NCBI GenBank assembly: GCA_024508725.1
Contig: JANINS010000004.1
Span: forward strand, 452,163 to 516,162
Direction: 5' to 3'
From: Chitinophagaceae bacterium
GTDB lineage: Bacteria; Bacteroidota; Bacteroidia; Chitinophagales; Chitinophagaceae
Length of the DNA: 64,000 nt
The notes beneath the pieces are model-generated. The model was not told the origin of the DNA. It saw only the letters and a program-made list of their open reading frames with translations, and ran no database searches. Position numbers and translations under genes: made by a program. Within the stretch, counting starts at the first letter, position 1; every line of letters starts with the position of its first letter. This document shows, one piece after another, positions 1-64,000 of the stretch.

Positions 1-607
1 TCAATTTTGTTTTTACTTCAACATTGAAAGGCCGGGAGAATAAAGGGGAATCCAAAACCAGTGTATGAAACTCTCCGTTCTCTCCACAAACATCAATATC
101 GATTGCTTTTAACTCTTGTATGAGATGCTCATTCAATATTTTTCCAAGAAATCTTTCTCCCATTTTCTCATTACAGCTAATGATCATTGTAATGATACCC
201 GATTTCAGCATTTGCATTACGAGTTCTTCTCTGTCCTGTTGCCAGATTGGAAGTATAGCTTGTAAACCTGCATTCGTGCAAACTTTTTCTTCCCAATCTC
301 TGTGAGGCTGCAGATCGATATCGCCAAACACAGCAGCTTGAAGATCGTATTCAACTTTTAGATGCTTTAGAGCGGAAGTGAAATTCGGCTCATAATCCTG
401 CCATGAACTGGAGATGAGATGTATTGGCAAACCGGCTGCTTTAGCTTGTGCATGCAATATGTCAGATGGAATACCATGTGACCTCGATATCTTTCCTTCT
501 TCATTTAAAACATTCAGCAGCACTTTAGGAAAGCAACCTTGTTCTTTAGCTTTCATTAAAGCAAAGCAACTGTCTTTACCGCCACTCCAACTGCAAAGCA
601 CATTCAT
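1..607 (-). CDS. Dph6-like ATP pyrophosphatase (diphthine-ammonia ligase family), C-terminus cut by window edge
   Basis: The protein reads MNVLCSWSGGKDS from the ATG at 607; SGGKDS is the PP-loop that binds ATP in N-type pyrophosphatases. Further in are GDIDLQPHRDWEE, VCTNAG and a late GENGEFHTLVLDSPLF stretch, all typical of the Dph6/MJ0570 family. About 202 codons are visible and the frame is still open at base 1, so only a short C-terminal piece should be missing. In eukaryotes and archaea the family amidates diphthine on elongation factor 2; bacteria do not make diphthamide, so the bacterial substrate is unknown and the family name should not be read as the function. It is divergent from the thioredoxin gene. 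Confidence 0.8.
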   Translation of the reverse strand, partial: MNVLCSWSGGKDSCFALMKAKEQGCFPKVLLNVLNEEGKISRSHGIPSDILHAQAKAAGLPIHLISSSWQDYEPNFTSALKHLKVEYDLQAAVFGDIDLQPHRDWEEKVCTNAGLQAILPIWQQDREELVMQMLKSGIITMIISCNEKMGERFLGKILNEHLIQELKAIDIDVCGENGEFHTLVLDSPLFSRPFNVEVKTKL

Positions 608-766
608 TCTGTTAGTATTATAGCTGCAAAAGTGCAGAAATAGTTAACGATAAACGCTGGTTGTTGAATTTGTATAATTCTGTTAACCCTGTAAAATGTT
701 AATCGAGTTTAACGCCATTCAATTTTAGTATCGACTAATTTGAACCTACAATCGAAAAAAGAATTT

Positions 767-1213
767 ATGCGTTACCTCCTCTTGTTCATATTCACGGCTG
801 TGATGGGTTCATCTTATGCCGCTTCAGATTCAACTCATACGTCAGCACCAAACGTGAATGCTCACAAGTACACATTGCTCAATTTCTCCGGATCCGATTG
901 GTGTATTCCATGTATTAAGATGAAGAAAGCAATTTTTCTTACTGATACTTTTAAAGCTTATGCAGCTGAACACATTACCTGGATAAATGCTGATTTTCCA
1001 AGAGACAGAAAATCGTTGAGTAAAGAACAGGTAAAGAAGAATGAAGCTTTAGCTGATAAATACAATAAAAAAGGGTCATTTCCTTACACCGTTTTGTTAG
1101 ATGAAAAAGGAAATATCATTAAAAGCTGGGATGGCTTTCCTAATTTAACGGCGGAAGAATTTGTTCACCAGGTGGATGATGCCGTTAAAAATGACGAACA
1201 CCAACATTCATAA
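767..1213 (+). CDS. Secreted thioredoxin-fold protein (CIPC active site)
   Basis: The protein opens with a hydrophobic signal peptide (MRYLLLFIFTAVMGSSYA) and then a thioredoxin-like domain with the motif WCIPC (Cys46, Cys49) after the beta-strand YTLLNFSGSD. A cis-Pro segment (SFPYTVLLDEKGNII) follows. At about 148 residues it is a single-domain periplasmic thioredoxin of the thioredoxin_7/TlpA-like type. The ATG at 767 is preferred to an in-frame TTG at 740 because it places the signal peptide at the very N-terminus. It is the first gene of a cluster with ApbE, DUF4266 and DUF3570 genes and overlaps apbE. A role in keeping the cysteines of the DUF4266 lipoprotein reduced is an inference from context. 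Confidence 0.85.
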   Translation: MRYLLLFIFTAVMGSSYAASDSTHTSAPNVNAHKYTLLNFSGSDWCIPCIKMKKAIFLTDTFKAYAAEHITWINADFPRDRKSLSKEQVKKNEALADKYNKKGSFPYTVLLDEKGNIIKSWDGFPNLTAEEFVHQVDDAVKNDEHQHS

Positions 1214-2126
1214 ACAGATCATGAAACTGATGGGCAACAGGTTTGAGATAACTGTTGTGCATGAGGATGAAATATTTGCCAATGAATGTATCTCATCTGC
1301 AGTTGCAGAGATAAAGCGAATCGAAATATTACTCACTACTTTCAGTGATGATAGCCAAACAAACCTGATTAACCGGCAAGCCGGTATTAAACCTGTTTTG
1401 GTTGATAAAGAAGTTTTTGATCTGATATCCAGGTCTATCAAGATATCACAACTTACACAGGGAGCTTTCGATATTAGTTATGGCTCCATCGATAAAAGCC
1501 TGTGGAATTTCAACAAAGAAATGAAGGCTTTACCCGATCCAGGAACAGCTAGAAAACTGGTTCACCTGATCGATTATCGCAACATCATTCTTGATGAGCA
1601 AAGCTCTTCAGTATTTCTAAAGAACAAAGGAATGCGGATCGGTTTTGGCGGAATTGGAAAAGGTTATGCTGCAGATAAAGCGAAAGCATTGTTGCTTGCA
1701 AAAGGCATCAACAGCGGAATAGTAAATGCAGCAGGAGATCTTACAGCCTGGGGTTATCAGCCAAATAATCAGCCGTGGACGATTGGCATTGCAGCACCCG
1801 AAAATCCTCACTATCATCCATTCTCTACCTTAAATATCACCAATACATCTGTAGCAACTTCGGGTAACTACGAGAAGTTTGTAATTATTAACGGGAAAAA
1901 ATATTCTCATACCATCGATCCTAAAACAGGTTTCCCTGTACATGGAATAAAAAGTGTGACAATCATTTGTCCGAATGCAGAGATAGCCGATGCAATGGCA
2001 ACACCTGTAATGGTAATGGGTTTGAGGGCTGGATTACATATGATCAACCAGGTAAAATCGATAGCTTGCATAATAATTGATGAGGAAGATAGAATACACA
2101 CGTCTGCAAACATCAATCTTGTATGA
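1191..2126 (+). CDS. apbE: FAD:protein FMN transferase (ApbE family)
   Basis: ApbE enzymes move FMN from FAD onto a Ser/Thr of exported proteins. Family marks are visible in order: KLMGNRFEI near the N-terminus, GFGGIGKGYAADKA, NAAGDLTAWG and the magnesium/flavin motif HTIDPKTGFPV. About 311 residues, normal for the catalytic domain. The start is uncertain: ATG 1161, 1191 or 1221 are all in frame. 1191 overlaps the thioredoxin gene by 23 bases and is in the +1 frame relative to it. None of these starts gives a signal peptide or lipobox, which is unusual because ApbE normally acts outside the cytoplasm. The next gene starts four bases before the stop codon ends, so translation is probably coupled. 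Confidence 0.9.
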   Translation: MTNTNIHKQIMKLMGNRFEITVVHEDEIFANECISSAVAEIKRIEILLTTFSDDSQTNLINRQAGIKPVLVDKEVFDLISRSIKISQLTQGAFDISYGSIDKSLWNFNKEMKALPDPGTARKLVHLIDYRNIILDEQSSSVFLKNKGMRIGFGGIGKGYAADKAKALLLAKGINSGIVNAAGDLTAWGYQPNNQPWTIGIAAPENPHYHPFSTLNITNTSVATSGNYEKFVIINGKKYSHTIDPKTGFPVHGIKSVTIICPNAEIADAMATPVMVMGLRAGLHMINQVKSIACIIIDEEDRIHTSANINLV

Positions 2127-2341
2127 AGAAGTTTGTTTTAATAGTCCAGGTTGTATTGCTGTTCTCAGCTGTCATAAGCTGTAAGCCTGTAAAGGAATAT
2201 CAAAAGCAGTACATTAATGACGCTGAGATGGAACTATCAAACAGGAAATCTCAAAAGTTCGAGAACAATTTTCAATCATATAGGGAAGGAGCCTCAGGTG
2301 CCAACGGAGGTAAAACAGGTGGTGGATGTGGTTGCAACTAA
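2123..2341 (+). CDS. DUF4266 small lipoprotein with Gly/Cys-rich C-terminus
   Basis: A 72-residue protein with a lipoprotein signal (lipobox VISC, Cys20), a charged middle and the C-terminal stretch YREGASGANGGKTGGGCGCN. The REGASG segment and the terminal GGGCGCN are the hallmarks of DUF4266 as I know the family. The segment EGAS (Ser58) resembles the [S/T]GA[S/T]-type sites that ApbE enzymes flavinylate, and the gene overlaps apbE by four bases, so this is the likeliest local FMN acceptor; that is inference. The two terminal cysteines (69 and 71) could bind metal or be handled by the neighbouring thioredoxin. Its biochemical function is unknown to me. Confidence 0.85.
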   Translation: MKKFVLIVQVVLLFSAVISCKPVKEYQKQYINDAEMELSNRKSQKFENNFQSYREGASGANGGKTGGGCGCN

Positions 2342-2350
2342 ATAAAAGGT

Positions 2351-3553
2351 ATGAGAAAGATATCCTTTGCTGCGTTTGCTTTTTTCTTTCACATTCTTGC
2401 GTCTTTTTCGCAAACTTCAACTGATACAGTTTACAAAACCCGTAAGTTGAAATTAGAAGAAGTGAATTTCGTTTCAGGTTATTATCACCAGAACGGAGAT
2501 CACTCAGCTGTCACAGGAGGAATTGGAACTGAAAAATTATTTGATTTCAGTAATACCATCGATGTGAAGCTGGTGCGAACAGATAAGCACAACCGAAATC
2601 ATTCACTGGTAGGAGAGATCGGAATAGATCATTATACTTCTGCATCGTCAGACAAGATCGATCCAAGTACCATCTCATCTCCCTCACATGCTGATACGAG
2701 AATTTATCCATCTGTAAATTATAATATTCAAAATCCTGCAAATAATTTTTCATTAGGTGGTGGATTGTCTTATTCAACTGAATACGATTATCAATCCTTC
2801 GGTGCAGGTTTGCAATTCGCAAAATCTTCCGCAGATAATAATACAGAGTTCAACGTTAAGCTGCAGGCTTTTTGGGATTCGTGGAAAGTGATCTACCCGG
2901 TAGAACTTCGTCCGCCAGGTTATGGAACAGGTGGAGAAGATGGTGGAAATGTTTCCAGTGCTCCCCGAAATTCTTACAGTGCTTCATTCACATTTTCACG
3001 AGTGCTGAATGAGCGGATGCAACTTGCTTTGATACTTGACCTTGTTACGCAGAACGGACATTTAGAAACATCTTATCAACGGGTTTATTTCAACAATAAC
3101 TCGGCAAAGCCTGAGTTGTTGCCTGATAAACGTTTTAAGATTCCTGTAGGAGCAAGGTTCAACTGGTTTCTTACCAACAAGCTGTTGTTGCGATCTTTTT
3201 ACAGATATTATTACGACGATTGGGGGCTATCAGCACATACGTTAGAACTTGAACTTCCGGTGAAGATCACACGATTCTTTTCGCTAACGCCATATTACAG
3301 ATTTTACATCCAGAATGCCGCTGATTATTTTGCAGCATACCAGCTTCATTCGATTGCCGAACAGTTTTATACCAGTGATTACGATCTTTCACACTTTTCA
3401 AGCAATTACCTGGGAGCCGGTTTTCGTTTTATTCCTGAAAAAGGTGTGTTCCATGTTTCAAAATGGAATACTCTTGAAATGCGATATGGACATTACAGCA
3501 GGAACAACGGACTGAATTCGGATATGATCACACTTGCAGCGAAGTTTAAGTGA
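2351..3553 (+). CDS. DUF3570 outer-membrane beta-barrel protein
   Basis: A 400-residue protein with a cleavable signal peptide (MRKISFAAFAFFFHILASFS) followed by many amphipathic strands with aromatic ends (YYHQNGDHSAVTGGIG, FSLGGGLSYSTEYDY, LRSFYRYYYDDWGLSAH) and a C-terminal strand ending in ITLAAKFK. This pattern, the length and the position after a DUF4266 gene fit DUF3570. It starts nine bases after the DUF4266 stop codon and ends the cluster. It most likely sits in the outer membrane; whether it is a transporter, a redox platform or a docking partner for the DUF4266 lipoprotein cannot be read from the sequence. It converges on the RNase HI gene with only seven bases between the stops. 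Confidence 0.8.
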   Translation: MRKISFAAFAFFFHILASFSQTSTDTVYKTRKLKLEEVNFVSGYYHQNGDHSAVTGGIGTEKLFDFSNTIDVKLVRTDKHNRNHSLVGEIGIDHYTSASSDKIDPSTISSPSHADTRIYPSVNYNIQNPANNFSLGGGLSYSTEYDYQSFGAGLQFAKSSADNNTEFNVKLQAFWDSWKVIYPVELRPPGYGTGGEDGGNVSSAPRNSYSASFTFSRVLNERMQLALILDLVTQNGHLETSYQRVYFNNNSAKPELLPDKRFKIPVGARFNWFLTNKLLLRSFYRYYYDDWGLSAHTLELELPVKITRFFSLTPYYRFYIQNAADYFAAYQLHSIAEQFYTSDYDLSHFSSNYLGAGFRFIPEKGVFHVSKWNTLEMRYGHYSRNNGLNSDMITLAAKFK

Positions 3554-3560
3554 GAAGAAG

Positions 3561-4199
3561 TTATTTTCTTCCAAAATCTGCTGGATTTTCACCCCAAGCT
3601 TTTGTTTCCCATTTCAGGATTTTGTTAGGATATGAATTTGTAGCCAACCACTTCTCTGCTCTTTCAAGTAGCTGAAAGACTTTTTTATTACGGATAGTTG
3701 GTTCCAGCATACTTCTATGATGTTTATCTTTTACCCAAGCAATAGCATTTCGACTATCGGAATATAAAGGAACAGAACTTCCGATTTTTTTTAGGTGGGC
3801 TAAGCCATGGACAATCGCTAAAAATTCTCCGACATTATTTGTCGCATCTTGAAATGGTCCTTCTCTGAACAAAACTTCTTTAGTATCTGTGTTTACTCCT
3901 TGATATTCCATGTCAAGTGTAACGCTGTTCCAAGCTGCATCTACACTAATGCTTTCTTTGATAGGACTACCTATTAAGCCCAGATTTTTTTGAGATAAAG
4001 TAGTTTCAAAAAAATCTTTGCCCCAATAATTTTCTGGTCCTTCTTGTAAGGCTTTCAATGCCGCAGCTTCAGTTTTGAATCCCTTATATTTAGCATTAGG
4101 ATAGCCATTAATTTGCTTCTGGCAATCAGTCCAACTCCTGTATATTCCTGGCTTGGCTCCAGTCCAAACCACATAAAAATTGTTTTTTTGCTTTGCCAT
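3561..4199 (-). CDS. rnhA: Ribonuclease HI with N-terminal viroplasmin (caulimovirus VI-type) domain
   Basis: Two domains are visible. Residues 5-50 (FYVVWTGAKPGIYRSW, GYPNAKYKGF) form the small hybrid-binding domain shared with eukaryotic RNase H1 and caulimovirus protein VI. Residues 82-212 are an RNase H fold with catalytic acids Asp87, Glu125, Asp148 and Asp208, the last in NPADFGRK. It cleaves the RNA strand of RNA:DNA hybrids. At 212 residues it has the normal length for this bacterial form. The start codon lies one base after the end of the upstream phzF-like gene, so the two are co-transcribed. Confidence 0.9.
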   Translation of the reverse strand: MAKQKNNFYVVWTGAKPGIYRSWTDCQKQINGYPNAKYKGFKTEAAALKALQEGPENYWGKDFFETTLSQKNLGLIGSPIKESISVDAAWNSVTLDMEYQGVNTDTKEVLFREGPFQDATNNVGEFLAIVHGLAHLKKIGSSVPLYSDSRNAIAWVKDKHHRSMLEPTIRNKKVFQLLERAEKWLATNSYPNKILKWETKAWGENPADFGRK

Positions 4200-4200
4200 C

Positions 4201-4980
4201 TTAAATAAAATATTCTCCCTTCATATACAACTTTGCTTTTCCACTCATCAACACACGATCACCTTTTATTTCCAATTGTAAAAACCCTCCTCTGCCCGAA
4301 AGTTGTTTCGCTGTCATATTTGTTTTACCCAATACATTACTCCAATAGGGTGTAACGATCGTATGAGCAGAACCTGTTACCGGATCTTCATTGATTCCAC
4401 TTTGAGGAAAGAAACATCTTGATACAAAATCAACATCATTTCCTTTGGCTGTAGCAGTTACGCCTCTTGCTTTCACTTTAGATAAGGTAAGAAAATCAGG
4501 ATCGAGTTTTTCAACTGCTTCCTGCGAATCTAAAACCACTACATAATCCCAGCCACCAAACATTACTTCGCCGGAAGATATTTTCAGTCCTTCAAATAAT
4601 CCTTCAGGTGGATCAACTGGTTTTGGGGGATTGGCAGGAAAATCTAAAGTGATCATATCTCCATTCCTGGTTACCACCAATTCTCCACTCTTACTTTGAA
4701 AACGGATAACATCATCCTTGTAGCCCATTTCATGAAACAGTACATAAGCCGAAGCCAGCGTTGCATGTCCACACAAAGCCACTTCAACAGTAGGAGTGAA
4801 CCAACGAATGTGAAAACTGCCATCATCTTGCTTTACAAAGAATGCAGTCTCGGCAAGATTATTTTCCATTCCGAGTTTTTGCATTACATCATCTGGCAAC
4901 CATTCATCCAATGGACAAATAGCAGCAGGATTACCTGAAAATAATGTATCTGTAAAAGCGTCAACCTGGTAAATCTTCAT
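4201..4980 (-). CDS. PhzF-family isomerase/epimerase
   Basis: The N-terminus MKIYQVDAFTDTLFSGNPAAI, the NLAETAF motif with the catalytic Glu44, the CGHATLASAYVLF segment and the late NEDPVTGSAHTIV motif define the PhzF family (diaminopimelate-epimerase fold). The length, 259 residues, is normal. PhzF proper isomerises a phenazine precursor, but most family members act on unknown small molecules and there are no other phenazine genes here, so only the fold and likely isomerase chemistry can be claimed. It is followed directly by the RNase HI gene and preceded by the acyl-CoA carboxylase gene on the same strand (34 bases away). Confidence 0.88.
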   Translation of the reverse strand: MKIYQVDAFTDTLFSGNPAAICPLDEWLPDDVMQKLGMENNLAETAFFVKQDDGSFHIRWFTPTVEVALCGHATLASAYVLFHEMGYKDDVIRFQSKSGELVVTRNGDMITLDFPANPPKPVDPPEGLFEGLKISSGEVMFGGWDYVVVLDSQEAVEKLDPDFLTLSKVKARGVTATAKGNDVDFVSRCFFPQSGINEDPVTGSAHTIVTPYWSNVLGKTNMTAKQLSGRGGFLQLEIKGDRVLMSGKAKLYMKGEYFI

Positions 4981-5014
4981 CTTAATAATTCGTGTAATTA
5001 GTATTCTTCGTGTT

Positions 5015-6643
5015 CTACACCTGAAAAACTCCTGTTTTAAAATCAGGAACGTCAGGATTATTATTCGCTGCTTTAATTCCTTCCGAGATCACTTCTCTTG
5101 TTTTGATCGGATCTATGATCGCATCAACCCATAACCTTGCAGCAGCATAATAAGGAGAAGTTTGTTTGTCATAACGGCCTTTGATCGTATCGAACAAAGC
5201 TTTTTCTTCTTCCGGCGTAACTTCTTTGCCTTTGGCTTTCATTCCGGCAACCTGGATCTGCATCAGGGTTTTTGCAGCTTGCTCTCCACCCATCACAGCA
5301 ATTTTTGCAGAAGGCCATGCATAAATAAATCTTGGATCGTATGCCTTACCACACATGGCATAGTTTCCAGCTCCATAACTGTTGCCTGTAATGATGGTGA
5401 TCTTGGGAACAACAGAATTGGCAACAGCATTCACCAGTTTCGCTCCGTCTTTAATAATACCTGAATGTTCACTTCGGCTGCCGACCATGAAGCCCGTTAC
5501 GTCTTGTAAAAACACTAAAGGAATTTTTTTCTGGTTACAGTTCATGATGAAACGAGCTGCTTTATCAGCGCTATCGTTATATATCACACCACCGATCTGA
5601 ACTTCTCCTTTCTTGGTCTTGCTCACAAGTCTTTGGTTGGCAACAATGCCTACAGCCCAACCATCAATTCTTGCATAACCACAAATGATGCTTTTGCCAT
5701 AATCTTCTTTGAACTGATCAAACTCAGAATTGTCAACAATCCTTTCGATGATCTCTAATACATCATACGGTTTCAGATTTCCTTCCGGGATGATGCCATA
5801 GACTTCTTCAGGATTTTTCTTAGGTGCAACAGGTTTTATCCTGTCGAAACCAGCTTCAGGTTTATGACCAAGTTTTGAGATGATCTTTTTTACCTGGTCC
5901 AGACACTCCTGTTCAGTTTTGAATTTATAATCTGCAATGCCTGATATTTCAGTATGTGTTACTGCTCCACCCAAAGTTTCATTATCGATATTCTCACCGA
6001 TAGCAGCTTTAACAAGATAAGGCCCGGCTAAATAGATCGATCCATTGCCTTCCACCATCAGCGTTTCATCACTCATGATTGGTAAGTAAGCACCACCTGC
6101 AACACAAGGTCCCATTACAGCGGCAATTTGCGTAATACCCATTCCGCTCATTACTGCATTGTTGCGGAAAATTCTTCCGAAATGTTCTTTATCGGGAAAG
6201 ATCTCATCCTGCATTGGCAAATAAACTCCGGCACTATCTACTAAATAAATGACGGGAAGCCTGTTCTCCATCGCAATTTCCTGCATACGCAGATTCTTCT
6301 TTCCTGTGATCGGAAACCATGCACCTGCTTTCACGGTTTGATCATTGGCAACGATCACACATTGCCTGCCGCTCACATATCCAACACCGGCAACTGTTCC
6401 ACCAGCAGGACATCCACCTTCTGCTTCATACATCTCAAATCCTGCAAAAGCACCGATCTCCGTGAAGGGAGCATCTTTATCACACAGGTATTCCACTCTT
6501 TCACGTGGTGTTAACTTGTTTTTTTCTCTTTGCTTTTCTATAGCTTTTTTCCCTCCACCCAGGAAGATCTTTTCGAGGTGTTGCCGTGTCTGGCTTACAG
6601 CCATCTTCATCCAGTCTTCGTTCCGATTAAATTCAATATTCAT
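5015..6643 (-). CDS. Acyl-CoA carboxylase carboxyltransferase (beta) subunit, methylcrotonyl/propionyl-CoA type
   Basis: A 542-residue biotin-dependent carboxyltransferase: the N-terminal half has LTPRERVEYLCD, CPAGGTVAGVGYVSGRQCV and GPCVAGGAYLPIMSDE; the C-terminal half has FLQDVTGFMVGS, ITGNSYGAGNYAMCG and WPSAKIAVMGGEQAA. It transfers carboxyl from biotin to an acyl-CoA. The length and the MYEAEGGCPAGG segment look closest to methylcrotonyl-CoA carboxylase beta, but the substrate cannot be fixed by eye. No alpha (biotin carboxylase/BCCP) subunit is in the window. The ATG at 6643 is chosen over an in-frame TTG at 6664 because it gives the usual N-terminus. Confidence 0.9.
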   Translation of the reverse strand: MNIEFNRNEDWMKMAVSQTRQHLEKIFLGGGKKAIEKQREKNKLTPRERVEYLCDKDAPFTEIGAFAGFEMYEAEGGCPAGGTVAGVGYVSGRQCVIVANDQTVKAGAWFPITGKKNLRMQEIAMENRLPVIYLVDSAGVYLPMQDEIFPDKEHFGRIFRNNAVMSGMGITQIAAVMGPCVAGGAYLPIMSDETLMVEGNGSIYLAGPYLVKAAIGENIDNETLGGAVTHTEISGIADYKFKTEQECLDQVKKIISKLGHKPEAGFDRIKPVAPKKNPEEVYGIIPEGNLKPYDVLEIIERIVDNSEFDQFKEDYGKSIICGYARIDGWAVGIVANQRLVSKTKKGEVQIGGVIYNDSADKAARFIMNCNQKKIPLVFLQDVTGFMVGSRSEHSGIIKDGAKLVNAVANSVVPKITIITGNSYGAGNYAMCGKAYDPRFIYAWPSAKIAVMGGEQAAKTLMQIQVAGMKAKGKEVTPEEEKALFDTIKGRYDKQTSPYYAAARLWVDAIIDPIKTREVISEGIKAANNNPDVPDFKTGVFQV

Positions 6644-6790
6644 TAGCTGATCGTTAGGCGACAAAGATAGGGGAGAGAAGATGTGTTCCTGTTTTCGATA
6701 TAATAGATTGTAAACATGTTTAGCGGCTTCATTTTTACTTAAAGTTTTGTAACTATTTGTGGTCTAACGTTTGTTAGTTTGAAATCATTA

Positions 6791-6798
6791 TATATTTG
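6791..6798 (+). promoter_or_regulatory. Putative -7 box (TATATTTG) of the arginine operon
   Basis: TATATTTG matches the Bacteroidota sigma-ABfr -7 consensus TAnnTTTG, with a TTTG at 6770-6773 as a possible -33 element. It would start transcription at about 6803-6806, just at the start of the arginine-containing leader frame. Confidence 0.5.
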
Positions 6799-6802
6799 CG
6801 CC

Positions 6803-6865
6803 GTGAAGAAATGCAATAATTATATTCCTTCTCTGTACAACCGTCTTCTGCGACGTGGATGCTGA
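6803..6865 (+). CDS. Putative arginine leader peptide (20 codons, GTG start)
   Basis: A short open frame runs from GTG 6803 to TGA 6863-6865 and ends in NRLLRRGC, with Arg codons CGT, CGA and CGT at 6842-6844, 6851-6853 and 6854-6856. The stop codon sits inside the left arm of a hairpin (6862-6897). Position ahead of an arginine operon, the clustered Arg codons and the hairpin overlapping the stop are what attenuator leader peptides look like. Against it: the promoter box would make this mRNA nearly leaderless, the start is GTG, and no clear uridine run follows the hairpin. Treated as a hypothesis. Confidence 0.4.
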   Translation: MKKCNNYIPSLYNRLLRRGC

Positions 6866-6897
6866 TAGGACGAACCGCTAACCAAGGTCCCTATCAG
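6862..6897 (+). promoter_or_regulatory. Leader hairpin upstream of the arginine operon
   Basis: CTGATAGGAC (6862-6871) pairs with GTCCCTATCAG (6887-6897) with a single bulged base and a 15-base loop. An outer pairing of AGAAATGC (6807-6814) with GCATTTCT (6902-6909) would enclose the whole leader. The loop segment ACCAAGGT (6881-6888) can alternatively pair with ACC...TTGGT at 6922-6932, which would disturb the inner hairpin. This gives at least two exclusive folds, as expected for an attenuator or another RNA switch. Confidence 0.45.
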
Positions 6898-6963
6898 TGA
6901 AGCATTTCTAAAATTTCTTTTACCGGATTGGTCATCCATCACTTTTTTAGAATTACGATAGAA

Positions 6964-7671
6964 GTGGACAATCAAAATATTGTTATTCGTGTAGCCGGAT
7001 CTGAAGATAAAAAGTTTGCGAAGGTCATCACTGATGAAATGGAATCTTCTGCAAAAGCTCGTGGTACCGGTATCGCCAAACGTACTCCTGAATATATTGA
7101 ACAAAAGATCGACGAAGGTAAAGCCGTTATTGCACTTACAACAGATGATGTATGGGTGGGCTTTTGTTACATAGAAACATGGAGTCACGGTGAATATGTT
7201 GCCAATTCAGGTTTGATCGTTGCTCCTGCATTCAGAAAAAGTGGAGTGGCAAAGTCTATCAAGCAGGTTATCTTTAATTTATCAAGAGAGAAATATCCTG
7301 AAGCGAAAATATTTGGTTTAACAACAGGGCTTGCTGTGATGAAGATCAACAGCGATCTTGGTTACGAGCCGGTAACATATTCTGAGTTGACGCAGGATGA
7401 TTCTTTCTGGGCTGGATGCAGAAGTTGTGTGAACTACGATATCCTGATGAGTAAAGACCGGAAGAATTGTCTTTGCACCGGAATGTTATACGATCCCAAA
7501 GATCATTACGAGCCTGAAGAAACCAAAGAACACTTTTCTAAAAAGAGTAAAGTGTACGAAAGATTGATCCGCATCAAACAAAGCCGATTCCTGAGCAGAT
7601 TGATGAAAAAGGATAAAGAAAAAGGCAATCGCAGGCTCAAATCATTACTGACACATTTGTTCAACTTATAA
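6964..7671 (+). CDS. GNAT acetyltransferase heading the arginine operon (candidate N-acyl-glutamate synthase)
   Basis: A GNAT fold is visible: VIRVAGSEDKKFAKVITDEM at the start, the strand WVGFCYIETW, and the acetyl-CoA-binding stretch ANSGLIVAPAFRKSGVAKSIK. The C-terminal part carries four cysteines (GCRSCVNYD, KNCLCTGML) that could bind a metal. The enzyme stands first in the operon, 13 bases before argG, and no ArgA or ArgJ is present, so it is the natural candidate for acylating glutamate; whether the donor is acetyl- or succinyl-CoA is open. The GTG at 6964 is preferred because it begins the conserved region; a TTG at 6928 would add twelve unconserved residues. About 235 residues. Confidence 0.8.
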   Translation: MDNQNIVIRVAGSEDKKFAKVITDEMESSAKARGTGIAKRTPEYIEQKIDEGKAVIALTTDDVWVGFCYIETWSHGEYVANSGLIVAPAFRKSGVAKSIKQVIFNLSREKYPEAKIFGLTTGLAVMKINSDLGYEPVTYSELTQDDSFWAGCRSCVNYDILMSKDRKNCLCTGMLYDPKDHYEPEETKEHFSKKSKVYERLIRIKQSRFLSRLMKKDKEKGNRRLKSLLTHLFNL

Positions 7672-7684
7672 TAATTCCCTTTTG

Positions 7685-8890
7685 ATGAGTAAGAAAGTTG
7701 TTCTTGGTTTTAGCGGAGGACTTGATACATCGTATTGTGTAAAATACCTGAGTGAAGACAAAGGCTACGAAGTACATAGCATTATAGTAAACACCGGTGG
7801 TTTTTCTGCCGATGAACTAAAGCAGATCGAAGCACATGCATATAAACTTGGGGTAAAATCTCATACTACTATTGATGCGGTAAAAAGTTATTATCACAGC
7901 ATTATCCGTTTTTTGATATATGGAAACGTTTTGAAAAACAACACTTATCCTTTAAGTGTAAGTGCCGAACGTTTGAGCCAGGCTTTACATATCGCATCGC
8001 ATGCTGAAGAATTAAATGCAGATGCAGTAGCTCATGGAAGTACAGGAGCTGGTAACGACCAGGTTCGTTTCGACATGATATTTCATGTAATGATACCGGG
8101 AGTTGAGATCATTACACCAATAAGAGATTTACAACTGAGCCGGGAAGAAGAGATCGAATACCTCAAAAGCAAAGGTGTTGAGATGAATTTTGAGAAAGCT
8201 GTTTATTCGATCAATAAAGGGCTTTGGGGAACAAGTGTTGGCGGTAAAGAAACATTGCAATCAAAAGGAATGTTACCTGAAGAAGCCTGGCCAACACAGG
8301 TAACTAAAACCGAAGCTGAAGAGGTGAGACTTCATTTTGTTAAAGGTGAATTGAAGTCTGTTAACGATAAAGAGTTTGAACATCCTACTGAAGCCATTCA
8401 ATATTTGCAAACGTTAGCCGGGCCGTTTGGAATTGGAAGAGACATTCATATTGGTGATACAATCATCGGTATAAAGGGACGAGTAGGATTTGAAGCTGCT
8501 GCACCGATGGTGATCATTAAAGCACATCATGCATTGGAAAAACATGTGTTAACCAAGTGGCAGTTGAGTTGGAAAGATCAACTAGCCCAGTTCTATGGTA
8601 ACTGGTTGCATGAAGGGCAAATATTAGATCCTGTGATGAGAGATATTGAACATTATCTCGAAAGTTCACAGCGAAATGTAACCGGTGATGTGTATGTTCA
8701 GCTGAAGCCATATCATTTTCAGATAATAGGAATTGAATCTCCATACGATCTTATGAATAGCAAATTTGGCAAGTATGGCGAGATGAATACTGGCTGGAGT
8801 GGAGAAGATGTAAGAGGCTTTAGTAAAATATTCGGCAATCAAACATCCATTTATTACCAGGTAAAAGGAGTGGCAGATGCAAAAGATTAA
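7685..8890 (+). CDS. argG: Argininosuccinate synthase
   Basis: Catalyses ATP-dependent joining of citrulline and aspartate in the cytoplasm. The P-loop-like GFSGGLDTS near residue 10 is the adenylation site of the family, followed by AHGSTGAGNDQVRFD, which contacts citrulline and aspartate, and SINKGLWGTSVGG. At 401 residues the length is normal. ATG 7685 is used; an in-frame TTG one codon earlier is less likely. In most bacteria the citrulline used here is deacylated, which fits the downstream deacylase gene argE. The gene overlaps argC by 14 bases. Confidence 0.95.
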   Translation: MSKKVVLGFSGGLDTSYCVKYLSEDKGYEVHSIIVNTGGFSADELKQIEAHAYKLGVKSHTTIDAVKSYYHSIIRFLIYGNVLKNNTYPLSVSAERLSQALHIASHAEELNADAVAHGSTGAGNDQVRFDMIFHVMIPGVEIITPIRDLQLSREEEIEYLKSKGVEMNFEKAVYSINKGLWGTSVGGKETLQSKGMLPEEAWPTQVTKTEAEEVRLHFVKGELKSVNDKEFEHPTEAIQYLQTLAGPFGIGRDIHIGDTIIGIKGRVGFEAAAPMVIIKAHHALEKHVLTKWQLSWKDQLAQFYGNWLHEGQILDPVMRDIEHYLESSQRNVTGDVYVQLKPYHFQIIGIESPYDLMNSKFGKYGEMNTGWSGEDVRGFSKIFGNQTSIYYQVKGVADAKD

Positions 8891-9854
8891 CGTTGGTATT
8901 GTTGGAGGTGCAGGTTATACGGGTGGAGAATTGATAAGACTACTTATTCACCATCCGTATGTATCTGTTTCATTTATTCATAGCAGGAGTAATGCAGGAA
9001 AAAGTGTTACTTCCGTTCATGCTGATCTTGTTGGTGAAACCAATCTCCGGTTCACAGGAGAGCTAAGTAATGATGTTGATGTAGTATTTCTATGTGTTGG
9101 TCATGGAGAAGCTAAGAAGTTTTTGGAGGATAAGAGCTTTGCGGATAATGTGAAGATCATCGATCTGTCGCAGGATTTTCGACTAACTGAAAACTCCAAA
9201 CTCCAAACTAAAAACTTCATCTATGGTTTACCAGAGTTGAATAAAGAAAAGATTCAATCGGCAAACTATGTGGCCAACCCTGGGTGCTTTGCAACAGCAA
9301 TTCAGCTTGGATTGTTGCCACTGGCAAAAGCCGGATTACTGAATGAAGTGCATACAACAGGAATTACAGGTTCAACAGGTGCCGGACAGAGTTTAAGTAC
9401 TACTTCACATTTTAGCTGGAGAGCAAATAATATTCAGGCTTACAAAACACTTACACATCAACATCTGAAAGAGATCAACCAGTCTGTTAATCAACTTCAA
9501 TCAAAAAGCATTGAGCTCAATTTTATTCCATGGAGAGGCGATTTTACCAGGGGCATATTCATCAGCTCAACCATCAATTGCGAGGAACCATTGGAAAAGC
9601 TGGTGAAGTTGTATGAAGATTTTTATGCTGATGCTGCTTTCACCTTTTTAAGCCAGGATGAAATTTATTTGAAACAGGTAGTGAATACAAATAAGTGTGT
9701 GATACAACTTGAGAAAGTAGGAACAAAACTGGTGATCCATTCTGCAATTGATAATTTATTGAAAGGAGCAAGTGGTCAGGCTGTTCAGAATATGAACCTG
9801 ATGTTTGGTATAGAAGAAAAAGCTGGTCTTAACTTAAAGGCGATTGGGTTTTAA
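8877..9854 (+). CDS. argC: N-acetyl(acyl)-gamma-glutamyl-phosphate reductase
   Basis: NADPH-dependent reduction of acyl-glutamyl phosphate to the semialdehyde. The Rossmann start VGIVGGAGYTGGELIRLL, the catalytic NPGCFAT motif (Cys137) and the GSTGAGQS segment identify it; 325 residues is normal. Residues 103-113 (LTENSKLQTKN, bases 9183-9215) are encoded by an AACTCCAAACTCCAAACT-like oligonucleotide repeat, probably a repeat that entered the frame at a surface loop. The stop codon lies inside the left inverted repeat of the following four-helix-bundle cassette. Confidence 0.95.
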   Translation: MQKINVGIVGGAGYTGGELIRLLIHHPYVSVSFIHSRSNAGKSVTSVHADLVGETNLRFTGELSNDVDVVFLCVGHGEAKKFLEDKSFADNVKIIDLSQDFRLTENSKLQTKNFIYGLPELNKEKIQSANYVANPGCFATAIQLGLLPLAKAGLLNEVHTTGITGSTGAGQSLSTTSHFSWRANNIQAYKTLTHQHLKEINQSVNQLQSKSIELNFIPWRGDFTRGIFISSTINCEEPLEKLVKLYEDFYADAAFTFLSQDEIYLKQVVNTNKCVIQLEKVGTKLVIHSAIDNLLKGASGQAVQNMNLMFGIEEKAGLNLKAIGF

Positions 9855-9877
9855 GTTGTAAGTTTTAAGTGATAAGT
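9849..9877 (+). repeat. Left inverted repeat of the four-helix-bundle cassette
   Basis: The stretch contains TAAGTTGTAAG and TGATAAGT. Both words recur, reverse-complemented and in the same relative order, at 10230-10260 on the other side of the small gene. It covers the argC stop codon. Confidence 0.7.
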
Positions 9878-10231
9878 ATGCAGAATTATAAGGATTTGAA
9901 AGTTTGGGGGAAAGCCCACCTTTTTACTCTAAAGATTTACGAAGTAACTAAGCTATTTCCAAAAGAAGAAGTTTATAGCCTGACTAATCAAATTCGTCGT
10001 GCTGCATCTTCAATTCCAGCGAATATCGCCGAGGGCTGTGGTAAAAACACTCAAGCAGAATTTGCCCACTTTTTAAATATAGCCCTGGGCTCTGCAAATG
10101 AAGCTGAATATTTTTTAATACTGTCGAAAGATCTTACTTATCTCAAGACAGAGCACTTTGATGAATTATATAAACATATTAATGAAATAAAAGGTATGCT
10201 GATATCTCTTATAACAAAGGTTAGAGCCTAA
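9878..10231 (+). CDS. Four-helix bundle protein (23S rRNA intervening-sequence protein family)
   Basis: The sequence has the family's start MQNYKDLKVWGKAH, the middle LTNQIRRAASSIPANIAEG and the helical tail AEFAHFLNIALGSANEAEYFL. About 117 residues, all alpha, the normal size. Relatives are encoded inside 23S rRNA intervening sequences and one subgroup (Avd) partners diversity-generating retroelements; free-standing copies have no settled function. This copy lies between argC and argD, on the operon strand, enclosed by inverted repeats. It has no link to arginine synthesis that I can see and looks inserted. ATG 9878 is preferred over GTG 9869, which falls in the repeat. Confidence 0.88.
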   Translation: MQNYKDLKVWGKAHLFTLKIYEVTKLFPKEEVYSLTNQIRRAASSIPANIAEGCGKNTQAEFAHFLNIALGSANEAEYFLILSKDLTYLKTEHFDELYKHINEIKGMLISLITKVRA

Positions 10232-10260
10232 CTTATAACTTATCACTTACAACTTATAAC
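10230..10260 (-). repeat. Right inverted repeat of the four-helix-bundle cassette
   Basis: Reverse complement of this stretch contains TAAGTTGTAAG and TGATAAGT, as in the left repeat at 9849-9877, with the spacer between the words shortened. It covers the stop codon of the small gene and ends two bases before the argD start. Confidence 0.7.
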
Positions 10261-10262
10261 TG

Positions 10263-11441
10263 ATGAAACTATTCGACGTATATCCTATTAATGACATCAA
10301 CATCATAAGAGCAGAAGGTTCTTATGTATGGGATGATAAAGGTGTTCAGTATCTTGATATGTATGGTGGTCATGCTGTGATCAGTATCGGTCATACACAT
10401 CCACTTTGGGTGAAGCGAATTGAAGAGCAGTTGAAGCAGATCGCTTTTTATTCTAATTCTATAAGAATTCCGATTCAGCAACAATTAGCTGATAAGCTTG
10501 CTGAAGTGTCAGGCAAGAAAGATTACCAGTTGTTTTTAGTGAATAGTGGAGCTGAGGCAAATGAGAACGCATTAAAGCTTGCTTCATTTTATAACGGCAG
10601 AAAGAAGATCATTGCTTTTAATAAGGCTTTTCACGGAAGAACTTCTTTGGCAGTTGCAGCAACTGATAACAAAAGCATTGTTGCTCCTGTAAATGAAACC
10701 GACAATGTTGTTTTTCTTCCTTACAATGATGAAGAAGCAGTAAAGCAATATTTTGCTGCCAATGGAAATGAAGTTTCTTCAGTGATCATTGAGGCTATAC
10801 AAGGTGTTGGTGGAATTACTGTTGCTACTAATACTTTTCTACAAACCATTCGTCAATTGTGTGACGAACACAATACTGTTTTTATAGCTGATGAAGTGCA
10901 GTGTGGCTATGGAAGAACAGGAAAGTTTTTCAGTACCGATCATGCAGGAATAGATGCTGACATTTATACCATGGCAAAAGGTATGGGTAATGGATTTCCG
11001 ATCGGAGGAATATTAATTGCTCCAAAATTCCAGGCGAAACATGGAATGTTAGGAACAACTTTCGGTGGAAATCATTTGGCTTGTGCTGCTGCGCTTGCAG
11101 TACTTGAAGTGATTGAGGAAGAGAATCTGCTAAATAATGCAGCAGAGAATGGTGAGTATTTAATGAATGAGTTGAGATTGATAGATGCATTGCAAAATGT
11201 AAGAGGTAAAGGATTGATGATAGGATTTGATCTGCCTGCAGCATTAAAAGAACTGCGAAAAAATCTTTTACACAAATCTCACATTTTTACAGGTGAAGCA
11301 AAACCCAATGTGGTAAGATTGCTTCCTGCATTGTCGATTGGAAGAAGAGAGATAGATGAATTTTTGAACGCATTGAAGGAAGAAATCGCATTGATGAGTA
11401 ATATTCAGAATGTTGAAGTGAGTGACACAACGAAAGCTTAA
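10263..11441 (+). CDS. argD: Acetyl(acyl)ornithine aminotransferase
   Basis: A class III PLP aminotransferase converting acyl-glutamate semialdehyde to acylornithine. Visible are MYGGHAVISIGHTHP, NSGAEANENALKLA, FHGRTSLAVAAT, FIADEVQCGYGRTG and the PLP lysine in TMAKGMGNGFPIGG (Lys239). 392 residues; the last eleven or so (IQNVEVSDTTKA) extend past the usual end and are encoded by the left part of a dispersed repeat found at four other places in the window. It starts right after the cassette repeat and is followed 33 bases later by argF'. Confidence 0.93.
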   Translation: MKLFDVYPINDINIIRAEGSYVWDDKGVQYLDMYGGHAVISIGHTHPLWVKRIEEQLKQIAFYSNSIRIPIQQQLADKLAEVSGKKDYQLFLVNSGAEANENALKLASFYNGRKKIIAFNKAFHGRTSLAVAATDNKSIVAPVNETDNVVFLPYNDEEAVKQYFAANGNEVSSVIIEAIQGVGGITVATNTFLQTIRQLCDEHNTVFIADEVQCGYGRTGKFFSTDHAGIDADIYTMAKGMGNGFPIGGILIAPKFQAKHGMLGTTFGGNHLACAAALAVLEVIEEENLLNNAAENGEYLMNELRLIDALQNVRGKGLMIGFDLPAALKELRKNLLHKSHIFTGEAKPNVVRLLPALSIGRREIDEFLNALKEEIALMSNIQNVEVSDTTKA

Positions 11442-11466
11442 TAATTATTCCACAGCTAAGTAAATA
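11406..11466 (+). repeat. Dispersed repeat, copy A (over the argD stop codon)
   Basis: GTTGAAGTGAGTGACACAAC then GAAAGCTTAATAATTATTCC then ACAGCTAAGT. It aligns along most of its length with copies B (15668-15729) and E (44222-44280), and in its first half with C and D. The argD reading frame ends inside it. Confidence 0.65.
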
Positions 11467-11474
11467 AAAGAATA

Positions 11475-12464
11475 TTGAAGCAGTTTATCTCAGCCAATGA
11501 TGTGAGCGATATAAATGCTCTGGTGCAAAAAGCACTTGCTTATAAAGCTGATCCGTTTAAAGACAAAGCACTTGGACAAAATAAACGTATTGGTTGTTTG
11601 TTTCTGAATCCAAGTATGCGTACAAGGCTAAGTACACAGATCGCTGCTCAGAATCTGGGAATGGAAGCAGTTGTTTTTAATGTTGGCAGCGAAGGCTGGG
11701 CTTTGGAGTTTGAAGAAGAAGCCATCATGAGCGGTAATACGGTTGAACATGTAAAAGATGCTGCACCTGTGATGGGAAAATATTTTGATATTCTTGCAAT
11801 AAGAACTTTTCCTTCGTTAAAGAATAAAGAAGACGATTATAGTGAACTCTTCATTAACCAGTTCATTAAATATGCCGGTGTTCCGGTGGTGAGCTTGGAA
11901 AGTTCAACCTTGCATCCCTTGCAGAGTTTGACTGATGTTATAACGATACAGGAAACTTTTAAAGAGAAGCGAAAGCCGAAAATTGTTTTGACATGGGCTC
12001 CACATGTTAAGCCATTGCCACAATGTGTTGCCAATAGTTTTTCTCAGTGGATCAATCAATGGAATGAAGCTGAGTTTGTGATTACACATCCTGAAGACTA
12101 TGAACTGGCTGAACAGTTTACCAATGGCGCAACCATTACACACGACCAGGATGCAGCATTGAAAGATGCGGATTACGTTTATGTGAAGAATTGGAGCACA
12201 TATAATGATTATGGAAAGATCTATGTGAACGATCCGGATTGGATGTTGACGAATGAGAAACTTCGGCTTACGAATAATGCTAAGGTGATGCACTGTTTAC
12301 CTGTTCGTAGAAATGTTGAGTTGAGTGATGAAGTATTGGATGGTGCAAATAGTATAGTAACGTTAGAGGCAAGTAACAGAGTTTGGGCTGCACAGGCTGT
12401 ATTGAGTGAAATTCTAAGCCTCCCTAAATCCCTCCAAAGGAGGGACTTGAACGATCAACTATGA
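11475..12464 (+). CDS. argF': N-acetyl- or N-succinylornithine carbamoyltransferase
   Basis: Carbamoylates an acylated ornithine instead of free ornithine. The carbamoyl-phosphate site NPSMRTRLSTQ (about 45-55), SLESSTLHPLQSLTD and the late MHCLPVRRN motif are all present. The N-terminus aligns residue by residue with the Bacteroides fragilis succinylornithine enzyme as I remember it, which supports the TTG start at 11475. Residue 90, proline in that enzyme and glutamate in the acetylornithine enzyme of Xanthomonas, is valine here (SGNTVEH), so the substrate cannot be assigned. The C-terminal tail LPKSLQRRDLNDQL is encoded by a palindromic repeat. Overlaps argB by four bases. Confidence 0.92.
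   Translation: MKQFISANDVSDINALVQKALAYKADPFKDKALGQNKRIGCLFLNPSMRTRLSTQIAAQNLGMEAVVFNVGSEGWALEFEEEAIMSGNTVEHVKDAAPVMGKYFDILAIRTFPSLKNKEDDYSELFINQFIKYAGVPVVSLESSTLHPLQSLTDVITIQETFKEKRKPKIVLTWAPHVKPLPQCVANSFSQWINQWNEAEFVITHPEDYELAEQFTNGATITHDQDAALKDADYVYVKNWSTYNDYGKIYVNDPDWMLTNEKLRLTNNAKVMHCLPVRRNVELSDEVLDGANSIVTLEASNRVWAAQAVLSEILSLPKSLQRRDLNDQL
12417..12448 (-). repeat. CCTCC-type palindromic repeat over the argF' 3' end
   Basis: TCCCTCC-AAA-GGAGGGA forms a seven-base-pair hairpin next to a CCTCCCTAAAT arm. Its reverse complement resembles the sequence at 12496-12524 base for base over most of its length. It encodes part of the ArgF' tail. Confidence 0.7.
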
Positions 12465-13300
12465 GTAGCGTAATAAATATTAAAGAAGCTTCTTCAGTTC
12501 CCCCTTTGGGGGATCAGGGGGCTTTATACGTTATAAAAATTGGCGGCAATGTGATTGATGATGAGGTAAAGCTTTCATCATTCCTCCAGGATTTTGCTGC
12601 AATTGAAGGAAAGAAAGTGTTGGTGCATGGTGGAGGAAAACTAGCAACAAGACTGGCTGAGCAAATGGGTGTTCAGCAACAAATGGTAGAAGGGAGAAGA
12701 ATAACGGATGCAGAAACATTGAAGATCGTTACAATGGTATACGCAGGTTATATCAATAAGAATATTGTTGCCCAATTACAGCGTTACGATTGCAATGCAA
12801 TTGGCTTGAGTGGTGCTGATGGAAATGCGATTAAGGCACATAAGAGAGCAGGAGCAGAAAGAGATTATGGTTTTGCCGGTGATGTGGATGAAGTGAATGC
12901 AGAATTGATCAACACTTTGATTGAAGCTGATAATACAATAGTGTTGGCACCGATCACTCACGATAAAAAAGGTCAACTGCTGAATACAAATGCAGATACC
13001 ATTGCCCAGGAAACTGCAAAGGCATTGAGTAAATTATATGAAGTTGATTTGATCTATACTTTTGAGAAAAAAGGAGTGTTAACGAATATAGACGATGATG
13101 AATCATATATCAAACAACTTGATCCTTCATCTTACGAAGGATATAAAGAGAAAGGAACTATCAGCTCTGGTATGATACCAAAACTGGATAATGCTTTTGC
13201 TGCACTGAACTTCGGTGTTAAAAAAGTCATCATTGGTAAAAGCGATGAGTTACAACAGATCATTGAAGGAACTTCCGGAACAACGATAGTAAATGACTAG
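12461..13300 (+). CDS. argB: N-acetyl(acyl)glutamate kinase
   Basis: Phosphorylates acyl-glutamate. The amino-acid-kinase core is clear: VIKIGGNVIDD, VLVHGGGKLATRLAEQMG, GLSGADGNAI, NTNADTIAQETAKALS and SGMIPKLDNAFAAL. 279 residues. The first 21 (MSSVINIKEASSVPPLGDQGA) precede the normal family start and contain VPPLGDQGA, encoded by a palindromic repeat at 12496-12524. No long N-terminal helix of the hexameric arginine-inhibited type is evident, so feedback behaviour cannot be inferred. Overlaps argE by eight bases. Confidence 0.94.
   Translation: MSSVINIKEASSVPPLGDQGALYVIKIGGNVIDDEVKLSSFLQDFAAIEGKKVLVHGGGKLATRLAEQMGVQQQMVEGRRITDAETLKIVTMVYAGYINKNIVAQLQRYDCNAIGLSGADGNAIKAHKRAGAERDYGFAGDVDEVNAELINTLIEADNTIVLAPITHDKKGQLLNTNADTIAQETAKALSKLYEVDLIYTFEKKGVLTNIDDDESYIKQLDPSSYEGYKEKGTISSGMIPKLDNAFAALNFGVKKVIIGKSDELQQIIEGTSGTTIVND
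12496..12524 (+). repeat. CCCCC-type palindromic repeat within the argB 5' end
   Basis: AGTTCCCCCTTTGGGGGATC continues with AGGGGGCTT. The CCCCC-TTT-GGGGG hairpin plus a GGGGG arm has the same architecture as the reverse complement of the repeat at 12417-12448, so the two copies face each other across the argF'/argB junction. It is read as VPPLGDQGA in ArgB. Confidence 0.7.
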
Positions 13301-14366
13301 CGATTTACATATACTGCAGGATGATGCCATTCAGCTATTGAAAGAGCTGATAAAGATTTCTTCTTTTAGTAAGGAGGAAGATACAACTGCATTACTCATT
13401 GAAACTTTTTTGAAGGCCAGCCAAGTCGAAGTTTTTAGAGATAAGAACAATGTATGGGCTAAGAATAAATATTTCGACGAAAGCAAGTCAACTATTCTTC
13501 TCAATTCTCATCACGATACGGTAAAGCCAAACAAAGGCTATACACTGAATCCGTTTAGTCCAGTTGAAAAAGATGGGAAATTATTCGGACTTGGTAGCAA
13601 TGATGCAGGAGGATGCCTCGTTTCTCTGATCGCTACATTTCTTTACTATTACGATAAAGCAAATTTGAAATACAATTTCATTCTTGCTGCGACAGCAGAA
13701 GAAGAGATTTCTGGAAAGGATGGTGTTGAATCATTACTTCTTCATTTGCCCGCCATTGATTTTGCCATTGTTGGTGAACCAACACAGTTAAACCTTGCCG
13801 TTGCAGAAAGAGGGTTGATGGTGCTTGATTGTATTGCTCACGGTAAAGCCGGACATGCGGCAAGAAATGAAGGTGAGAATGCCATCTATAAAGCAATGAA
13901 AGATATTGAATGGCTCGAAGCTTACAGGTTTGAAAAAGTATCTGATCTTCTGGGAGAGGTAAAGCTCAATGTTACTTCCATTGAAACAGAGAATAAAGCT
14001 CATAACGTGGTTCCGGCTGAATGCCGGTTTGTTGTTGATGTTCGGGTGAATGAGTTGTATTCAATGGATGAAGTTGTGCAAACGATCAAATCAAATATTA
14101 CAAGTGAAGTAAAACCCAGAAGTACAAGATTAAGGTCAACATCCATTGCTATTGATCATCCTTTGGTGGAGGCCGGAATTAAATTGGGTAAAACCTATTA
14201 TGGTTCGCCCACTACTTCGGATAAAGCCTTAATGAATTTCCCTGCTTTGAAAATGGGTCCGGGTGATTCTGCAAGAAGTCATACTGCCGATGAATTTATT
14301 TTCATTGATGAGATCAAACAAGGAATTGAAACTTATATTCAGCTGTTAAACCAGGTTGTACTATGA
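13293..14366 (+). CDS. argE: M20 metallo-hydrolase, N-acyl-ornithine/citrulline deacylase
   Basis: Removes the acyl group so that free citrulline (or ornithine) is produced. M20 signature residues are all visible: NSHHDTVKP (His74, Asp75), GLGSNDAGGCL (Asp104), ATAEEEISG (Glu136-138), VGEPTQL (Glu162) and a late RSHTADEF histidine. 357 residues, normal. With an acylornithine carbamoyltransferase in the pathway the expected substrate is acylcitrulline. Overlaps argB by eight bases and argH by four, so it is translated within the operon. Confidence 0.9.
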   Translation: MTSDLHILQDDAIQLLKELIKISSFSKEEDTTALLIETFLKASQVEVFRDKNNVWAKNKYFDESKSTILLNSHHDTVKPNKGYTLNPFSPVEKDGKLFGLGSNDAGGCLVSLIATFLYYYDKANLKYNFILAATAEEEISGKDGVESLLLHLPAIDFAIVGEPTQLNLAVAERGLMVLDCIAHGKAGHAARNEGENAIYKAMKDIEWLEAYRFEKVSDLLGEVKLNVTSIETENKAHNVVPAECRFVVDVRVNELYSMDEVVQTIKSNITSEVKPRSTRLRSTSIAIDHPLVEAGIKLGKTYYGSPTTSDKALMNFPALKMGPGDSARSHTADEFIFIDEIKQGIETYIQLLNQVVL

Positions 14367-15664
14367 AACTTTGGCAAAAAGAAAATACATCTGTTTCTGA
14401 ACTGGTAGAGAAATTCACCGTAGGAAGAGATAAAGAATTTGATGCTTTGCTGGCACAATATGATGTGCAAGGTTCAATAGCTCATGTGAAAATGTTGGGT
14501 GAAGTTGGATTGATGAGCAAAGAAGAATCTGCTATTGCAGTTAAGGCTTTGGAAGAGATAGCTGAAGAAATCCGAAGTCATAAATTCGAAATTCGAAGCG
14601 ATGTAGAGGATGTTCACTCCCAGGTTGAATTGATGTTAACTGAACGAATAGGAGAGACAGGAAAAAAAATTCATAGTGGTAGAAGCAGGAACGACCAGGT
14701 AGCTGTTGATATAAAATTGTACCTGAGAGCTGAAGTGTTGAATATGAAAGATGAAGTGAAAGAGTTGTTTGATCTGTTGATCGAACAAAGTGAGAAGTTC
14801 AAAGACAAGCTTCTGCCAGGTTACACTCACCTGCAAATTGCGATGCCGTCTTCTTTCGGATTATGGCTTGGTGCTTATGCCGAAAGCCTGGTTGATGATC
14901 TTGAATTTTTATCAGCAGCTTATCACATCGCTAATAAGAATCCTTTAGGGAGTGGTGCAGGATACGGTTCTTCATTTCCCCTCGATAGAAAAAGAACGAC
15001 TGAGTTACTCGGTTTTAAATCTTTAAATCATAATTCTGTTTATGCACAGATGACGAGGGGTAAAGCTGAGAAAGCTGTTGCTGTTGGATTAAGCAGTATC
15101 GCTGCTACACTCAGTAAGCTCTCAATGGATTGTTGTTTATACCTGAACCAGAATTTTGGATTCATTTCTTTTCCTTCTGAATTAACAACGGGCAGCAGCA
15201 TCATGCCGCATAAAAAGAATCCGGATGTTTTTGAATTGATCAGGGCTAAGTGCAACAGGATACAATCTGTTCCCAATGAGTTGACATTGCTGTTGAATAA
15301 TCTTCCTTCAGGATATCACAGAGATCTGCAGTTGACAAAAGAGATTCTTTTCCCTGCAATCGAAGAATTGAAAGCTTGTTTGCAACTTACCAGGCTAATG
15401 TTGAGTAACATTCAAGTGAAAGATGACATCCTTTCTGATAAGAAGTATAAATATCTTTTCTCTGTTGAAGCAGTGAACGAATTAGTAAACAAAGGTGTTC
15501 CTTTCAGGGATGCTTACCAGCAAGTAGGAAATCAAATTGAGAAAAGTGAATTTAATTTCGACTACTCAAAGGGATTGCATCATACGCATGAAGGAAGTAT
15601 TGGGAATTTATGCAATGAAGAGATCATGAAAGAAATGCATGCTGTTCTTACAAAGTTCAGTTAA
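14363..15664 (+). CDS. argH: Argininosuccinate lyase
   Basis: Splits argininosuccinate into arginine and fumarate; last gene of the operon. The superfamily signature GSSIMPHKKNPD (278-289) with its catalytic serine loop, HSGRSRNDQVA (104-114) and GYTHLQIAMPSS (153-164) are present; 433 residues. Residues 69-83 include EIRSHKFEIRSD, encoded by AAATTCGAAATTCGAAG-type repeat sequence at 14567-14611, an apparent repeat insertion in a surface region. No hairpin terminator is evident after the gene; a dispersed repeat (copy B) fills the space before the convergent TonB receptor gene. Confidence 0.95.
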   Translation: MKLWQKENTSVSELVEKFTVGRDKEFDALLAQYDVQGSIAHVKMLGEVGLMSKEESAIAVKALEEIAEEIRSHKFEIRSDVEDVHSQVELMLTERIGETGKKIHSGRSRNDQVAVDIKLYLRAEVLNMKDEVKELFDLLIEQSEKFKDKLLPGYTHLQIAMPSSFGLWLGAYAESLVDDLEFLSAAYHIANKNPLGSGAGYGSSFPLDRKRTTELLGFKSLNHNSVYAQMTRGKAEKAVAVGLSSIAATLSKLSMDCCLYLNQNFGFISFPSELTTGSSIMPHKKNPDVFELIRAKCNRIQSVPNELTLLLNNLPSGYHRDLQLTKEILFPAIEELKACLQLTRLMLSNIQVKDDILSDKKYKYLFSVEAVNELVNKGVPFRDAYQQVGNQIEKSEFNFDYSKGLHHTHEGSIGNLCNEEIMKEMHAVLTKFS

Positions 15665-15667
15665 GTA

Positions 15668-15729
15668 CAGAACGTTGAAGAGTGCGACGCAAGTAAAGTT
15701 CAATTGTGATTTTATAGCTGGCTACATAA
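15668..15729 (+). repeat. Dispersed repeat, copy B
   Basis: CAGAACGTTGAAGAGTGCGA, then CGCAAGTAAAGTTCAATTGT, then a stretch with TATAGCTGGCTACATAA. It occupies nearly the whole gap between argH and the convergent TonB receptor gene. Aligns with copies A and E. Confidence 0.65.
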
Positions 15730-15734
15730 TTACT

Positions 15735-18227
15735 TTACCACTTAGCTACCAACTTCAGATTAAGTAAACGTGGCGTTAAACGATTGGGCATCGTAAAAAC
15801 ATTGTTTGCAAAATCCTTGATCAACAGATAACTGATCGTATTAGGTCTGTCGATAAGATTGAACACTTCAAGACTTGCCCAGATACTTTTAAAACCTCTG
15901 AAAGGCGAATGACTTCTTTTAGGAGTTGAAACATCCATCAACAAAGCACTCAATCCAAGATCAACACGTATATAAGGTTCGATGACTAAAGCATTTCTGT
16001 ACTTTACGCTACCGGGAATATTGTAGGGTAGATTACTTCCGTATAAAGTGTTCAGGTACACACGAACATTTTTGTTAGTGCTTAAATAATCCTGGAAGAA
16101 CATTCCAAAAGTGATCATACGATCTGTTGGTCTGCGAACATATCCAACCTGGACAGCAGAACTGTCAACCGGAACTTTATCAATAGTGCTACCATTGATC
16201 ACTTCACCTGCAGCATTGCGATATACTCTGTAAAAATCGTTTTCAATGTCTTCTTTAGTTTTCATAAAACCGATGCTCACCCAGCTTTCTGCATCTTTTA
16301 CCAACTCGCCAAAGAATCTTGTTTCAATTCCTGTTGCATAAGCTTTGGCCATGTTTTCGCCAAAATACCTGATGCGAACATTATCGATATCATATGGAAC
16401 AACAGCCCACATGTTCTTATAATAAAGTTCGGTTTGCAAACGTGCTGGTCTGCCAAGCCATTTAAAGTTGTAATCAAATCCTGCACTCACCTGCCAGCTT
16501 TTCTGCGATTTCAGGTCTTTGTTGATCGTTCCGTCATACCTTCTCAATTCCCTGTAAAAAGGAGGTTGATTATAGATACCTGCAGAAGCTTTGATCACCA
16601 CATCTTTCTTCCAGTTCTTTGGAATAAATGAAAACCCAACTCTTGGAGAAAACAGCAACTCATTATTAAGTGTGTTGTAATTATAACGAATTCCTGCTTG
16701 CAGAATAAAGTCAGAAGAATCTTTGAATTGGATATTATCCTGGATATATCCACTTAAACGTGTAACATCGATATCGGCTCTGCCCTTTAGTACTTTGAAT
16801 AAAGAGAGGGTAGAAGGATTGTATGGAAGAGAATACCCGGCTGAATCATTGTATTCCCATTCATGCAGCTTATCGCTGATGGTTTGCTGATCGATGCTTT
16901 GTCCCCATTGTAAAAAGTGTTTTCCATTATCAAGACTTCCTTTATGGGAAAAGTTCAATACACCAATATTCAAACGGTTTCTTGCATAATTCTGGTAAAC
17001 ACCGGCTCCTAATGGATTTACGATCAAACCATAATTGGCCTGGTTCCGATCGAAGTTTCTTTCGCCAAATAAATAAGCACCGGTAATGTCAATATTTTCC
17101 TGTTCGTTGTTATTGAAACTGCTCACCATCCATTTTAAACGTAGGTTTTTATTGGGTGAGTTGGTTGCTGCAAAACCGATGAAACTGGTTGAGTATTGAT
17201 CTTTTTCCTGCCCGTCAAAATAAATATCTACCGCAAGGTTTGCTGTGAAAAGCGGGGAAAACACTGATGAGGATAGTTTACTCTCTTCAGGAAAGAGTGT
17301 GAATTTTGTATAAGAATAATTGGTAAGCAGTTCCAGCTCCCATTTTTTGCTGAGCTGGTAATTGATCAAAGCCTGGATATCGGATGATGAAGGAACATAA
17401 TTACCTTTTGTTTCCTGGCTGCTGAGCAGGTTTCGGTTACTCCTGTTTCTTACGCCAAGTAAGTAAGAGAATTTTTTGTTTTTAGAAGCCCCTTCAAGAT
17501 GAACGGCTTGTTCCAACAATCCGAGATGAACTGATCCGCCAGAAGTGGTAGGTCGTTTATAGGAAATATCAAGCACAGAGCTGAGCTTATCTCCATATTT
17601 TGCCTGGAAACCTCCGTTATAGAATTTTACACCTGCAGTAAGATCGGGATTGATAAAGCTCAACCCTTCCTGCTGACCACTACGAACCAGGTAAGGCCTG
17701 TACACTTCGAAGTCATTTACATAGATCAGATTTTCGTCGTAACTGCCACCACGAACAGAATACTGGGAGGTGAGTTCATTGTTACTGCCAACGAATATTT
17801 TAATGAGTTGTTCGATACCTGAAACAGGTGAGGGGTTTACTTCGGTTCTCGTAGGGTCGATGGTTACTCTTCCTGGATCTCTTCTTCCCTTGGATTGGTT
17901 GATGACGATCACGGGGTCGAGTTTACCTGTAAATCGTTCCAGTTTAATGGTTACCTGTTCATTTTCACCGGCTTGCAGGTACATTGTTTTCCGAATACTG
18001 TTCCATCCTTCGGCAAAAAATATAAGAGCGATCTGTTTATTAGCGGTAACGGTGATGCTGAATCTGCCGGAATCATTGGTGGAAACCGAGCCATTTTTAC
18101 CTAAAATGTAAATAGAAACACCCGGAAGAGGCTTGTCGTTATCGTCTAATATCAGCCCTGAAACAGTAGCGGTTTTTTGAGCTAAGGAAAAGAGGGGTAA
18201 CAGCAACAGCAGCGTCAACAATCTCAT
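15735..18227 (-). CDS. TonB-dependent outer-membrane receptor with carboxypeptidase-like regulatory domain
   Basis: A signal peptide (MRLLTLLLLLPLFSLAQK) is followed by a carboxypeptidase-D-like domain (about 20-100: SGLILDDNDKPLPGVSIYI), a plug region (about 130-230, with GGSYDENLIYVNDF and a GGFQAKYGDKLSSVLDI segment) and a long beta-barrel to residue 830. It should import a bulky nutrient across the outer membrane with TonB energy. No SusD partner lies nearby, so it is not a standard polysaccharide-utilisation pair; the substrate is unknown. It stands alone on the minus strand, convergent with the arginine operon. Confidence 0.9.
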   Translation of the reverse strand: MRLLTLLLLLPLFSLAQKTATVSGLILDDNDKPLPGVSIYILGKNGSVSTNDSGRFSITVTANKQIALIFFAEGWNSIRKTMYLQAGENEQVTIKLERFTGKLDPVIVINQSKGRRDPGRVTIDPTRTEVNPSPVSGIEQLIKIFVGSNNELTSQYSVRGGSYDENLIYVNDFEVYRPYLVRSGQQEGLSFINPDLTAGVKFYNGGFQAKYGDKLSSVLDISYKRPTTSGGSVHLGLLEQAVHLEGASKNKKFSYLLGVRNRSNRNLLSSQETKGNYVPSSSDIQALINYQLSKKWELELLTNYSYTKFTLFPEESKLSSSVFSPLFTANLAVDIYFDGQEKDQYSTSFIGFAATNSPNKNLRLKWMVSSFNNNEQENIDITGAYLFGERNFDRNQANYGLIVNPLGAGVYQNYARNRLNIGVLNFSHKGSLDNGKHFLQWGQSIDQQTISDKLHEWEYNDSAGYSLPYNPSTLSLFKVLKGRADIDVTRLSGYIQDNIQFKDSSDFILQAGIRYNYNTLNNELLFSPRVGFSFIPKNWKKDVVIKASAGIYNQPPFYRELRRYDGTINKDLKSQKSWQVSAGFDYNFKWLGRPARLQTELYYKNMWAVVPYDIDNVRIRYFGENMAKAYATGIETRFFGELVKDAESWVSIGFMKTKEDIENDFYRVYRNAAGEVINGSTIDKVPVDSSAVQVGYVRRPTDRMITFGMFFQDYLSTNKNVRVYLNTLYGSNLPYNIPGSVKYRNALVIEPYIRVDLGLSALLMDVSTPKRSHSPFRGFKSIWASLEVFNLIDRPNTISYLLIKDFANNVFTMPNRLTPRLLNLKLVAKW

Positions 18228-18346
18228 GAAAACAAATTGGCGTACAATATACTAATTGCCCCTAAAAATAGGTGTTATTAAATAATTGTATCCATCATTG
18301 ATTTTATGGCGATAAAGGCTAATATTTGCTGTTCAAATTTTTGTCT

Positions 18347-19657
18347 ATGAAGAAAATTTTTACGCTATTACTTCTTTCGGCTTCTTTTTGCAAATTAAGT
18401 GCTCAAGGTATCGATATACTGCAAGAAGATTTCAACTATTCTCCAGGTACTTTAACAGCAGCAAGCAGTGCTTGGACAGCTTACAGCGGAGCTGGAAACG
18501 CTGCTATACAAGTAACATCTCCAGGATTATCTTATTCAGGGTATAGTGGTGCCAATCCAGCAACCAATAAAATTACAATTGTTTCCCAGGGAGGCACAGC
18601 TTCTCAAGAGGATGTTTATAGAGATTTCGGAGCAAAGACTTCGGGATCACTATATATATCTTTCCTTTTAAATCTAACTGATGTTTCCAACTTATTTCCT
18701 AACTCGTCTGCAACTGGGGCTTATTTTGTTGCTTTGCTACCTAGCAATTCGACTTCTAACTTTGTTAGCAGACTAAGTATTCGTACTGCTGCAACTGCTG
18801 GAAAGTATAATTTAGGAATTAGACCTGGTTCATCAAGTACAGTAACGTGGGGTGCTAATGAATTAGATCCCGGCACAACATATCTTATTGTAATGCGATA
18901 TAGCTTTGTTTCAGGTGCAGGTAATGACGCTGTAGATGTTTGGATTAATCCAAGCCTTGTCGGAACAACACCACCTGCTGCAACATTTTCTTCGAATGAT
19001 TGGACAAGTTCAACAGAGCAAACTGATATTTCAAGGTTAGTGGTGAGACAAGCTGGTGGTGCAGCTGCTTCTACACCTTCTGCAAGTATTGACGGATTTA
19101 GAGTTGGAACTGATTGGACTAATGCTCCACTACCAGTTTCTCTTCTCTCTTTCAACGCCTCTCTCTACAACAAACTCGTTAACCTCGATTGGTCAACGGC
19201 TAATGAAGTAAACGCAGGTGCTTTTGAATTGGAAAGAAGTGTAAATGGTAAAGACTTCAGTCGCATTAGTTTCGTTGTTGCTAAAAATGGAGTACAGAAT
19301 AGCTACAACTTCGTTGATGAAAGAGCAGTAGCTGGAACAAACTATTATCGCCTGAAAATGGTTGATAAAGATGGTTCTTTCAAATACAGCCAGATCGTTA
19401 GCGTAAAAGCTAAGTCTGAAGGAGTAGCGGTATTCCCTAATCCTGTAAAAGCTAATTTAACGGTACAACACGAAGTTGCTGTTAAAGGAGCGACGATCTC
19501 TGTTGTTGACTTTGCAGGTAAGCAGGTTGCTGCTGTAAATGTTCAGGCCGGAGCTACACAAACAAACCTGGATGCTTCTAAATTTACACCAGGTTCTTAC
19601 ATGATCGTTTTCAATAACGACGGTATAAAACTCACTAAGCAATTTGTAAAGCAATAA
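18347..19657 (+). CDS. Secreted protein with type IX secretion C-terminal sorting domain
   Basis: The protein starts with a signal peptide (MKKIFTLLLLSASFCKLSAQ). The first 260 residues form a Ser/Thr/Gly-rich domain (EDFNYSPGTLTAASSAW near the start, DVYRDFG, DGFRVGTDW near the end) that resembles a lectin-like beta-sandwich but which I cannot assign. A middle module (LDWSTANEVNAGAFELERS) and the end VAVFPNPVKANLTV ... KLTKQFVKQ are a typical type A sorting domain (TIGR04183-like), implying export by a T9SS encoded elsewhere. ATG 18347 gives a clean signal peptide; a TTG upstream does not. A rho-independent terminator follows. Confidence 0.85.
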   Translation: MKKIFTLLLLSASFCKLSAQGIDILQEDFNYSPGTLTAASSAWTAYSGAGNAAIQVTSPGLSYSGYSGANPATNKITIVSQGGTASQEDVYRDFGAKTSGSLYISFLLNLTDVSNLFPNSSATGAYFVALLPSNSTSNFVSRLSIRTAATAGKYNLGIRPGSSSTVTWGANELDPGTTYLIVMRYSFVSGAGNDAVDVWINPSLVGTTPPAATFSSNDWTSSTEQTDISRLVVRQAGGAAASTPSASIDGFRVGTDWTNAPLPVSLLSFNASLYNKLVNLDWSTANEVNAGAFELERSVNGKDFSRISFVVAKNGVQNSYNFVDERAVAGTNYYRLKMVDKDGSFKYSQIVSVKAKSEGVAVFPNPVKANLTVQHEVAVKGATISVVDFAGKQVAAVNVQAGATQTNLDASKFTPGSYMIVFNNDGIKLTKQFVKQ

Positions 19658-19677
19658 TCTTCTTTGATAAATATCAA

Positions 19678-19707
19678 GGCTGTCTCTTACCGAGGCAGCC
19701 TTTTTTT
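19678..19707 (+). terminator. Terminator after the T9SS cargo gene
   Basis: GGCTGTCTC pairs with GAGGCAGCC (one G-T pair) around a five-base loop, followed by seven T. Confidence 0.85.
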
Positions 19708-19778
19708 ATTGTCTGCGATCAGCTTTAATACTGATCCAAAACAGGTTTCATGCTGGTTATACTTGATAGTTTTATTAT

Positions 19779-20324
19779 ATGAAACGAACTATCTGCCTGT
19801 TGATCTTTTTGCCATTATGGTCTTTTGCCCAGCAAACAACCGATCATTCAAAATGGACATTTGGAATTGAGCAGGATCTGCTTCCATATGCTACCGGAGG
19901 ATATTTTGCAGCAGCATGGATAGGGAAAGATCGTCTTCGATCAAGGATATTATTAGCCAGGGTGAACAAGCCTGACTTTATCATTAAAAAAGGATTTACC
20001 AATAACAAGGTTACTGCCTATGCTGTAACTGTAGATTACTTCCTGGCTAAAGATTGGACTGGTTGGTGGGCAAGTTCAGGATTGGTGTATTGGAAGAGTT
20101 CTATCCAGTCTGATGCGAAACTAAGCACAGCTTATTATAACAATACGCTCTTGAATGGTAGTATTGGTTATAATTGGAAGATCAGTAAAAAAATCTATTT
20201 AAGCCCATGGGCTGGACTCCATTTGAGAATTGCAGGTGAACAACAAGTTAAGGTGGATAATAAGATATTCAATCCTCCATTGTTGAATCCTGAAGCATCG
20301 TTAAAACTCGGATTCCGTTTTTGA
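19779..20324 (+). CDS. Small outer-membrane beta-barrel protein, function unknown
   Basis: 181 residues with a signal peptide (MKRTICLLIFLPLWSFAQQ) and alternating strands ending in the outer-membrane-type C-terminus ASLKLGFRF. Strands such as KWTFGIEQDLLPYATGGYF and NGSIGYNWKISKKIYLSPW suggest an eight-stranded OmpA/OmpW-like barrel. No motif tells its function. Its stop codon abuts the stop codon of the convergent TspO gene with no base between. Confidence 0.65.
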   Translation: MKRTICLLIFLPLWSFAQQTTDHSKWTFGIEQDLLPYATGGYFAAAWIGKDRLRSRILLARVNKPDFIIKKGFTNNKVTAYAVTVDYFLAKDWTGWWASSGLVYWKSSIQSDAKLSTAYYNNTLLNGSIGYNWKISKKIYLSPWAGLHLRIAGEQQVKVDNKIFNPPLLNPEASLKLGFRF

Positions 20325-20786
20325 TCAGTTCATCTGCCAGATAGTATAAGTAAGTATCGTAGCAAAGCTCACCCAAGAAATATATGGTACCAATAGCCAG
20401 GCTGCGATTTTAGAATGTCTGGCGAAGCTAAAGATGGTTGCAAGGATCAAAACCCAAAGGATGAGAATATCTATCAGAGCCATCCCGATTGCATGCCAGT
20501 TAAAGAAGATCACACTCCATAAAAAGTTGAATAGAAGCTGGGCGAAAAAGATAGTGATCGCTATGTTCCTTTCTCTCGAGTTCGGTTTTTTCCAAACCTT
20601 CCATAATGAAATACCCATCAGAATATATAACGTTGTCCATACCGGACCAAAAATCCAGTTAGGCGGTTGGAAGGATGGTTTTTGGAGATTTCTAAACCAT
20701 TCACCTGACGATTCTCCTGCAGTAAGATATCCTGCTATTCCTCCAATGCCAACACATATAATAATTGAGATGATCAGCTTTTTCAT
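20325..20786 (-). CDS. tspO: TspO/MBR-family tryptophan-rich membrane protein
   Basis: 153 residues with five predicted membrane helices and the family's W-rich loops: EWFRNLQKPSFQPPNWIFGPVW, LFNFLWSVIFF and a final helix WVSFATILTYTIW. TspO proteins bind porphyrins, sterols or similar ligands in the membrane and modulate stress or photosynthesis genes; the ligand here is unknown. The W and P positions of the first loop are intact. Upstream on the same strand, separated by a terminator, is a glycine-zipper lipoprotein gene. Confidence 0.9.
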   Translation of the reverse strand: MKKLIISIIICVGIGGIAGYLTAGESSGEWFRNLQKPSFQPPNWIFGPVWTTLYILMGISLWKVWKKPNSRERNIAITIFFAQLLFNFLWSVIFFNWHAIGMALIDILILWVLILATIFSFARHSKIAAWLLVPYISWVSFATILTYTIWQMN

Positions 20787-20824
20787 TTTTCAAAAACAAA
20801 AAGGTTAAGAAGTTTGTTCAACTA

Positions 20825-20847
20825 AAAAGCCCCACGAAGGGGCTTTT
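20825..20847 (-). terminator. Terminator after the first glycine-zipper lipoprotein gene
   Basis: On the minus strand AAAAGCCCC / GGGGCTTTT forms a perfect nine-pair stem with a five-base loop, followed by T residues; it ends the gene at 20865-21305. Confidence 0.8.
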
Positions 20848-20864
20848 AAATTTATAAAATTCCA

Positions 20865-21305
20865 TTACTGATTTTTCTTTTTCTTGTCGAGGATGGCACC
20901 AACACCATAACCACCTGCAGCACCAATTACACCACCAATCACAGCACCTTTTGCTTTCTTATCTTTCGATACTGCGGCACCTGTTACAGCACCTACTACA
21001 CCACCCACAACAGCACCTTTCGCTTTATTGCTCCATCCTGGTCTGTCGTGAGCATCTCTTGTAGCTGTAGGTAAAGTACCAGGCTCACTGTACGATCTAT
21101 AAGTTGTTGTATTCCTCGATGAAGAATAACTTCTTTTAGAGGCAGCATTCGCTTTCGCTTCAGCTTCCTGTAATGCGGCTGCATTCTTCATACTATCAAT
21201 AGTATATTGTTTGGCCTGTTGTATTTCGGCTTCTTTGTTCGTGTTGTTATTGTTACAAGCAGCCATAGCAGTAACAATAGCTAAACCGGTTAATATCTGT
21301 TTCAT
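20865..21305 (-). CDS. Glycine-zipper lipoprotein, paralogue 1
   Basis: Signal peptide with lipobox AMAAC, a low-complexity Ser/Ala/Asn stretch with SYSSSRNTTTYRSYSEPGTLP, then a repeated glycine-zipper: KGAVVGGVVGAVTGAAVSKD and KGAVIGGVIGAAGGYGVGAI, ending in a lysine tail. About 146 residues from ATG 21305; an earlier ATG at 21323 would put charged residues before the signal peptide. Glycine zippers of this YMGG-like kind insert in or pack against membranes. The protein is closely similar to that at 22613-23083, and the two genes point away from each other around a transglutaminase-like gene. Confidence 0.75.
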   Translation of the reverse strand: MKQILTGLAIVTAMAACNNNNTNKEAEIQQAKQYTIDSMKNAAALQEAEAKANAASKRSYSSSRNTTTYRSYSEPGTLPTATRDAHDRPGWSNKAKGAVVGGVVGAVTGAAVSKDKKAKGAVIGGVIGAAGGYGVGAILDKKKKNQ

Positions 21306-21500
21306 AAGATTCCTTTTTCTCACCTTATATTAAAAAGACCGTGCCAGTTTACTGCCGCTGAAAATCAATGTTATTTAAATGTTTATAGCATAGTAACATT
21401 GTAGAATTGCTGCTTCACGCTATAGTTGAATTACCTTTTCTTTCACCTTTTGCATGCATTTATTAGTCGAAATTTATCGTCTAACCTTCAAATCACCAGT

Positions 21501-22397
21501 ATGAAGCGGCTCTCGCAGATATTCTCTCTTATAAATATTGTTTTGTTCTTATTGTGCTCAATAGTATCGGTAGTATTGTTTGTATTGTTCTATAATCAAC
21601 TGCCGGTATTAGGTTGGTCTTTCCAGATGGAGAGAACCGTTTTCCTGGTATTATTCCTCCTATTCACATTCTTTCTTGCAAAGAAGTTGAAATGGATCTT
21701 TGTTCTGTTACTTTTTTCAATTTCAGGGTGGATTGGCTATGATGTTTATTCCGGCAAACAGGATCTGTTAGGTTATTACAATAAAAGCCGGAATGTTTTC
21801 AACGATATGGCTGGTTATAAAGACAAAGGAAGTTTTGTTTATACCAGTTATTCTGTTTTTTACAGGGACAGGCAGTTGGTAGATGCTATCGATTTTAAAC
21901 AACCTGCTGTGCGGAATTTTGCAGTAGAAGCAGTAAATGAGTTTTTTGTTAAAGAGCAGAAAAAACACATGGATTATGAAAGGGTGATCATTCAAAGCCT
22001 TGCAGTATTTAAAAAGATCAATAGCAATTGGAATTATGTAAGTGATCCGCAGGATGATGAATACTTTGCAAAAGCCAGTGAGAGTGTTAAACTGCTTGCA
22101 GGAGATTGTGATGATTATTCAATTTTGATGGCAGCTGCAGTGAAATCGATCGGTGGTAAAGTAAGGTTAACGTTCATTAAAGGACATATTTATCCTGAAC
22201 TCCTCATCGGTAAAGAAGAAGACATGCAGAAGATGATGCCGATCATTACCGATAAACTCTTTTCAAAAGAAATAGATAAAGCGATCAATTATTACCAGGA
22301 CAAAGAAGGAAATATCTGGATCAATCTCGATTATACAGCCAGTTATCCCGGCGGAAGTTATATGGGCAACGAAGTAGTAGAATATATTTATCCGTAA
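21501..22397 (+). CDS. Membrane protein with transglutaminase-like domain
   Basis: 298 residues. The first 100 hold three membrane helices (LINIVLFLLCSIVSVVLFVLF, TVFLVLFLLFTFFLA, WIFVLLLFSISGWIGY). The rest is a transglutaminase-like cysteine domain: LLAGDCDDYSILMAAAVKSI with the candidate nucleophile Cys, then KGHIYPELLIG with the His and INLDYTAS with the Asp. Such membrane-bound domains usually act on envelope proteins or peptidoglycan-linked peptides as proteases or cross-linkers. ATG 21501 is preferred to a TTG at 21426. A terminator follows. Confidence 0.72.
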   Translation: MKRLSQIFSLINIVLFLLCSIVSVVLFVLFYNQLPVLGWSFQMERTVFLVLFLLFTFFLAKKLKWIFVLLLFSISGWIGYDVYSGKQDLLGYYNKSRNVFNDMAGYKDKGSFVYTSYSVFYRDRQLVDAIDFKQPAVRNFAVEAVNEFFVKEQKKHMDYERVIIQSLAVFKKINSNWNYVSDPQDDEYFAKASESVKLLAGDCDDYSILMAAAVKSIGGKVRLTFIKGHIYPELLIGKEEDMQKMMPIITDKLFSKEIDKAINYYQDKEGNIWINLDYTASYPGGSYMGNEVVEYIYP

Positions 22398-22417
22398 TTG
22401 AAATTCGATTAAAAAAC

Positions 22418-22447
22418 AAGAGCAATCATTCTTTGGTTGCTCTTTTT
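22418..22447 (+). terminator. Terminator after the transglutaminase-like gene
   Basis: AAGAGCAA pairs with TTGCTCTT around an eleven-base loop, followed by a T run. Confidence 0.75.
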
Positions 22448-22612
22448 GTTTGGTTGAATTTGTAAGAGGTTTAATCACTCACCGATATATTTTTCATAAA
22501 TGAAAAGATTATTGTTATTGATTTCTAAACAATAGAAAAGATGGATTGCTTGGCACCATTATTTCAAATACACCCACGAATCCAATAATTATTCACTTCA
22601 AAAGAAAGAACT

Positions 22613-23083
22613 ATGAAAAAGATTTTACCTGCATTAGGAATAGTAGCTGTACTTGCAGCTTGTAACACTGGAAACTCTGCTGCAGAGCAGGAGTTAGCCA
22701 TCCTTAAAGCAAAACAGGCAACTGTTGATTCAATGAATCTTGTTGTTGCAGAAAAAGAAGCAAAAGCTGATGAAAGAGCGGTGTCTTATGTAGCTGCAGC
22801 TAAGAAAAGCACTGCTACACGATCTTCATCTGCAAGAAAAGTTTCTTCTTATGCATCATATAGTGAGCCTGCAGTTTTGCCAACAGCAGCACCAGCACCA
22901 GCTGAAAAGAAAGGTTGGAGCAATAAAGCAAAAGGCGCTGTGATCGGTGGAGTTATCGGAGCTGGTGCCGGAGCTGTGATCTCTAAAGAGAAGAAGGTTC
23001 AGGGTGCTGTGATCGGTGGTATTCTTGGAGCCGCTGGCGGATATGGCGTAGGTGCTATTCTTGATAAAAAATCTGGCAGATAG
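22613..23083 (+). CDS. Glycine-zipper lipoprotein, paralogue 2
   Basis: 156 residues with lipobox VLAAC (Cys17), an Ala/Lys/Ser-rich spacer and two glycine zippers, KGAVIGGVIGAGAGAVISKE and QGAVIGGILGAAGGYGVGAI. The plan of the protein, including QATVDSMN, the YASYSEP word, the GWSNKAKGAV junction and the DKK tail, matches the minus-strand gene at 20865-21305. They are most simply explained by duplication and inversion around the transglutaminase-like gene. A terminator follows. Confidence 0.75.
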   Translation: MKKILPALGIVAVLAACNTGNSAAEQELAILKAKQATVDSMNLVVAEKEAKADERAVSYVAAAKKSTATRSSSARKVSSYASYSEPAVLPTAAPAPAEKKGWSNKAKGAVIGGVIGAGAGAVISKEKKVQGAVIGGILGAAGGYGVGAILDKKSGR

Positions 23084-23108
23084 AAATTAATAGTATATCA
23101 CAAAGTCT

Positions 23109-23132
23109 AAAGCCCTGGAAACAGGGCTTTTA
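23109..23132 (+). terminator. Terminator after glycine-zipper paralogue 2
   Basis: AAAGCCCTG pairs with CAGGGCTTT around a GAAA loop, followed by a T-rich stretch. Confidence 0.85.
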
Positions 23133-23214
23133 CTTTTTATACAAACAATAAATGAATTGAAAACTCCTTAAACAGATTAAACATTCTTAATTGACTGACA
23201 TTACATTGCATATA

Positions 23215-23222
23215 TAATTTTG
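23215..23222 (+). promoter_or_regulatory. Putative -7 box (TAATTTTG) of the histidine kinase gene
   Basis: TAATTTTG fits TAnnTTTG, with TTG at 23191-23193 as a -33 candidate. Transcription would begin near 23227, so the ATG at 23227 would be leaderless and the ATG at 23239 would have a very short leader. Confidence 0.5.
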
Positions 23223-23226
23223 TGCA

Positions 23227-24432
23227 ATGATCACTTCGATGACAACGCCTAATGAGGAAGAAAGATTATTAGAATTATACCATTATGATCTGTTGGATAC
23301 AACTAATGAAGAGAATTTTGACGAGATCGTTCAACTGGCGTCAAGAATATGCAATACGCCAATATCAACAGTTACTCTTGTTGATTCTCATCGGCAATGG
23401 TTTAAAGCGAAAGTTGGTGTTGATGCAATCGAGAATCCACGAGAACTATCTTTCTGTGCTCATGTGGTAGCAGATGAAGCGGATATCTTCACCGTAGAAG
23501 ATGCCTCTAAAGACGAACGTTTTCACGATTATCCAAACGTAACCGGTGATCCGCATATACGTTTCTATGCAGGAGTTCCGCTGGTTACAAGAAAAGGACA
23601 TCGATTGGGTGCACTTTGTGTGATCAATTCCAAACCTCAGAATCTTACCGAAGAGCAATCTTTTGCTTTAAGAGTTCTCGGTCACCAGGTAGTAAAACTT
23701 GCTGAACAACGTTTACAGAACCGTTACCTGCAAAACTACCAGAAACGTTTGCAGCAACAGGCTGAAATGCAGAATAAAATACTTTCAATCGTTGCACATG
23801 ATGTAAGAAGCCCGTTGGTATCACTGCAGGGAATTATCGAGTTGTCGCAGGAGGGTATTTTGTCTGATGAAAAGAAAGGTGAAATGATCGAGCTGTGGAA
23901 GAAACAACTGGATAATACCATGTGCTTACTGACGAATCTGATAGAGTGGGGTAAAGTGCAAGCCGGTAATGATGTATTTAATAATATTCCTGTAAAGCTC
24001 TATGATGTTGTACAGGATGAATTTATCAAATGCGGCATTGCCGCATCAGAAAAAGGAAATAGGCTCATCAATGATATTCACACTAAGTTTCTTGTGTATG
24101 GTGATGAGAATGTTATCCGATTTGTTATCCGAAACATACTCACCAACGCCAATAAGTTTACCGAGAAAGGTTCTATATCTATCACAGCGAGACGAAACAA
24201 GAACCAGGTTACTATTTCTGTCAGTGATACAGGAATCGGAATGAGTGAACAGCAGATCAGGAATCTTACCGAAGGAAAGGCCTCAATGGTAGGTCTTGGT
24301 ACAAGGAATGAAAAAGGTAGTGGACTTGGATTTATGCTGATAAAAGATTTTGTTGAAATGCTGGATGGTAATATTCATATCGAAAGCCAGCTAAGACGGG
24401 GAACTACCATCACGGTAACGATGATCGATTAA
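23227..24432 (+). CDS. GAF-domain sensor histidine kinase
   Basis: 401 residues, no membrane segment, so cytoplasmic. Residues 30-160 form a GAF domain (TLVDSHRQWFKAKVG, FYAGVPLVTRKGHRLGALCV). A coiled segment leads to the H-box KILSIVAHDVRSPL (His191), the N-box IRNILTNANKF, the G1 box SDTGIGMSE and G2 box KGSGLGFMLIKDF. No receiver domain is attached and no response regulator lies next to it, so it is an orphan kinase here. GAF domains of this type sense small molecules or redox state; the ligand is unknown. ATG 23239 is an alternative start. Confidence 0.9.
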   Translation: MITSMTTPNEEERLLELYHYDLLDTTNEENFDEIVQLASRICNTPISTVTLVDSHRQWFKAKVGVDAIENPRELSFCAHVVADEADIFTVEDASKDERFHDYPNVTGDPHIRFYAGVPLVTRKGHRLGALCVINSKPQNLTEEQSFALRVLGHQVVKLAEQRLQNRYLQNYQKRLQQQAEMQNKILSIVAHDVRSPLVSLQGIIELSQEGILSDEKKGEMIELWKKQLDNTMCLLTNLIEWGKVQAGNDVFNNIPVKLYDVVQDEFIKCGIAASEKGNRLINDIHTKFLVYGDENVIRFVIRNILTNANKFTEKGSISITARRNKNQVTISVSDTGIGMSEQQIRNLTEGKASMVGLGTRNEKGSGLGFMLIKDFVEMLDGNIHIESQLRRGTTITVTMID

Positions 24433-24494
24433 ACTGATCGGAATCATCTTTTCGCCCAACTTCTACATACATTTTTGCGGCAAATTCCTTTGCC

Positions 24495-25748
24495 ATGCAA
24501 GCGAAAGTTGAATTGCTGTCACCTGCCGGCAGCTTTGAATCTCTTATGGCAGCTATACAAGGTGGTGCTGATGCAGTTTACTTTGGCATTGAACAATTGA
24601 ACATGAGAGCAAGAGCTACCATGAATTTCGTGGTAGATGATCTCGATAAGATCGGTGATATCTGCAGAGAAAAAAAAGTTCGTACTTATCTCACGCTAAA
24701 TACAATTATTTACGATCATGATCTTTCATTGATGAAGCAAATCATCAGTAAGGCAAAAGCTGCAGGCATCAATGCAGTGATTGCGGCAGACCATGCAGCC
24801 ATTCAATTTGCATCAGAAGCTGGTATGTCGGTACACATTTCCACTCAACTCAATATCACCAATCTTGAAACGGTAAAGTTCTATTCACGTTTTGCAGATG
24901 TAATGGTGCTTGCACGTGAACTGAGTTTACGCCAGGTAAAGCAGATCTGCGAAGGCATCAAACGACAAAATATAAAAGGTCCGTCCGGTGAGTTAGTGAA
25001 GATAGAAGTCTTTGCTCATGGTGCTTTGTGTATGGCTGTCTCCGGAAAATGTTACCTCAGCTTACATACACAAAATGCATCTGCTAACCGAGGTGCCTGT
25101 ATCCAGAATTGCAGGAGAAGGTATAAGGTAGTTGATATTGAAGATGGGCATGAGTTTGAACTTCAGAATGAATACATCATGTCACCAAAAGATCTGTGTA
25201 CGATTGATTTCCTCGATGAAGTGATTGAAACTGGTGTTACGGTGCTAAAGATAGAAGGAAGAGGCAAGAGTGCAGATTATGTGAAAGTAGTTACCAGTTG
25301 CTACCGGGAAGCGATCGATAGTGTTGCTGATGGTTCGTACAATAAAGAAAAGATACAGCAGTGGATCAGCAGGATGGAAGAAGTGTACAATCGCGGTTTT
25401 TGGGGAGGATATTTTCTGGGAAAAGAATTAGGTGAGTGGACGGATGCTTCCGGTTCGAAATCCAAAACAAAAAAAATATACTTAGGTAAAGCAACACATT
25501 ATTATCCTAAAAAGAAAATAGCTGAGTTTCTACTTGAGTCTTATTCATTGAAGAAGGGCGATAAAATAATGGTAATAGGACCTTCTACCGGAGTGGAAGA
25601 AACGATCGTGGAAAGCCTGCATGTGAATGAAGAAGGTGAGAAAGATGTGGCAGCTAAAGGTGATTATTGTGCTTTCCCATTTAGTGTTCCCGTGAGAATA
25701 TCAGACAAACTTTATAAAGTTGTACGAACAGATGAAGAAGAGAAATAG
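24495..25748 (+). CDS. Peptidase U32-family protein (TrhP/RlhA-like)
   Basis: 417 residues starting with VELLSPAGSFESLMAAIQGG and YFGIEQLNMRA, the U32 barrel. Four cysteines in CMAVSGKC and ACIQNC resemble the iron-sulfur ligands of the TrhP, RlhA and UbiU/V group. Members of this group hydroxylate tRNA, rRNA or quinone precursors using prephenate or an unknown oxygen donor, in spite of the peptidase name. A C-terminal beta domain (GDKIMVIGPSTGVEET) is present. The choice among RNA substrates cannot be made by eye; the length fits TrhP best. Overlaps the ferredoxin gene by 17 bases. Confidence 0.85.
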   Translation: MQAKVELLSPAGSFESLMAAIQGGADAVYFGIEQLNMRARATMNFVVDDLDKIGDICREKKVRTYLTLNTIIYDHDLSLMKQIISKAKAAGINAVIAADHAAIQFASEAGMSVHISTQLNITNLETVKFYSRFADVMVLARELSLRQVKQICEGIKRQNIKGPSGELVKIEVFAHGALCMAVSGKCYLSLHTQNASANRGACIQNCRRRYKVVDIEDGHEFELQNEYIMSPKDLCTIDFLDEVIETGVTVLKIEGRGKSADYVKVVTSCYREAIDSVADGSYNKEKIQQWISRMEEVYNRGFWGGYFLGKELGEWTDASGSKSKTKKIYLGKATHYYPKKKIAEFLLESYSLKKGDKIMVIGPSTGVEETIVESLHVNEEGEKDVAAKGDYCAFPFSVPVRISDKLYKVVRTDEEEK

Positions 25749-25971
25749 CAGCATCACTGTTACACATCAACGGGATAAATGTATTGGTTGCAACTATTGC
25801 GTTGAGTATGCACCTTTTCGCTGGGCCATGAGCAGGATCGATGGGAAAAGTATTTTGTTGGATGGATTGGCAAAACGTGGCTTCTGGTCTGTTAAGATAT
25901 CAGAAGATGAGAAAGAAGCCAACATCAAAGCTGCTAAAGCTTGTCCGGTGAAGATCATCCAGGTTACCTGA
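25732..25971 (+). CDS. Single-cluster ferredoxin linked to the U32 gene
   Basis: 79 residues with CIGCNYC (Cys17, 20, 23) and a distant CPVK (Cys71), the ligand set for one [4Fe-4S] cluster as in small monocluster ferredoxins. ATG 25732 lies inside the upstream gene, so both are made from one message. The likely role is electron delivery to the U32 protein; that is inferred from the overlap only. Its 3' end overlaps the convergent GH92 gene by eight bases. Confidence 0.85.
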   Translation: MKKRNSSITVTHQRDKCIGCNYCVEYAPFRWAMSRIDGKSILLDGLAKRGFWSVKISEDEKEANIKAAKACPVKIIQVT

Positions 25972-28876
25972 TGATGATCTCATCAATAAATAAATGAGAA
26001 GGGTTTCCTTTACTCTCATGCCATTCAGGAAGTTTACCTCCATTCACCACTTTAACTTTGATGTATCTTGCTTTTAGTTCAGCAGCTTTTCCCAACACCT
26101 GTGTTTCTGCTTCACTCATCGAAGGCTGAACTGTATTTCCTATCGTCAACGCTTCTGAAAAATTCTTTCCATCATCGCTAATATAAAAGATTACTTGTTT
26201 GGGGTACATGATCCATGGACTTACATCCTGCAGTACATGCACACCTAAATAGGTTATTGGTTTAACTTGTTGCAGATCGATCACAGCATCGAGGTCTTCA
26301 CCAAAATAACTCTGCCATTCCCCGGCTTTCCAATTGGTTGTTCCGGTAATGCCATCTATCAAAGCTTCGGGACCACCTGCTGTGTACATAGGATGCACTT
26401 TAGACAACACGGTGATGCTCCTGTCTTCCGGTATCCTGTAAAACTTCTGCGATATAGTACCACTTTGTTTGCCGTTCTTTTCAGCATAAAAACTGATGGT
26501 TCTGCTGTTATCCAAAACAATTGGCGCTGTATATTTTTCAAAAGATGTTGTGGAGGTATCAGTCGATATCTTGTAATAGATATCAGTGTTGGGAGCGATC
26601 GTTTTTAATGCGACGCTAATATCCTTCCTGAACTTGTTACTTATTACATCAGCATAAGGAGCAACAATAATGTCCTTTGCCACGATTGATGAATGAGGCA
26701 GATCATTCTTTAAAGTTGCCCAGCGTTTATCAGGAGCATCGGATAGATAAAAATCAAAGCTGCCGCCTTTCATCAGATCCGTATGGTTGATGTACGATTT
26801 TGTATGCTTTACACCATTCTTTGATGTGCTCTTTACATAATAGGATTGTTTTGTATCTCGATGGGCCCTTATCGTAAACTTCTTTCCATTCTCTAAATTG
26901 ATCTTCACTTCATCAAACAAAGGAGTACCTAATACGTATTCTCCGTTACCCGGACAAACAGGATAAAATCCCATTGCTGAAAAGATAAACCATGCACTCA
27001 TTTGTCCGCAATCTTCATTGCCAATTAAACCATCAGGCGAATTTTTATAAAACTCAGTATTGATCCTGTGTATAAGTTCCTGTGTTTTCCATGGCATACC
27101 AACGTAATTGTATAGATATGCCATGTGATGGCTCGGCTCATTACCTTGAGCATATTGACCGATCAAACCGGTAACATCTGGTTGATCTCTTCCCGTAGTG
27201 GTTGAAGATGTGGTAAAAAGTTCGTCAAGCTTTGCAGCGAAAGAATCTTTTCCGCCATGTAATTGTATTAGTTGATCAATGTCTTGCGGAACTGCGAAAG
27301 TGTAATGCCATGAATTTCCTTCAGTAAAAAAGTTGTTGATCTCTTTAGCATCGAAAGGTGTGTACCACATCCCTTGTAATTTGCCTCTCATGTGTTTGGT
27401 AACAGGATCAAAAACATTCTTATAGTATTGTGCTCTTTCAATGTATCGCTTATACACAGTTTCTCTTCCGATCATTTTTGCAAACTGTGCAATACACCAA
27501 TCATCATAAGCATATTCCAGCGTTTTAGAAACGGATTCATGTTCAACATCGTTACTAATGTATCCGTTCGCTTTGTATTGATCTAAACCAAAGCGATTGC
27601 TTTCAGCGTAATCGATCATCGCATTGAGTAATTCATTCTCATTTCCCTTAATAATTCCTTTCTGATATGCATCAACGATCACCGGAACAGAATGATAACC
27701 GATCATGCAATACGTTTCGTTTCCTGCCAATTCCCAAACAGGTAACATACCACCATTCCTGAATTGATTTAAAAAAGTTGCTACCCAATCTTTCGTTCTC
27801 TTTTGATTGAGGATGGTCATCAAAGGATGATAAGCTCTGTACGTATCCCAGAGAGAAAATACACTGTAGTTTGTATAACCTTTAGCCTGGTGAATTTTCA
27901 GATCGGTACCACGATATTTTCCATCTACATCCTGGAAAATATTCGGAACGAGAAAAGTGTGGTATAGTGCTGTATAAAATGCCGTTTGCTGGTCTTTTGT
28001 TCCACCTTTTACTTCGATCTTACCAAGCTCTTTATTCCATGCAGCTTTGGCTTTTTGTCGTAGGCCATCAAAATTCCAGTCTTTTATTTCTCCAGTTACA
28101 TTTGCTTTTGCACCTTCTGCACTCACAGCAGAGATCCCAACTTTTGCTCTAAGTTTTTTATTTGTCGGAAGATCAAAACTCAATGCAACCTTTACATCTT
28201 TCCCTTCAAGCCTGGTTAGTCCTTGTTGATTAAAAGTCTGGTTGCTAAAAAAACTTTGAATCCTTTGTTCAAAAATGATATGAAAATAGAAGTACTGATC
28301 TTTTGCCCATGACCTGCTTCGGCGAAATCCTCTTACTTCATGATCATTTATTTTTTCAATGTAAGATTCCAATACTTCATCACGATGTCTCAGATCGATC
28401 AAAACAGATGCGTTGTACACAGAGGGTGCGAAACTGTATTGATGCATTCCACTTCTGAGCGAACTGGTTAACTGTGCTTTGATCTGGTATTTATCTAATA
28501 ATACTTCGTAATAGCCCGGTGAAGCTTTTTCATTTTTATGTGAAAAAGTTGAACTGTAATCAACATTGTTCCATTGCGTTTCTCCTACAAAAGGCATCAT
28601 TAACAGGTCGCAATAATCAGGAATTCCAGTTCCGCTTAAATGGGTATGAGAGAATCCATAGATCACATTATCACTGTAATGATAGCCACTGCTTCCATCC
28701 CAGTCTGCCATACGTGTGTCCGGACTTAATTGCATCATTCCAAAAGGCATGCTGGCTCCCGGATAAGTATGTCCGTGGCCTCCTGTTCCAATAAAAGGAT
28801 TCACCATCGCTGTAAAATCTCTTTGAGCAATTGAGATCAAAGGCAGGAGAAGCGTGGCAAGCAAAATTTTTTTCAT
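25964..28876 (-). CDS. GH92 alpha-mannosidase with C-terminal sugar-binding modules
   Basis: 970 residues with signal peptide (MKKILLATLLLPLISIAQ). The GH92 catalytic region has MVNPFIGTGGHGHTYPGAS, GYHYSDNVIYGFSHTHLSG, DTYRAYHPL, GNEDCGQMSAWFIFSAMGFYP and GNSWHYTFAVPQD. From about 730 a chitobiase-like C-terminal domain follows and from about 830 an F5/8 (discoidin-like) module. GH92 enzymes are calcium-dependent exo-alpha-mannosidases that trim mannose from N-glycans and yeast mannan. It starts four bases after the stop of cutC, which follows the glycosylasparaginase gene; the three form one unit. Confidence 0.9.
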   Translation of the reverse strand: MKKILLATLLLPLISIAQRDFTAMVNPFIGTGGHGHTYPGASMPFGMMQLSPDTRMADWDGSSGYHYSDNVIYGFSHTHLSGTGIPDYCDLLMMPFVGETQWNNVDYSSTFSHKNEKASPGYYEVLLDKYQIKAQLTSSLRSGMHQYSFAPSVYNASVLIDLRHRDEVLESYIEKINDHEVRGFRRSRSWAKDQYFYFHIIFEQRIQSFFSNQTFNQQGLTRLEGKDVKVALSFDLPTNKKLRAKVGISAVSAEGAKANVTGEIKDWNFDGLRQKAKAAWNKELGKIEVKGGTKDQQTAFYTALYHTFLVPNIFQDVDGKYRGTDLKIHQAKGYTNYSVFSLWDTYRAYHPLMTILNQKRTKDWVATFLNQFRNGGMLPVWELAGNETYCMIGYHSVPVIVDAYQKGIIKGNENELLNAMIDYAESNRFGLDQYKANGYISNDVEHESVSKTLEYAYDDWCIAQFAKMIGRETVYKRYIERAQYYKNVFDPVTKHMRGKLQGMWYTPFDAKEINNFFTEGNSWHYTFAVPQDIDQLIQLHGGKDSFAAKLDELFTTSSTTTGRDQPDVTGLIGQYAQGNEPSHHMAYLYNYVGMPWKTQELIHRINTEFYKNSPDGLIGNEDCGQMSAWFIFSAMGFYPVCPGNGEYVLGTPLFDEVKINLENGKKFTIRAHRDTKQSYYVKSTSKNGVKHTKSYINHTDLMKGGSFDFYLSDAPDKRWATLKNDLPHSSIVAKDIIVAPYADVISNKFRKDISVALKTIAPNTDIYYKISTDTSTTSFEKYTAPIVLDNSRTISFYAEKNGKQSGTISQKFYRIPEDRSITVLSKVHPMYTAGGPEALIDGITGTTNWKAGEWQSYFGEDLDAVIDLQQVKPITYLGVHVLQDVSPWIMYPKQVIFYISDDGKNFSEALTIGNTVQPSMSEAETQVLGKAAELKARYIKVKVVNGGKLPEWHESKGNPSHLFIDEIIIR

Positions 28877-28880
28877 GATA

Positions 28881-29597
28881 CTAATTCAAAGCGTCTCTTA
28901 ATGATTTTACTTCAGCAGGTTCGATGGCTGCAACTGAAGTTTCGTTAAAGGCAGGATGGATAAATTCCATTCCTGAAATTCTTTGCGATTTAATAGAAGA
29001 ATGAAATTCAACCGCCTGAGTTTTATCTGCTATCATTTTAATATTCTCTTTTCTTACACCAGCTCCCGGCATGATGATGATCCTGTCATCAGCTTTTTTG
29101 ATCAATTCAGCAATAAGATCAACACCTTCAGGTGCAGCTGGCTTTTGCCCGGAAGTAAGAATTCGCTGGCAACCGATATCGATCAATTGTTGCAGAGCAA
29201 TAAATGGATCTTTACATCTGTCGAATGCCCTGTGAAATGTAACTTCTAAAGGATATGCCGCTTTAACAAGTGTAGCAGTTCGCTTCACATCAATCGATCC
29301 ATCTTTATTTAATAGTCCAATCACTACTCCATCACAACTTAGTTCACGACACCGTATCACATCTTTCAGCATCAGTTCAAATTCTTCTTCTGCATAAAGA
29401 AAATCGCCTGATCGTGGCCTGATGATGGGAAAAAGTGGAATAGAAAAAGTTTCCCTGCATTGTTTTATCAAACCATATGAAGGAGTTATGCCACCTTCTG
29501 ACAAAGCTGAACATAATTCAATCCTGTCTGCTCCACCTTCTACTGCCGATTTTGTAGTGGTAAAATCTGTTGTTGCGATCTCTATAATGTATTTCAT
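28881..29597 (-). CDS. cutC: CutC-family protein
   Basis: 238 residues of a TIM barrel beginning EIATTDFTTTKSAVEGGADR, with ELCSALSEGGITPSYGLIK, IIRPRSGDFLY, VTFHRAFDRC and RILTSGQKPAAPEG, the CutC (PF03932) pattern. The family was named for a copper-tolerance phenotype in E. coli that has been doubted; the enzymatic reaction is not settled. There is no copper pump or chaperone near. The start codon shares one base with the stop of the glycosylasparaginase gene, and GH92 follows four bases later, so a carbohydrate or glycan-linked role is the better guess in this locus. Confidence 0.88.
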   Translation of the reverse strand: MKYIIEIATTDFTTTKSAVEGGADRIELCSALSEGGITPSYGLIKQCRETFSIPLFPIIRPRSGDFLYAEEEFELMLKDVIRCRELSCDGVVIGLLNKDGSIDVKRTATLVKAAYPLEVTFHRAFDRCKDPFIALQQLIDIGCQRILTSGQKPAAPEGVDLIAELIKKADDRIIIMPGAGVRKENIKMIADKTQAVEFHSSIKSQRISGMEFIHPAFNETSVAAIEPAEVKSLRDALN

Positions 29598-30607
29598 TAC
29601 TGGTAAATACTTTTTGCTGTGTAAACTTTACTTCCATTGTTTGAATGAACGGCGAAGGTGAATCCTTTTTGCAATGCATATCCTCCAAACTCGCCTTTCT
29701 TGTTGATCGCAATAAAACAAACCTGGAGTTCTTTCACTTTATCGCCACGTAATTTTATTAGTCTTTGTATCGCTTTCTTGCAAGCCTGTTCAGGAGAATT
29801 GCCTTGCCGCATTAATTCCACAACGGTATGAGAACCACAGATCCTCACCACTTCTTCGCCAACACCGGTAGAAGTGGCTGCACCAACTTCATTATCTACA
29901 AATAATCCTGCACCGATAATAGGAGAGTCTCCAACACGGCCTCTCATTTTAAAAGCCATTCCGCTGGTACTGCAGGCTCCACTAAGGTCACCGTTTGCAT
30001 CCATAGCGATCATTCCTATAGTGTCGTGATTATTTTGTTGGCCACGTTGTGTTTTGTTTTCAAGAAGATCAGGAATGATCATTGGATCATATTTCGCTTC
30101 TTTCAACCATTTCTTCCATTCTTTTTCAGCTTCTGGCGTAAGAAGTTGCTCTTTCTTAAATCCGTTGGCCAATGCAAATTGTAAAGCACCTTCACCAACC
30201 AATTGTACGTGTGGTGTTTTATCCATCACCAGTCTTGCTAGCTTGATCGGATGCATAATGCTTTCAACAAACATTACTGAACCGCAATCTCCTTTTTCAT
30301 TCATGATGCAGGCATCCAACGTTACAAAACCATCCCTGTCTGGCAAACCACCATAACCCACACTTTGATCTTCGGGATCCCCTTCCGGAATTTGCACACC
30401 AGCTTCAACAGCATCGACCGATTTACCACCTTGTTCCAACACTTTCCAGGCTTCAGCATTTGCTTTCTCATTGGGAGCCCAGGTTGAAATAACTATTGGT
30501 TTTCCTTTTATAGAGGGCATATGTGCATCTGCAGTAGCATTCTTATTCACCAGCAAGGCCAGGCTTGAAAGTAAAGAGGATCGGAGAAAAATTCGTCTGT
30601 CACTCAT
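29597..30607 (-). CDS. N4-(beta-N-acetylglucosaminyl)-L-asparaginase (glycosylasparaginase)
   Basis: Cleaves the GlcNAc-Asn bond of N-glycopeptides. An N-terminal nucleophile hydrolase: the autoprocessing site is HDTIGM (Thr196), followed by DANGDLSGACSTSGMAFKM, GRVGDSPIIGAGLF and TSTGVGEEVVR. ATG 30607 begins SDRRIFLRSSLLSSLALL, a probable twin-arginine-type signal, so export to the periplasm is expected; an upstream ATG-rich extension to 30697 is unlikely because it puts the signal internally. 336 residues. First gene of a unit with cutC and GH92. Confidence 0.88.
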   Translation of the reverse strand: MSDRRIFLRSSLLSSLALLVNKNATADAHMPSIKGKPIVISTWAPNEKANAEAWKVLEQGGKSVDAVEAGVQIPEGDPEDQSVGYGGLPDRDGFVTLDACIMNEKGDCGSVMFVESIMHPIKLARLVMDKTPHVQLVGEGALQFALANGFKKEQLLTPEAEKEWKKWLKEAKYDPMIIPDLLENKTQRGQQNNHDTIGMIAMDANGDLSGACSTSGMAFKMRGRVGDSPIIGAGLFVDNEVGAATSTGVGEEVVRICGSHTVVELMRQGNSPEQACKKAIQRLIKLRGDKVKELQVCFIAINKKGEFGGYALQKGFTFAVHSNNGSKVYTAKSIYQ

Positions 30608-30725
30608 GTGCAAAGTTTCATGCATAAAGTTTATGTATTTCCTTGAAACCGGCTTTGGTTTTTGCAAAATCGTTAAGAATAACAGTAAGGCTGTCAATCT
30701 TATCTTTGATGCCCAAATAAATCAT

Positions 30726-32561
30726 TTGAAACACCTTTCCGTTCTCAATAAATATTTTATCAAATACCGGTACAGGCTTTTAGCCGGTATTTTCTTCATT
30801 CTTGCTTCGAATTATTTCGCCGTGCTGGCACCACAGATCACTGGATATGTGGTAAATAAAGTACAGGTGATGCTTTCGGGTGGAACGGTTCCTTTAAAAG
30901 AAAAGGAACATGATGTGCTGGTAAATATTTTTATCAGTTGGAGTGAAGCCAATTTTAAAGACGGATCACTTATCGCTTTGGCAAGTATCACGATCCTTGT
31001 TCTTGCATTACTAAGTGGTTTCTTCATGTTCTTTATGCGGCAAACATTGATCGTTATGAGCCGTCATATTGAATACGATCAGAAGAACGAGATATTCAAA
31101 CACTACCAGGAACTGGATATGGGTTTTTACAAAACACATAACACCGGTGACCTCATGAACCGCATTAGTGAAGATGTGAGCAGGGTGAGAATGTACAGCG
31201 GTCCGGCAATTATGTACTTAGTGAACCTTGCCATAAGAATTTCACTTTGTACTTATTTCATGGCGAGAAAAGATTGGGAACTCACGATCTATGTTCTTGC
31301 TCCATTACCCATTCTTGCGATCATCATCTATAACGTAAACACGATCATTCATAAAAAGAGTGAAAAGATCCAGGCTTTATTGTCTGATCTTACTACGAAT
31401 GCCCAACAATCGTATTCAGGTATAAGAGTGATCAAATCTTATGTGCAGGAAAAAGCAATGAAAAGCTTTTTCAATAATAACAGCGAAGCGTATAAAAAGA
31501 ATGCGATCGGTTTAGCGAAAATAGAGTCACTTTATTTTCCGAGTATGGCTTTGATGATCGGCTTAAGTACACTCATCACTGTAGGGATCGGAAGTTTCCA
31601 GGCTTTGAGTGATCCTGCCAGCAAGGCAGGCCTGATCGTTGAGTTTGTGATCTACATCAACATGCTCACTTTTCCCGTAAGTGCCATTGGATGGGTTGCC
31701 AGCATGATACAGAGAGCTTCCGCTTCGCAGAAAAGGATCAACGAATTCCTGCAAACCGTTCCAACCATCAAAGAACCTGTAACCACAGGAGAAAGTGCAT
31801 TCAATGGGGTGATCAGGTTCGATAAAGTTGATTTTACTTATCCGCATACAGGTATTAAGGCGTTGAAACATTTCAATCTCAATATTAATCCTGGTGAGAA
31901 AGTATTGATCGTTGGAAGAACAGGAAGCGGAAAGTCTACGATTGCACAATTGCTTTTACGATTCTATGATCCAACCCATGGAACGGTTTCTATAAATGAC
32001 AGATCGATCAAGGATGTTTCATTGAAAAAGCTAAGGGAGAAAATCAGTTATGTACCGCAAGATGTTTTTCTTTTCAGCGATACGGTTACAGACAATATTG
32101 AATTTGGAATAACCGGTTCCAAAACACTTACAGCAGAAACGGCAGCATCATACGCCAGTATCAATAATGAGATCAAAGACTTTCCTAAGCAGTATAACAC
32201 CTTGATAGGAGAGAGAGGTGTTACCCTAAGTGGTGGTCAAAAACAACGTATTTCTATTGCACGGGCTTTGATGAAAGACAGCGATATCATCGTTCTCGAC
32301 GATTGCCTTAGTGCTGTAGATGCAAAGACCGAACATGAGATCACAAAAAATCTTAATCAATATCTTGGTGATAAAACTGCGATTATCATTACGCATCGCA
32401 TCATCACGTCTATTCCTTTCAGCCAGGTGGTTGTAATGAATGAAGGTTCCATTTTAGAGCAGGGAACACATGCAAGCCTAATTCAAAAACGGGGTTATTA
32501 TGCAGAACTTTTCCGTAAGCAAATGGCTGGATCTTCGGATGAGGAACTGAGCAAGATCTAG
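30726..32561 (+). CDS. ABC exporter, fused membrane and ATPase domains
   Basis: 611 residues: six membrane helices (about 20-300), then an ATPase with Walker A GRTGSGKST, Q-loop YVPQDVFLF, signature LSGGQKQRISIARAL, and Walker B DIIVLDDCLSAVD. The position of the catalytic glutamate after Walker B is Asp, as in degenerate sites of MdlA/YheI-type heterodimer subunits. The H-loop IITHR is intact. The start is taken at TTG 30726 (KHLSVLNKYFIKYRYRLL), the family N-terminus; upstream ATGs at 30606 and 30633 would overlap the divergent glycosylasparaginase gene. Drug, lipid or peptide export; substrate unknown. Confidence 0.88.
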   Translation: MKHLSVLNKYFIKYRYRLLAGIFFILASNYFAVLAPQITGYVVNKVQVMLSGGTVPLKEKEHDVLVNIFISWSEANFKDGSLIALASITILVLALLSGFFMFFMRQTLIVMSRHIEYDQKNEIFKHYQELDMGFYKTHNTGDLMNRISEDVSRVRMYSGPAIMYLVNLAIRISLCTYFMARKDWELTIYVLAPLPILAIIIYNVNTIIHKKSEKIQALLSDLTTNAQQSYSGIRVIKSYVQEKAMKSFFNNNSEAYKKNAIGLAKIESLYFPSMALMIGLSTLITVGIGSFQALSDPASKAGLIVEFVIYINMLTFPVSAIGWVASMIQRASASQKRINEFLQTVPTIKEPVTTGESAFNGVIRFDKVDFTYPHTGIKALKHFNLNINPGEKVLIVGRTGSGKSTIAQLLLRFYDPTHGTVSINDRSIKDVSLKKLREKISYVPQDVFLFSDTVTDNIEFGITGSKTLTAETAASYASINNEIKDFPKQYNTLIGERGVTLSGGQKQRISIARALMKDSDIIVLDDCLSAVDAKTEHEITKNLNQYLGDKTAIIITHRIITSIPFSQVVVMNEGSILEQGTHASLIQKRGYYAELFRKQMAGSSDEELSKI

Positions 32562-32607
32562 GCCCTGCAATAATTTTGTGAAAATTTTGGTAATTGTTAA
32601 AGAAACC

Positions 32608-32615
32608 TATATTTG
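32608..32615 (+). promoter_or_regulatory. Putative -7 box (TATATTTG) of the DUF3276 gene
   Basis: TATATTTG fits TAnnTTTG, with TTTG at 32586-32589 as a -33 candidate 18 bases upstream. It would give a leader of about 45 bases before the GTG start. Confidence 0.6.
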
Positions 32616-32666
32616 CTTCGCTTAAAAAAATCAGACTAAAACCAAAACCTTATTAAAACTTAGACT

Positions 32667-33104
32667 GTGGCGTACGATAACAACGAAAAGAAAATGGAGA
32701 GTGTTTACTCCAAGCGGATCAGGGCAGGAAAGAGAAGGACTTATTTCTTTGACGTGAGAGCAACCCGTGGCAATGATTATTATCTAACGATCACGGAAAG
32801 CAGGAAGCGTTTTAATGATAATGGTTACGACAGGCACAAGATCTTCCTTTACAAAGAAGACTTCAACAAGTTTATCAAGGCATTAACCGAAGCAGTTGAT
32901 TATGTAAAGACTGACCTGATGCCTGATTTCGATTTTGATGCATTCAACCACGAATACGACGAAGTGGAAGGTGGCGAAGCAAGTGAAAATGGCGTTGAAG
33001 CAGAAACGGAAGCGGAAGTATCTTCTTCAAGTGCACCGGTTGAGGTAGAAGCACCTTCTACCAATCATACCAACCACTCTTCTGAGGAAGTAGATAAATG
33101 GTAA
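32667..33104 (+). CDS. DUF3276 PUR-domain nucleic-acid-binding protein
   Basis: 145 residues. Residues 12-80 (ESVYSKRIRAGKRRTYFFDV, YYLTITESRKRF, KIFLYKEDFNKF) form a single PUR repeat as in Borrelia and Bacteroidota homologues of Pur-alpha, which bind single-stranded DNA and RNA. The C-terminal third is acidic and low in complexity (EVEGGEASENGVEAETEAEV). The GTG at 32667 gives the usual MAYDNNE start; ATG at 32694 would cut into the conserved block. A terminator follows at once, so the gene is monocistronic. The target nucleic acid is not known here. Confidence 0.9.
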   Translation: MAYDNNEKKMESVYSKRIRAGKRRTYFFDVRATRGNDYYLTITESRKRFNDNGYDRHKIFLYKEDFNKFIKALTEAVDYVKTDLMPDFDFDAFNHEYDEVEGGEASENGVEAETEAEVSSSSAPVEVEAPSTNHTNHSSEEVDKW

Positions 33105-33126
33105 TTGCTATATGATTTCCTATACT

Positions 33127-33152
33127 AGCTCCTGATTTTCAGGAGCTTTTTT
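33127..33152 (+). terminator. Terminator after the DUF3276 gene
   Basis: AGCTCCTGA pairs with TCAGGAGCT around a TTT loop, followed by a run of T. Confidence 0.9.
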
Positions 33153-33210
33153 ATTATACCAGCTTTCTCTTCTTTGGGCATCCTTCGTTGCGTCGCACTC
33201 TTGTGCTGGA
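33151..33210 (-). repeat. Dispersed repeat, copy C
   Basis: Read on the minus strand: AAGAGTGCGACGCAACGAAG, GATGCCCAAAGAAGAGAAAG, CTGGTATAATAA. Shares its core with copies B and E and its second half with copy D. Confidence 0.65.
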
Positions 33211-33245
33211 GTTCTATATTAGGCAGAAAAGTAGCACATAGAACA

Positions 33246-33300
33246 CGCAAAGTTCGCTAATATGCTTTGCTATGTCTGCAATAACTTAGCGTTCTTTGCG
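33246..33300. repeat. Imperfect palindrome
   Basis: CGCAAAGTTCGCTAA (33246-33260) is the reverse complement of TTAGCGTTCTTTGCG (33286-33300) at 13 of 15 positions, with 25 bases between. The clean ends suggest a small palindromic genome repeat. Confidence 0.65.
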
Positions 33301-33323
33301 ATACTAACTTGCTCCATCAAGTT

Positions 33324-33386
33324 CTGAACGTAGAAGTGAGTGACACAACCGGGGATGCTTGAAAAACAGGTGCTGGCCTAATAAAA
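33324..33386 (+). repeat. Dispersed repeat, copy D
   Basis: CTGAACGTAGAAGTGAGTGA, CACAACCGGGGATGCTTG, AAAAACAGGTGCTGGCCTAA. First half matches copy A (GTGAGTGACACAAC); second half matches copy C. Confidence 0.65.
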
Positions 33387-33422
33387 CTTCCTTAAAAGCC
33401 TTGAAATTTAACTGCTGAACCC

Positions 33423-33430
33423 TACCTTTG
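33423..33430 (+). promoter_or_regulatory. Putative -7 box (TACCTTTG) of rpmI-rplT
   Basis: TACCTTTG fits TAnnTTTG, with TTG at 33399-33401 as -33 candidate 21 bases upstream. It would give rpmI its own promoter and a leader of about 75 bases. Confidence 0.6.
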
Positions 33431-33511
33431 CCGACCAATTTCCCACAAGGCTCAACAAGTGTACTTCCTGTGAAGTGCCGCCAGAAGGGTGTAATCGCAA
33501 GATTATTAATA

Positions 33512-33709
33512 ATGCCAAAGGTAAAAACAAACTCCAGCGCTAAGAAGCGTTTTAAGGTGACCGGAACAGGAGAGATCACCTTCCAGAAAGCTTTCAAACG
33601 TCACATTCTAACCAAGAAATCTACAAAACGCAAAAGAGCAATGCGTAAAGACGGTGTTGTACACAGCGCCAACAAAGATTTCGTAATGCGTTTGTTAAGA
33701 TTGAAGTAA
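33512..33709 (+). CDS. rpmI: 50S ribosomal protein L35
   Basis: A 65-residue basic protein: [20 protein letters not shown], then [18 protein letters not shown] and the end VMRLLRLK. This is the complete L35 pattern. ATG 33512 is the family start; an open frame runs further upstream but has no L35 similarity. rplT follows 68 bases later. The pair is separated from infC and thrS, with which it is grouped in many bacteria. Confidence 0.97.
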
Positions 33710-33777
33710 TAGCACTGACGTTTACGTTGGTGAGGAAATCAAATTGATCAACCTCCTCCGGGAAAAAATAATTAGTT

Positions 33778-34122
33778 ATGCCACGTTCAAAAAATGCAGT
33801 TGCTTCAAGAGCAAGAAGAAAAAGAGTCTTGAAGGCTGCGAAAGGATTCTACGGTAAACGTAAAAACGTTTATACAGTAGCGAAAAATATTGTTGAAAAA
33901 GGTCAGACGTACAGCTATGTAGGTCGTAAGTTGAAGAAAAGAGAATACCGCCAGCTTTGGATTGCACGTATCAATGCTGCATGTCGTGAGCAGGGTATGA
34001 CCTACAGCCAGTTCATCAACGCATTAAGCGTAAAAGGTATCGATCTTAACCGTAAGGTATTGGCTGATATCGCTATGAACGAGCCTGAAAGCTTCAAAGC
34101 ACTAGTTGCTTCTGTTAAGTAA
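33778..34122 (+). CDS. rplT: 50S ribosomal protein L20
   Basis: 114 residues: [56 protein letters not shown] and [21 protein letters not shown] are the conserved L20 blocks. L20 is an early assembly protein of the large subunit and in several bacteria represses its own operon by binding the leader; the leader here is long enough for that, but I cannot identify a binding site. A terminator follows. Confidence 0.97.
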
Positions 34123-34145
34123 TCTGCTTTGTTAGAATAGTAGAA

Positions 34146-34174
34146 AAGTCCTGCATTACCGGCAGGACTTTTTT
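34146..34174 (+). terminator. Terminator after rplT
   Basis: AAGTCCTGC pairs with GCAGGACTT around a seven-base loop, followed by T residues. Confidence 0.9.
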
Positions 34175-34259
34175 GTTGCCCGAATTTTGTGAACCATATA
34201 TTGTTCAATCATTTACTTTTGTTCTTCTTTACTAATCTCTTAAATCCCACAGTTCTTAA

Positions 34260-35687
34260 ATGAACAATACTTACACCGGGCTGGTGAAACAAACCTTCCA
34301 CTTTCCTCAGGAAGGTTTTGAAGTGAACAACGATGGTTACCTGATGTTTAATGGTCTTGATGTGAAAGCATTGATCGACAAGTACGGTACGCCGATGAAG
34401 CTGACGTATTTGCCTAAGATCGGTATGCAGATCAATAAGGCTAAAGCAATGTTTGCTGCTGCAATGAAAAAGCACAAGTACGAGGGTAAGTATCATTATT
34501 GTTACTGCACTAAAAGTTCTCACTTCTCTTTCGTAGTGGAAGAGGCTTTAAAGCACGACATTAATCTTGAAACTTCTTATGCTTATGATATCGAGATCAT
34601 CAATAAGCTTTACGAGAAAAAGAAGATCAATAAAGACATATTCATCGTTTGCAACGGGTTTAAGCAAAGAAGCTACACTTCAAGAATTGCAAAGCTCATC
34701 AACACCGGGTTTAAGAATGTGATACCTGTACTGGATAATAAGGAAGAGTTGCAGGCTTACAGAAGATCAGTAAAACAACCTTTTAAACTGGGAATAAGAG
34801 TAGCTGCTGAAGAAGAGCCAACATTTCCTTTTTATACATCCAGATTAGGGATAAGAGCAAAAGATATTCTCGAATTCTATGTAGATGAGATAGAAGGTTA
34901 CGAAGAGAAGTTCCAGTTGAAGATGTTACACATCTTCCTGAATAAAGGTATTAAAGACGATATCTATTACTGGAGTGAATTGAATAAGATCATCAACCTG
35001 TATTGCCAGTTGAAGAAGATCTGTCCGGAGTTGGATTCTATCAATATCGGTGGCGGGTTTCCTATTAAGCACTCTCTTGGTTTTGAGTACGATTACCAGT
35101 TCATGATCAACGAGATCGTGGTGAACATCAAGAAGGCTTGTAAGAAAGCAAGAGTGCCGATGCCGAACATCTTTACTGAGTTTGGAAGTTTCACTGTAGG
35201 AGAGAGCATGGCACATATCTATAGTGTAATAGGCGAGAAGAACCAGAATGACCGTGAAAGCTGGTATATGATCGATTCATCTTTCATTACCACACTTCCT
35301 GATACCTGGGGTATTGGTGAGAAGTTCCTGATGCTGCCGATCAATAAGTGGGATAACGACTACAAACGTGTAGTGCTTGGAGGCATCACCTGTGACAGTC
35401 ATGATTACTACGATTCAGAAGAACACATTAATGAAGTGTTCCTTCCCAATACCAAACATGCTGATGTAAATGATCCTGACAATAAAGAGCCTTTGTATGT
35501 TGGATTTTTTCATACAGGAGCTTACCAGGACCAGATCAGTGGATATGGCGGAATAAAACACTGCCTGATCCCTTCTCCGAAACACATCATTGTAGAAAGA
35601 GATAAGAACGGTAAACTGGTAGACTGGGTGTATGCGAAAGAGCAGACAGCGCAAAGCATGTTGAAGATACTGGGATACGTGAAATAG
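34260..35687 (+). CDS. speA: Arginine decarboxylase-like PLP enzyme (alanine racemase fold)
   Basis: 475 residues. The PLP lysine is in YCYCTKSSHFSF (Lys85), the phosphate loop is INIGGGFPI, and the C-terminal catalytic cysteine region reads GGITCDSHDYY. This is a fold III decarboxylase related to biosynthetic SpeA but shorter than the 630-residue enterobacterial enzyme, as usual for Bacteroidota. Product would be agmatine for polyamine synthesis; diaminopimelate or other substrates are less likely given the N-terminal match to SpeA-type enzymes. A TACTTTTG box at 34214-34221 is a possible promoter. It converges closely on the WD40-caspase gene. Confidence 0.85.
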   Translation: MNNTYTGLVKQTFHFPQEGFEVNNDGYLMFNGLDVKALIDKYGTPMKLTYLPKIGMQINKAKAMFAAAMKKHKYEGKYHYCYCTKSSHFSFVVEEALKHDINLETSYAYDIEIINKLYEKKKINKDIFIVCNGFKQRSYTSRIAKLINTGFKNVIPVLDNKEELQAYRRSVKQPFKLGIRVAAEEEPTFPFYTSRLGIRAKDILEFYVDEIEGYEEKFQLKMLHIFLNKGIKDDIYYWSELNKIINLYCQLKKICPELDSINIGGGFPIKHSLGFEYDYQFMINEIVVNIKKACKKARVPMPNIFTEFGSFTVGESMAHIYSVIGEKNQNDRESWYMIDSSFITTLPDTWGIGEKFLMLPINKWDNDYKRVVLGGITCDSHDYYDSEEHINEVFLPNTKHADVNDPDNKEPLYVGFFHTGAYQDQISGYGGIKHCLIPSPKHIIVERDKNGKLVDWVYAKEQTAQSMLKILGYVK

Positions 35688-35696
35688 CTGTTTCTT

Positions 35697-38600
35697 TTAC
35701 CAGATCAACCAATCGTAACTGTTGGTTTCATTCCTGCTTGTGGGTCGTTGCAATCCGTTGGTGAGTCTTACTACAGATTCTGATACGATCGCTTTTAACT
35801 CAGCTACAGAAAGTGTAGTGTGTTGGTTAAATGCATCAATAATGCTGTAAGTGAATACACCGTTCTTAAGGTCACCTCTTTCCTGTGCATATTGCATTCC
35901 TCCTGCAGCAGAAATGATCGTTGCACCGGTACCACGGCTTACATTAACGAACAGGTTTTGCATCAGTTCAAAACTATTCGTCATCCCCAGTTTCTTTGAT
36001 GAGGTGATCTTGATATTACTCTTTGTTCTTGTTCCCAAACTATCCAGCTTTGTTTTTGCCGCCTCAATTTTTGCGATCTCTTCTTTATCTACTTCGCCAC
36101 TATGGCAGGCATCTATCAGCATTAGCTTTTTACGTGGTTTAATTCCATCAAGCAAGCTTTCCATTTCATCGTACGACAATCCATTCTCTTCCGGTTTAGT
36201 AAAGTTTACATCGAAAGTGCTGAGGTAATAATCAAGTTCTTTACTAAGAAGTCCATGACCTGAATACGATATCATCACTTTATCATCTTCCTTTAGCTGC
36301 AATAACTTTTGTTTTAATGCAAGTATATTATCTCTCGTAACTTTTTGGTTGAACAATGTATCGATAATAATATCCGGGTTCTTTTCTTTCAGTTTTATTG
36401 CCAGATCAAGGATGTCTTTCACACTCCACGAAAGATTGTGTTGATCGTCTTTGAACTCATTTATCCCTATGCCGATAAAATGAAGTTTTTCCTGAACTGG
36501 CGTAGCAGGAGTATAATTCACCACCAATGGATGCCGGAAACTCTCTGTTGCATTTACATTAGTAACTGAAGTTTCGATACGATTGATGCCGGATGATAGT
36601 TTGATGATAAGTGTTGTATCGAACTGTTGAATTTTTTTGTTTTTGATGGATATGCCCTTTGATGAATACAACGGGCTTTCATTTATCCAAACATTGAAAC
36701 GTTCTAACTGGTAGGATGAATCTTTAAAACTCACTCGTAATTGCAAGGTATTGTTTCGCTGATCATAAGCGATAGATTCACTGTTTACGATCACTGATTC
36801 TGGTAAACCAAAGTTCTTTTCGAAAGCACTTGTATCAACGCCCAGTCTTTTTATTCGTTTGAGATACGCTTTCTTATAAGAAGATATCATCATCGTATCC
36901 TGCGATCCTGTTGCTTGCAGTAATTTATCGGGCCTGTTATACCTGCTGTCTAACTGATCGAATGTGATCACCTTTAATCCAGACGTTACATAATAGAGCA
37001 GTTTGGAAGCCGACTGGGTACACATATAATAACCCAACGTATCCTGCAGAAAATAATCTTTGTTATTCAGCGGAAAGAAAGTGTACACTGGCTTACCGGT
37101 ATTTGCATTCCAGACTCTTGCTGTATTGTCTGCTGATACTGACACTATCTTTTGATCGTTGGGAAAATAGGAAAGATCATTTATTGCACGATCATGTGCA
37201 TTGATCTCATACAACAGCTTACCGTCTTTTATTTGCCAGAACTTCAGTTTACCATTAAAATAACCAATCGTAAGCTGATCTTTATTCCTGTTAAAACCGA
37301 AAGCATTGGGTTTATCGTAACTCTTTAACTCTGCCAGTAATTTCTTTGTTTGTATATCCACCACTTTAACCGAATAACTGCAGGTGTACACCAACAGATT
37401 ATCAGATAGCAGATACTTTGTACTCAAAATATCACCCCACATATCAGTCTCATCATCGTCGATACTCATTAACGGTTTCCCGGTGGCAATGTTTATCAGT
37501 TGTACAGCTTTATCTGTAACATTCAGTATCATGTTTCTACTTGCGATAATATCATGATACCTGCCCAAGTTGGTTAGTTGGTATACAAGTTTCCCTTTCG
37601 TATTATAAACTTTGATCGTTTTTGTAGAGGGTACAACCAGGTATTCACCTGTATTGCTAAATGTGATTGAATCAGGATAATAGTCTGCTCCAATAGAGAA
37701 CTTGCTGATCATTGCACCGGTTACACCATTCCATATTTTCACTGTGTCTTTTTCATTGGTTGCAACATACTCTCCATTAGAACTCATTGCAGCCTTATCC
37801 ATAAACCAGTCGCCATGTTTAAATTCAATCAACTTCTTTCCTGATGCCACATCGAACATATAGGCTGTACCATCATGATTGGAAAGAAATACTCTTTTAT
37901 TATCGGAGGTAAACCTGAAACTTCCCTGGTAAAAGACAGACATGGTTCTGATATCTTTTCTAAGATCGCTGTGCTTTAAAGTTTGTGTAGCTGCATCCCA
38001 GATCTTTGCTTCTCCAGTTTCAGGAATGGTTAAGATATACTTACCATCGTTGCTCGTATGTAATTGTCGGATCTCATCTTTACCCGGTTGAAACACAGAA
38101 GCAAACGTTCCATCATTGGTATTCCATACACTGCTGATCTCGTAGTTATTTAGAAACAGATATTTACCATCCGGACTAAACGATACTTTAGTGATCTCGC
38201 CTCTTGTTTTCCCTTTTAATTCAGCCAGCAGGCTGCCATCATTCTTATATAACCTTGCTGATTTATCCCATGATGATGTAACGAAGTATTTTCCATCATC
38301 ACTAAAAGAAGCATGTCTTATATATTGGCTGTGGCCGGGAATTGCTTTTTTGTCTGAAGATGTAGTTCCGATCTTATACATCATCAACAGATTGCTTTTG
38401 TATAATTCTTTACCGGGAAAGATGATCTTGTTCATCACTGGATCATAATTCCCCTTTGTTAATGTAAAATTGTTAAGCTCTGCAGATAACTGCTGCACCA
38501 GCTTTCCTGTTGCCACATCCCATATACTCACAGCCGTATCTCCCCAGGATAAGTTTTGTGCGGCTACCACATATTTTCCATCATGTGTAATGAAAGCATT

Positions 38601-39317
38601 GGCAGTTCCCCTGGTGAATTTGGCAAACGTGTGTAACAATCCACCTGAAGTATTCCATAACGTAAGCGATTTATCGTAACCCGATACCAGTACTTTCTTA
38701 CCATCATCATTATAATCAAGATTATAAATACCCGATTCTCCTGCTTTGAAAGATGAGACCAGTTCTCCTGTCCTCGTATTGTATTCCTGTACATCCGGCG
38801 ACTTGCTATTGTACACAACGAACTTTTCTCCATCAGCACTAAAGATCACTCCATTCAAATCTTTTACATGCAGTGACAATAATTTATCGCCAGTCTCAGT
38901 ATTGTATATCTTAACCGAATCGGCGTAATCATAGCCGATGACTTTACTACCGTCAGGAGTAAAACTAGACGTTGGATAAGCTGGTAAAGAAATATTGATC
39001 GTCTTGTGCAGGCTTGCATCGTTCAGTTTCCATAAGTACAGTTTATCCGAAGAGGCAAAGACATACTTTCCACCGGGAACAAATCCAGCAGCTCTATATC
39101 GGTCTCCTTCCGTTCTAAGATCAGCCACCATTATACCGGTTGGCACCTGCCATAGTTTGATGGTCTTATCTTCTGAAGAGGTGAGCAGGAACCTGTTATC
39201 ACTGCTGAACGTGGCTATGTTAATGCCATTTGTATGACCAATAGGTAACACCTGTTTGTACTGTGCCACCGAGATCAATGAACAACTGATGCTTATGAAT
39301 AGTAAAACAAACCTCAT
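35697..39317 (-). CDS. Secreted WD40 beta-propeller protein with C-terminal caspase-like protease domain
   Basis: 1206 residues. Signal peptide MRFVLLFISISCSLISVAQ; then about 14 WD40-type blades (GHTNGINIATFSSDNRFLLT, GHSQYIRHASFSDDGKYFVT, AHDRAINDLSYFPNDQKIVS) making two propellers up to about 740; a linker and an Ig-like strand region (750-930); and a C14 caspase domain (933-1206) with the catalytic dyad in ISYSGHGLL (His1011) and LIDACHSGEVD (Cys1061). The dyad is intact, so proteolysis after Lys/Arg or Asp is expected. The signal peptide places the protein outside the cytoplasm, unlike most WD40-caspase proteins. Role unknown. Confidence 0.88.
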   Translation of the reverse strand: MRFVLLFISISCSLISVAQYKQVLPIGHTNGINIATFSSDNRFLLTSSEDKTIKLWQVPTGIMVADLRTEGDRYRAAGFVPGGKYVFASSDKLYLWKLNDASLHKTINISLPAYPTSSFTPDGSKVIGYDYADSVKIYNTETGDKLLSLHVKDLNGVIFSADGEKFVVYNSKSPDVQEYNTRTGELVSSFKAGESGIYNLDYNDDGKKVLVSGYDKSLTLWNTSGGLLHTFAKFTRGTANAFITHDGKYVVAAQNLSWGDTAVSIWDVATGKLVQQLSAELNNFTLTKGNYDPVMNKIIFPGKELYKSNLLMMYKIGTTSSDKKAIPGHSQYIRHASFSDDGKYFVTSSWDKSARLYKNDGSLLAELKGKTRGEITKVSFSPDGKYLFLNNYEISSVWNTNDGTFASVFQPGKDEIRQLHTSNDGKYILTIPETGEAKIWDAATQTLKHSDLRKDIRTMSVFYQGSFRFTSDNKRVFLSNHDGTAYMFDVASGKKLIEFKHGDWFMDKAAMSSNGEYVATNEKDTVKIWNGVTGAMISKFSIGADYYPDSITFSNTGEYLVVPSTKTIKVYNTKGKLVYQLTNLGRYHDIIASRNMILNVTDKAVQLINIATGKPLMSIDDDETDMWGDILSTKYLLSDNLLVYTCSYSVKVVDIQTKKLLAELKSYDKPNAFGFNRNKDQLTIGYFNGKLKFWQIKDGKLLYEINAHDRAINDLSYFPNDQKIVSVSADNTARVWNANTGKPVYTFFPLNNKDYFLQDTLGYYMCTQSASKLLYYVTSGLKVITFDQLDSRYNRPDKLLQATGSQDTMMISSYKKAYLKRIKRLGVDTSAFEKNFGLPESVIVNSESIAYDQRNNTLQLRVSFKDSSYQLERFNVWINESPLYSSKGISIKNKKIQQFDTTLIIKLSSGINRIETSVTNVNATESFRHPLVVNYTPATPVQEKLHFIGIGINEFKDDQHNLSWSVKDILDLAIKLKEKNPDIIIDTLFNQKVTRDNILALKQKLLQLKEDDKVMISYSGHGLLSKELDYYLSTFDVNFTKPEENGLSYDEMESLLDGIKPRKKLMLIDACHSGEVDKEEIAKIEAAKTKLDSLGTRTKSNIKITSSKKLGMTNSFELMQNLFVNVSRGTGATIISAAGGMQYAQERGDLKNGVFTYSIIDAFNQHTTLSVAELKAIVSESVVRLTNGLQRPTSRNETNSYDWLIW

Positions 39318-39524
39318 CTGAATGTGTTTCCGTTTGTAATCCTGCTCAAGATAGAAACAGGCGTGCAGAAATGGTGTACTTAGTTTAGGGTAATATTACC
39401 TGATCCTGCTTTTGCCATGAATAATTGGTTTAACCGTTTAACAGAATCTTACATACTATCCGTTAATCCTTGTGGTTGATTTCAATTCTCATCTTACAAG
39501 AAGTCATTTTTAAAACCAATATCT

Positions 39525-40190
39525 ATGAAAAAACAAATTCTACTCATTCTTACACTCAGCATTTCTTTACTTTCATTCGCACAAACAAAAACTTCGTTCG
39601 GAGTAAAGGCAGGTGTTTCTTATGCAGGATTACGTGGAGAATCTATGAATAGCCTGAACGATATAGTTGATTATACCGATGGCTGGGTCACTACACAAAA
39701 TAAGTTGGGCTTTTTTGCAGGAGGCTTTGCCAATATCCCTGTTGCAAATTCCATTTCAATAGAACCGGGAGTGTATTATTCGCAAAAAGGTTATGTTATG
39801 AAAGGGGAACCTGCTATCAAAGGCATTGAATTTCTTGGCGTGAATGCAAAGGCTCAACTAAATACGCATTATATCGATGTTCCGGTGTTGGTTAAAGCGA
39901 ACCTTGGTGGATTGCAATTGTTTGCAGGTCCGCAGTTATCGTATTTGGCTAAAGCTGATCTTAGAACCACTGCAGGTGCTCTTGGGTTTAATGTATTGGA
40001 TAAAACCTTCGAGGCAACGGAACAGTTAAATCGGCTCGATGCTTCTTTAACAGGCGGTATTGGTTATACGATGAAGAATGGTGTTAGCATCAGTGCCAGC
40101 TATGATCATGGATTGTCTAAAATGGATGCCGATAAAAGATTTGATGCTTATAATAAGTCTTTCAAAGTAGGAGTAGGGTTTACATTCTAA
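39525..40190 (+). CDS. Outer-membrane beta-barrel (porin family / PorT-like)
   Basis: 221 residues with signal peptide (MKKQILLILTLSISLLSFAQ), the opening strand SFGVKAGVSYAGLRGES, the typical block IEPGVYYSQKGYVMKGE, IDVPVLVKANLGGLQLFAGP and the closing strand FKVGVGFTF. This is the beta-barrel_2 type common in Bacteroidota. Function unknown. A perfect hairpin lies between it and the convergent lipoprotein gene. Confidence 0.78.
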   Translation: MKKQILLILTLSISLLSFAQTKTSFGVKAGVSYAGLRGESMNSLNDIVDYTDGWVTTQNKLGFFAGGFANIPVANSISIEPGVYYSQKGYVMKGEPAIKGIEFLGVNAKAQLNTHYIDVPVLVKANLGGLQLFAGPQLSYLAKADLRTTAGALGFNVLDKTFEATEQLNRLDASLTGGIGYTMKNGVSISASYDHGLSKMDADKRFDAYNKSFKVGVGFTF

Positions 40191-40247
40191 CCAGCAAAGC
40201 AGATTTCTTGTATTAACCAAATGGCCTGGCATACATACCAACAAGAC

Positions 40248-40272
40248 GAGCCCATTCTTTTAGAATGGGCTC
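40248..40272. terminator. Hairpin between convergent genes
   Basis: GAGCCCATTCT pairs perfectly with AGAATGGGCTC around a TTT loop. Few T follow on either side, so it may be a weak bidirectional terminator or an mRNA 3' end stabiliser. Confidence 0.65.
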
Positions 40273-40303
40273 ATGTAATTTACGCAAGATGATGTTGCTC
40301 GAT

Positions 40304-40792
40304 CTATCGTTTTACTTTATCACAATCAATGCTCGTTAGCCCATCTTTATCATCGTATTTAATGTCTGTGGGTTTGGAATAATATGCAGAATCACCTTCC
40401 ACTGCAACATCTCCTACACCCTGTATCAATCCTTTATCAGTGATCTTGAAATACTGCTCTGATATACTGTTCATACCTTCTGATTGAAAGCGGTAAATCA
40501 GCTTTAGTATATCTCCGTCGATCGTTCCGCTTACAGTTCCCGAACTGGCATCTTTCTCATAATTATCGAAGACCAGCCTGCCAGTAACATTATTACCATC
40601 CTGTGTTAACGAAGCGATGAGTGAGTCTCGCTGCACCACCCGTAAATAACATCCGTTGACGGTGTGGGTTTTAGTGGGTTCTGTTGTTTGTGGATTTTCT
40701 TTACCAGGTGTTGCAGTATTGTTCGTATTACCTGCATCATCTCCACAACTAAATAACGTAAAGGCGAATGTGGCCATAACTATCCTGTACAT
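40304..40792 (-). CDS. Lipoprotein, function unknown
   Basis: 162 residues from ATG 40792: a short signal with lipobox LFSC and the mature start CGDDAGNTNN. The mature domain (CYLRVVQRDSLIASLTQDGN, VTGRLVFDNYEKDASSGTVS, GDILKLIYRFQSEG) is beta-rich and resembles small lipoproteins of Bacteroidota that carry a calycin-like strand pattern; I cannot assign it to a family. ATG 40828 would place twelve hydrophobic and basic residues before the signal and is less likely. No operon partner. Confidence 0.7.
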   Translation of the reverse strand: MYRIVMATFAFTLFSCGDDAGNTNNTATPGKENPQTTEPTKTHTVNGCYLRVVQRDSLIASLTQDGNNVTGRLVFDNYEKDASSGTVSGTIDGDILKLIYRFQSEGMNSISEQYFKITDKGLIQGVGDVAVEGDSAYYSKPTDIKYDDKDGLTSIDCDKVKR

Positions 40793-40833
40793 AATCTTTG
40801 TTTTTATAATGATCATTAATTGTTTCAATCTGC

Positions 40834-41124
40834 CTAATATCGGGTTCCACCTGATATGGCTCTTCTGATCAAGGCAATGATCAGGGTGAACACTGCCGAG
40901 CCTATAATGGCCCAGATGATCGGGAATGTTTTACCACCTACTTCAATGGCAAATATTTCAGGCAGACCGAACTTTCCTGCCATCCACATGCCAATGTAAG
41001 CACCGATAAAGCCTACAACGATCGATACCAGGCATCCGCCAACATTATAACCGGCAAGTGACTGGCCTATTCCGCCACAAATGGCAGCGATGATGAGCAG
41101 GATAATGATTTCTGTGATAGTCAT
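40834..41124 (-). CDS. GlsB/YeaQ/YmgE-family stress membrane protein
   Basis: 96 residues with three membrane helices: IIILLIIAAICGGIGQSLAG, GGCLVSIVVGFIGAYIGMWM and IIWAIIGSAVFTLIIALIRR. This is the small 'transglycosylase-associated' family found in general stress regulons; no enzymatic activity is known. It lies 41 bases upstream of the lipoprotein gene on the same strand but need not be co-transcribed. Confidence 0.85.
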   Translation of the reverse strand: MTITEIIILLIIAAICGGIGQSLAGYNVGGCLVSIVVGFIGAYIGMWMAGKFGLPEIFAIEVGGKTFPIIWAIIGSAVFTLIIALIRRAISGGTRY

Positions 41125-41394
41125 TAGTGGTGTTTTTTGAAGTGAATGATATTGAAGATACAGATTGAAATAATATGTCAGATTGCTTAACGGTCTTACT
41201 TTTTCCGTGCCAATTTTTCACATGGCAAAAACTGCACCTCACATGAAATGGTAGGCAGCAAACATAAGAGCGACATTAAACATTCACCGAAAGAGAAACT
41301 TAAAAGGTGCTGCACTAGTAGCCTTATTTATTATTTTTATAGAATGCCTTCAGGCCATTTATTCTTATTTATTAAGTAACCTAAAAATATCGTT

Positions 41395-41709
41395 ATGGGC
41401 TTTGATCAATATCATGAACCACCGGAAGAGCTTTCGCAGGAAGTACGAACATTTGCCAGAATGGTGAAATCGCTGATCGAAGAGGCAGAGGCGATTGACT
41501 GGTATGAGCAACGTATATCTGTAGAGAAAGATAAAGAGGCAAAGAAAATAATGGAGAATACGCAAAAGGAAGAGTTCATTCATTTTGCAATGGATCTTGA
41601 ATTTCTTCTTCGTAAAAAGCCAAAGTGGCGTACCATTATGAAGAATGTATTATTTAAAGAGGGTGATATAGTAGAAAATGGCGAGAAGGCTGAAGAGGCT
41701 GTAGAATAA
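41395..41709 (+). CDS. Encapsulated-ferritin-like (EncFtn) protein without shell gene
   Basis: 104 residues matching the EncFtn plan: HEPPEELSQE at the start, EEAEAIDWYEQR (Glu29, Glu30, Glu32, Trp36, Tyr37) and QKEEFIHFAMDLEFLL (Glu59, Glu60, His63). These line up, with a shift of two, with the di-iron ligands Glu32, Glu62 and His65 of the Rhodospirillum rubrum protein as I recall it, and with its Trp38 and Tyr39. EncFtn oxidises iron at a site shared between two subunits, normally inside an encapsulin nanocompartment. The tail (DIVENGEKAEEAVE) lacks an obvious encapsulin targeting peptide and no encapsulin gene lies in the window. Confidence 0.8.
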   Translation: MGFDQYHEPPEELSQEVRTFARMVKSLIEEAEAIDWYEQRISVEKDKEAKKIMENTQKEEFIHFAMDLEFLLRKKPKWRTIMKNVLFKEGDIVENGEKAEEAVE

Positions 41710-41765
41710 CGTTATGCTACTGCAGCAATGTTTTTTGGTAAGTTTATCAACTACAGCATGGCGAT

Positions 41766-42446
41766 TTACTCTGCCATCTTTCTCGTAGCCGATTTACTCA
41801 TCTCTGTACCAGACGGAAACAATCTTGCATTTTCCAAATGACGGATATGCATTGTTATCGCATTCGTTTCGTTGATGAACTTCCAATCCATATCCCTGTA
41901 TGCTTTCTGCAGTATTATGCCGGGTCCTTCATTTAATGCTATCCATTTTCCTTTGATGGTTTTCTTATCCATGGTGATCCATTCGTAGGTGTTGTTTGGA
42001 AATATTCTTAGGATATCAGAGGCAGCACCATAACTGTATTCATCAATAACATCGTTACCATCAGTACGTGTATTCACAGCCATTACTTCACCAACATTCC
42101 ATTCGCCGGTGAAAAATTCTGTCCACCATGTTTGTTTTACGGGTGATACAACCTGGCTGTAGGGCATGTATTCTGGCCAGCCGGTTTTATCGTTGATAAG
42201 GTATTTCAACTCTTTCGTTTCTGCATTTTTATTCGCTGCATTGTATGGAACGCCCACTTCGGTGATCACTCCTTTGAACCAAGTGGTAGTGTAATACAAA
42301 ATAGAATCACCGGGTTTATAAGCAGGAAACTTTTCCCATTTTCCTACACCAGAGCTGATTGCTGTCGCTGCCTTTTTATTCTCACATGAAGCAAGCAAGA
42401 TTACTGACAGAAAAAATATTTTTATTAAGAGGAGGGTAGGCTTCAT
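41766..42446 (-). CDS. Lipoprotein, function unknown
   Basis: 226 residues with lipobox LLASC (Cys21). The mature part begins with a small domain YKPGDSILYYTTTWFKGVITEVG that looks like a Tudor/SH3-type barrel as in plant agenet-like modules, followed by a domain with TYEWITMDKKTIKGKWI and LQKAYRDMDWKF. Such SH3-like lipoproteins occur in Bacteroidota without a known role. The 291-base stretch before the next gene (42447-42737) contains only AT-rich sequence with no recognisable feature. Confidence 0.65.
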   Translation of the reverse strand: MKPTLLLIKIFFLSVILLASCENKKAATAISSGVGKWEKFPAYKPGDSILYYTTTWFKGVITEVGVPYNAANKNAETKELKYLINDKTGWPEYMPYSQVVSPVKQTWWTEFFTGEWNVGEVMAVNTRTDGNDVIDEYSYGAASDILRIFPNNTYEWITMDKKTIKGKWIALNEGPGIILQKAYRDMDWKFINETNAITMHIRHLENARLFPSGTEMSKSATRKMAE

Positions 42447-42737
42447 AGAAATGATCTTAATTTTTATACGGGCAAATATAAAGGCTGCAAGAAAAATAAA
42501 TTTTGTGTTGAAATATCATCGATTGCCCTGGTTGGGAGATCATGTTAGTACGGAATTATTTACTATGCGATAAAGTCTTGGCAAGTTGCATAGCCAGCTG
42601 CATGTCTGGAATACCATATCCGTATGGCAATATCGGGTTCCTATATCTAATTCTTCGATGTAACATTCAGTACTTCTATTGGTTGTGTCTTCACCGGATT
42701 ATTTTGATTCTTGAAGACACCGGTCATTAGAGGAAGC

Positions 42738-43133
42738 TTAGTTAATACGCAGAACCATTCTGTTTTTCTCTTCAGAATTCCATTGTACTTGCCACACTCT
42801 GCCATCTATTTGGTCAAGTAGTATGAAATTATACATGTTTGTTGTTGGGTAAAGAAAAAATCTGCCATTTTTTTCATCGTTTTTACTCACCTGAGAGATA
42901 TCAGATAACGGATACTCGAAGCTGTCATTTGTTCCCGTGCCCCATTGCACATGCGACATCTGTCCGTTTCGAGTATTTAATTTTATGAAAGTGTATTTAT
43001 TCTTTGTAGCAAAGAGCCGATATACAACAGAACTATCTACAGAAATATTTTGAATGGGAGCTTCAGATGTGCTTTGAGAGAATCCGGTTGTTGCAAGTAG
43101 CACAAAATACAAGGTGATCAGTTTTGTTTTCAT
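42738..43133 (-). CDS. Small secreted protein, function unknown
   Basis: 131 residues with a signal peptide (MKTKLITLYFVLLATTGFSQ). Two similar halves can be seen, YTFIKLNTRNGQMSHVQWG and YNFILLDQIDGRVWQVQWN, so the protein is built of two copies of a beta-strand repeat of about 45 residues. The pattern 'fi.LnT.nG....vqw' appears in uncharacterised Bacteroidota proteins. No neighbour gives a hint. Confidence 0.6.
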   Translation of the reverse strand: MKTKLITLYFVLLATTGFSQSTSEAPIQNISVDSSVVYRLFATKNKYTFIKLNTRNGQMSHVQWGTGTNDSFEYPLSDISQVSKNDEKNGRFFLYPTTNMYNFILLDQIDGRVWQVQWNSEEKNRMVLRIN

Positions 43134-43238
43134 GTTTATGCCATTAGCTTTTCATAGTCAGTAAGATGTATTGATTTATATCTACTTGTTAGTGTCTTCA
43201 CCGACGATGAGGATACCAACTAATAGGGAAATGTTTAG

Positions 43239-44138
43239 TTATTTCATATCTCTATATTGCTCAAAAAACTTCATATTAGGTTCAAAAATGGTTTTAGGGA
43301 TCACACCTAATTCCACGTTTTCAAACATCTCTACAAGCTTTTCACCATCTACTAATTCAAGTTTAATATTTGATTTTTCAATGTCTAAAGCACTTTTAGG
43401 GAATGAACCAGTAGTTATCATTAGACCTTTTTCCACGCTTCTTTTATTGGTTTCCATAACACCAATAAAGGCTTGTACTTTTTCTGTAGGTACAGTTCCT
43501 TGATATCTTTTGCATTGAAAGAACACACTTAAGCTTACAAATGGATTTAACTTCAAAGTTGCATAACCGTCAATTCCACCATCATGTGAACGTTGTGTGA
43601 TTTCAATGTCCTCGAAATTATATTCTTTGAGTAGTCTGCCACATAAGTGTTCAAAACCAACTGGTGAAATGCTTTGTAAAACCTCAATTAAAGATGGTTT
43701 AATTAGAATTTGCCCTTCTTCAGTTTCAGTTTCTTCTTGTGCGTTAACAACTTTCTGTTTTTCTCCTTCAACAGATTCTTTATTCTCTCTTAAGTCTTGA
43801 AAAATCTTGACCCATTTAAGAAAAATGTCGTGAGATTGTTTTTCATTCAGCTTCGTACTCCAACCTTTCGGAGTTAAGGTCCAAACACCATGTTTTGAGG
43901 AGTCAAGTAGTTCATCCCAAACAAGGTATTGCCTTGCCCAAGCAATTTGATTAGGAAATCTCAATTGTCCGGATTTTTTATAACGAGCATTAAGGATTTC
44001 ATCAGGTATTTTGTATGATGTACCGATCCACTCGGTAATTTCTCTTGGTTTCGCCGAGCCACCTAATGCCCTTAATGCATCAAGGACAGGTCCAAACCAC
44101 TTTATAAATTCTGCCTGTCCGTTTTTCTTTTTACTCAT
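43239..44138 (-). CDS. mrr: Mrr-type restriction endonuclease (type IV)
   Basis: 299 residues. Residues 1-95 form the Mrr N-terminal winged-helix domain (FGPVLDALRALGGSAKPREI, KSGQLRFPNQIAWARQYLV, SKHGVWTLTPKG). Residues 150-280 are a PD-(D/E)XK endonuclease: GFEHLCGRLLKEYNF (Glu163), SHDGGIDGYA (Asp190) and FFQCKRYQG (Gln208-Lys210). Mrr cleaves DNA carrying foreign methylation. No methyltransferase is adjacent, as expected for a type IV system. A dispersed repeat lies just beyond its start, between it and ahcY. Confidence 0.88.
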   Translation of the reverse strand: MSKKKNGQAEFIKWFGPVLDALRALGGSAKPREITEWIGTSYKIPDEILNARYKKSGQLRFPNQIAWARQYLVWDELLDSSKHGVWTLTPKGWSTKLNEKQSHDIFLKWVKIFQDLRENKESVEGEKQKVVNAQEETETEEGQILIKPSLIEVLQSISPVGFEHLCGRLLKEYNFEDIEITQRSHDGGIDGYATLKLNPFVSLSVFFQCKRYQGTVPTEKVQAFIGVMETNKRSVEKGLMITTGSFPKSALDIEKSNIKLELVDGEKLVEMFENVELGVIPKTIFEPNMKFFEQYRDMK

Positions 44139-44221
44139 ATGAGATGTATAAACGAATATAATATTTACTTACAGGTTTATGAAAGATTATAAACATCTTG
44201 CGGATGTTAAGTAGTATTCCT

Positions 44222-44280
44222 CAGTACAAGTGTGCGACGCAACAGAAGCTTAATAGTAGCACTACAGCTAAGTTCATAAA
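44222..44280 (+). repeat. Dispersed repeat, copy E
   Basis: CAGTACAAGTGTGCGACGCA, ACAGAAGCTTAATAGTAGCA, CTACAGCTAAGTTCATAAA. Aligns over its whole length with copy A at the end of argD. Confidence 0.7.
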
Positions 44281-44322
44281 TTCTCTTCCACCTGATCAGA
44301 CCCGGTACGGTCAGATAAACAA

Positions 44323-44350
44323 AAAACCCGCTTCTTTCGAAACGGGTTTT
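44323..44350 (-). terminator. Terminator after ahcY
   Basis: AAAACCCG pairs with CGGGTTTT; on the minus strand a run of T follows, 33 bases beyond the ahcY stop. Confidence 0.85.
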
Positions 44351-44382
44351 ACTGTCATCTGTCAACAGTCTCCTGTTAACTA

Positions 44383-45708
44383 TTAATAACGATACATATC
44401 ACTCTTAAACGGACCTTCCTTAGAAATACCTAAGTACTCAGCCTGCTCAGTAGTTAATTCGTCCAGCTCAACACCGATCTTACCGAGGTGAAGTCTGGCA
44501 ACTTTCTCGTCAAGGTGCTTAGGAAGAACGTACACTTTGTTCTCGTATTTATCGCTGTTTGTCCAAAGTTCGATCTGGGCCAAAGTTTGGTTAGAGAACG
44601 AGTTACTCATCACGAATGATGGGTGACCAGTTGCACATCCAAGGTTCACCAATCTACCTTCAGCAAGGATGATGATGTCTTTACCATCTACATTGTAAAT
44701 ATCAACCTGTGGCTTGATGGTATCTTTTGTATTGCCATAGTTCTTATTCAACCAGGCCATATCGATCTCGATATCAAAGTGACCGATGTTACAAACGATC
44801 GCTTTATCCTTCATTGATTTGAAATGCTTTTCAGTGATCAAATCACGGCAACCACTCGCCGTAACAACGATGTCAGCTTCTTTTACTGCGTCAGCCATTT
44901 TCTTTACTTCGAAACCGTCCATTGCAGCCTGCAAAGCACAGATCGGATCGATCTCGGTAACGATCACACGGCAACCAGCACCAGCCAATGAAGCTGCAGA
45001 ACCTTTACCTACATCACCATAACCACCAACAACCGCTACCTTACCTGCTAACATAACATCAGTAGCACGACGGATAGAATCAACCAGTGATTCTTTACAA
45101 CCGTACTTGTTATCGAACTTAGATTTGGTTACAGAGTCGTTTACATTGATAGCAGGGATAGGTAAAGTACCTTTCGCCATTCTCTCGTATAAACGGTGAA
45201 CACCGGTAGTAGTCTCTTCAGAAAGACCTTTGATGTTCTGGATCAGCTCAGGATATTTATCGAATACGATGTTGGTCAAATCACCACCATCATCAAGGAT
45301 CATGTTCAAAGGCTTGTCAGCAGAACCGAAGAACAAAGTTTGTTCGATACACCAGTCAGCTTCTTCCTGTGTTTGTCCTTTCCATGCATATACACCAATA
45401 CCTGCAGCAGCGATTGCAGCAGCAGCATGATCCTGCGTAGAAAAGATGTTGCATGAGCTCCATTTAACTTCAGCACCAAGAGCCACCAAAGTTTCAATAA
45501 GTACAGCAGTCTGGATAGTCATGTGAAGACATCCTGCAACTCTTGCACCTTTTAAGGGTTGAGAAGGACCGTACTCAGCACGGATTGACATAAGACCTGG
45601 CATTTCAGCCTCGGCTAAACGAATTTCTTTACGACCCCATTCAGCCAAAGTGATATCGGCTACTTTGTAAGGAAGCGAAAAGTCGATTGACTTGCTAATT
45701 GTAGACAT
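44383..45708 (-). CDS. ahcY: Adenosylhomocysteinase
   Basis: Hydrolyses S-adenosylhomocysteine to adenosine and homocysteine with a bound NAD. About 441 residues. Blocks seen: [34 protein letters not shown], the NAD site [16 protein letters not shown], and the C-terminal [20 protein letters not shown] ending in FKSDMYRY, which closes the NAD pocket. ATG 45708 is the family start; an upstream ATG at 45750 adds an unconserved tail. The gene diverges from an Lrp-type regulator that could control it; the shared 137-base spacer holds both promoters. Confidence 0.96.
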
Positions 45709-45815
45709 ATGAAAGTTTAAAGTTTTGAGTTTCTTGTTTACAGTTGGCAAAGCTAACTAAGTAGGATAATCTTCTATCATCTATTCAAATTTTAGGATAA
45801 AGTGGCGACAAAGAG

Positions 45816-45823
45816 TACATTTG
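45816..45823 (+). promoter_or_regulatory. Putative -7 box (TACATTTG) of the Lrp-type regulator gene
   Basis: TACATTTG fits TAnnTTTG and lies 23 bases before the ATG at 45846. Confidence 0.5.
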
Positions 45824-45845
45824 AAGGACAAATTACTTGTTTGTT

Positions 45846-46346
45846 ATGGCAAAAGCTACCAAAACAGAACAATCAGCTACCAGCAGTAGTGCTTTAGATG
45901 CAAAAGACCTGGCTATACTAAAGCTGTTGCAGCAAAATGCAAGGATAACGGTGAAGGAGATCAGTGATAAAGTACACCTGAGTACCACACCTGTACATGA
46001 ACGCATCAAGCGGATGGAAGACAGTGGTGTGATAAAGCAATATGCCACTTTGGTTGATGCTGCAAAAGTGAAGAAAGGATTGATGGTAATCTGTTATGTG
46101 AGTTTAAGGCAGCATAGCAAAACATCGGGCGACAAATTCATCAAAGCCATTAATGAGTTGAATGAAGTGATCGAATGTTATACGATCTCAGGTGAATTTG
46201 ATTTTATATTAAAAGTTGTAGCAGAGAATATGGATGCTTATTATGACTTCCATGTGAATAAGCTGTCGCAGGTAGAGAACATGGGTAAGGTGCAGAGTGT
46301 GTTTGTGATGGGAGTGATCAAACAAACGCACCAGTTGGTGTATTGA
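45846..46346 (+). CDS. Lrp/AsnC-family transcriptional regulator
   Basis: 166 residues. An N-terminal tail is followed by a winged helix-turn-helix (DLAILKLLQQNARITVKEIS, STTPVHERIKRMEDSGVI) and an RAM/ACT-like ligand domain (KKGLMVICYVSLRQHS, VIECYTISGEFDFILKV). Such regulators bind amino acids as octamers. The gene diverges from ahcY. Its effector is unknown. ATG 45846 is preferred over an in-frame TTG at 45837. Confidence 0.9.
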   Translation: MAKATKTEQSATSSSALDAKDLAILKLLQQNARITVKEISDKVHLSTTPVHERIKRMEDSGVIKQYATLVDAAKVKKGLMVICYVSLRQHSKTSGDKFIKAINELNEVIECYTISGEFDFILKVVAENMDAYYDFHVNKLSQVENMGKVQSVFVMGVIKQTHQLVY

Positions 46347-46478
46347 TAATGGAATTTGATGCACCGATCAGCTAATTTCCACCACAATTCACAAGCTATT
46401 CAGGTGATTCATCCGGATAGATAATTGTTTGCAAAGGCATTTCATTAATATTTATTTTTCGTGTTCTAAATATCATCC

Positions 46479-49010
46479 ATGAGAATACTTGCATTCATAG
46501 CGGCGATCGCTATTTGTTTTTCTGTTAATGCTCAAACACCAACAACCGTTACGAAAGCCAATTACCAGCTGGCTGCCAGGTTCTCGCCTAAAAAGCTGGA
46601 TAAAATGGTATTTAGCCTGAACGTTGATCCGCATTGGCTCAAACAATCAGACAGGTTCTGGTACACGTATGAAACCAGTAATGGTAAAAAGTGGTACATC
46701 GTAGATCCGGTTAAAGGAGAGAAGAAACTGATGTTCGATAATGCAAAACTGGCTTCTAAGCTTACACAGATCGTAAAAGATCCAATGGATGCACAGCATC
46801 TTAATATCGATAGTCTTCGTTTTGTAAAAGACGAGAACTGGATACAGTTCGAAGTGAAAAGCACAGAAGAAATTGAGAAAAAAGATTCCACCGTTAAGAA
46901 AGGAACACCACCGGTAAAAGAAAAGAAAGTCTATTATTTCGAATACAACCTGAACACAGGTGAGTTGGTACAATTAAGTGATTTCAAAAAACCTAAGCGT
47001 AAACCTAACTGGGCTTCTGTATCACCTGATGGACAAACTATTCTTTTTGCTAAGAATCATAACCTGTACTGGATGGATAAAGCCAATTATGAAAAGGCTT
47101 TACAAAAGGAAGATGATAGTACGATTGTTGAAAATAAAGTAACCAGTGATGGGGTAGAATGGTTTGGCTGGGGCTTTTCGCAAAATGAGACCAATGTAGA
47201 CAAGGAGAAGAATAAGAACAAACGCAAATCGGTTATTGCTTATTGGAGTCCTGATTCAAAGCATTTTGCCATTAATCGTACCGATCAGCGAAATGTAAAA
47301 GAGATGTGGGTGATAAACAGTATCGCAGATCCAAGACCAACCCTTGAAACGTATAAGTATGAAATGCCGGGTGAAAAGGAACAGCCAATTGATTATATCT
47401 ATTTGTTCGATAATACAGCCTCAACTAAAACATGGAAAGAGTTGCCAATAAAGCAATTCAAAGACCAAAATGTAAACATCTGGAGTGCACCCAATAAAGC
47501 AAATACCAGGGATGATGATTTTCGTCCATTGTTGTGGCTTGGCACTAATGATAAATTCTACTTCAGCAGAACAAGTCGTGATCTGAAACGGATAGACCTG
47601 TGTACTGTTGATATTAACAATAATGAAGTGAAGCCTCTCGTAAATGAAACACTGAATACGTATGTCGAGGTTAGAAGACCTGGCATCGTAAATAACGGCA
47701 ATGAGATCATTCAATGGAGCGAAAGAGATGGTTGGGCTCATTTTTACCTGTATGATGGTGCTGGCAAACTGAAGAACCAGATCACATCAGGAGATTTCCA
47801 TTGTGAAGATATCGTTGGCATTGATGAAAAGAAACGTGTGCTCTATTTCACAGCTAATGGCAGAGAATTAATAAACTCGATTGATAAAAAAGGAGAGAAA
47901 GCTGGTGAAGAAAAGGAAGATCCTTACTATGTACACCTGTATCGCATCAATTTTGACGGTACAGGAATGACATTGCTGAATGCAGGAGATTTTGATCATG
48001 CTTCAAGCATGAACGATAATAAGTCTTTCTTTATTGATAATTACTCAAGAGTAAATACAGCTCCTAAATCTACCTTGTACTCCTCTGATGGGAGAAAAGT
48101 AATGGATCTTGAAACTGCTGATCTTTCTTCTTTGTTTGCTGCAGGATATAAGTTTCCCGAGGTCTTCAAAGTAAAAGCTGATGATGGCATTACTGACTTG
48201 TACGGCGTAATGTATAAGCCTTTCAATTTCGATCCAACAAAGAAATATCCGATCATTCAATACGTATATCCTGGTCCACAGACCGAGGCTGTAAACAAAT
48301 CGTTCAGCAGAAGTATGGACAGGATCGATCGTTTGGCACAACTTGGATTTATTGTTGTAACCGTTGGTAACAGGGGTGGCAACCCTGCAAGAAGTAAATG
48401 GTATCATAATTATGGTTATGGTAATCTGAGAGATTATGGTCTTGCCGATAAAAAAGCAACCATTGAACAATTGGCAGATCGTTATTCTTTTATCGATATA
48501 GAAAGAGTTGGAATACATGGACACAGCGGTGGTGGTTTTATGAGTACTGCTGCCATGCTGGTGTATCCTGACCTGTACAAAGTGGCCGTTTCATCTTCTG
48601 GCAATCATGATAACAGTATTTATAACCGTTGGTGGAGTGAAAAGCATCATGGTGTAAAAGAGAGTATCACAGAAAAAGGAGATACGACTTTCTTGTATGC
48701 TATTGAAAAGAACCCAGACCTTGCAAAGAACCTGAAAGGTCACCTGATGTTAACTACGGGTGATATTGATAATAATGTGCACCCTGCAAACACCATTCGT
48801 ATGGCAAATGCACTGATCAAAGCAAACAAACGTTTCGACTTTGTATTGTTACCGGGTCAGCGTCATGCTTACGGAGATATGCAGGAATATTTTTTCTGGA
48901 CCTTGGCAGATTATTACAGCAAATGGTTACTGGGCGATTTTTCACAACCGGTTGATATTACAGAAATGAATCGTGAGATAGAGCAAAGTGGTGGTAAGAA
49001 AAGAAATTAG
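46479..49010 (+). CDS. S9 family (DPP-IV-like) dipeptidyl peptidase, secreted
   Basis: 843 residues with signal peptide (MRILAFIAAIAICFSVNAQ), an N-terminal eight-bladed propeller (about 30-570, e.g. KPNWASVSPDGQTILFA, SVIAYWSPDSKHFAINR) and a C-terminal alpha/beta-hydrolase with catalytic Ser683 (GIHGHSGGGFMS), Asp762 (TTGDIDNNVHP) and His796 (GQRHAYGD). These enzymes remove dipeptides after proline or alanine from peptide N-termini in the periplasm. A terminator follows. Confidence 0.92.
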   Translation: MRILAFIAAIAICFSVNAQTPTTVTKANYQLAARFSPKKLDKMVFSLNVDPHWLKQSDRFWYTYETSNGKKWYIVDPVKGEKKLMFDNAKLASKLTQIVKDPMDAQHLNIDSLRFVKDENWIQFEVKSTEEIEKKDSTVKKGTPPVKEKKVYYFEYNLNTGELVQLSDFKKPKRKPNWASVSPDGQTILFAKNHNLYWMDKANYEKALQKEDDSTIVENKVTSDGVEWFGWGFSQNETNVDKEKNKNKRKSVIAYWSPDSKHFAINRTDQRNVKEMWVINSIADPRPTLETYKYEMPGEKEQPIDYIYLFDNTASTKTWKELPIKQFKDQNVNIWSAPNKANTRDDDFRPLLWLGTNDKFYFSRTSRDLKRIDLCTVDINNNEVKPLVNETLNTYVEVRRPGIVNNGNEIIQWSERDGWAHFYLYDGAGKLKNQITSGDFHCEDIVGIDEKKRVLYFTANGRELINSIDKKGEKAGEEKEDPYYVHLYRINFDGTGMTLLNAGDFDHASSMNDNKSFFIDNYSRVNTAPKSTLYSSDGRKVMDLETADLSSLFAAGYKFPEVFKVKADDGITDLYGVMYKPFNFDPTKKYPIIQYVYPGPQTEAVNKSFSRSMDRIDRLAQLGFIVVTVGNRGGNPARSKWYHNYGYGNLRDYGLADKKATIEQLADRYSFIDIERVGIHGHSGGGFMSTAAMLVYPDLYKVAVSSSGNHDNSIYNRWWSEKHHGVKESITEKGDTTFLYAIEKNPDLAKNLKGHLMLTTGDIDNNVHPANTIRMANALIKANKRFDFVLLPGQRHAYGDMQEYFFWTLADYYSKWLLGDFSQPVDITEMNREIEQSGGKKRN

Positions 49011-49042
49011 AAAACAGCAGCTATAAGAGATGCTGTTTTTTA
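49011..49042 (+). terminator. Terminator after the DPP-IV-like gene
   Basis: AAAACAGCA pairs with TGCTGTTTT around an eleven-base loop; a T run follows. It also lies close to the end of the convergent gene. Confidence 0.8.
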
Positions 49043-49070
49043 ATATCGCTATAGCAGATTTAATAACTAT

Positions 49071-50336
49071 CTATTTAAAAATTGGAAAGCTTCCACCAAG
49101 TGCAATACTAACGTCTGAATGTTTTCCTACAAATCCAAGGTATTCTGCAATCGTAGCTTTGGGTGCATAAGTAAGAGTAATAAAGGCATATTTGGTAAAG
49201 CCTACATTTAATCCAAAGTCAAAATAGTATCCGCTTTTATTTGGTGGGGTCTGACTTCCAATTGGACCAGGTGTAGTGAATATATAGTTCACTTGCTGAT
49301 AAGTGCTTTTACCAACGAGTAGACTTCCTACACCAAGCGTTGGTGCTACAGACACTATTTTTCCAGCATAAACTTGGTATCCAAATACAATGTGTGGTGC
49401 GATTAAGTTCGAGAACGTAAAAGCAGTTTCTGATTTGCCTGAATTATCAGGCTTATTATAAGTTCCGGAATGTTTTAGAGTGGAATAGTACTTTACCTGC
49501 GGAAAAAAGAAAAGCCTTCCTTTAGAGGCCTGAGTAGCAAAGAGGAATCCAATTGATGCTGTAATAGAATTACTATTATCATATTTGGTCAGGGCATCAT
49601 TTCTTCCCTGGGTATATCCTGAAACAGCAAAGCTGTTAGTGGATTGTCCAATGGCAAAAGTGAGTTTTGCAGGATATTTTTTCTTTACCCGCTGAAGTTT
49701 AATAGCATTGAGTTTGCTGAAAAACTTAACAAGGTCAGAGGAAGAGTAATCAAGCTTATCAAGATAAGACTGAAGGCTGTATTTTTTGATCTGTTCTTCG
49801 AATTCAATAGCTAATTGGTCACGATAAGTACGATCGTTTATTATTTCATTGTTCTGGGATTGGAATATTTTATACTTGAGCTCAATTAAATCTGATGATG
49901 TCTGATAAAAGTAGTTTGCTCTTTGGTTATCCGCATACATGAACAAATGCATACTTCCGTTATCAAAGATGTTCTGAACAAATATCGACGAGTCTTTGTA
50001 CATGTCTTCCGCACTTGAGTTGAGATTATTGGTAAACTGTGCAGGGTTTAATAATCTTTTTCCTGAGTAGGCGATATATCGAAGTGTTGTATCAGGATCT
50101 TTAAAGTAAACGGTAAATCCTTTACAGTTTAGGGGAGAGAGCTGTAGTTCTTTTCCTGTAGTCTCTTTAAAATGGGTAATGCTGGGAGTCCGATTTTTAT
50201 AAACAAAATCGTGAACAGATCCCTGGACGGTATCTCCACTGTTGTTTATGTAATATCCTGAATAGGTTTGAGATTTTGAATGCAATACACAAATAATAAG
50301 GCTGCAAGCAAAAAGAAGTGGCAACGATCGTTTCAT
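49071..50336 (-). CDS. Secreted protein with C-terminal outer-membrane-type barrel, function unknown
   Basis: 421 residues, signal peptide MKRSLPLLFACSLIICVLHS. Residues 25-215 contain a soluble part (YSGYYINNSGDTVQGSVHDF, FTVYFKDPDTTLRYIAYSGK) of a kind seen in Bacteroidota proteins of unknown role; residues 225-421 have strands of an outer-membrane barrel (SITASIGFLFATQASKGRLF, IVFGYQVYAGKIVSVAPTLG) ending in SIALGGSFPIFK. No neighbour indicates function. It diverges from the mannanase gene. Confidence 0.65.
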   Translation of the reverse strand: MKRSLPLLFACSLIICVLHSKSQTYSGYYINNSGDTVQGSVHDFVYKNRTPSITHFKETTGKELQLSPLNCKGFTVYFKDPDTTLRYIAYSGKRLLNPAQFTNNLNSSAEDMYKDSSIFVQNIFDNGSMHLFMYADNQRANYFYQTSSDLIELKYKIFQSQNNEIINDRTYRDQLAIEFEEQIKKYSLQSYLDKLDYSSSDLVKFFSKLNAIKLQRVKKKYPAKLTFAIGQSTNSFAVSGYTQGRNDALTKYDNSNSITASIGFLFATQASKGRLFFFPQVKYYSTLKHSGTYNKPDNSGKSETAFTFSNLIAPHIVFGYQVYAGKIVSVAPTLGVGSLLVGKSTYQQVNYIFTTPGPIGSQTPPNKSGYYFDFGLNVGFTKYAFITLTYAPKATIAEYLGFVGKHSDVSIALGGSFPIFK

Positions 50337-50416
50337 GTTTTATAAGAGTTTTGGTGTTGCTAAAATAGAAATTATTTGCAACAGTGGAGTTCAATAAAAA
50401 TCTACTTTTAAGGTGT

Positions 50417-51685
50417 ATGGTATACAGAAAATTAGTGCTCTTGCTCTTTATCTTTTATACGGTTAATGCACAGGCACAGCAATTTGTCGGGCAGAAAGAT
50501 GGCAGGTTCTTTATTGGAGATCAGCAATACAAATACATTGGAACGAATTACTGGTACGGCATTTATCTTCCCTTACAGAAAGATACCGCAAGAGGAATTA
50601 ACCGGTTGAAGTATGAACTTGATTTTCTCAAAGCAAAAGGTGTTACCAACCTCAGAGTGCTTGCAGGTGCTGAAGGATCAGGAAAGATATTAGGCAATTA
50701 TCGTGTTGGTCCACCATTGCAAATTACAAAGGGTGTTTTTGATACTTCGGTCTTATACGGTTTAGATGTTTTATTGGATGAAATGTCTAAACGTAACATG
50801 AAAGCAGTGATCTACTTCAGCAATAACTGGGAGTGGAGCGGAGGCTTTCTGCAATACCTTAACTGGAATGGTGTTATCCCTGATTCTGTTTTGCAACACA
50901 AAATGGAATGGGAAACGATGAGAGACATCATTTCAAAATTTTATACCTGTGAACCCTGCAAAGCAGATTATTTAAAACAGGTTGAAGTAGTGTTAAGCCG
51001 GATCAACTCAGTTAATAAAAAGCGATATGTTGATGATCCTACTATCATGAGCTGGCAAATAGCCAACGAGCCACGACCGATGAAACCTGCTGCCAATGAA
51101 GCTTTTGCGAACTGGGTGAAAGATATTGCCGCTTATATTAAATCAAAGGATAAGAATCATCTTGTCTCAACAGGTAGTGAAGGAACTATAGCTACAGAAA
51201 CCGATCTTTTTAAATCCATTCATTCAGATAAGAACATTGATTATTTCACGATTCATATTTGGCCACGAAATTGGGGCTGGCCAGATTCTGCAAGATGGTT
51301 AACGCAGGAGTACATCGCTGATCATCATCAATACGCAAAAGCAATTGGTAAGCCATTAGTGATTGAAGAATTTGGCTGGATAAGAGACAGCCTTCAATTC
51401 ACTGTCACTTCATCAACCAGGAAAAGAAATCTTTATTATGATCTTGTTTTATCTAATTTTCTGGATCACGATTTAAAATTTCTTTCGGGTGCAAACTTCT
51501 GGTCATTCAATGGCAAAGCCCGTCCGATCAAAGGTCAACTTTTCTGGAAACCCGGTGATGATTACATGGGAGATCCACCGATGGAACAACAAAGTTTGTA
51601 TGGTGTATTTGATTCAGATACTACCACATGGAAAGTGATCGAAGCTCATATTAAACGTTTGAAGAACGGAACTAACCGCCGTTAG
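50417..51685 (+). CDS. GH5-type endo-beta-mannanase, secreted
   Basis: 422 residues, signal peptide MVYRKLVLLLFIFYTVNAQA. A (beta/alpha)8 glycosidase: YKYIGTNYWYGIYLPLQ, VTNLRVLAGAEGSG, acid/base Glu218 in WQIANEPRP and nucleophile Glu318 in VIEEFGW. These blocks resemble GH5 subfamily 7 mannanases, which cut beta-1,4-mannan. No other mannan genes lie next to it. ATG 50417 gives a clean signal peptide; a GTG at 50384 is the alternative. The next gene has its own promoter and riboswitch. Confidence 0.85.
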   Translation: MVYRKLVLLLFIFYTVNAQAQQFVGQKDGRFFIGDQQYKYIGTNYWYGIYLPLQKDTARGINRLKYELDFLKAKGVTNLRVLAGAEGSGKILGNYRVGPPLQITKGVFDTSVLYGLDVLLDEMSKRNMKAVIYFSNNWEWSGGFLQYLNWNGVIPDSVLQHKMEWETMRDIISKFYTCEPCKADYLKQVEVVLSRINSVNKKRYVDDPTIMSWQIANEPRPMKPAANEAFANWVKDIAAYIKSKDKNHLVSTGSEGTIATETDLFKSIHSDKNIDYFTIHIWPRNWGWPDSARWLTQEYIADHHQYAKAIGKPLVIEEFGWIRDSLQFTVTSSTRKRNLYYDLVLSNFLDHDLKFLSGANFWSFNGKARPIKGQLFWKPGDDYMGDPPMEQQSLYGVFDSDTTTWKVIEAHIKRLKNGTNRR

Positions 51686-51722
51686 TAAAAAAATATTTTT
51701 GGCTGAATGAAAGCTGCACTTA

Positions 51723-51730
51723 TATCTTTG
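51723..51730 (+). promoter_or_regulatory. Putative -7 box (TATCTTTG) of the riboswitch-controlled methionine operon
   Basis: TATCTTTG fits TAnnTTTG and lies 20 bases before the riboswitch, which fits transcription starting near 51736. Confidence 0.6.
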
Positions 51731-51749
51731 TTGCAGTTCTTCAACATCA

Positions 51750-51862
51750 CTTATCAAGAAAGGCAGAGGGAAATGGCCCGATGAAGCCTTGGCAACCCTT
51801 ACAGACGTAACTCGACTGTAAGAAGGTGCCAAATCCTTCCGATGAAAAATCGGAAAGATAAG
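51750..51862 (+). promoter_or_regulatory. SAM-I (S-box) riboswitch
   Basis: P1 is CTTATC / GATAAG at the two ends. Between them are the conserved AGAGGGAAATGGCCCGATGA region with the kink-turn, CCTTGGCAACCC, the P3 arm ACAG...CTGT, GGTGCCAAATCC, and the P4 arm CCGA...TCGG followed by AAAGATAAG. These are the SAM-I core elements in the right order. The switch lies 144 bases upstream of a cystathionine-synthase-type gene. Confidence 0.96.
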
Positions 51863-51904
51863 TCAGAGTAAAAGTTTGGTTATACGACATTGTTGTTACG
51901 ATAC

Positions 51905-51937
51905 AAGCTCATCTGACTTACGGATGAGCTTTTTTTA
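51905..51937 (+). terminator. Riboswitch-controlled terminator
   Basis: AAGCTCATC (51905-51913) pairs with GATGAGCTT (51923-51931), then a T run. TAAGTCAGA (51859-51867), which overlaps the 3' strand of P1, can pair with TCTGACTTA (51912-51920) in the terminator loop, giving an antiterminator. With SAM bound, P1 holds and the terminator forms. Confidence 0.9.
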
Positions 51938-52006
51938 TTGCTCTCCCCGTAAGCGTTTTTTGATAGTGTTTGCTGAAGAAGTTTATAAACTTCAAATCAC
52001 AATACA

Positions 52007-53185
52007 ATGAGTACAGCAACACAATTGATCCACAGCATTCCGGTAGATGAACAAACAGGTGCTATTTCTGTTCCGATTTACCAAACATCAACATTCGTAC
52101 AGGAAGCTCCTGGTGTAAATAAGGGGTATGATTATGCCAGAACAGGAAATCCTACACGAGCCACTTTAGAGAACATTATTGCACAACTTGAACGAGGCAA
52201 AGTTGGTATTGCTTTCGGTAGTGGATTAGCAGCAATAGATTCTGTTTTAAAATTATTGAAAGCAGGAGATGAGATTCTTGCCGTCGATGATATTTATGGT
52301 GGAGCTTTTAGACTGTTCACGCACATCTATGAGAAGTTTGGCATCACGGTAAACTATGTTGATACAACCAATGCGGAGAATGTTTTTAATGCGATAACAG
52401 CAAAAACAAAACTGATCTGGATCGAAACGCCAACCAATCCAACATTGAAAATATCAGACATTGCTGCGATAGCAAAGATCGCTAAAGCCAATCGGTGTTT
52501 ACTTTGCGTGGATAATACTTTTGCTTCACCGGCCTTACAACAACCTCTTACATTGGGAGCTGATATTGTAGTGCACAGTGCTACAAAATATCTGGGTGGG
52601 CATAGTGATCTTATCGCTGGACTTGTTGTTACAAGAGATGAAGAACTTGGCACTAAGATCAAATTCATACAAAATGCCAGCGGAGCAATTCTTTCTCCTT
52701 TTGATAGCTGGCTTGTCATAAGAGGAATTGAAACCTTACACCTGAGAGTAAAACAACATTGCGAAAATGCGTTGGCCGTTGCTGCATACCTTGAAACACA
52801 TCCTTCTGTTGAAAAAGTTTTTTATCCTGGCTTACCAACACATCCCAATTACGATATCGCTGTAAAGCAAAGCAAAGGTTTTGGTGGTATTGTTTCATTC
52901 ACACTTAAGAATGATACAGAAGAAGCTGCAGTGAAATTGGTAACCTCAACCAAATATTTCAAACTTGCAGAAAGCCTTGGTGGAGTGAAAAGTTTGCTTT
53001 GCCATCCGGCAAATATGACGCACAAATCCATTCCTGCAGAGAAAAGAAGAGCGGCAGGTGTAGCCGATAGCCTGATCCGTTTGAGTGTTGGTCATGAAGA
53101 TGCAGCAGACTTGATCAATGACCTGGAACAGGCACTCCAAAAAGTAACAACTACATCTTTTCAGCAGCAAGCTGCGACTGTTTAA
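52007..53185 (+). CDS. metB: Trans-sulfuration PLP enzyme, probably cystathionine gamma-synthase
   Basis: 392 residues of the Cys/Met metabolism PLP family: YDYARTGNPTRATLE, IAFGSGLAAIDSVLKLL, VDDIYGGAFRLF, VDNTFASPALQQP (Asp169) and the PLP lysine in HSATKYLGGHSD (Lys194). Control by a SAM riboswitch argues for methionine synthesis, so cystathionine gamma-synthase or a homoserine-ester sulfhydrylase is more likely than cystathionine lyase. Residues alone do not settle which acyl-homoserine is used. Followed 18 bases later by homoserine dehydrogenase. Confidence 0.88.
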   Translation: MSTATQLIHSIPVDEQTGAISVPIYQTSTFVQEAPGVNKGYDYARTGNPTRATLENIIAQLERGKVGIAFGSGLAAIDSVLKLLKAGDEILAVDDIYGGAFRLFTHIYEKFGITVNYVDTTNAENVFNAITAKTKLIWIETPTNPTLKISDIAAIAKIAKANRCLLCVDNTFASPALQQPLTLGADIVVHSATKYLGGHSDLIAGLVVTRDEELGTKIKFIQNASGAILSPFDSWLVIRGIETLHLRVKQHCENALAVAAYLETHPSVEKVFYPGLPTHPNYDIAVKQSKGFGGIVSFTLKNDTEEAAVKLVTSTKYFKLAESLGGVKSLLCHPANMTHKSIPAEKRRAAGVADSLIRLSVGHEDAADLINDLEQALQKVTTTSFQQQAATV

Positions 53186-53203
53186 TCAACTAAAATTAAC
53201 AAC

Positions 53204-54454
53204 ATGTCTAAACAACTCAACATAGGTCTCTTCGGCTTCGGTGTAGTAGGAGAGGGACTTTACAAAGTATTGCAACAAACACCAACACTCAATGCTTCTA
53301 TCAGTAAAGTGGTGATCAAACATCCTGAAAAGAAAAGATCAGCTCCTGCATCGTTATTTTCTACGGAAGCGAATGATATTTTAAATGATGAATCTATCAA
53401 TGTTATTGTGGAATTGATAGATGATGCAGATGCAGCTTATCATATCATCACTTCAGCTTTGAAGAAAGGAAAAAATGTTGTCAGTGCAAATAAAAAATGT
53501 ATTGCGAATCACCTTGAAGAATTATTGGATCTGCAAAGATCAACCGGAGCAACACTGTTATACGAAGCTGCCGCCTGTGCATCTATTCCGGTGATACGAA
53601 ACCTGGAAGAATATTATGACAATGATCTGTTGCAGGGTGTAAAAGGAATCATCAACGGATCAACCAATTATATCCTCACCAGGATGACAAAAGACAAGCT
53701 CGATTTTAATCATGCTTTGTTGCAGGCTCAGCAGCTGGGATTTGCAGAATCAGATCCTTCACTCGATATTAATGGAACTGATGCACTTAATAAACTCACT
53801 ATTTTGTTGCTCCACTCATATGGAATAGCAACAGAGCCGAAAGAGTTATTGCATACCGGTATTCAGAATGTTTATTCGGCCGACATCAATGTGGCAAAAG
53901 AGAAAGGGTGGCAGGTAAAACTCATTGCTGGTGCTGCCAAACTCAAAAATGGGAAAGTGAATGCATTTGTGTTGCCTCAATTCGTTCCATCATCATCATT
54001 ACTGTATAATGTACATGATGAATTCAATGGAGCTTTGATACAAAGCGGATTGGCAGATGAACAATTCTTCTACGGAAAAGGAGCAGGAAGTTTTCCAACA
54101 GCTTCTGCTGTATTGAGTGATATCTCAGCACTTCGTTATCAATATAAATACGAGTACAAAAAATATTATCGTGAACAAGAATCTAGTTTAACTACCAATA
54201 TTTACCTGAAAGTTTATGTGAGCTTTAATCGTGTGCAACAACTAAATAAAGATGGATTTGAGTGGATAGAAGAATGGCATAATGGTCAGGATAGGAATTA
54301 TGTTATCGGGGTGATCCATCAGCAGAAATTATTAGCTGATGATTGGTGGAAACAACCTGGTGTATCCTTGATATTAACTCCCGAACCTTTTGTTGAAGAT
54401 ATCCAACTCCGCAAGGTGAAACAGAAGAGTCTTGAACTGGCTGGCGTGTTGTAG
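53204..54454 (+). CDS. hom: Homoserine dehydrogenase
   Basis: 416 residues. NAD(P) domain IGLFGFGVVGEGLYKVLQ; catalytic domain with VSANKKCIA, LLYEAAACASIPVIRNLE, GIINGSTNYILTRMT, LGFAESDPSLDINGTDALNK and KGAGSFPTASAVLSDI. It makes homoserine from aspartate semialdehyde, the carbon skeleton for methionine. There is no aspartokinase fused to it. The C-terminal 90 residues are divergent and not clearly an ACT domain. Shares the SAM-controlled message with the preceding gene. Confidence 0.92.
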   Translation: MSKQLNIGLFGFGVVGEGLYKVLQQTPTLNASISKVVIKHPEKKRSAPASLFSTEANDILNDESINVIVELIDDADAAYHIITSALKKGKNVVSANKKCIANHLEELLDLQRSTGATLLYEAAACASIPVIRNLEEYYDNDLLQGVKGIINGSTNYILTRMTKDKLDFNHALLQAQQLGFAESDPSLDINGTDALNKLTILLLHSYGIATEPKELLHTGIQNVYSADINVAKEKGWQVKLIAGAAKLKNGKVNAFVLPQFVPSSSLLYNVHDEFNGALIQSGLADEQFFYGKGAGSFPTASAVLSDISALRYQYKYEYKKYYREQESSLTTNIYLKVYVSFNRVQQLNKDGFEWIEEWHNGQDRNYVIGVIHQQKLLADDWWKQPGVSLILTPEPFVEDIQLRKVKQKSLELAGVL

Positions 54455-54468
54455 TTTTGGTTTATGCG

Positions 54469-54494
54469 GCTCAGCTGAAAGGCTGAGCTTTTTT
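54469..54494 (+). terminator. Terminator after the methionine operon
   Basis: GCTCAGC pairs with GCTGAGC around a TGAAAG loop, followed by six T. Confidence 0.85.
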
Positions 54495-55014
54495 AGTATT
54501 GATAATTTACCACCTCGATACCCATTACATAATCTTCCTGAACAATTCCATTTCCAAGATCAACATCTTCTTCTTTAAGGATATGAAATCCTCTTTTTTC
54601 ATAGAAGAATTTAGCAGGATTGAACCTGTTTACATTCAGGATAAAACTTTTTGCTCCTTGTGATTTGGCCAGATCAACAGCATAATTCATTAATTCTTTT
54701 CCCGCTCCCGTTTTTTGTACACCAGGAAGCACATAAAGTTTATTGAGTTTAAATGTCGTTTCATCATACCTGCTCACAGCTCCAAAGCCAATCGCAGTAT
54801 TGTTTAGCGCAGCAATAAAAAACTGCTGACCTTCATTCATCTGCTGTTGCAAAGCTTCGGCTGAATAAAAAAAGGAAAGCATATAATTCAGTGCTTTTTC
54901 GGTAAGAATTTCTTTATAAGCCGATGGCCATGTTTTATAAGCAATATCCTGTATTGCCTGGATATCAAACTGCGTGGCTTTCCGAATCGAGAGAAGTGAG
55001 TTTTGATCTTTCAT
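54493..55014 (-). CDS. GNAT-family N-acetyltransferase
   Basis: 173 residues: IRKATQFDIQAIQDIAYKTW at the start, the acetyl-CoA stretch KLYVLPGVQKTGAGKELMNY and the end FYEKRGFHILKEEDVDLG. This is a single GNAT domain, cytoplasmic. The substrate cannot be read. The gene begins inside the end of the PrsW gene (about 50 bases overlap), so the two are co-transcribed. Confidence 0.85.
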   Translation of the reverse strand: MKDQNSLLSIRKATQFDIQAIQDIAYKTWPSAYKEILTEKALNYMLSFFYSAEALQQQMNEGQQFFIAALNNTAIGFGAVSRYDETTFKLNKLYVLPGVQKTGAGKELMNYAVDLAKSQGAKSFILNVNRFNPAKFFYEKRGFHILKEEDVDLGNGIVQEDYVMGIEVVNYQY

Positions 55015-55723
55015 TGATCAGTCGAGACAGTTTTTCCTGCTGCCTTATTGCCTTCAAAGATAATCGTATGGCAACGTAGTACGAAAGCAGTGCTCCGCTG
55101 ATAAGCAATGCACCGGAAATGTATTGTGTTACGGTTTTGTTCTCTGCAAGGAAAAGAAAACTGTCATATATGCCATGGAAGAAAAGTGCTAACAGTAATC
55201 CCTGCAAAGAATAAATTCTTCTTTTATGTAAACTGAATTTTGCCAAGCCTATATAATAGCCCATCAATACAGCAAAAGCAGCATGTGCAGGAACACTTAA
55301 GAACATTCTCATCAATCCTGTGTTGAAGCCATGCATAAAAACATATCCTGCATTTTCAACAGTTGCAAATCCCATACTCACCATTACCGAATAAACAATT
55401 CCATCGAAGGGCTCGTCGAAAGATTTTAATCGAAAACAAAACTTCCTGACTATAATGAATTTCAATCCTTCTTCAGTGAGTGCAATTACAAAAAACGATT
55501 GAAAGATGACATTGATAAATGATGGTATCTGAGCTTCACCAAAAGTTTGTGCGATAAATCGTGATGCAATTGTCTCCACAAAAATGCACGGAATGGCTGC
55601 CAACATACCAAAGATGAAGCTAACCAGCAGCAATGCAATAGGCTCACGGTTGTATTTATCTCTCAGGTAAATGAAAAGGCAGATCAGAAAACCCGGTGCT
55701 ATGGAAAGCAATAAAAGGTCCAT
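54965..55723 (-). CDS. PrsW-family intramembrane glutamic protease
   Basis: 252 residues with seven or eight membrane helices. The conserved acidic pair EEGLKFIIV and the ENAGYVF and SVPAHAAFAVLMGYYIG blocks are the PrsW active-site motifs. In Bacillus PrsW clips an anti-sigma factor; here there is no sigma/anti-sigma pair nearby, so the target is unknown. ATG 55723 gives a hydrophobic start; the longer version from 55753 is less likely. Confidence 0.88.
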   Translation of the reverse strand: MDLLLLSIAPGFLICLFIYLRDKYNREPIALLLVSFIFGMLAAIPCIFVETIASRFIAQTFGEAQIPSFINVIFQSFFVIALTEEGLKFIIVRKFCFRLKSFDEPFDGIVYSVMVSMGFATVENAGYVFMHGFNTGLMRMFLSVPAHAAFAVLMGYYIGLAKFSLHKRRIYSLQGLLLALFFHGIYDSFLFLAENKTVTQYISGALLISGALLSYYVAIRLSLKAIRQQEKLSRLINERSKLTSLDSESHAV

Positions 55724-55836
55724 GTGCTTGATATACAGGAAAAACAATGCCAAAGGAGGAAGAAAGAGGTAAGAAGTATGCAGTTAGACTATGACTGCTA
55801 AATGTCAATTCTGAATTACTTCATATTCGTTCTTAC

Positions 55837-58461
55837 TTATAAATTAGAAAGACTTTCTTCTATAGTTTTAATTCTTGCTTCTGCGTCAGCTTGTTTTTTG
55901 CGTTCCAGTTCTACCACTTCTGGTTTTGCGTTTTGTACAAACCGCTCATTGCTGAGTTTTTTCACCACACTACCAAGGAAGTTCTTTTGATAATCGAGAT
56001 CTTTCAGCAGTTCCTCTTTCAAAGCACCTGCGTCAAGTGCTTTTCCTGTTTCGATAAAGAACTTGTCTTTTTCAACTGCAACAACAATACTGTTTGGAAC
56101 TGCATCTGATGTAAAAGAAATTGAAGCGTTTACTTGTTTGCCCAGAATATGTTCAATCGCTTTATACTGCTGCTCTGTATTTGTTTGAATATGGAGTTTC
56201 ACTTCATCTTTCGGCTTCAATTGATTTTTTGCACGAGCCTCACGAATAGATGTGATCACTTTTTTCAATAATTCACCTTCAGTAAGAACAGATGCGTTGA
56301 TCGTTTCAACCGATCTGAATTGTTTTACGCAGAGATCATCAGCTTGTGTTTTGATCGTATGGTACAATTCTTCAGTAATAAATGGCATGTAAGGATGCAG
56401 TAATTGCATCAGTTGCTCGAAGAACTCAACGGTTTTATTGTAAACTGCCGATTCAATAGGTTGTTCAAAACCAGGCTTCACCCATTCCAGGTACCAGCTA
56501 CAGAAATCATCCCAGATAAGTGAATAAATGGTTTTCAAAGCTTCGCTAAGCCTGAATTGCTTCATTAGTCCATCAACTTCTGTTCTTACTTCGTTCAAAC
56601 GATTTTCGAACCATGTAATGGCAAAGTTGCCGGATGTTTTATCAAGACTTACAGCAAGTTTTTTCCCTTCCCACATCTTGATCAGCTTCAAAGCATTCCA
56701 CATCTTGTTGTTAAAATTCCTTCCTTGTTCAAGGCTGGCTTCATCAAACAATAAGTCATTACCTGCAGGTGAAGAGATCATGATCCCGAAACGAACGGCA
56801 TCTGCACCATATTTATCGATCAGTTCTAAAAGGTCAGGTGAGTTACCAAGGCTCTTACTCATCTTTCTACCTTGCTTATCTCTCACCATACCGGTGAAAT
56901 AAACATGCTCGAAGGGTTTTTCATTCCTGTATTGCATTCCAGCCATCACCATTCTTGCAACCCAGAAGAAAATGATATCCTGTCCTGTAACCAATACAGA
57001 AGTAGGATAGTAGTAATTGATCTCTTTGTTATTTGGTTCGTTGATGCCATTAAACACTTCGATCGGCCACAGCCATGATGAGAACCATGTGTCAAGAACA
57101 TCATCATCTTGTTTCAGTCGACCATCAACCGTTGAAGGTTGATCGAAACGTTCCGCATAAAGTGAATAGGCTTCCGTTTCATTTTCTGCTACAACGAAAT
57201 TGCCTTTATCATCATACCAGGCCGGAATTCTTTGTCCCCACCACAGCTGGCGAGAAATACACCAGTCTTTTACATTCTCTAACCAATATTTATAAGTGGC
57301 TAAAAACTTATCGCCTGGATGTATCTGTATTCTTCCTTCAACAACTTCTTTCAAAGCCGGCTCCGCAAGTTCTTTCATCTTCACGAACCACTGAGTTGAG
57401 ATCCTTGGTTCAACAACAGCATTTGTTCTTTGCGAAAAGCCAAGACGGGTTGTGTATTCTTCTTCTTTATACAGCAAACCTTCTGCAGCGAGTTGTTCAA
57501 CAGCTTTTTTTCTTGCCTCAAAGCGATCCAATCCAACAAAAACCTGTGCAGCTTCGCTGAGTGTTCCGTCTTCATTCAATGTATCAACCACTTCAAGGTT
57601 GTGTTTCAATCCAAGATTATAGTCGTTGATGTCGTGAGCCGGTGTAACTTTCAAAGCACCGGTACCAAATTCTTTATCTACGTATTCATCAAAGATGATC
57701 GGCACTTTTCTGTTAATCAAAGGAACGATGGCATGCTTTCCTTTCAGGTGAGCATAACGTTCGTCTGTTGGATTTACACAAATGGCAGTATCGCCCATGA
57801 TCGTTTCCGGACGTTGCGTTGCAATAACAATATATTCATCGTTATCAGCGATCTTGTATTTAACATGATAGAGTTTACCAGTGATCTCTTTGTACTCCAC
57901 TTCTTCATCACTCAAAGCAGTTTTCGCTGAAGGATCCCAGTTGATCATTCTTGCGCCACGATAGATCAACCCTTTTTCATACAGATCAATAAACACTTTG
58001 ATCACTGCTTTGTAATAATGATCATCCATGGTAAAATTTACCCGATCCCAATCAACACTGCAACCAAGCCTTTCAATTTGATTATAAATGATGCCACCGT
58101 ATTTGTCTTTCCATTCAAAAGCATACTTTAAAAACTCTTCACGACTCAGTTTGTTCTTATCAATGCCTTTTTCTTTCAACATCTGAACCACTTTGGCTTC
58201 AGTAGCAATAGAAGCATGATCACTGCCAGGAACCCAGCATGCATTAAAACCTGTCATCCTTGCTTTGCGAACAAGAATGTCCTGCACGGTTTCATTCAAA
58301 GTATGACCCATGTGCAGCACACCGGTAACATTTGGTGGCGGGATGACGACAGTAAAAGCTTTCCGCTCATCGGGAACGCTTTTAAAATAACCTTTCTGTT
58401 TCCAATGTTCCGTCCATTTAAGTTCAACCTGTTCGGGGATATAATTTTTGCTCAGTTCCAT
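55837..58461 (-). CDS. valS: Valine--tRNA ligase
   Basis: 874 residues, class Ia synthetase. VIPPPNVTGVLHMGHTLN holds the HIGH signature (HMGH, 50-53); PGSDHASIATEAKV and the KMSKSLGNSPD signature follow; an editing domain (RPETIMGDTAICVN) sits in between. The C-terminal 60 residues form the coiled-coil arm (DLDYQKNFLGSVVKKLSNER) of ValRS. Charges tRNA-Val and edits threonine. Monocistronic on the minus strand, 83 bases beyond the prsW-like gene start. Confidence 0.97.
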   Translation of the reverse strand: MELSKNYIPEQVELKWTEHWKQKGYFKSVPDERKAFTVVIPPPNVTGVLHMGHTLNETVQDILVRKARMTGFNACWVPGSDHASIATEAKVVQMLKEKGIDKNKLSREEFLKYAFEWKDKYGGIIYNQIERLGCSVDWDRVNFTMDDHYYKAVIKVFIDLYEKGLIYRGARMINWDPSAKTALSDEEVEYKEITGKLYHVKYKIADNDEYIVIATQRPETIMGDTAICVNPTDERYAHLKGKHAIVPLINRKVPIIFDEYVDKEFGTGALKVTPAHDINDYNLGLKHNLEVVDTLNEDGTLSEAAQVFVGLDRFEARKKAVEQLAAEGLLYKEEEYTTRLGFSQRTNAVVEPRISTQWFVKMKELAEPALKEVVEGRIQIHPGDKFLATYKYWLENVKDWCISRQLWWGQRIPAWYDDKGNFVVAENETEAYSLYAERFDQPSTVDGRLKQDDDVLDTWFSSWLWPIEVFNGINEPNNKEINYYYPTSVLVTGQDIIFFWVARMVMAGMQYRNEKPFEHVYFTGMVRDKQGRKMSKSLGNSPDLLELIDKYGADAVRFGIMISSPAGNDLLFDEASLEQGRNFNNKMWNALKLIKMWEGKKLAVSLDKTSGNFAITWFENRLNEVRTEVDGLMKQFRLSEALKTIYSLIWDDFCSWYLEWVKPGFEQPIESAVYNKTVEFFEQLMQLLHPYMPFITEELYHTIKTQADDLCVKQFRSVETINASVLTEGELLKKVITSIREARAKNQLKPKDEVKLHIQTNTEQQYKAIEHILGKQVNASISFTSDAVPNSIVVAVEKDKFFIETGKALDAGALKEELLKDLDYQKNFLGSVVKKLSNERFVQNAKPEVVELERKKQADAEARIKTIEESLSNL

Positions 58462-58595
58462 GCTTCAGCCAAAATAATAGTGGGCTGCAAAACTAAGGAA
58501 AAGCAATCTTGGCAGTGAGGGTAAATAGCTTATTATCCCGTTTTTTACAGGAAAAGCTGGTGATCAGGCAGCAGGAAAATGGACGAGGTTGTCAA

Positions 58596-58718
58596 TTAAA
58601 GGAATGTGATCTTCCATTGAATGTAAGATACTAAAGCAAGGATCGCAAAAATAGCAAAAGCGATCAGGCTGTTCTTCATGGTTTCACTCAGTTGAAACCT
58701 GGCAGATGTTCTTTCCAT
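58596..58718 (-). CDS. Small single-pass membrane protein, function unknown
   Basis: A 40-residue frame from ATG 58718: MERTSARFQLSETMKNSL, then the membrane helix IAFAIFAILALVSYIQW and a short tail KITFL. Charged start, one clean 17-20 residue hydrophobic segment and a stop: the form of a small membrane protein. An internal ATG (codon 14) would leave only the helix. It is isolated in the 497-base gap between valS and the exonuclease gene; the remaining bases of the gap (58719-58958) show nothing I can name. Confidence 0.5.
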   Translation of the reverse strand: MERTSARFQLSETMKNSLIAFAIFAILALVSYIQWKITFL

Positions 58719-58958
58719 GGTGCAATCGTTTAAAGGTGATCGAAACATCATCCATAGGATAACTCATCCTGTCTGTAAGCCTTGATTCCTGATTGTTTTT
58801 AGAAGGGATTCTAAAAATAGGAACACCTGTTGAATTTTTCAAATATATCTGCAAGTATTTTCCTGTTCAGTTTTCCACAGAACTCATCCATTAGACAATG
58901 GCAAAAAAGTTATGCTTCTGCAGATATTTTTTCATCCGAATAACAGAATTTCGTCGCT

Positions 58959-60266
58959 GTGTATGCCATTGTTGACATAGAAACGACCGGAACGCATGCC
59001 AGTGGAAACGGCATTACCGAAATCGCTATCATTCTTCATGATGGTAAAGAAGTGGAAGGCAGGTTTCAAACGCTTATCAATCCACAAGCTTCCATCCCGA
59101 AATATGTTTCTACCTTAACCGGTATTACTGACCGCATGGTGGCAGATGCTCCGCTGTTCAGGGAAGTAGCACCGAATATTCATTCGTTATTGAAGGGAAG
59201 AATTTTTGTAGCACACAACGTCAATTTCGATTATACTTTTTTGCGTAGCCAGTTAAAAGATGCCGGAATTGACTGGCAATCGAGAAAGCTGTGTACGATC
59301 AGGATGGCGAAAAAGGCTTTTCCAGGATTAAAACGATATGGTTTAGGGCATTTGTGTGATCATTTTGGTATCGATAATGTTCAAAGACACAGGGCAACCG
59401 GCGATGCTTTGGCAACCACCACACTTTTTGAAATGGTACTTGCCAAAGGTGGAGAGCAGATGATTAAGGATTTTCTGAAGAAAGAAAATCGCCAGCAGAC
59501 CTTACCTCCGAATGTGCCGGAGCAGCAGGTAAAAAATCTGCCTTACGAACCTGGTGTGTATTATTTCCATGATGCGAAGGGAAAGGTGATCTATGTTGGT
59601 AAAGCAAAATGCCTGAGGCAAAGAGTCATCAGTCACTTTACAGGGCTTGATACAGGAAAGAAAAGACAAGCTTTCTTAAAAGATATCCATTCGATCAGTT
59701 ACAATATTTGTGCTACAGAGTTTACCGCTTCTATCTTAGAAAGTGTCGAGATCAAACGTTTATGGCCGGCGTATAATTACAGCCAGAAACGTTTTGAACA
59801 ACTATGGGGAATTTATTTGTTCGAAGATGGAAGAGGTTACATGAGATTAGCTGTAGATAAAAAACGAAAATATTTGGAACCTATTGCCAGCTTTGGTTTG
59901 ATGGCAGATGCCCACCGAACACTATGGCAATTGGTAAGAAGATTTGAACTGCATGCAGGATTGTGTTTCCTTGATAAAACCCAAAATGATGATCTGCCGG
60001 AAGTGATGGTGTATAATGCCAAAGTTCAGCAGGCATTGGATTGGTTAAAAACACAAAAAGAAACTTTCGCAATAAAAGAGAAGGAGAGTTGTGTGTTGGT
60101 GGAAGATGGAAAGTTTTATGGAATGGGAAAGTTGAAAGATGCTAGCATCGCTGATATCAGTTCACTCAAAGAAAAACTCACACCTTATCCTGAGAATGAA
60201 GTGATCAAATCGATGATCAGGCAATATGTGGAAAGATACCCGGCAAAAGTGATGAAGTTTGCATAA
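58959..60266 (+). CDS. DEDDh exonuclease fused to a GIY-YIG nuclease domain
   Basis: 435 residues. Residues 1-165 are a DnaQ-like exonuclease with AIVDIETTG, HNVNFDYTFL and HRATGDALATTTL carrying the DEDDh acids. Residues 195-280 are a GIY-YIG domain as in UvrC/Cho (LPYEPGVYYFHDAKGKVIYV, GKAKCLRQRVISHF, ASILESVEIKRLWPAYN). The rest is a helical tail. The domain order is the DNA polymerase epsilon-like/UvrC-like fusion seen in several phyla; a role in repair incision with end trimming is likely. The GTG at 58959 is the only start that keeps the first strand. Confidence 0.85.
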   Translation: MYAIVDIETTGTHASGNGITEIAIILHDGKEVEGRFQTLINPQASIPKYVSTLTGITDRMVADAPLFREVAPNIHSLLKGRIFVAHNVNFDYTFLRSQLKDAGIDWQSRKLCTIRMAKKAFPGLKRYGLGHLCDHFGIDNVQRHRATGDALATTTLFEMVLAKGGEQMIKDFLKKENRQQTLPPNVPEQQVKNLPYEPGVYYFHDAKGKVIYVGKAKCLRQRVISHFTGLDTGKKRQAFLKDIHSISYNICATEFTASILESVEIKRLWPAYNYSQKRFEQLWGIYLFEDGRGYMRLAVDKKRKYLEPIASFGLMADAHRTLWQLVRRFELHAGLCFLDKTQNDDLPEVMVYNAKVQQALDWLKTQKETFAIKEKESCVLVEDGKFYGMGKLKDASIADISSLKEKLTPYPENEVIKSMIRQYVERYPAKVMKFA

Positions 60267-60429
60267 TTAATTATTACTGTTCGTGGATAACTTCTGATCT
60301 GTTACAATCCAATAGAATACAACGTAATATTGGTTTGTACTATTACATTCCCGTGAAGTTCATTTTACCAATTTTTTCTTTTTCATTCTTGCTGCTACAT
60401 TCGCATCCCTCAAAATTTTCAGAACAGGT

Positions 60430-62655
60430 ATGATAGAATTTGCGTCGCAGGTTGCAGGTAAACTCAACATCAGAACACAACAGGCAGAAGCTGTATTGGA
60501 ATTGTTGGCAGAAGGTGCTACCATTCCTTTTATTGCACGATACAGGAAAGACAGAACCGGAGCTTTGGATGAAGTCCAAATTCAACAGGTGCAGGAAGAA
60601 GCAAAAGCACTGAAAGAATTCACCGAGAGAAAAGCTTTCATCGAAAAGACCATCACTGAGCAGGATAAGATGACCGAAGCTTTGCAGGAGAAACTCAATA
60701 AAGCCACTACGATTGCTGAACTGGAAGATATTTATCTTCCTTATAAACCCAAACGTAAAACAAAAGCACAAACAGCAAAAGAGAATGGATTGGAACCTTT
60801 GGCTTTGCTGGTATTGGAGCAGAACGATATTGATGTTGTTGCTGAAGCGGAAAAATTCATCAATGAGAAAGTAAAATCTGCCGATGAAGCTTTGCAAGGT
60901 GCAAGAGACATTATTGCAGAAACAGTGAATGAAGATGCACAGGTGAGAGCCAAACTTCGTAAGCTGTTTGAAGTTACTGCAACACTTCAAAGCAAAGTGT
61001 TAGCCGACAAAGAACAGGAAGGTATCAAGTACAAAGATTACTTCGACTTTTCTGAACCCATTCACAAAATTCCTTCGCATAGAATTCTTGCTGTATTGAG
61101 AGGCTTCCTCGAAGGTTTTCTTCGCATCAGCATTGCACCGGTTGAAGAAGATGCACTTTACATTCCCGAACAGTTATACATCAAAGGGCAGAATGCAAGT
61201 ACCGACCAGGTTCGCAAAGCCATCAAAGATGCTTACAGAAGATTATTGCAGCCGAGTTTAGAAACAGAATTCAGAACAGCACTCAAACAGAAAGCAGATG
61301 AAGAAGCGATCAATGTGTTTGCAGAAAATCTGCGTCAGCTTTTATTAAGTTCACCATTGGGTAGCAAGAGAACATTGGCGATTGATCCAGGTTACAGAAC
61401 AGGTTGTAAAGTTGTTTGCCTGGATGAAAAAGGAGAGTTGCTGCATAATGACCTGATCTATATCCACGAAGGGAACAAACAGTACGAAGCAGAACACATC
61501 ATCAAAAAACTGGTAGAAAAATTCCAGATACAGGTATTTGCTATTGGCGATGGAACTGCAGGAAGAGAAACAGAGCAGTTCATCAAAAAACTCAAACTCA
61601 ATTTACCTGTTTTCCTGGTGAATGAAGATGGCGCATCTGTGTATTCAGCTTCTGAAACGGCAAGAGAAGAATTCCCGAATCATGATGTAACTGTTCGTGG
61701 AGCGGTGAGCATTGGCAGAAGATTGATGGATCCACTGGCTGAATTGGTGAAGATCGATCCCAAGAGTATTGGTGTTGGTCAATACCAGCACGATGTGAAT
61801 CAATTTCGTTTAAAAGAAAAACTGGATGCAACAGTTGTGAGCTGTGTGAACCAGGTAGGAGTTAACCTGAATACTGCCAGTAAACATTTATTGAGTTATG
61901 TGAGTGGTATCGGCAACACATTAGCGGATAATATTATTAAGTACAGAAGTGAGATCGGTAAGTTCAGTGAGAGAAAACAACTGCTGAAAGTTCCAAGATT
62001 AGGCGATAAAGCTTTTGAACAGGCTGCAGGTTTTTTACGTATCAAAGAAGGATCAAATCCCCTTGATAAAAGTTCTGTTCACCCTGAAGCTTATGAATTA
62101 GTAGAAAGAATTGCTGTAGACAACAATGTGAAAGTTGAAGAGTTGATCGGTAATGAAAAGCTCATCAACCAGATCGATCATAAAAAATTCATTACTGATA
62201 AGTTTGGAGAACACACCGTAAGAGATGTGCTGAATGAACTGAAGAAACCGGGCCTTGATCCACGATCAGAAGCTCAACAGTTCGAGTTTGCCAATATCTA
62301 TTCAATAGATGACGTTCAGGTTGGAATGGTTGTTCCGGGTGTAGTTACAAACATTACCCGTTTCGGAGCTTTTATAGATATAGGAGTGAAGCAGGATGGA
62401 CTGGTGCATGTGAGTGAAATAGCACATCAATATGTCACTGATCCTAATGAGGCCTTGAAACTAAATCAGAAAGTTGAAGTGAAAGTGCTGGAAGTGGATG
62501 TGGCTAGAAAAAGAATTGCCTTATCTATCAAACAAACACAGGATGCACCACAGAGGAATAACAGAAGTCCGAAATCAGAAATACGAAATGCGAAAAAAGA
62601 ACCAGCTTCTATGGATGATGCATTGGCAGCATTGAAGAATAGATTTAAAAAATAA
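60430..62655 (+). CDS. tex: Tex-family RNA-binding protein
   Basis: 741 residues: N-terminal helices and HtH (LLAEGATIPFIARYRKDRTG, LEDIYLPYKPKRKTKAQ), a YqgF/RuvC-like domain (LAIDPGYRTGCKVVCLDEKG, QVFAIGDGTAGRETE), HhH motifs (ASKHLLSYVSGIGNTLADNI) and a C-terminal S1 domain (VGMVVPGVVTNITRFGAFID). Tex binds RNA and acts on transcription elongation and stress resistance. The tail after S1 contains SPKSEIRNAKK, encoded by a TCCGAAATCAGAAATACGAA-type oligonucleotide repeat at about 62566-62598. A terminator follows. Confidence 0.95.
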   Translation: MIEFASQVAGKLNIRTQQAEAVLELLAEGATIPFIARYRKDRTGALDEVQIQQVQEEAKALKEFTERKAFIEKTITEQDKMTEALQEKLNKATTIAELEDIYLPYKPKRKTKAQTAKENGLEPLALLVLEQNDIDVVAEAEKFINEKVKSADEALQGARDIIAETVNEDAQVRAKLRKLFEVTATLQSKVLADKEQEGIKYKDYFDFSEPIHKIPSHRILAVLRGFLEGFLRISIAPVEEDALYIPEQLYIKGQNASTDQVRKAIKDAYRRLLQPSLETEFRTALKQKADEEAINVFAENLRQLLLSSPLGSKRTLAIDPGYRTGCKVVCLDEKGELLHNDLIYIHEGNKQYEAEHIIKKLVEKFQIQVFAIGDGTAGRETEQFIKKLKLNLPVFLVNEDGASVYSASETAREEFPNHDVTVRGAVSIGRRLMDPLAELVKIDPKSIGVGQYQHDVNQFRLKEKLDATVVSCVNQVGVNLNTASKHLLSYVSGIGNTLADNIIKYRSEIGKFSERKQLLKVPRLGDKAFEQAAGFLRIKEGSNPLDKSSVHPEAYELVERIAVDNNVKVEELIGNEKLINQIDHKKFITDKFGEHTVRDVLNELKKPGLDPRSEAQQFEFANIYSIDDVQVGMVVPGVVTNITRFGAFIDIGVKQDGLVHVSEIAHQYVTDPNEALKLNQKVEVKVLEVDVARKRIALSIKQTQDAPQRNNRSPKSEIRNAKKEPASMDDALAALKNRFKK

Positions 62656-62671
62656 GTTTCATAAATAAGAC

Positions 62672-62696
62672 AAGCTGCCAATCGGCAGCTTTTTTC
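62672..62696 (+). terminator. Terminator after tex
   Basis: AAGCTGCC pairs with GGCAGCTT around an AATC loop, followed by six T. Confidence 0.9.
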
Positions 62697-62732
62697 ATAA
62701 CTGTACCAATTACCTTCGTAAAAACATCTTTA

Positions 62733-63197
62733 ATGAAGTTTACTACACGAATTATCGGCAAAAGAAAACGCATCGCTTTAGTGGCGCATGATAATAAGAA
62801 GACTGCGTTAGTCAATTGGGCGTTGTCGAACCGTGAAATGCTTGCCAAGCATGAGTTATTTGCTACCGGAACTACGGGTAAACTTTTAGAAGATGCACTG
62901 GATAGAACAATCACCAAAATGTATAGCGGTCCACTTGGTGGTGATCAGCAATTGGGAGCCAAAATCGCAGATGGAGCGATAGATGTTATGATATTCTTCT
63001 GGGATCCTATGGAAGCTCAGCCTCACGATAGCGATGTAAAAGCTTTGTTACGTGTAGCTGTTGCCTGGAATGTGATCATTGCCAACGATCCTGCAACAGC
63101 AGATTTCATTATCACTTCTCCTTTTATGAATGCCGAATACGAAGCTTCCGTTCCTGATTATTCTGAATACCTGAACAGGCAAATTGATAAGAAATAA
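62733..63197 (+). CDS. mgsA: Methylglyoxal synthase
   Basis: 154 residues: RIALVAHDNKKTALVNWA, ELFATGTTGKLL, the catalytic Asp71 in GPLGGDQQLGAKI, and FFWDPMEAQPHDSDVKALLR with the catalytic His. It turns dihydroxyacetone phosphate into methylglyoxal to relieve phosphate shortage. Phosphate-binding Lys and Thr residues are kept. Its stop codon abuts that of the convergent aat gene. Confidence 0.96.
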   Translation: MKFTTRIIGKRKRIALVAHDNKKTALVNWALSNREMLAKHELFATGTTGKLLEDALDRTITKMYSGPLGGDQQLGAKIADGAIDVMIFFWDPMEAQPHDSDVKALLRVAVAWNVIIANDPATADFIITSPFMNAEYEASVPDYSEYLNRQIDKK

Positions 63198-63833
63198 TTA
63201 TTTCAGGTAACTAATAAATTCCTTCCTGGGTATCATTCTGGCTCCCAAACTTTCCAAATGCGGATTGTGCACCTGGCAGTCGATCAGTTCAATTCCATTT
63301 GCAACGAGATGCTGTACATATTTAATAAAAGCATATTTACTAGCATTACTCACTTTGCTGAACATACTTTCACCGCAAAACACTTTTCCTACTCTTATGC
63401 CATATAATCCACCAACCATTTCTCCTTTATCGTAAACAGCAGCACAATGTGCATGACCCATCTTGTGTAAGGTAGAATAAGCCTCAACTATCTCATCGCT
63501 GATCCATGTTCCCCGCTGATCTTTTCTCTCCACCTGCTGGCAGTTCAAAACAACTTCAGTAAAGTGTTCATCAATCCTGAATTCAAATCTGTTTTGCTTC
63601 AGCAATTGTTTCATACTGTGACTGATCTTTAATTCATCAGGAAATATTACACATCTTGGGTCAGGACTCCACCACAACGGTATATCACCATCAAACCATG
63701 GAAAGATTCCATTTTTATAAGCCAGTAAAAGTCTGTCAATACTCAGATCACCACCGGCAGCCAGCAATCCATCTTCCAAAGATTCTTCAACAGGAGGGAA
63801 CCAGAGCTTTTCGTCGAGAATATGTAAGGGCAA
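63198..63833 (-). CDS. aat: Leucyl/phenylalanyl-tRNA--protein transferase
   Basis: 211 residues: LWFPPVEESLEDGLLAAGGD, AYKNGIFPWF, WWSPDPRCVIFPDELKIS, RGTWISDEIVEAYSTLHKMG, HCAAVYDKGEMVGGLYGI and GESMFSKVSNASKYAF. It adds Leu or Phe from tRNA to proteins starting with Lys or Arg, marking them for ClpS/ClpAP. The gene that follows on the same strand upstream (63907 onwards) ends like a ClpS adaptor, in line with this role. Confidence 0.95.
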   Translation of the reverse strand: MPLHILDEKLWFPPVEESLEDGLLAAGGDLSIDRLLLAYKNGIFPWFDGDIPLWWSPDPRCVIFPDELKISHSMKQLLKQNRFEFRIDEHFTEVVLNCQQVERKDQRGTWISDEIVEAYSTLHKMGHAHCAAVYDKGEMVGGLYGIRVGKVFCGESMFSKVSNASKYAFIKYVQHLVANGIELIDCQVHNPHLESLGARMIPRKEFISYLK

Positions 63834-63835
63834 TG

Positions 63836-63906
63836 AGGATTAATAATTAAAAATGAAGAATTAAGAATTAGGTCTATTACTTCTTACTTCGTACCTCGTA
63901 CTTCTG
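63836..63906. repeat. Short AT-rich oligonucleotide repeat tract
   Basis: Contains near-repeats GAAGAATTAAGAATTA and TTACTTCTTACTTCG followed by TACCTCGTACTTCT. Such tracts are common between genes of Bacteroidota and resemble the words around the four-helix-bundle gene in style, not in sequence. Confidence 0.5.
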
Positions 63907-64000
63907 TCATTCCGCCATCACTTCGATCGTTGCACCAATACCTCTTTCAGTAATAGCATCACACATCGGTTTCAGTGTATCATATTCACCTTGCTTCACT
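63907..64000 (-). CDS. clpS: ClpS-like protease adaptor, C-terminal end only
   Basis: The last 31 codons on the minus strand read VKQGEYDTLKPMCDAITERG and end GATIEVMAE before TGA at 63907-63909. The pattern (charge-rich helix, KPMCDAI, ending 'GATIE') matches the C-terminus of ClpS adaptors in Bacteroidota. The rest is outside the window. ClpS hands N-degron proteins to ClpAP/ClpCP, and the neighbour is aat, so the assignment is supported by context as well. Confidence 0.6.
   Translation of the reverse strand, partial: VKQGEYDTLKPMCDAITERGIGATIEVMAE

What the first reader, a model, noticed from the sequence alone, without database searches (positions are those of the whole stretch)
41395..41709. 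Encapsulated-ferritin-like protein with no encapsulin
All iron ligands and the WY pair of the EncFtn family are kept (Glu30, Glu60, His63, Trp36, Tyr37), but there is no shell gene in the window and no recognisable cargo peptide at the C-terminus. EncFtn is known as a ferroxidase that cannot store iron by itself. A free one would be a new way to use this fold, perhaps as an iron detoxifier or with an unlinked shell.
Basis: partly seen in the sequence, partly recalled or inferred. Interest (0 to 1): 0.75.

Follow-up and report, generated by a model that had tools for sequence, protein, structure and literature searches.

The report
Shell-free EncFtn-type ferroxidase
The gene encodes a small iron-oxidising protein of a family best known for working inside bacterial protein shells, but neither this bacterium nor nearly all relatives carrying it has such a shell, so it most likely works free in the cell to make excess iron harmless; such free forms were already recognised, though little studied.

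Summary
ORF 41395-41709 (+, 104 aa) is a clear EncFtn-like protein (PF22277, 88 bits, cut-off 27) with every ferroxidase ligand kept, and the 99.99%-complete genome has no Family 1 encapsulin. It is not a lone oddity: it belongs to the tailless class already named 'Non-EncFtn' (He 2016) or 's-FLP' (Eren 2024; PDB 3k6c). I tested the point that literature leaves open, whether s-FLPs are secretly encapsulated. Of 47 genomes with a tailless relative, 46 have no encapsulin; of 23 tailless Pseudomonadota cases, 21 have none. The two shells inspected in tailless genomes have their own peptide-tagged peroxidase. All three proteins found with a cargo peptide sit beside a shell gene. The window protein lies in a well-supported 'MGFDQYHEP' clade spread over about nine phyla that has lost the outer metal site (HxxxEExEH) described for bacterial EncFtns. 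In Nitrobacteraceae the gene usually sits in metal-efflux islands, and on two plasmids it is divergent from the iron-exporter gene mbfA. Best reading: a free, probably decameric ferroxidase for iron/oxidative-stress detoxification. Activity, oligomer and fate of Fe(III) are untested.

The parts
41395..41709 (+). EncFtn-like (s-FLP/Non-EncFtn class) gene, 104 aa, stop codon included
41479..41490 (+). Codons 29-32 (EEAE): inner EXXE gateway (E29, E32) and ferroxidase ligand E30
   Evidence: alignment to R. rubrum EncFtn E31/E34/E32; site roles from PMC11202242
41500..41505 (+). Codons 36-37: the Trp-Tyr pair, Y37 = R. rubrum Y39 near the ferroxidase centre
41557..41583 (+). Codons 55-63 (NTQKEEFIH): ferroxidase ligands E60 and H63 kept; outer-site residues His57 and Glu64 of R. 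rubrum replaced by N55 and I62
41668..41706 (+). Codons 92-104: C-terminal segment predicted helical (92-103), no cargo-loading peptide

Best explanation
A free-standing, cytosolic ferroxidase of the EncFtn fold (s-FLP/Non-EncFtn class). Two-helix subunits pair to form a symmetric di-iron centre (E30, E60, H63, Y37 from each) and probably assemble into a ring of five dimers. It takes up Fe(II), most likely through the inner E29/E32 gateway, and oxidises it with O2 or H2O2, lowering free Fe(II) and Fenton chemistry under iron, metal or oxidative stress. Without a cage it cannot hold a large mineral core, so the Fe(III) is presumably passed to another sink (phosphate, export, or a ferritin where there is one). 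Shown here: family, predicted fold, intact centre, absence of a Family 1 shell gene and of a targeting peptide, and repetition of this state across phyla. Inferred: decamer, catalysis, physiological role, fate of Fe(III).
For: Family and fold: (3k6c, 5da5, 5n5f; TM about 0.78-0.80 by query length). Ligands invariant 81/81. No encapsulin in the own genome, in 46 of 47 genomes with a tailless relative, in 25 of 26 Bacteroidota genomes searched, or in 21 of 23 Pseudomonadota genomes with tailless forms. The two shells inspected in such genomes carry a CLP-tagged DyP instead. A CLP occurs only in L080, L126 and L127, each with an adjacent shell. Context in relatives: divergent from mbfA (iron exporter) with TTTAGAATGATTCTAAA between; metal-efflux genes within 10 kb in 22 of 24 Nitrobacteraceae loci; GGAAC-N16/17-CATT upstream of all 10 Mesorhizobium genes.
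Against: No biochemistry for any member of this clade. EncFtns outside their shells are weaker ferroxidases and do not store mineral (PMC11202242, PMC5012862). The outer metal site of bacterial EncFtns is lost, so metal traffic may differ, or the metal may not be iron. In the window's own genome no neighbour ties the gene to iron and I established no regulatory site. The tendency of carriers to lack classical ferritins vanished after the carrier list was corrected.
Confidence: 0.68

Rival explanations
1. A metal buffer or chaperone of efflux systems: the di-metal site binds Zn, Cd, Co or other divalent ions and helps pumps export them; iron oxidation is secondary.
For: In Nitrobacteraceae the gene is 10-50 bp downstream of a heavy-metal P-type ATPase in several loci and lies in czc/CDF islands, also on conjugative plasmids. 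Zn inhibits EncFtn, so other divalent ions reach the centre (PMC11202242). The outer metal site differs from other bacterial EncFtns.
Against: The metal-island link is confined to one family (22/24 loci) and nearly absent in Bacteroidota (3/29), Mesorhizobium (0/10) and others (0/14); the islands share ancestry. The complete ferroxidase ligand set including Tyr is invariant. Two plasmid copies pair with an iron exporter.
Confidence: 0.15
2. Cargo of an unrecognised compartment: the protein is loaded into a Family 2 or novel shell through a cryptic C-terminal signal.
For: The Family 2 search had a silent control. Review authors leave open a cryptic binding sequence in s-FLPs (PMC11202242). The last residues are moderately conserved (E100 invariant).
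Against: No Family 1 shell in nearly all carrier genomes; known CLPs appear exactly where shells are adjacent; the tail is predicted as a helix continuous with the domain; no shell-like neighbour recurs.
Confidence: 0.06
3. A small oxidoreductase or O2/H2O2 scavenger using the diiron centre (rubrerythrin-like use) with no role in iron handling.
For: Weak resemblance to aldehyde-deformylating oxygenases in the helix pair (below their cut-offs); EcfG-like upstream motif in Mesorhizobium suggests general stress.
Against: Closest characterised relatives are ferroxidases; no recurrent redox-partner gene among the neighbours.
Confidence: 0.1

Closest known systems
s-FLP / Non-EncFtn class (N. europaea NE0167, PDB 3k6c; He 2016, Eren 2024)
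   Same: EncFtn fold, same ferroxidase ligands, about 95-105 aa, no targeting peptide; best PDB match of the clade's profile.
   Different: Separate clade with 100/100 support; lacks the HxxxEExEH outer site that NE0167-type proteins keep; extra predicted C-terminal helix 92-103 and a different tail.
R. rubrum EncFtn Rru_A0973 (5da5) and H. ochraceum EncFtn (5n5f), FLP-TP encapsulin cargo
   Same: Fold, ferroxidase centre, inner EXXE gateway.
   Different: Those carry a disordered tail with SLGIGSLK and have a cognate encapsulin; this has neither.
Classical Ftn/Bfr/Dps ferritins (PF00210)
   Same: Diiron-carboxylate ferroxidase chemistry expected.
   Different: Two-helix subunit without a cage; no PF00210 match.

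Membership tests
EncFtn-like family (PF22277) | Profile score over the curated cut-off | tested here: met
   88.3 bits against 27, profile positions 1-85 of 85
EncFtn-like family (PF22277) | Ferroxidase ligands Glu, Glu, His with nearby Tyr (Rru E32, E62, H65, Y39) | tested here: met
   E30, E60, H63, Y37; invariant in 81/81
EncFtn-like family (PF22277) | Two long helices plus a short third helix, EncFtn fold | tested here: met
   AlphaFold2 mean pLDDT 92; Foldseek top hits 5n5f, 5l8g, 3k6c; a prediction, not a solved structure
EncFtn-like family (PF22277) | Metal-dependent annular decamer with ferroxidase activity | not testable with these tools
   needs purified protein
s-FLP / Non-EncFtn class | About 100 aa without a C-terminal targeting peptide | tested here: met
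   104 aa, no CLP-like motif after residue 88
s-FLP / Non-EncFtn class | No encapsulin in the genome to receive it | tested here: met
   PF04454 absent from the own genome; Family 2 inconclusive
Bacterial EncFtn with HxxxEExEH motif (Eren 2024) | His and second Glu forming the outer C', c and c' metal sites | tested here: not met
   N55 and I62 in the window protein; the Glu64 equivalent is never Glu in 81 clade sequences
FLP-TP encapsulin cargo | Targeting peptide and cognate shell | tested here: not met
NCBIfam TIGR04535 encapsulin-associated ferritin-like protein | Score of at least 125 bits | tested here: not met
   89.4 bits
Classical ferritin/Bfr/Dps (PF00210) | PF00210 match | tested here: not met
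   not among the Pfam matches at E up to 10

The most novel reading that the evidence does not exclude
A deep, mobile clade of EncFtn-fold ferroxidases works permanently outside any shell. It has given up the outer metal site of other bacterial EncFtns and hands its Fe(III) to exporters or another sink, as an accessory of iron-export and metal-efflux systems. In the window's genome it would stand in for both ferritin and encapsulin, since neither PF00210 nor PF04454 is found there.
Probability: 0.3. Interest if true: 0.6.

Novelty: new variant of a known kind. Interest (0 to 1): 0.4.

Why it matters
Reviews treat EncFtn as something that needs an encapsulin and leave open whether s-FLPs are encapsulated. 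The survey here indicates that in Bacteroidota and Pseudomonadota the shell-free form is by far the commoner one, so the default use of the fold there may be shell-free. It also gives a test set (tailless proteins, one tagged member of the same clade, a clade with an altered metal site) for asking what a ferroxidase without a storage cavity does with its iron.

Tried and rejected
(1) Complementarity with classical ferritins in the window's bacterial family: the own genome lacks PF00210. A first test looked suggestive (6/18 against 7/68 in genomes of at least 3.5 Mb and 95% completeness, p 0.025). But one 'carrier' (G629, L111) proved to be an MbfA/VIT-like protein and another (G449, L110) a degenerate copy; after correction nothing is significant (p 0.12 to 0.59). 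Rejected. (2) Conserved operon in Bacteroidota: none. (3) ICE/Irr-type palindrome upstream in the 80 loci: none found; present only on the two mbfA plasmids. (4) Phage origin: no match in phage records. (5) Promoter scan upstream of the window gene: not above shuffles; my Bacteroidota promoter pattern was uninformative. (6) Family 2 encapsulin search: inconclusive, control silent. (7) My simple ORF caller failed at some G+C-rich loci ('displaced' rows), so neighbour tallies are lower bounds.

Full report
CHECK OF THE OBSERVATION. The ORF at 41395-41709 (+) is real: ATG start, 104 aa. It stands alone between two minus-strand genes: a short membrane protein with a sub-threshold transglycosylase-associated match at 40834-41124 and a protein without a Pfam match at 41766-42446. 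It matches Pfam PF22277 EncFtn-like over the full profile, E 2.8e-25, 88 bits against a cut-off of 27. It matches NCBIfam TIGR04535 at 89 bits, below that model's 125-bit cut-off. PDB matches by sequence are R. rubrum EncFtn, H. ochraceum EncFtn and N. europaea NE0167; with the clade profile NE0167 (3k6c) comes first. The AlphaFold2 monomer has mean pLDDT 92 and Foldseek puts 5n5f, 5l8g and 3k6c on top.

NO SHELL. The window lies in a genome of 3.88 Mb, 8 contigs, 99.99% complete. It holds no PF04454 encapsulin, while control genomes ring, and exactly one PF22277 gene. It also has no PF00210 ferritin/Bfr/Dps, although all 14 control genomes ring. A Family 2 (SrpI-like) search was negative but its control was silent, so Family 2 is not excluded.

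IS THAT UNUSUAL? No. 235 stretches in species-representative genomes encode relatives; the best 80 (65-89% identity) come from Bacteroidota, Alphaproteobacteria, Gemmatimonadota, Chloroflexota, Acidobacteriota, Verrucomicrobiota, Armatimonadota, Actinomycetota and Ca. Doudnabacteria. Many are metagenome bins, so single phylum labels may be wrong. All but one of the 80 lack a cargo peptide. The exception, L080 from a Solirubrobacterales bin, ends in TGSLGIGSLKGAER and its gene overlaps the next ORF, an encapsulin, by 4 bp. I searched 48 whole genomes behind these loci: encapsulin in two, L080's genome and Afipia clevelandensis. The Afipia encapsulin stands beside a dye-decolorising peroxidase with its own SLGIGSLK tail (the peroxidase is named from its sequence, from my own knowledge). 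In Bacteroidota at large 5 of 392 genomes carry an over-cut-off match, in the window's own family 22 of 246 (one of these is a false positive and one a degenerate copy). Of 26 such genomes searched one has an encapsulin, again beside a CLP-tagged DyP. In Pseudomonadota 25 of 397 genomes are over the cut-off. Of these proteins 23 are tailless and 2 have a CLP with an encapsulin in the same locus; encapsulin occurs in only 2 of the 23 tailless genomes, not in the same locus, and I did not examine its cargo. The tail of NE0167-type proteins (LFTDKPIAH), listed as a putative targeting peptide in PMC11202242, occurs in genomes without any Family 1 shell, which argues against that role. The genome sets overlap in part, so their counts should not be added.

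WHERE IT SITS. A maximum-likelihood tree (62 proteins, 100 columns, rough bootstrap) separates the 'MGFDQYHEP' clade (100/100), which holds the window protein and L080, from a clade with R. rubrum EncFtn, NE0167 and other tailless proteins. The CLP label needs three changes on the tree, so tails have come or gone more than once. The window clade keeps the ferroxidase centre and the inner EXXE site, but the outer-rim motif HxxxEExEH described for bacterial EncFtns (PMC11202242) is broken: the His is Asn in 65 of 81 and the Glu of position 64 is Lys, Ile or Leu in all 81; the other 18 tailless proteins examined keep both. L080, which is tagged for a shell, also lacks the site, so this is a mark of the clade and not of life without a shell.

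NEIGHBOURHOODS AND FUNCTION. In Bacteroidota no neighbour recurs. In Nitrobacteraceae 22 of 24 loci have a heavy-metal P-type ATPase within 10 kb, in several 10-50 bp upstream, in islands with CzcA/CzcB/CzcC, CDF and MgtC genes. The same kind of island occurs on conjugative plasmids of Rhodopseudomonas and Bradyrhizobium. These islands share ancestry and count as few independent events. On two nearly identical conjugative Bradyrhizobium plasmids the gene is divergent, 175 bp apart, from the iron exporter gene mbfA; the gap holds the palindrome TTTAGAATGATTCTAAA, which resembles the Irr-binding ICE box (the motif from my own knowledge; Irr control of mbfA is in PMC7762939, and PMC4902296). In B. 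japonicum mbfA and bacterioferritin are synthetic lethal (PMC4902296), so an iron exporter and a ferroxidase form a sensible pair. All 10 Mesorhizobium genes have GGAAC-N16/17-CATT about 50-80 bp upstream, against 21 of 5,260 control windows (a count that includes the hits themselves); it resembles the EcfG stress-sigma motif (PMC6599016) but with A for G in the -10 part. These point to iron and to general or metal stress, by inference.

MECHANISM. Most likely a free ring of five dimers oxidising Fe(II) at the subunit interface. The ring, the activity and the destination of Fe(III) are inferred from R. rubrum and H. ochraceum EncFtn; none is shown for this clade. Rivals are a buffer for other divalent metals, cargo of an unrecognised compartment, and a redox enzyme without a role in iron.

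VERDICT. Observation confirmed. The additions here are the genome-wide evidence that the class is largely shell-free, the separate clade with a lost outer metal site, and leads to iron-export and metal-efflux contexts.

Noticed in passing
window 35697-39317 (-): 1206-aa protein with WD40 beta-propellers and a C-terminal caspase-like domain (PF00656), a metacaspase-type architecture.
   Followed up: no
window 43239-44138 (-): Mrr-type restriction endonuclease (Mrr_N plus Mrr_cat).
   Followed up: no
window genome G000 (whole genome): No PF00210 protein (ferritin, bacterioferritin, Dps) in a 99.99% complete genome; over a quarter of the sampled genomes of the same family without the EncFtn-like gene also lack it.
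   Followed up: partly
L110 (genome G449): A diverged EncFtn-like copy in the same bacterial family with the ferroxidase region altered (IKRYEQR, LDAFRHF): likely loss of the metal centre.
   Followed up: no
L109 (genome G511): EncFtn-like gene split over two frames in the assembly, a pseudogene or a sequencing error.
   Followed up: no
L143 2636-3001, L145 1363-1728: A P-II-type regulator gene lies between the adaptor and pump genes of a czc-like efflux operon.
   Followed up: no
L017 10609-11082 and 18 other Nitrobacteraceae loci: A small, apparently secreted protein of unknown function recurs just downstream of the EncFtn-like gene in metal islands.
   Followed up: no
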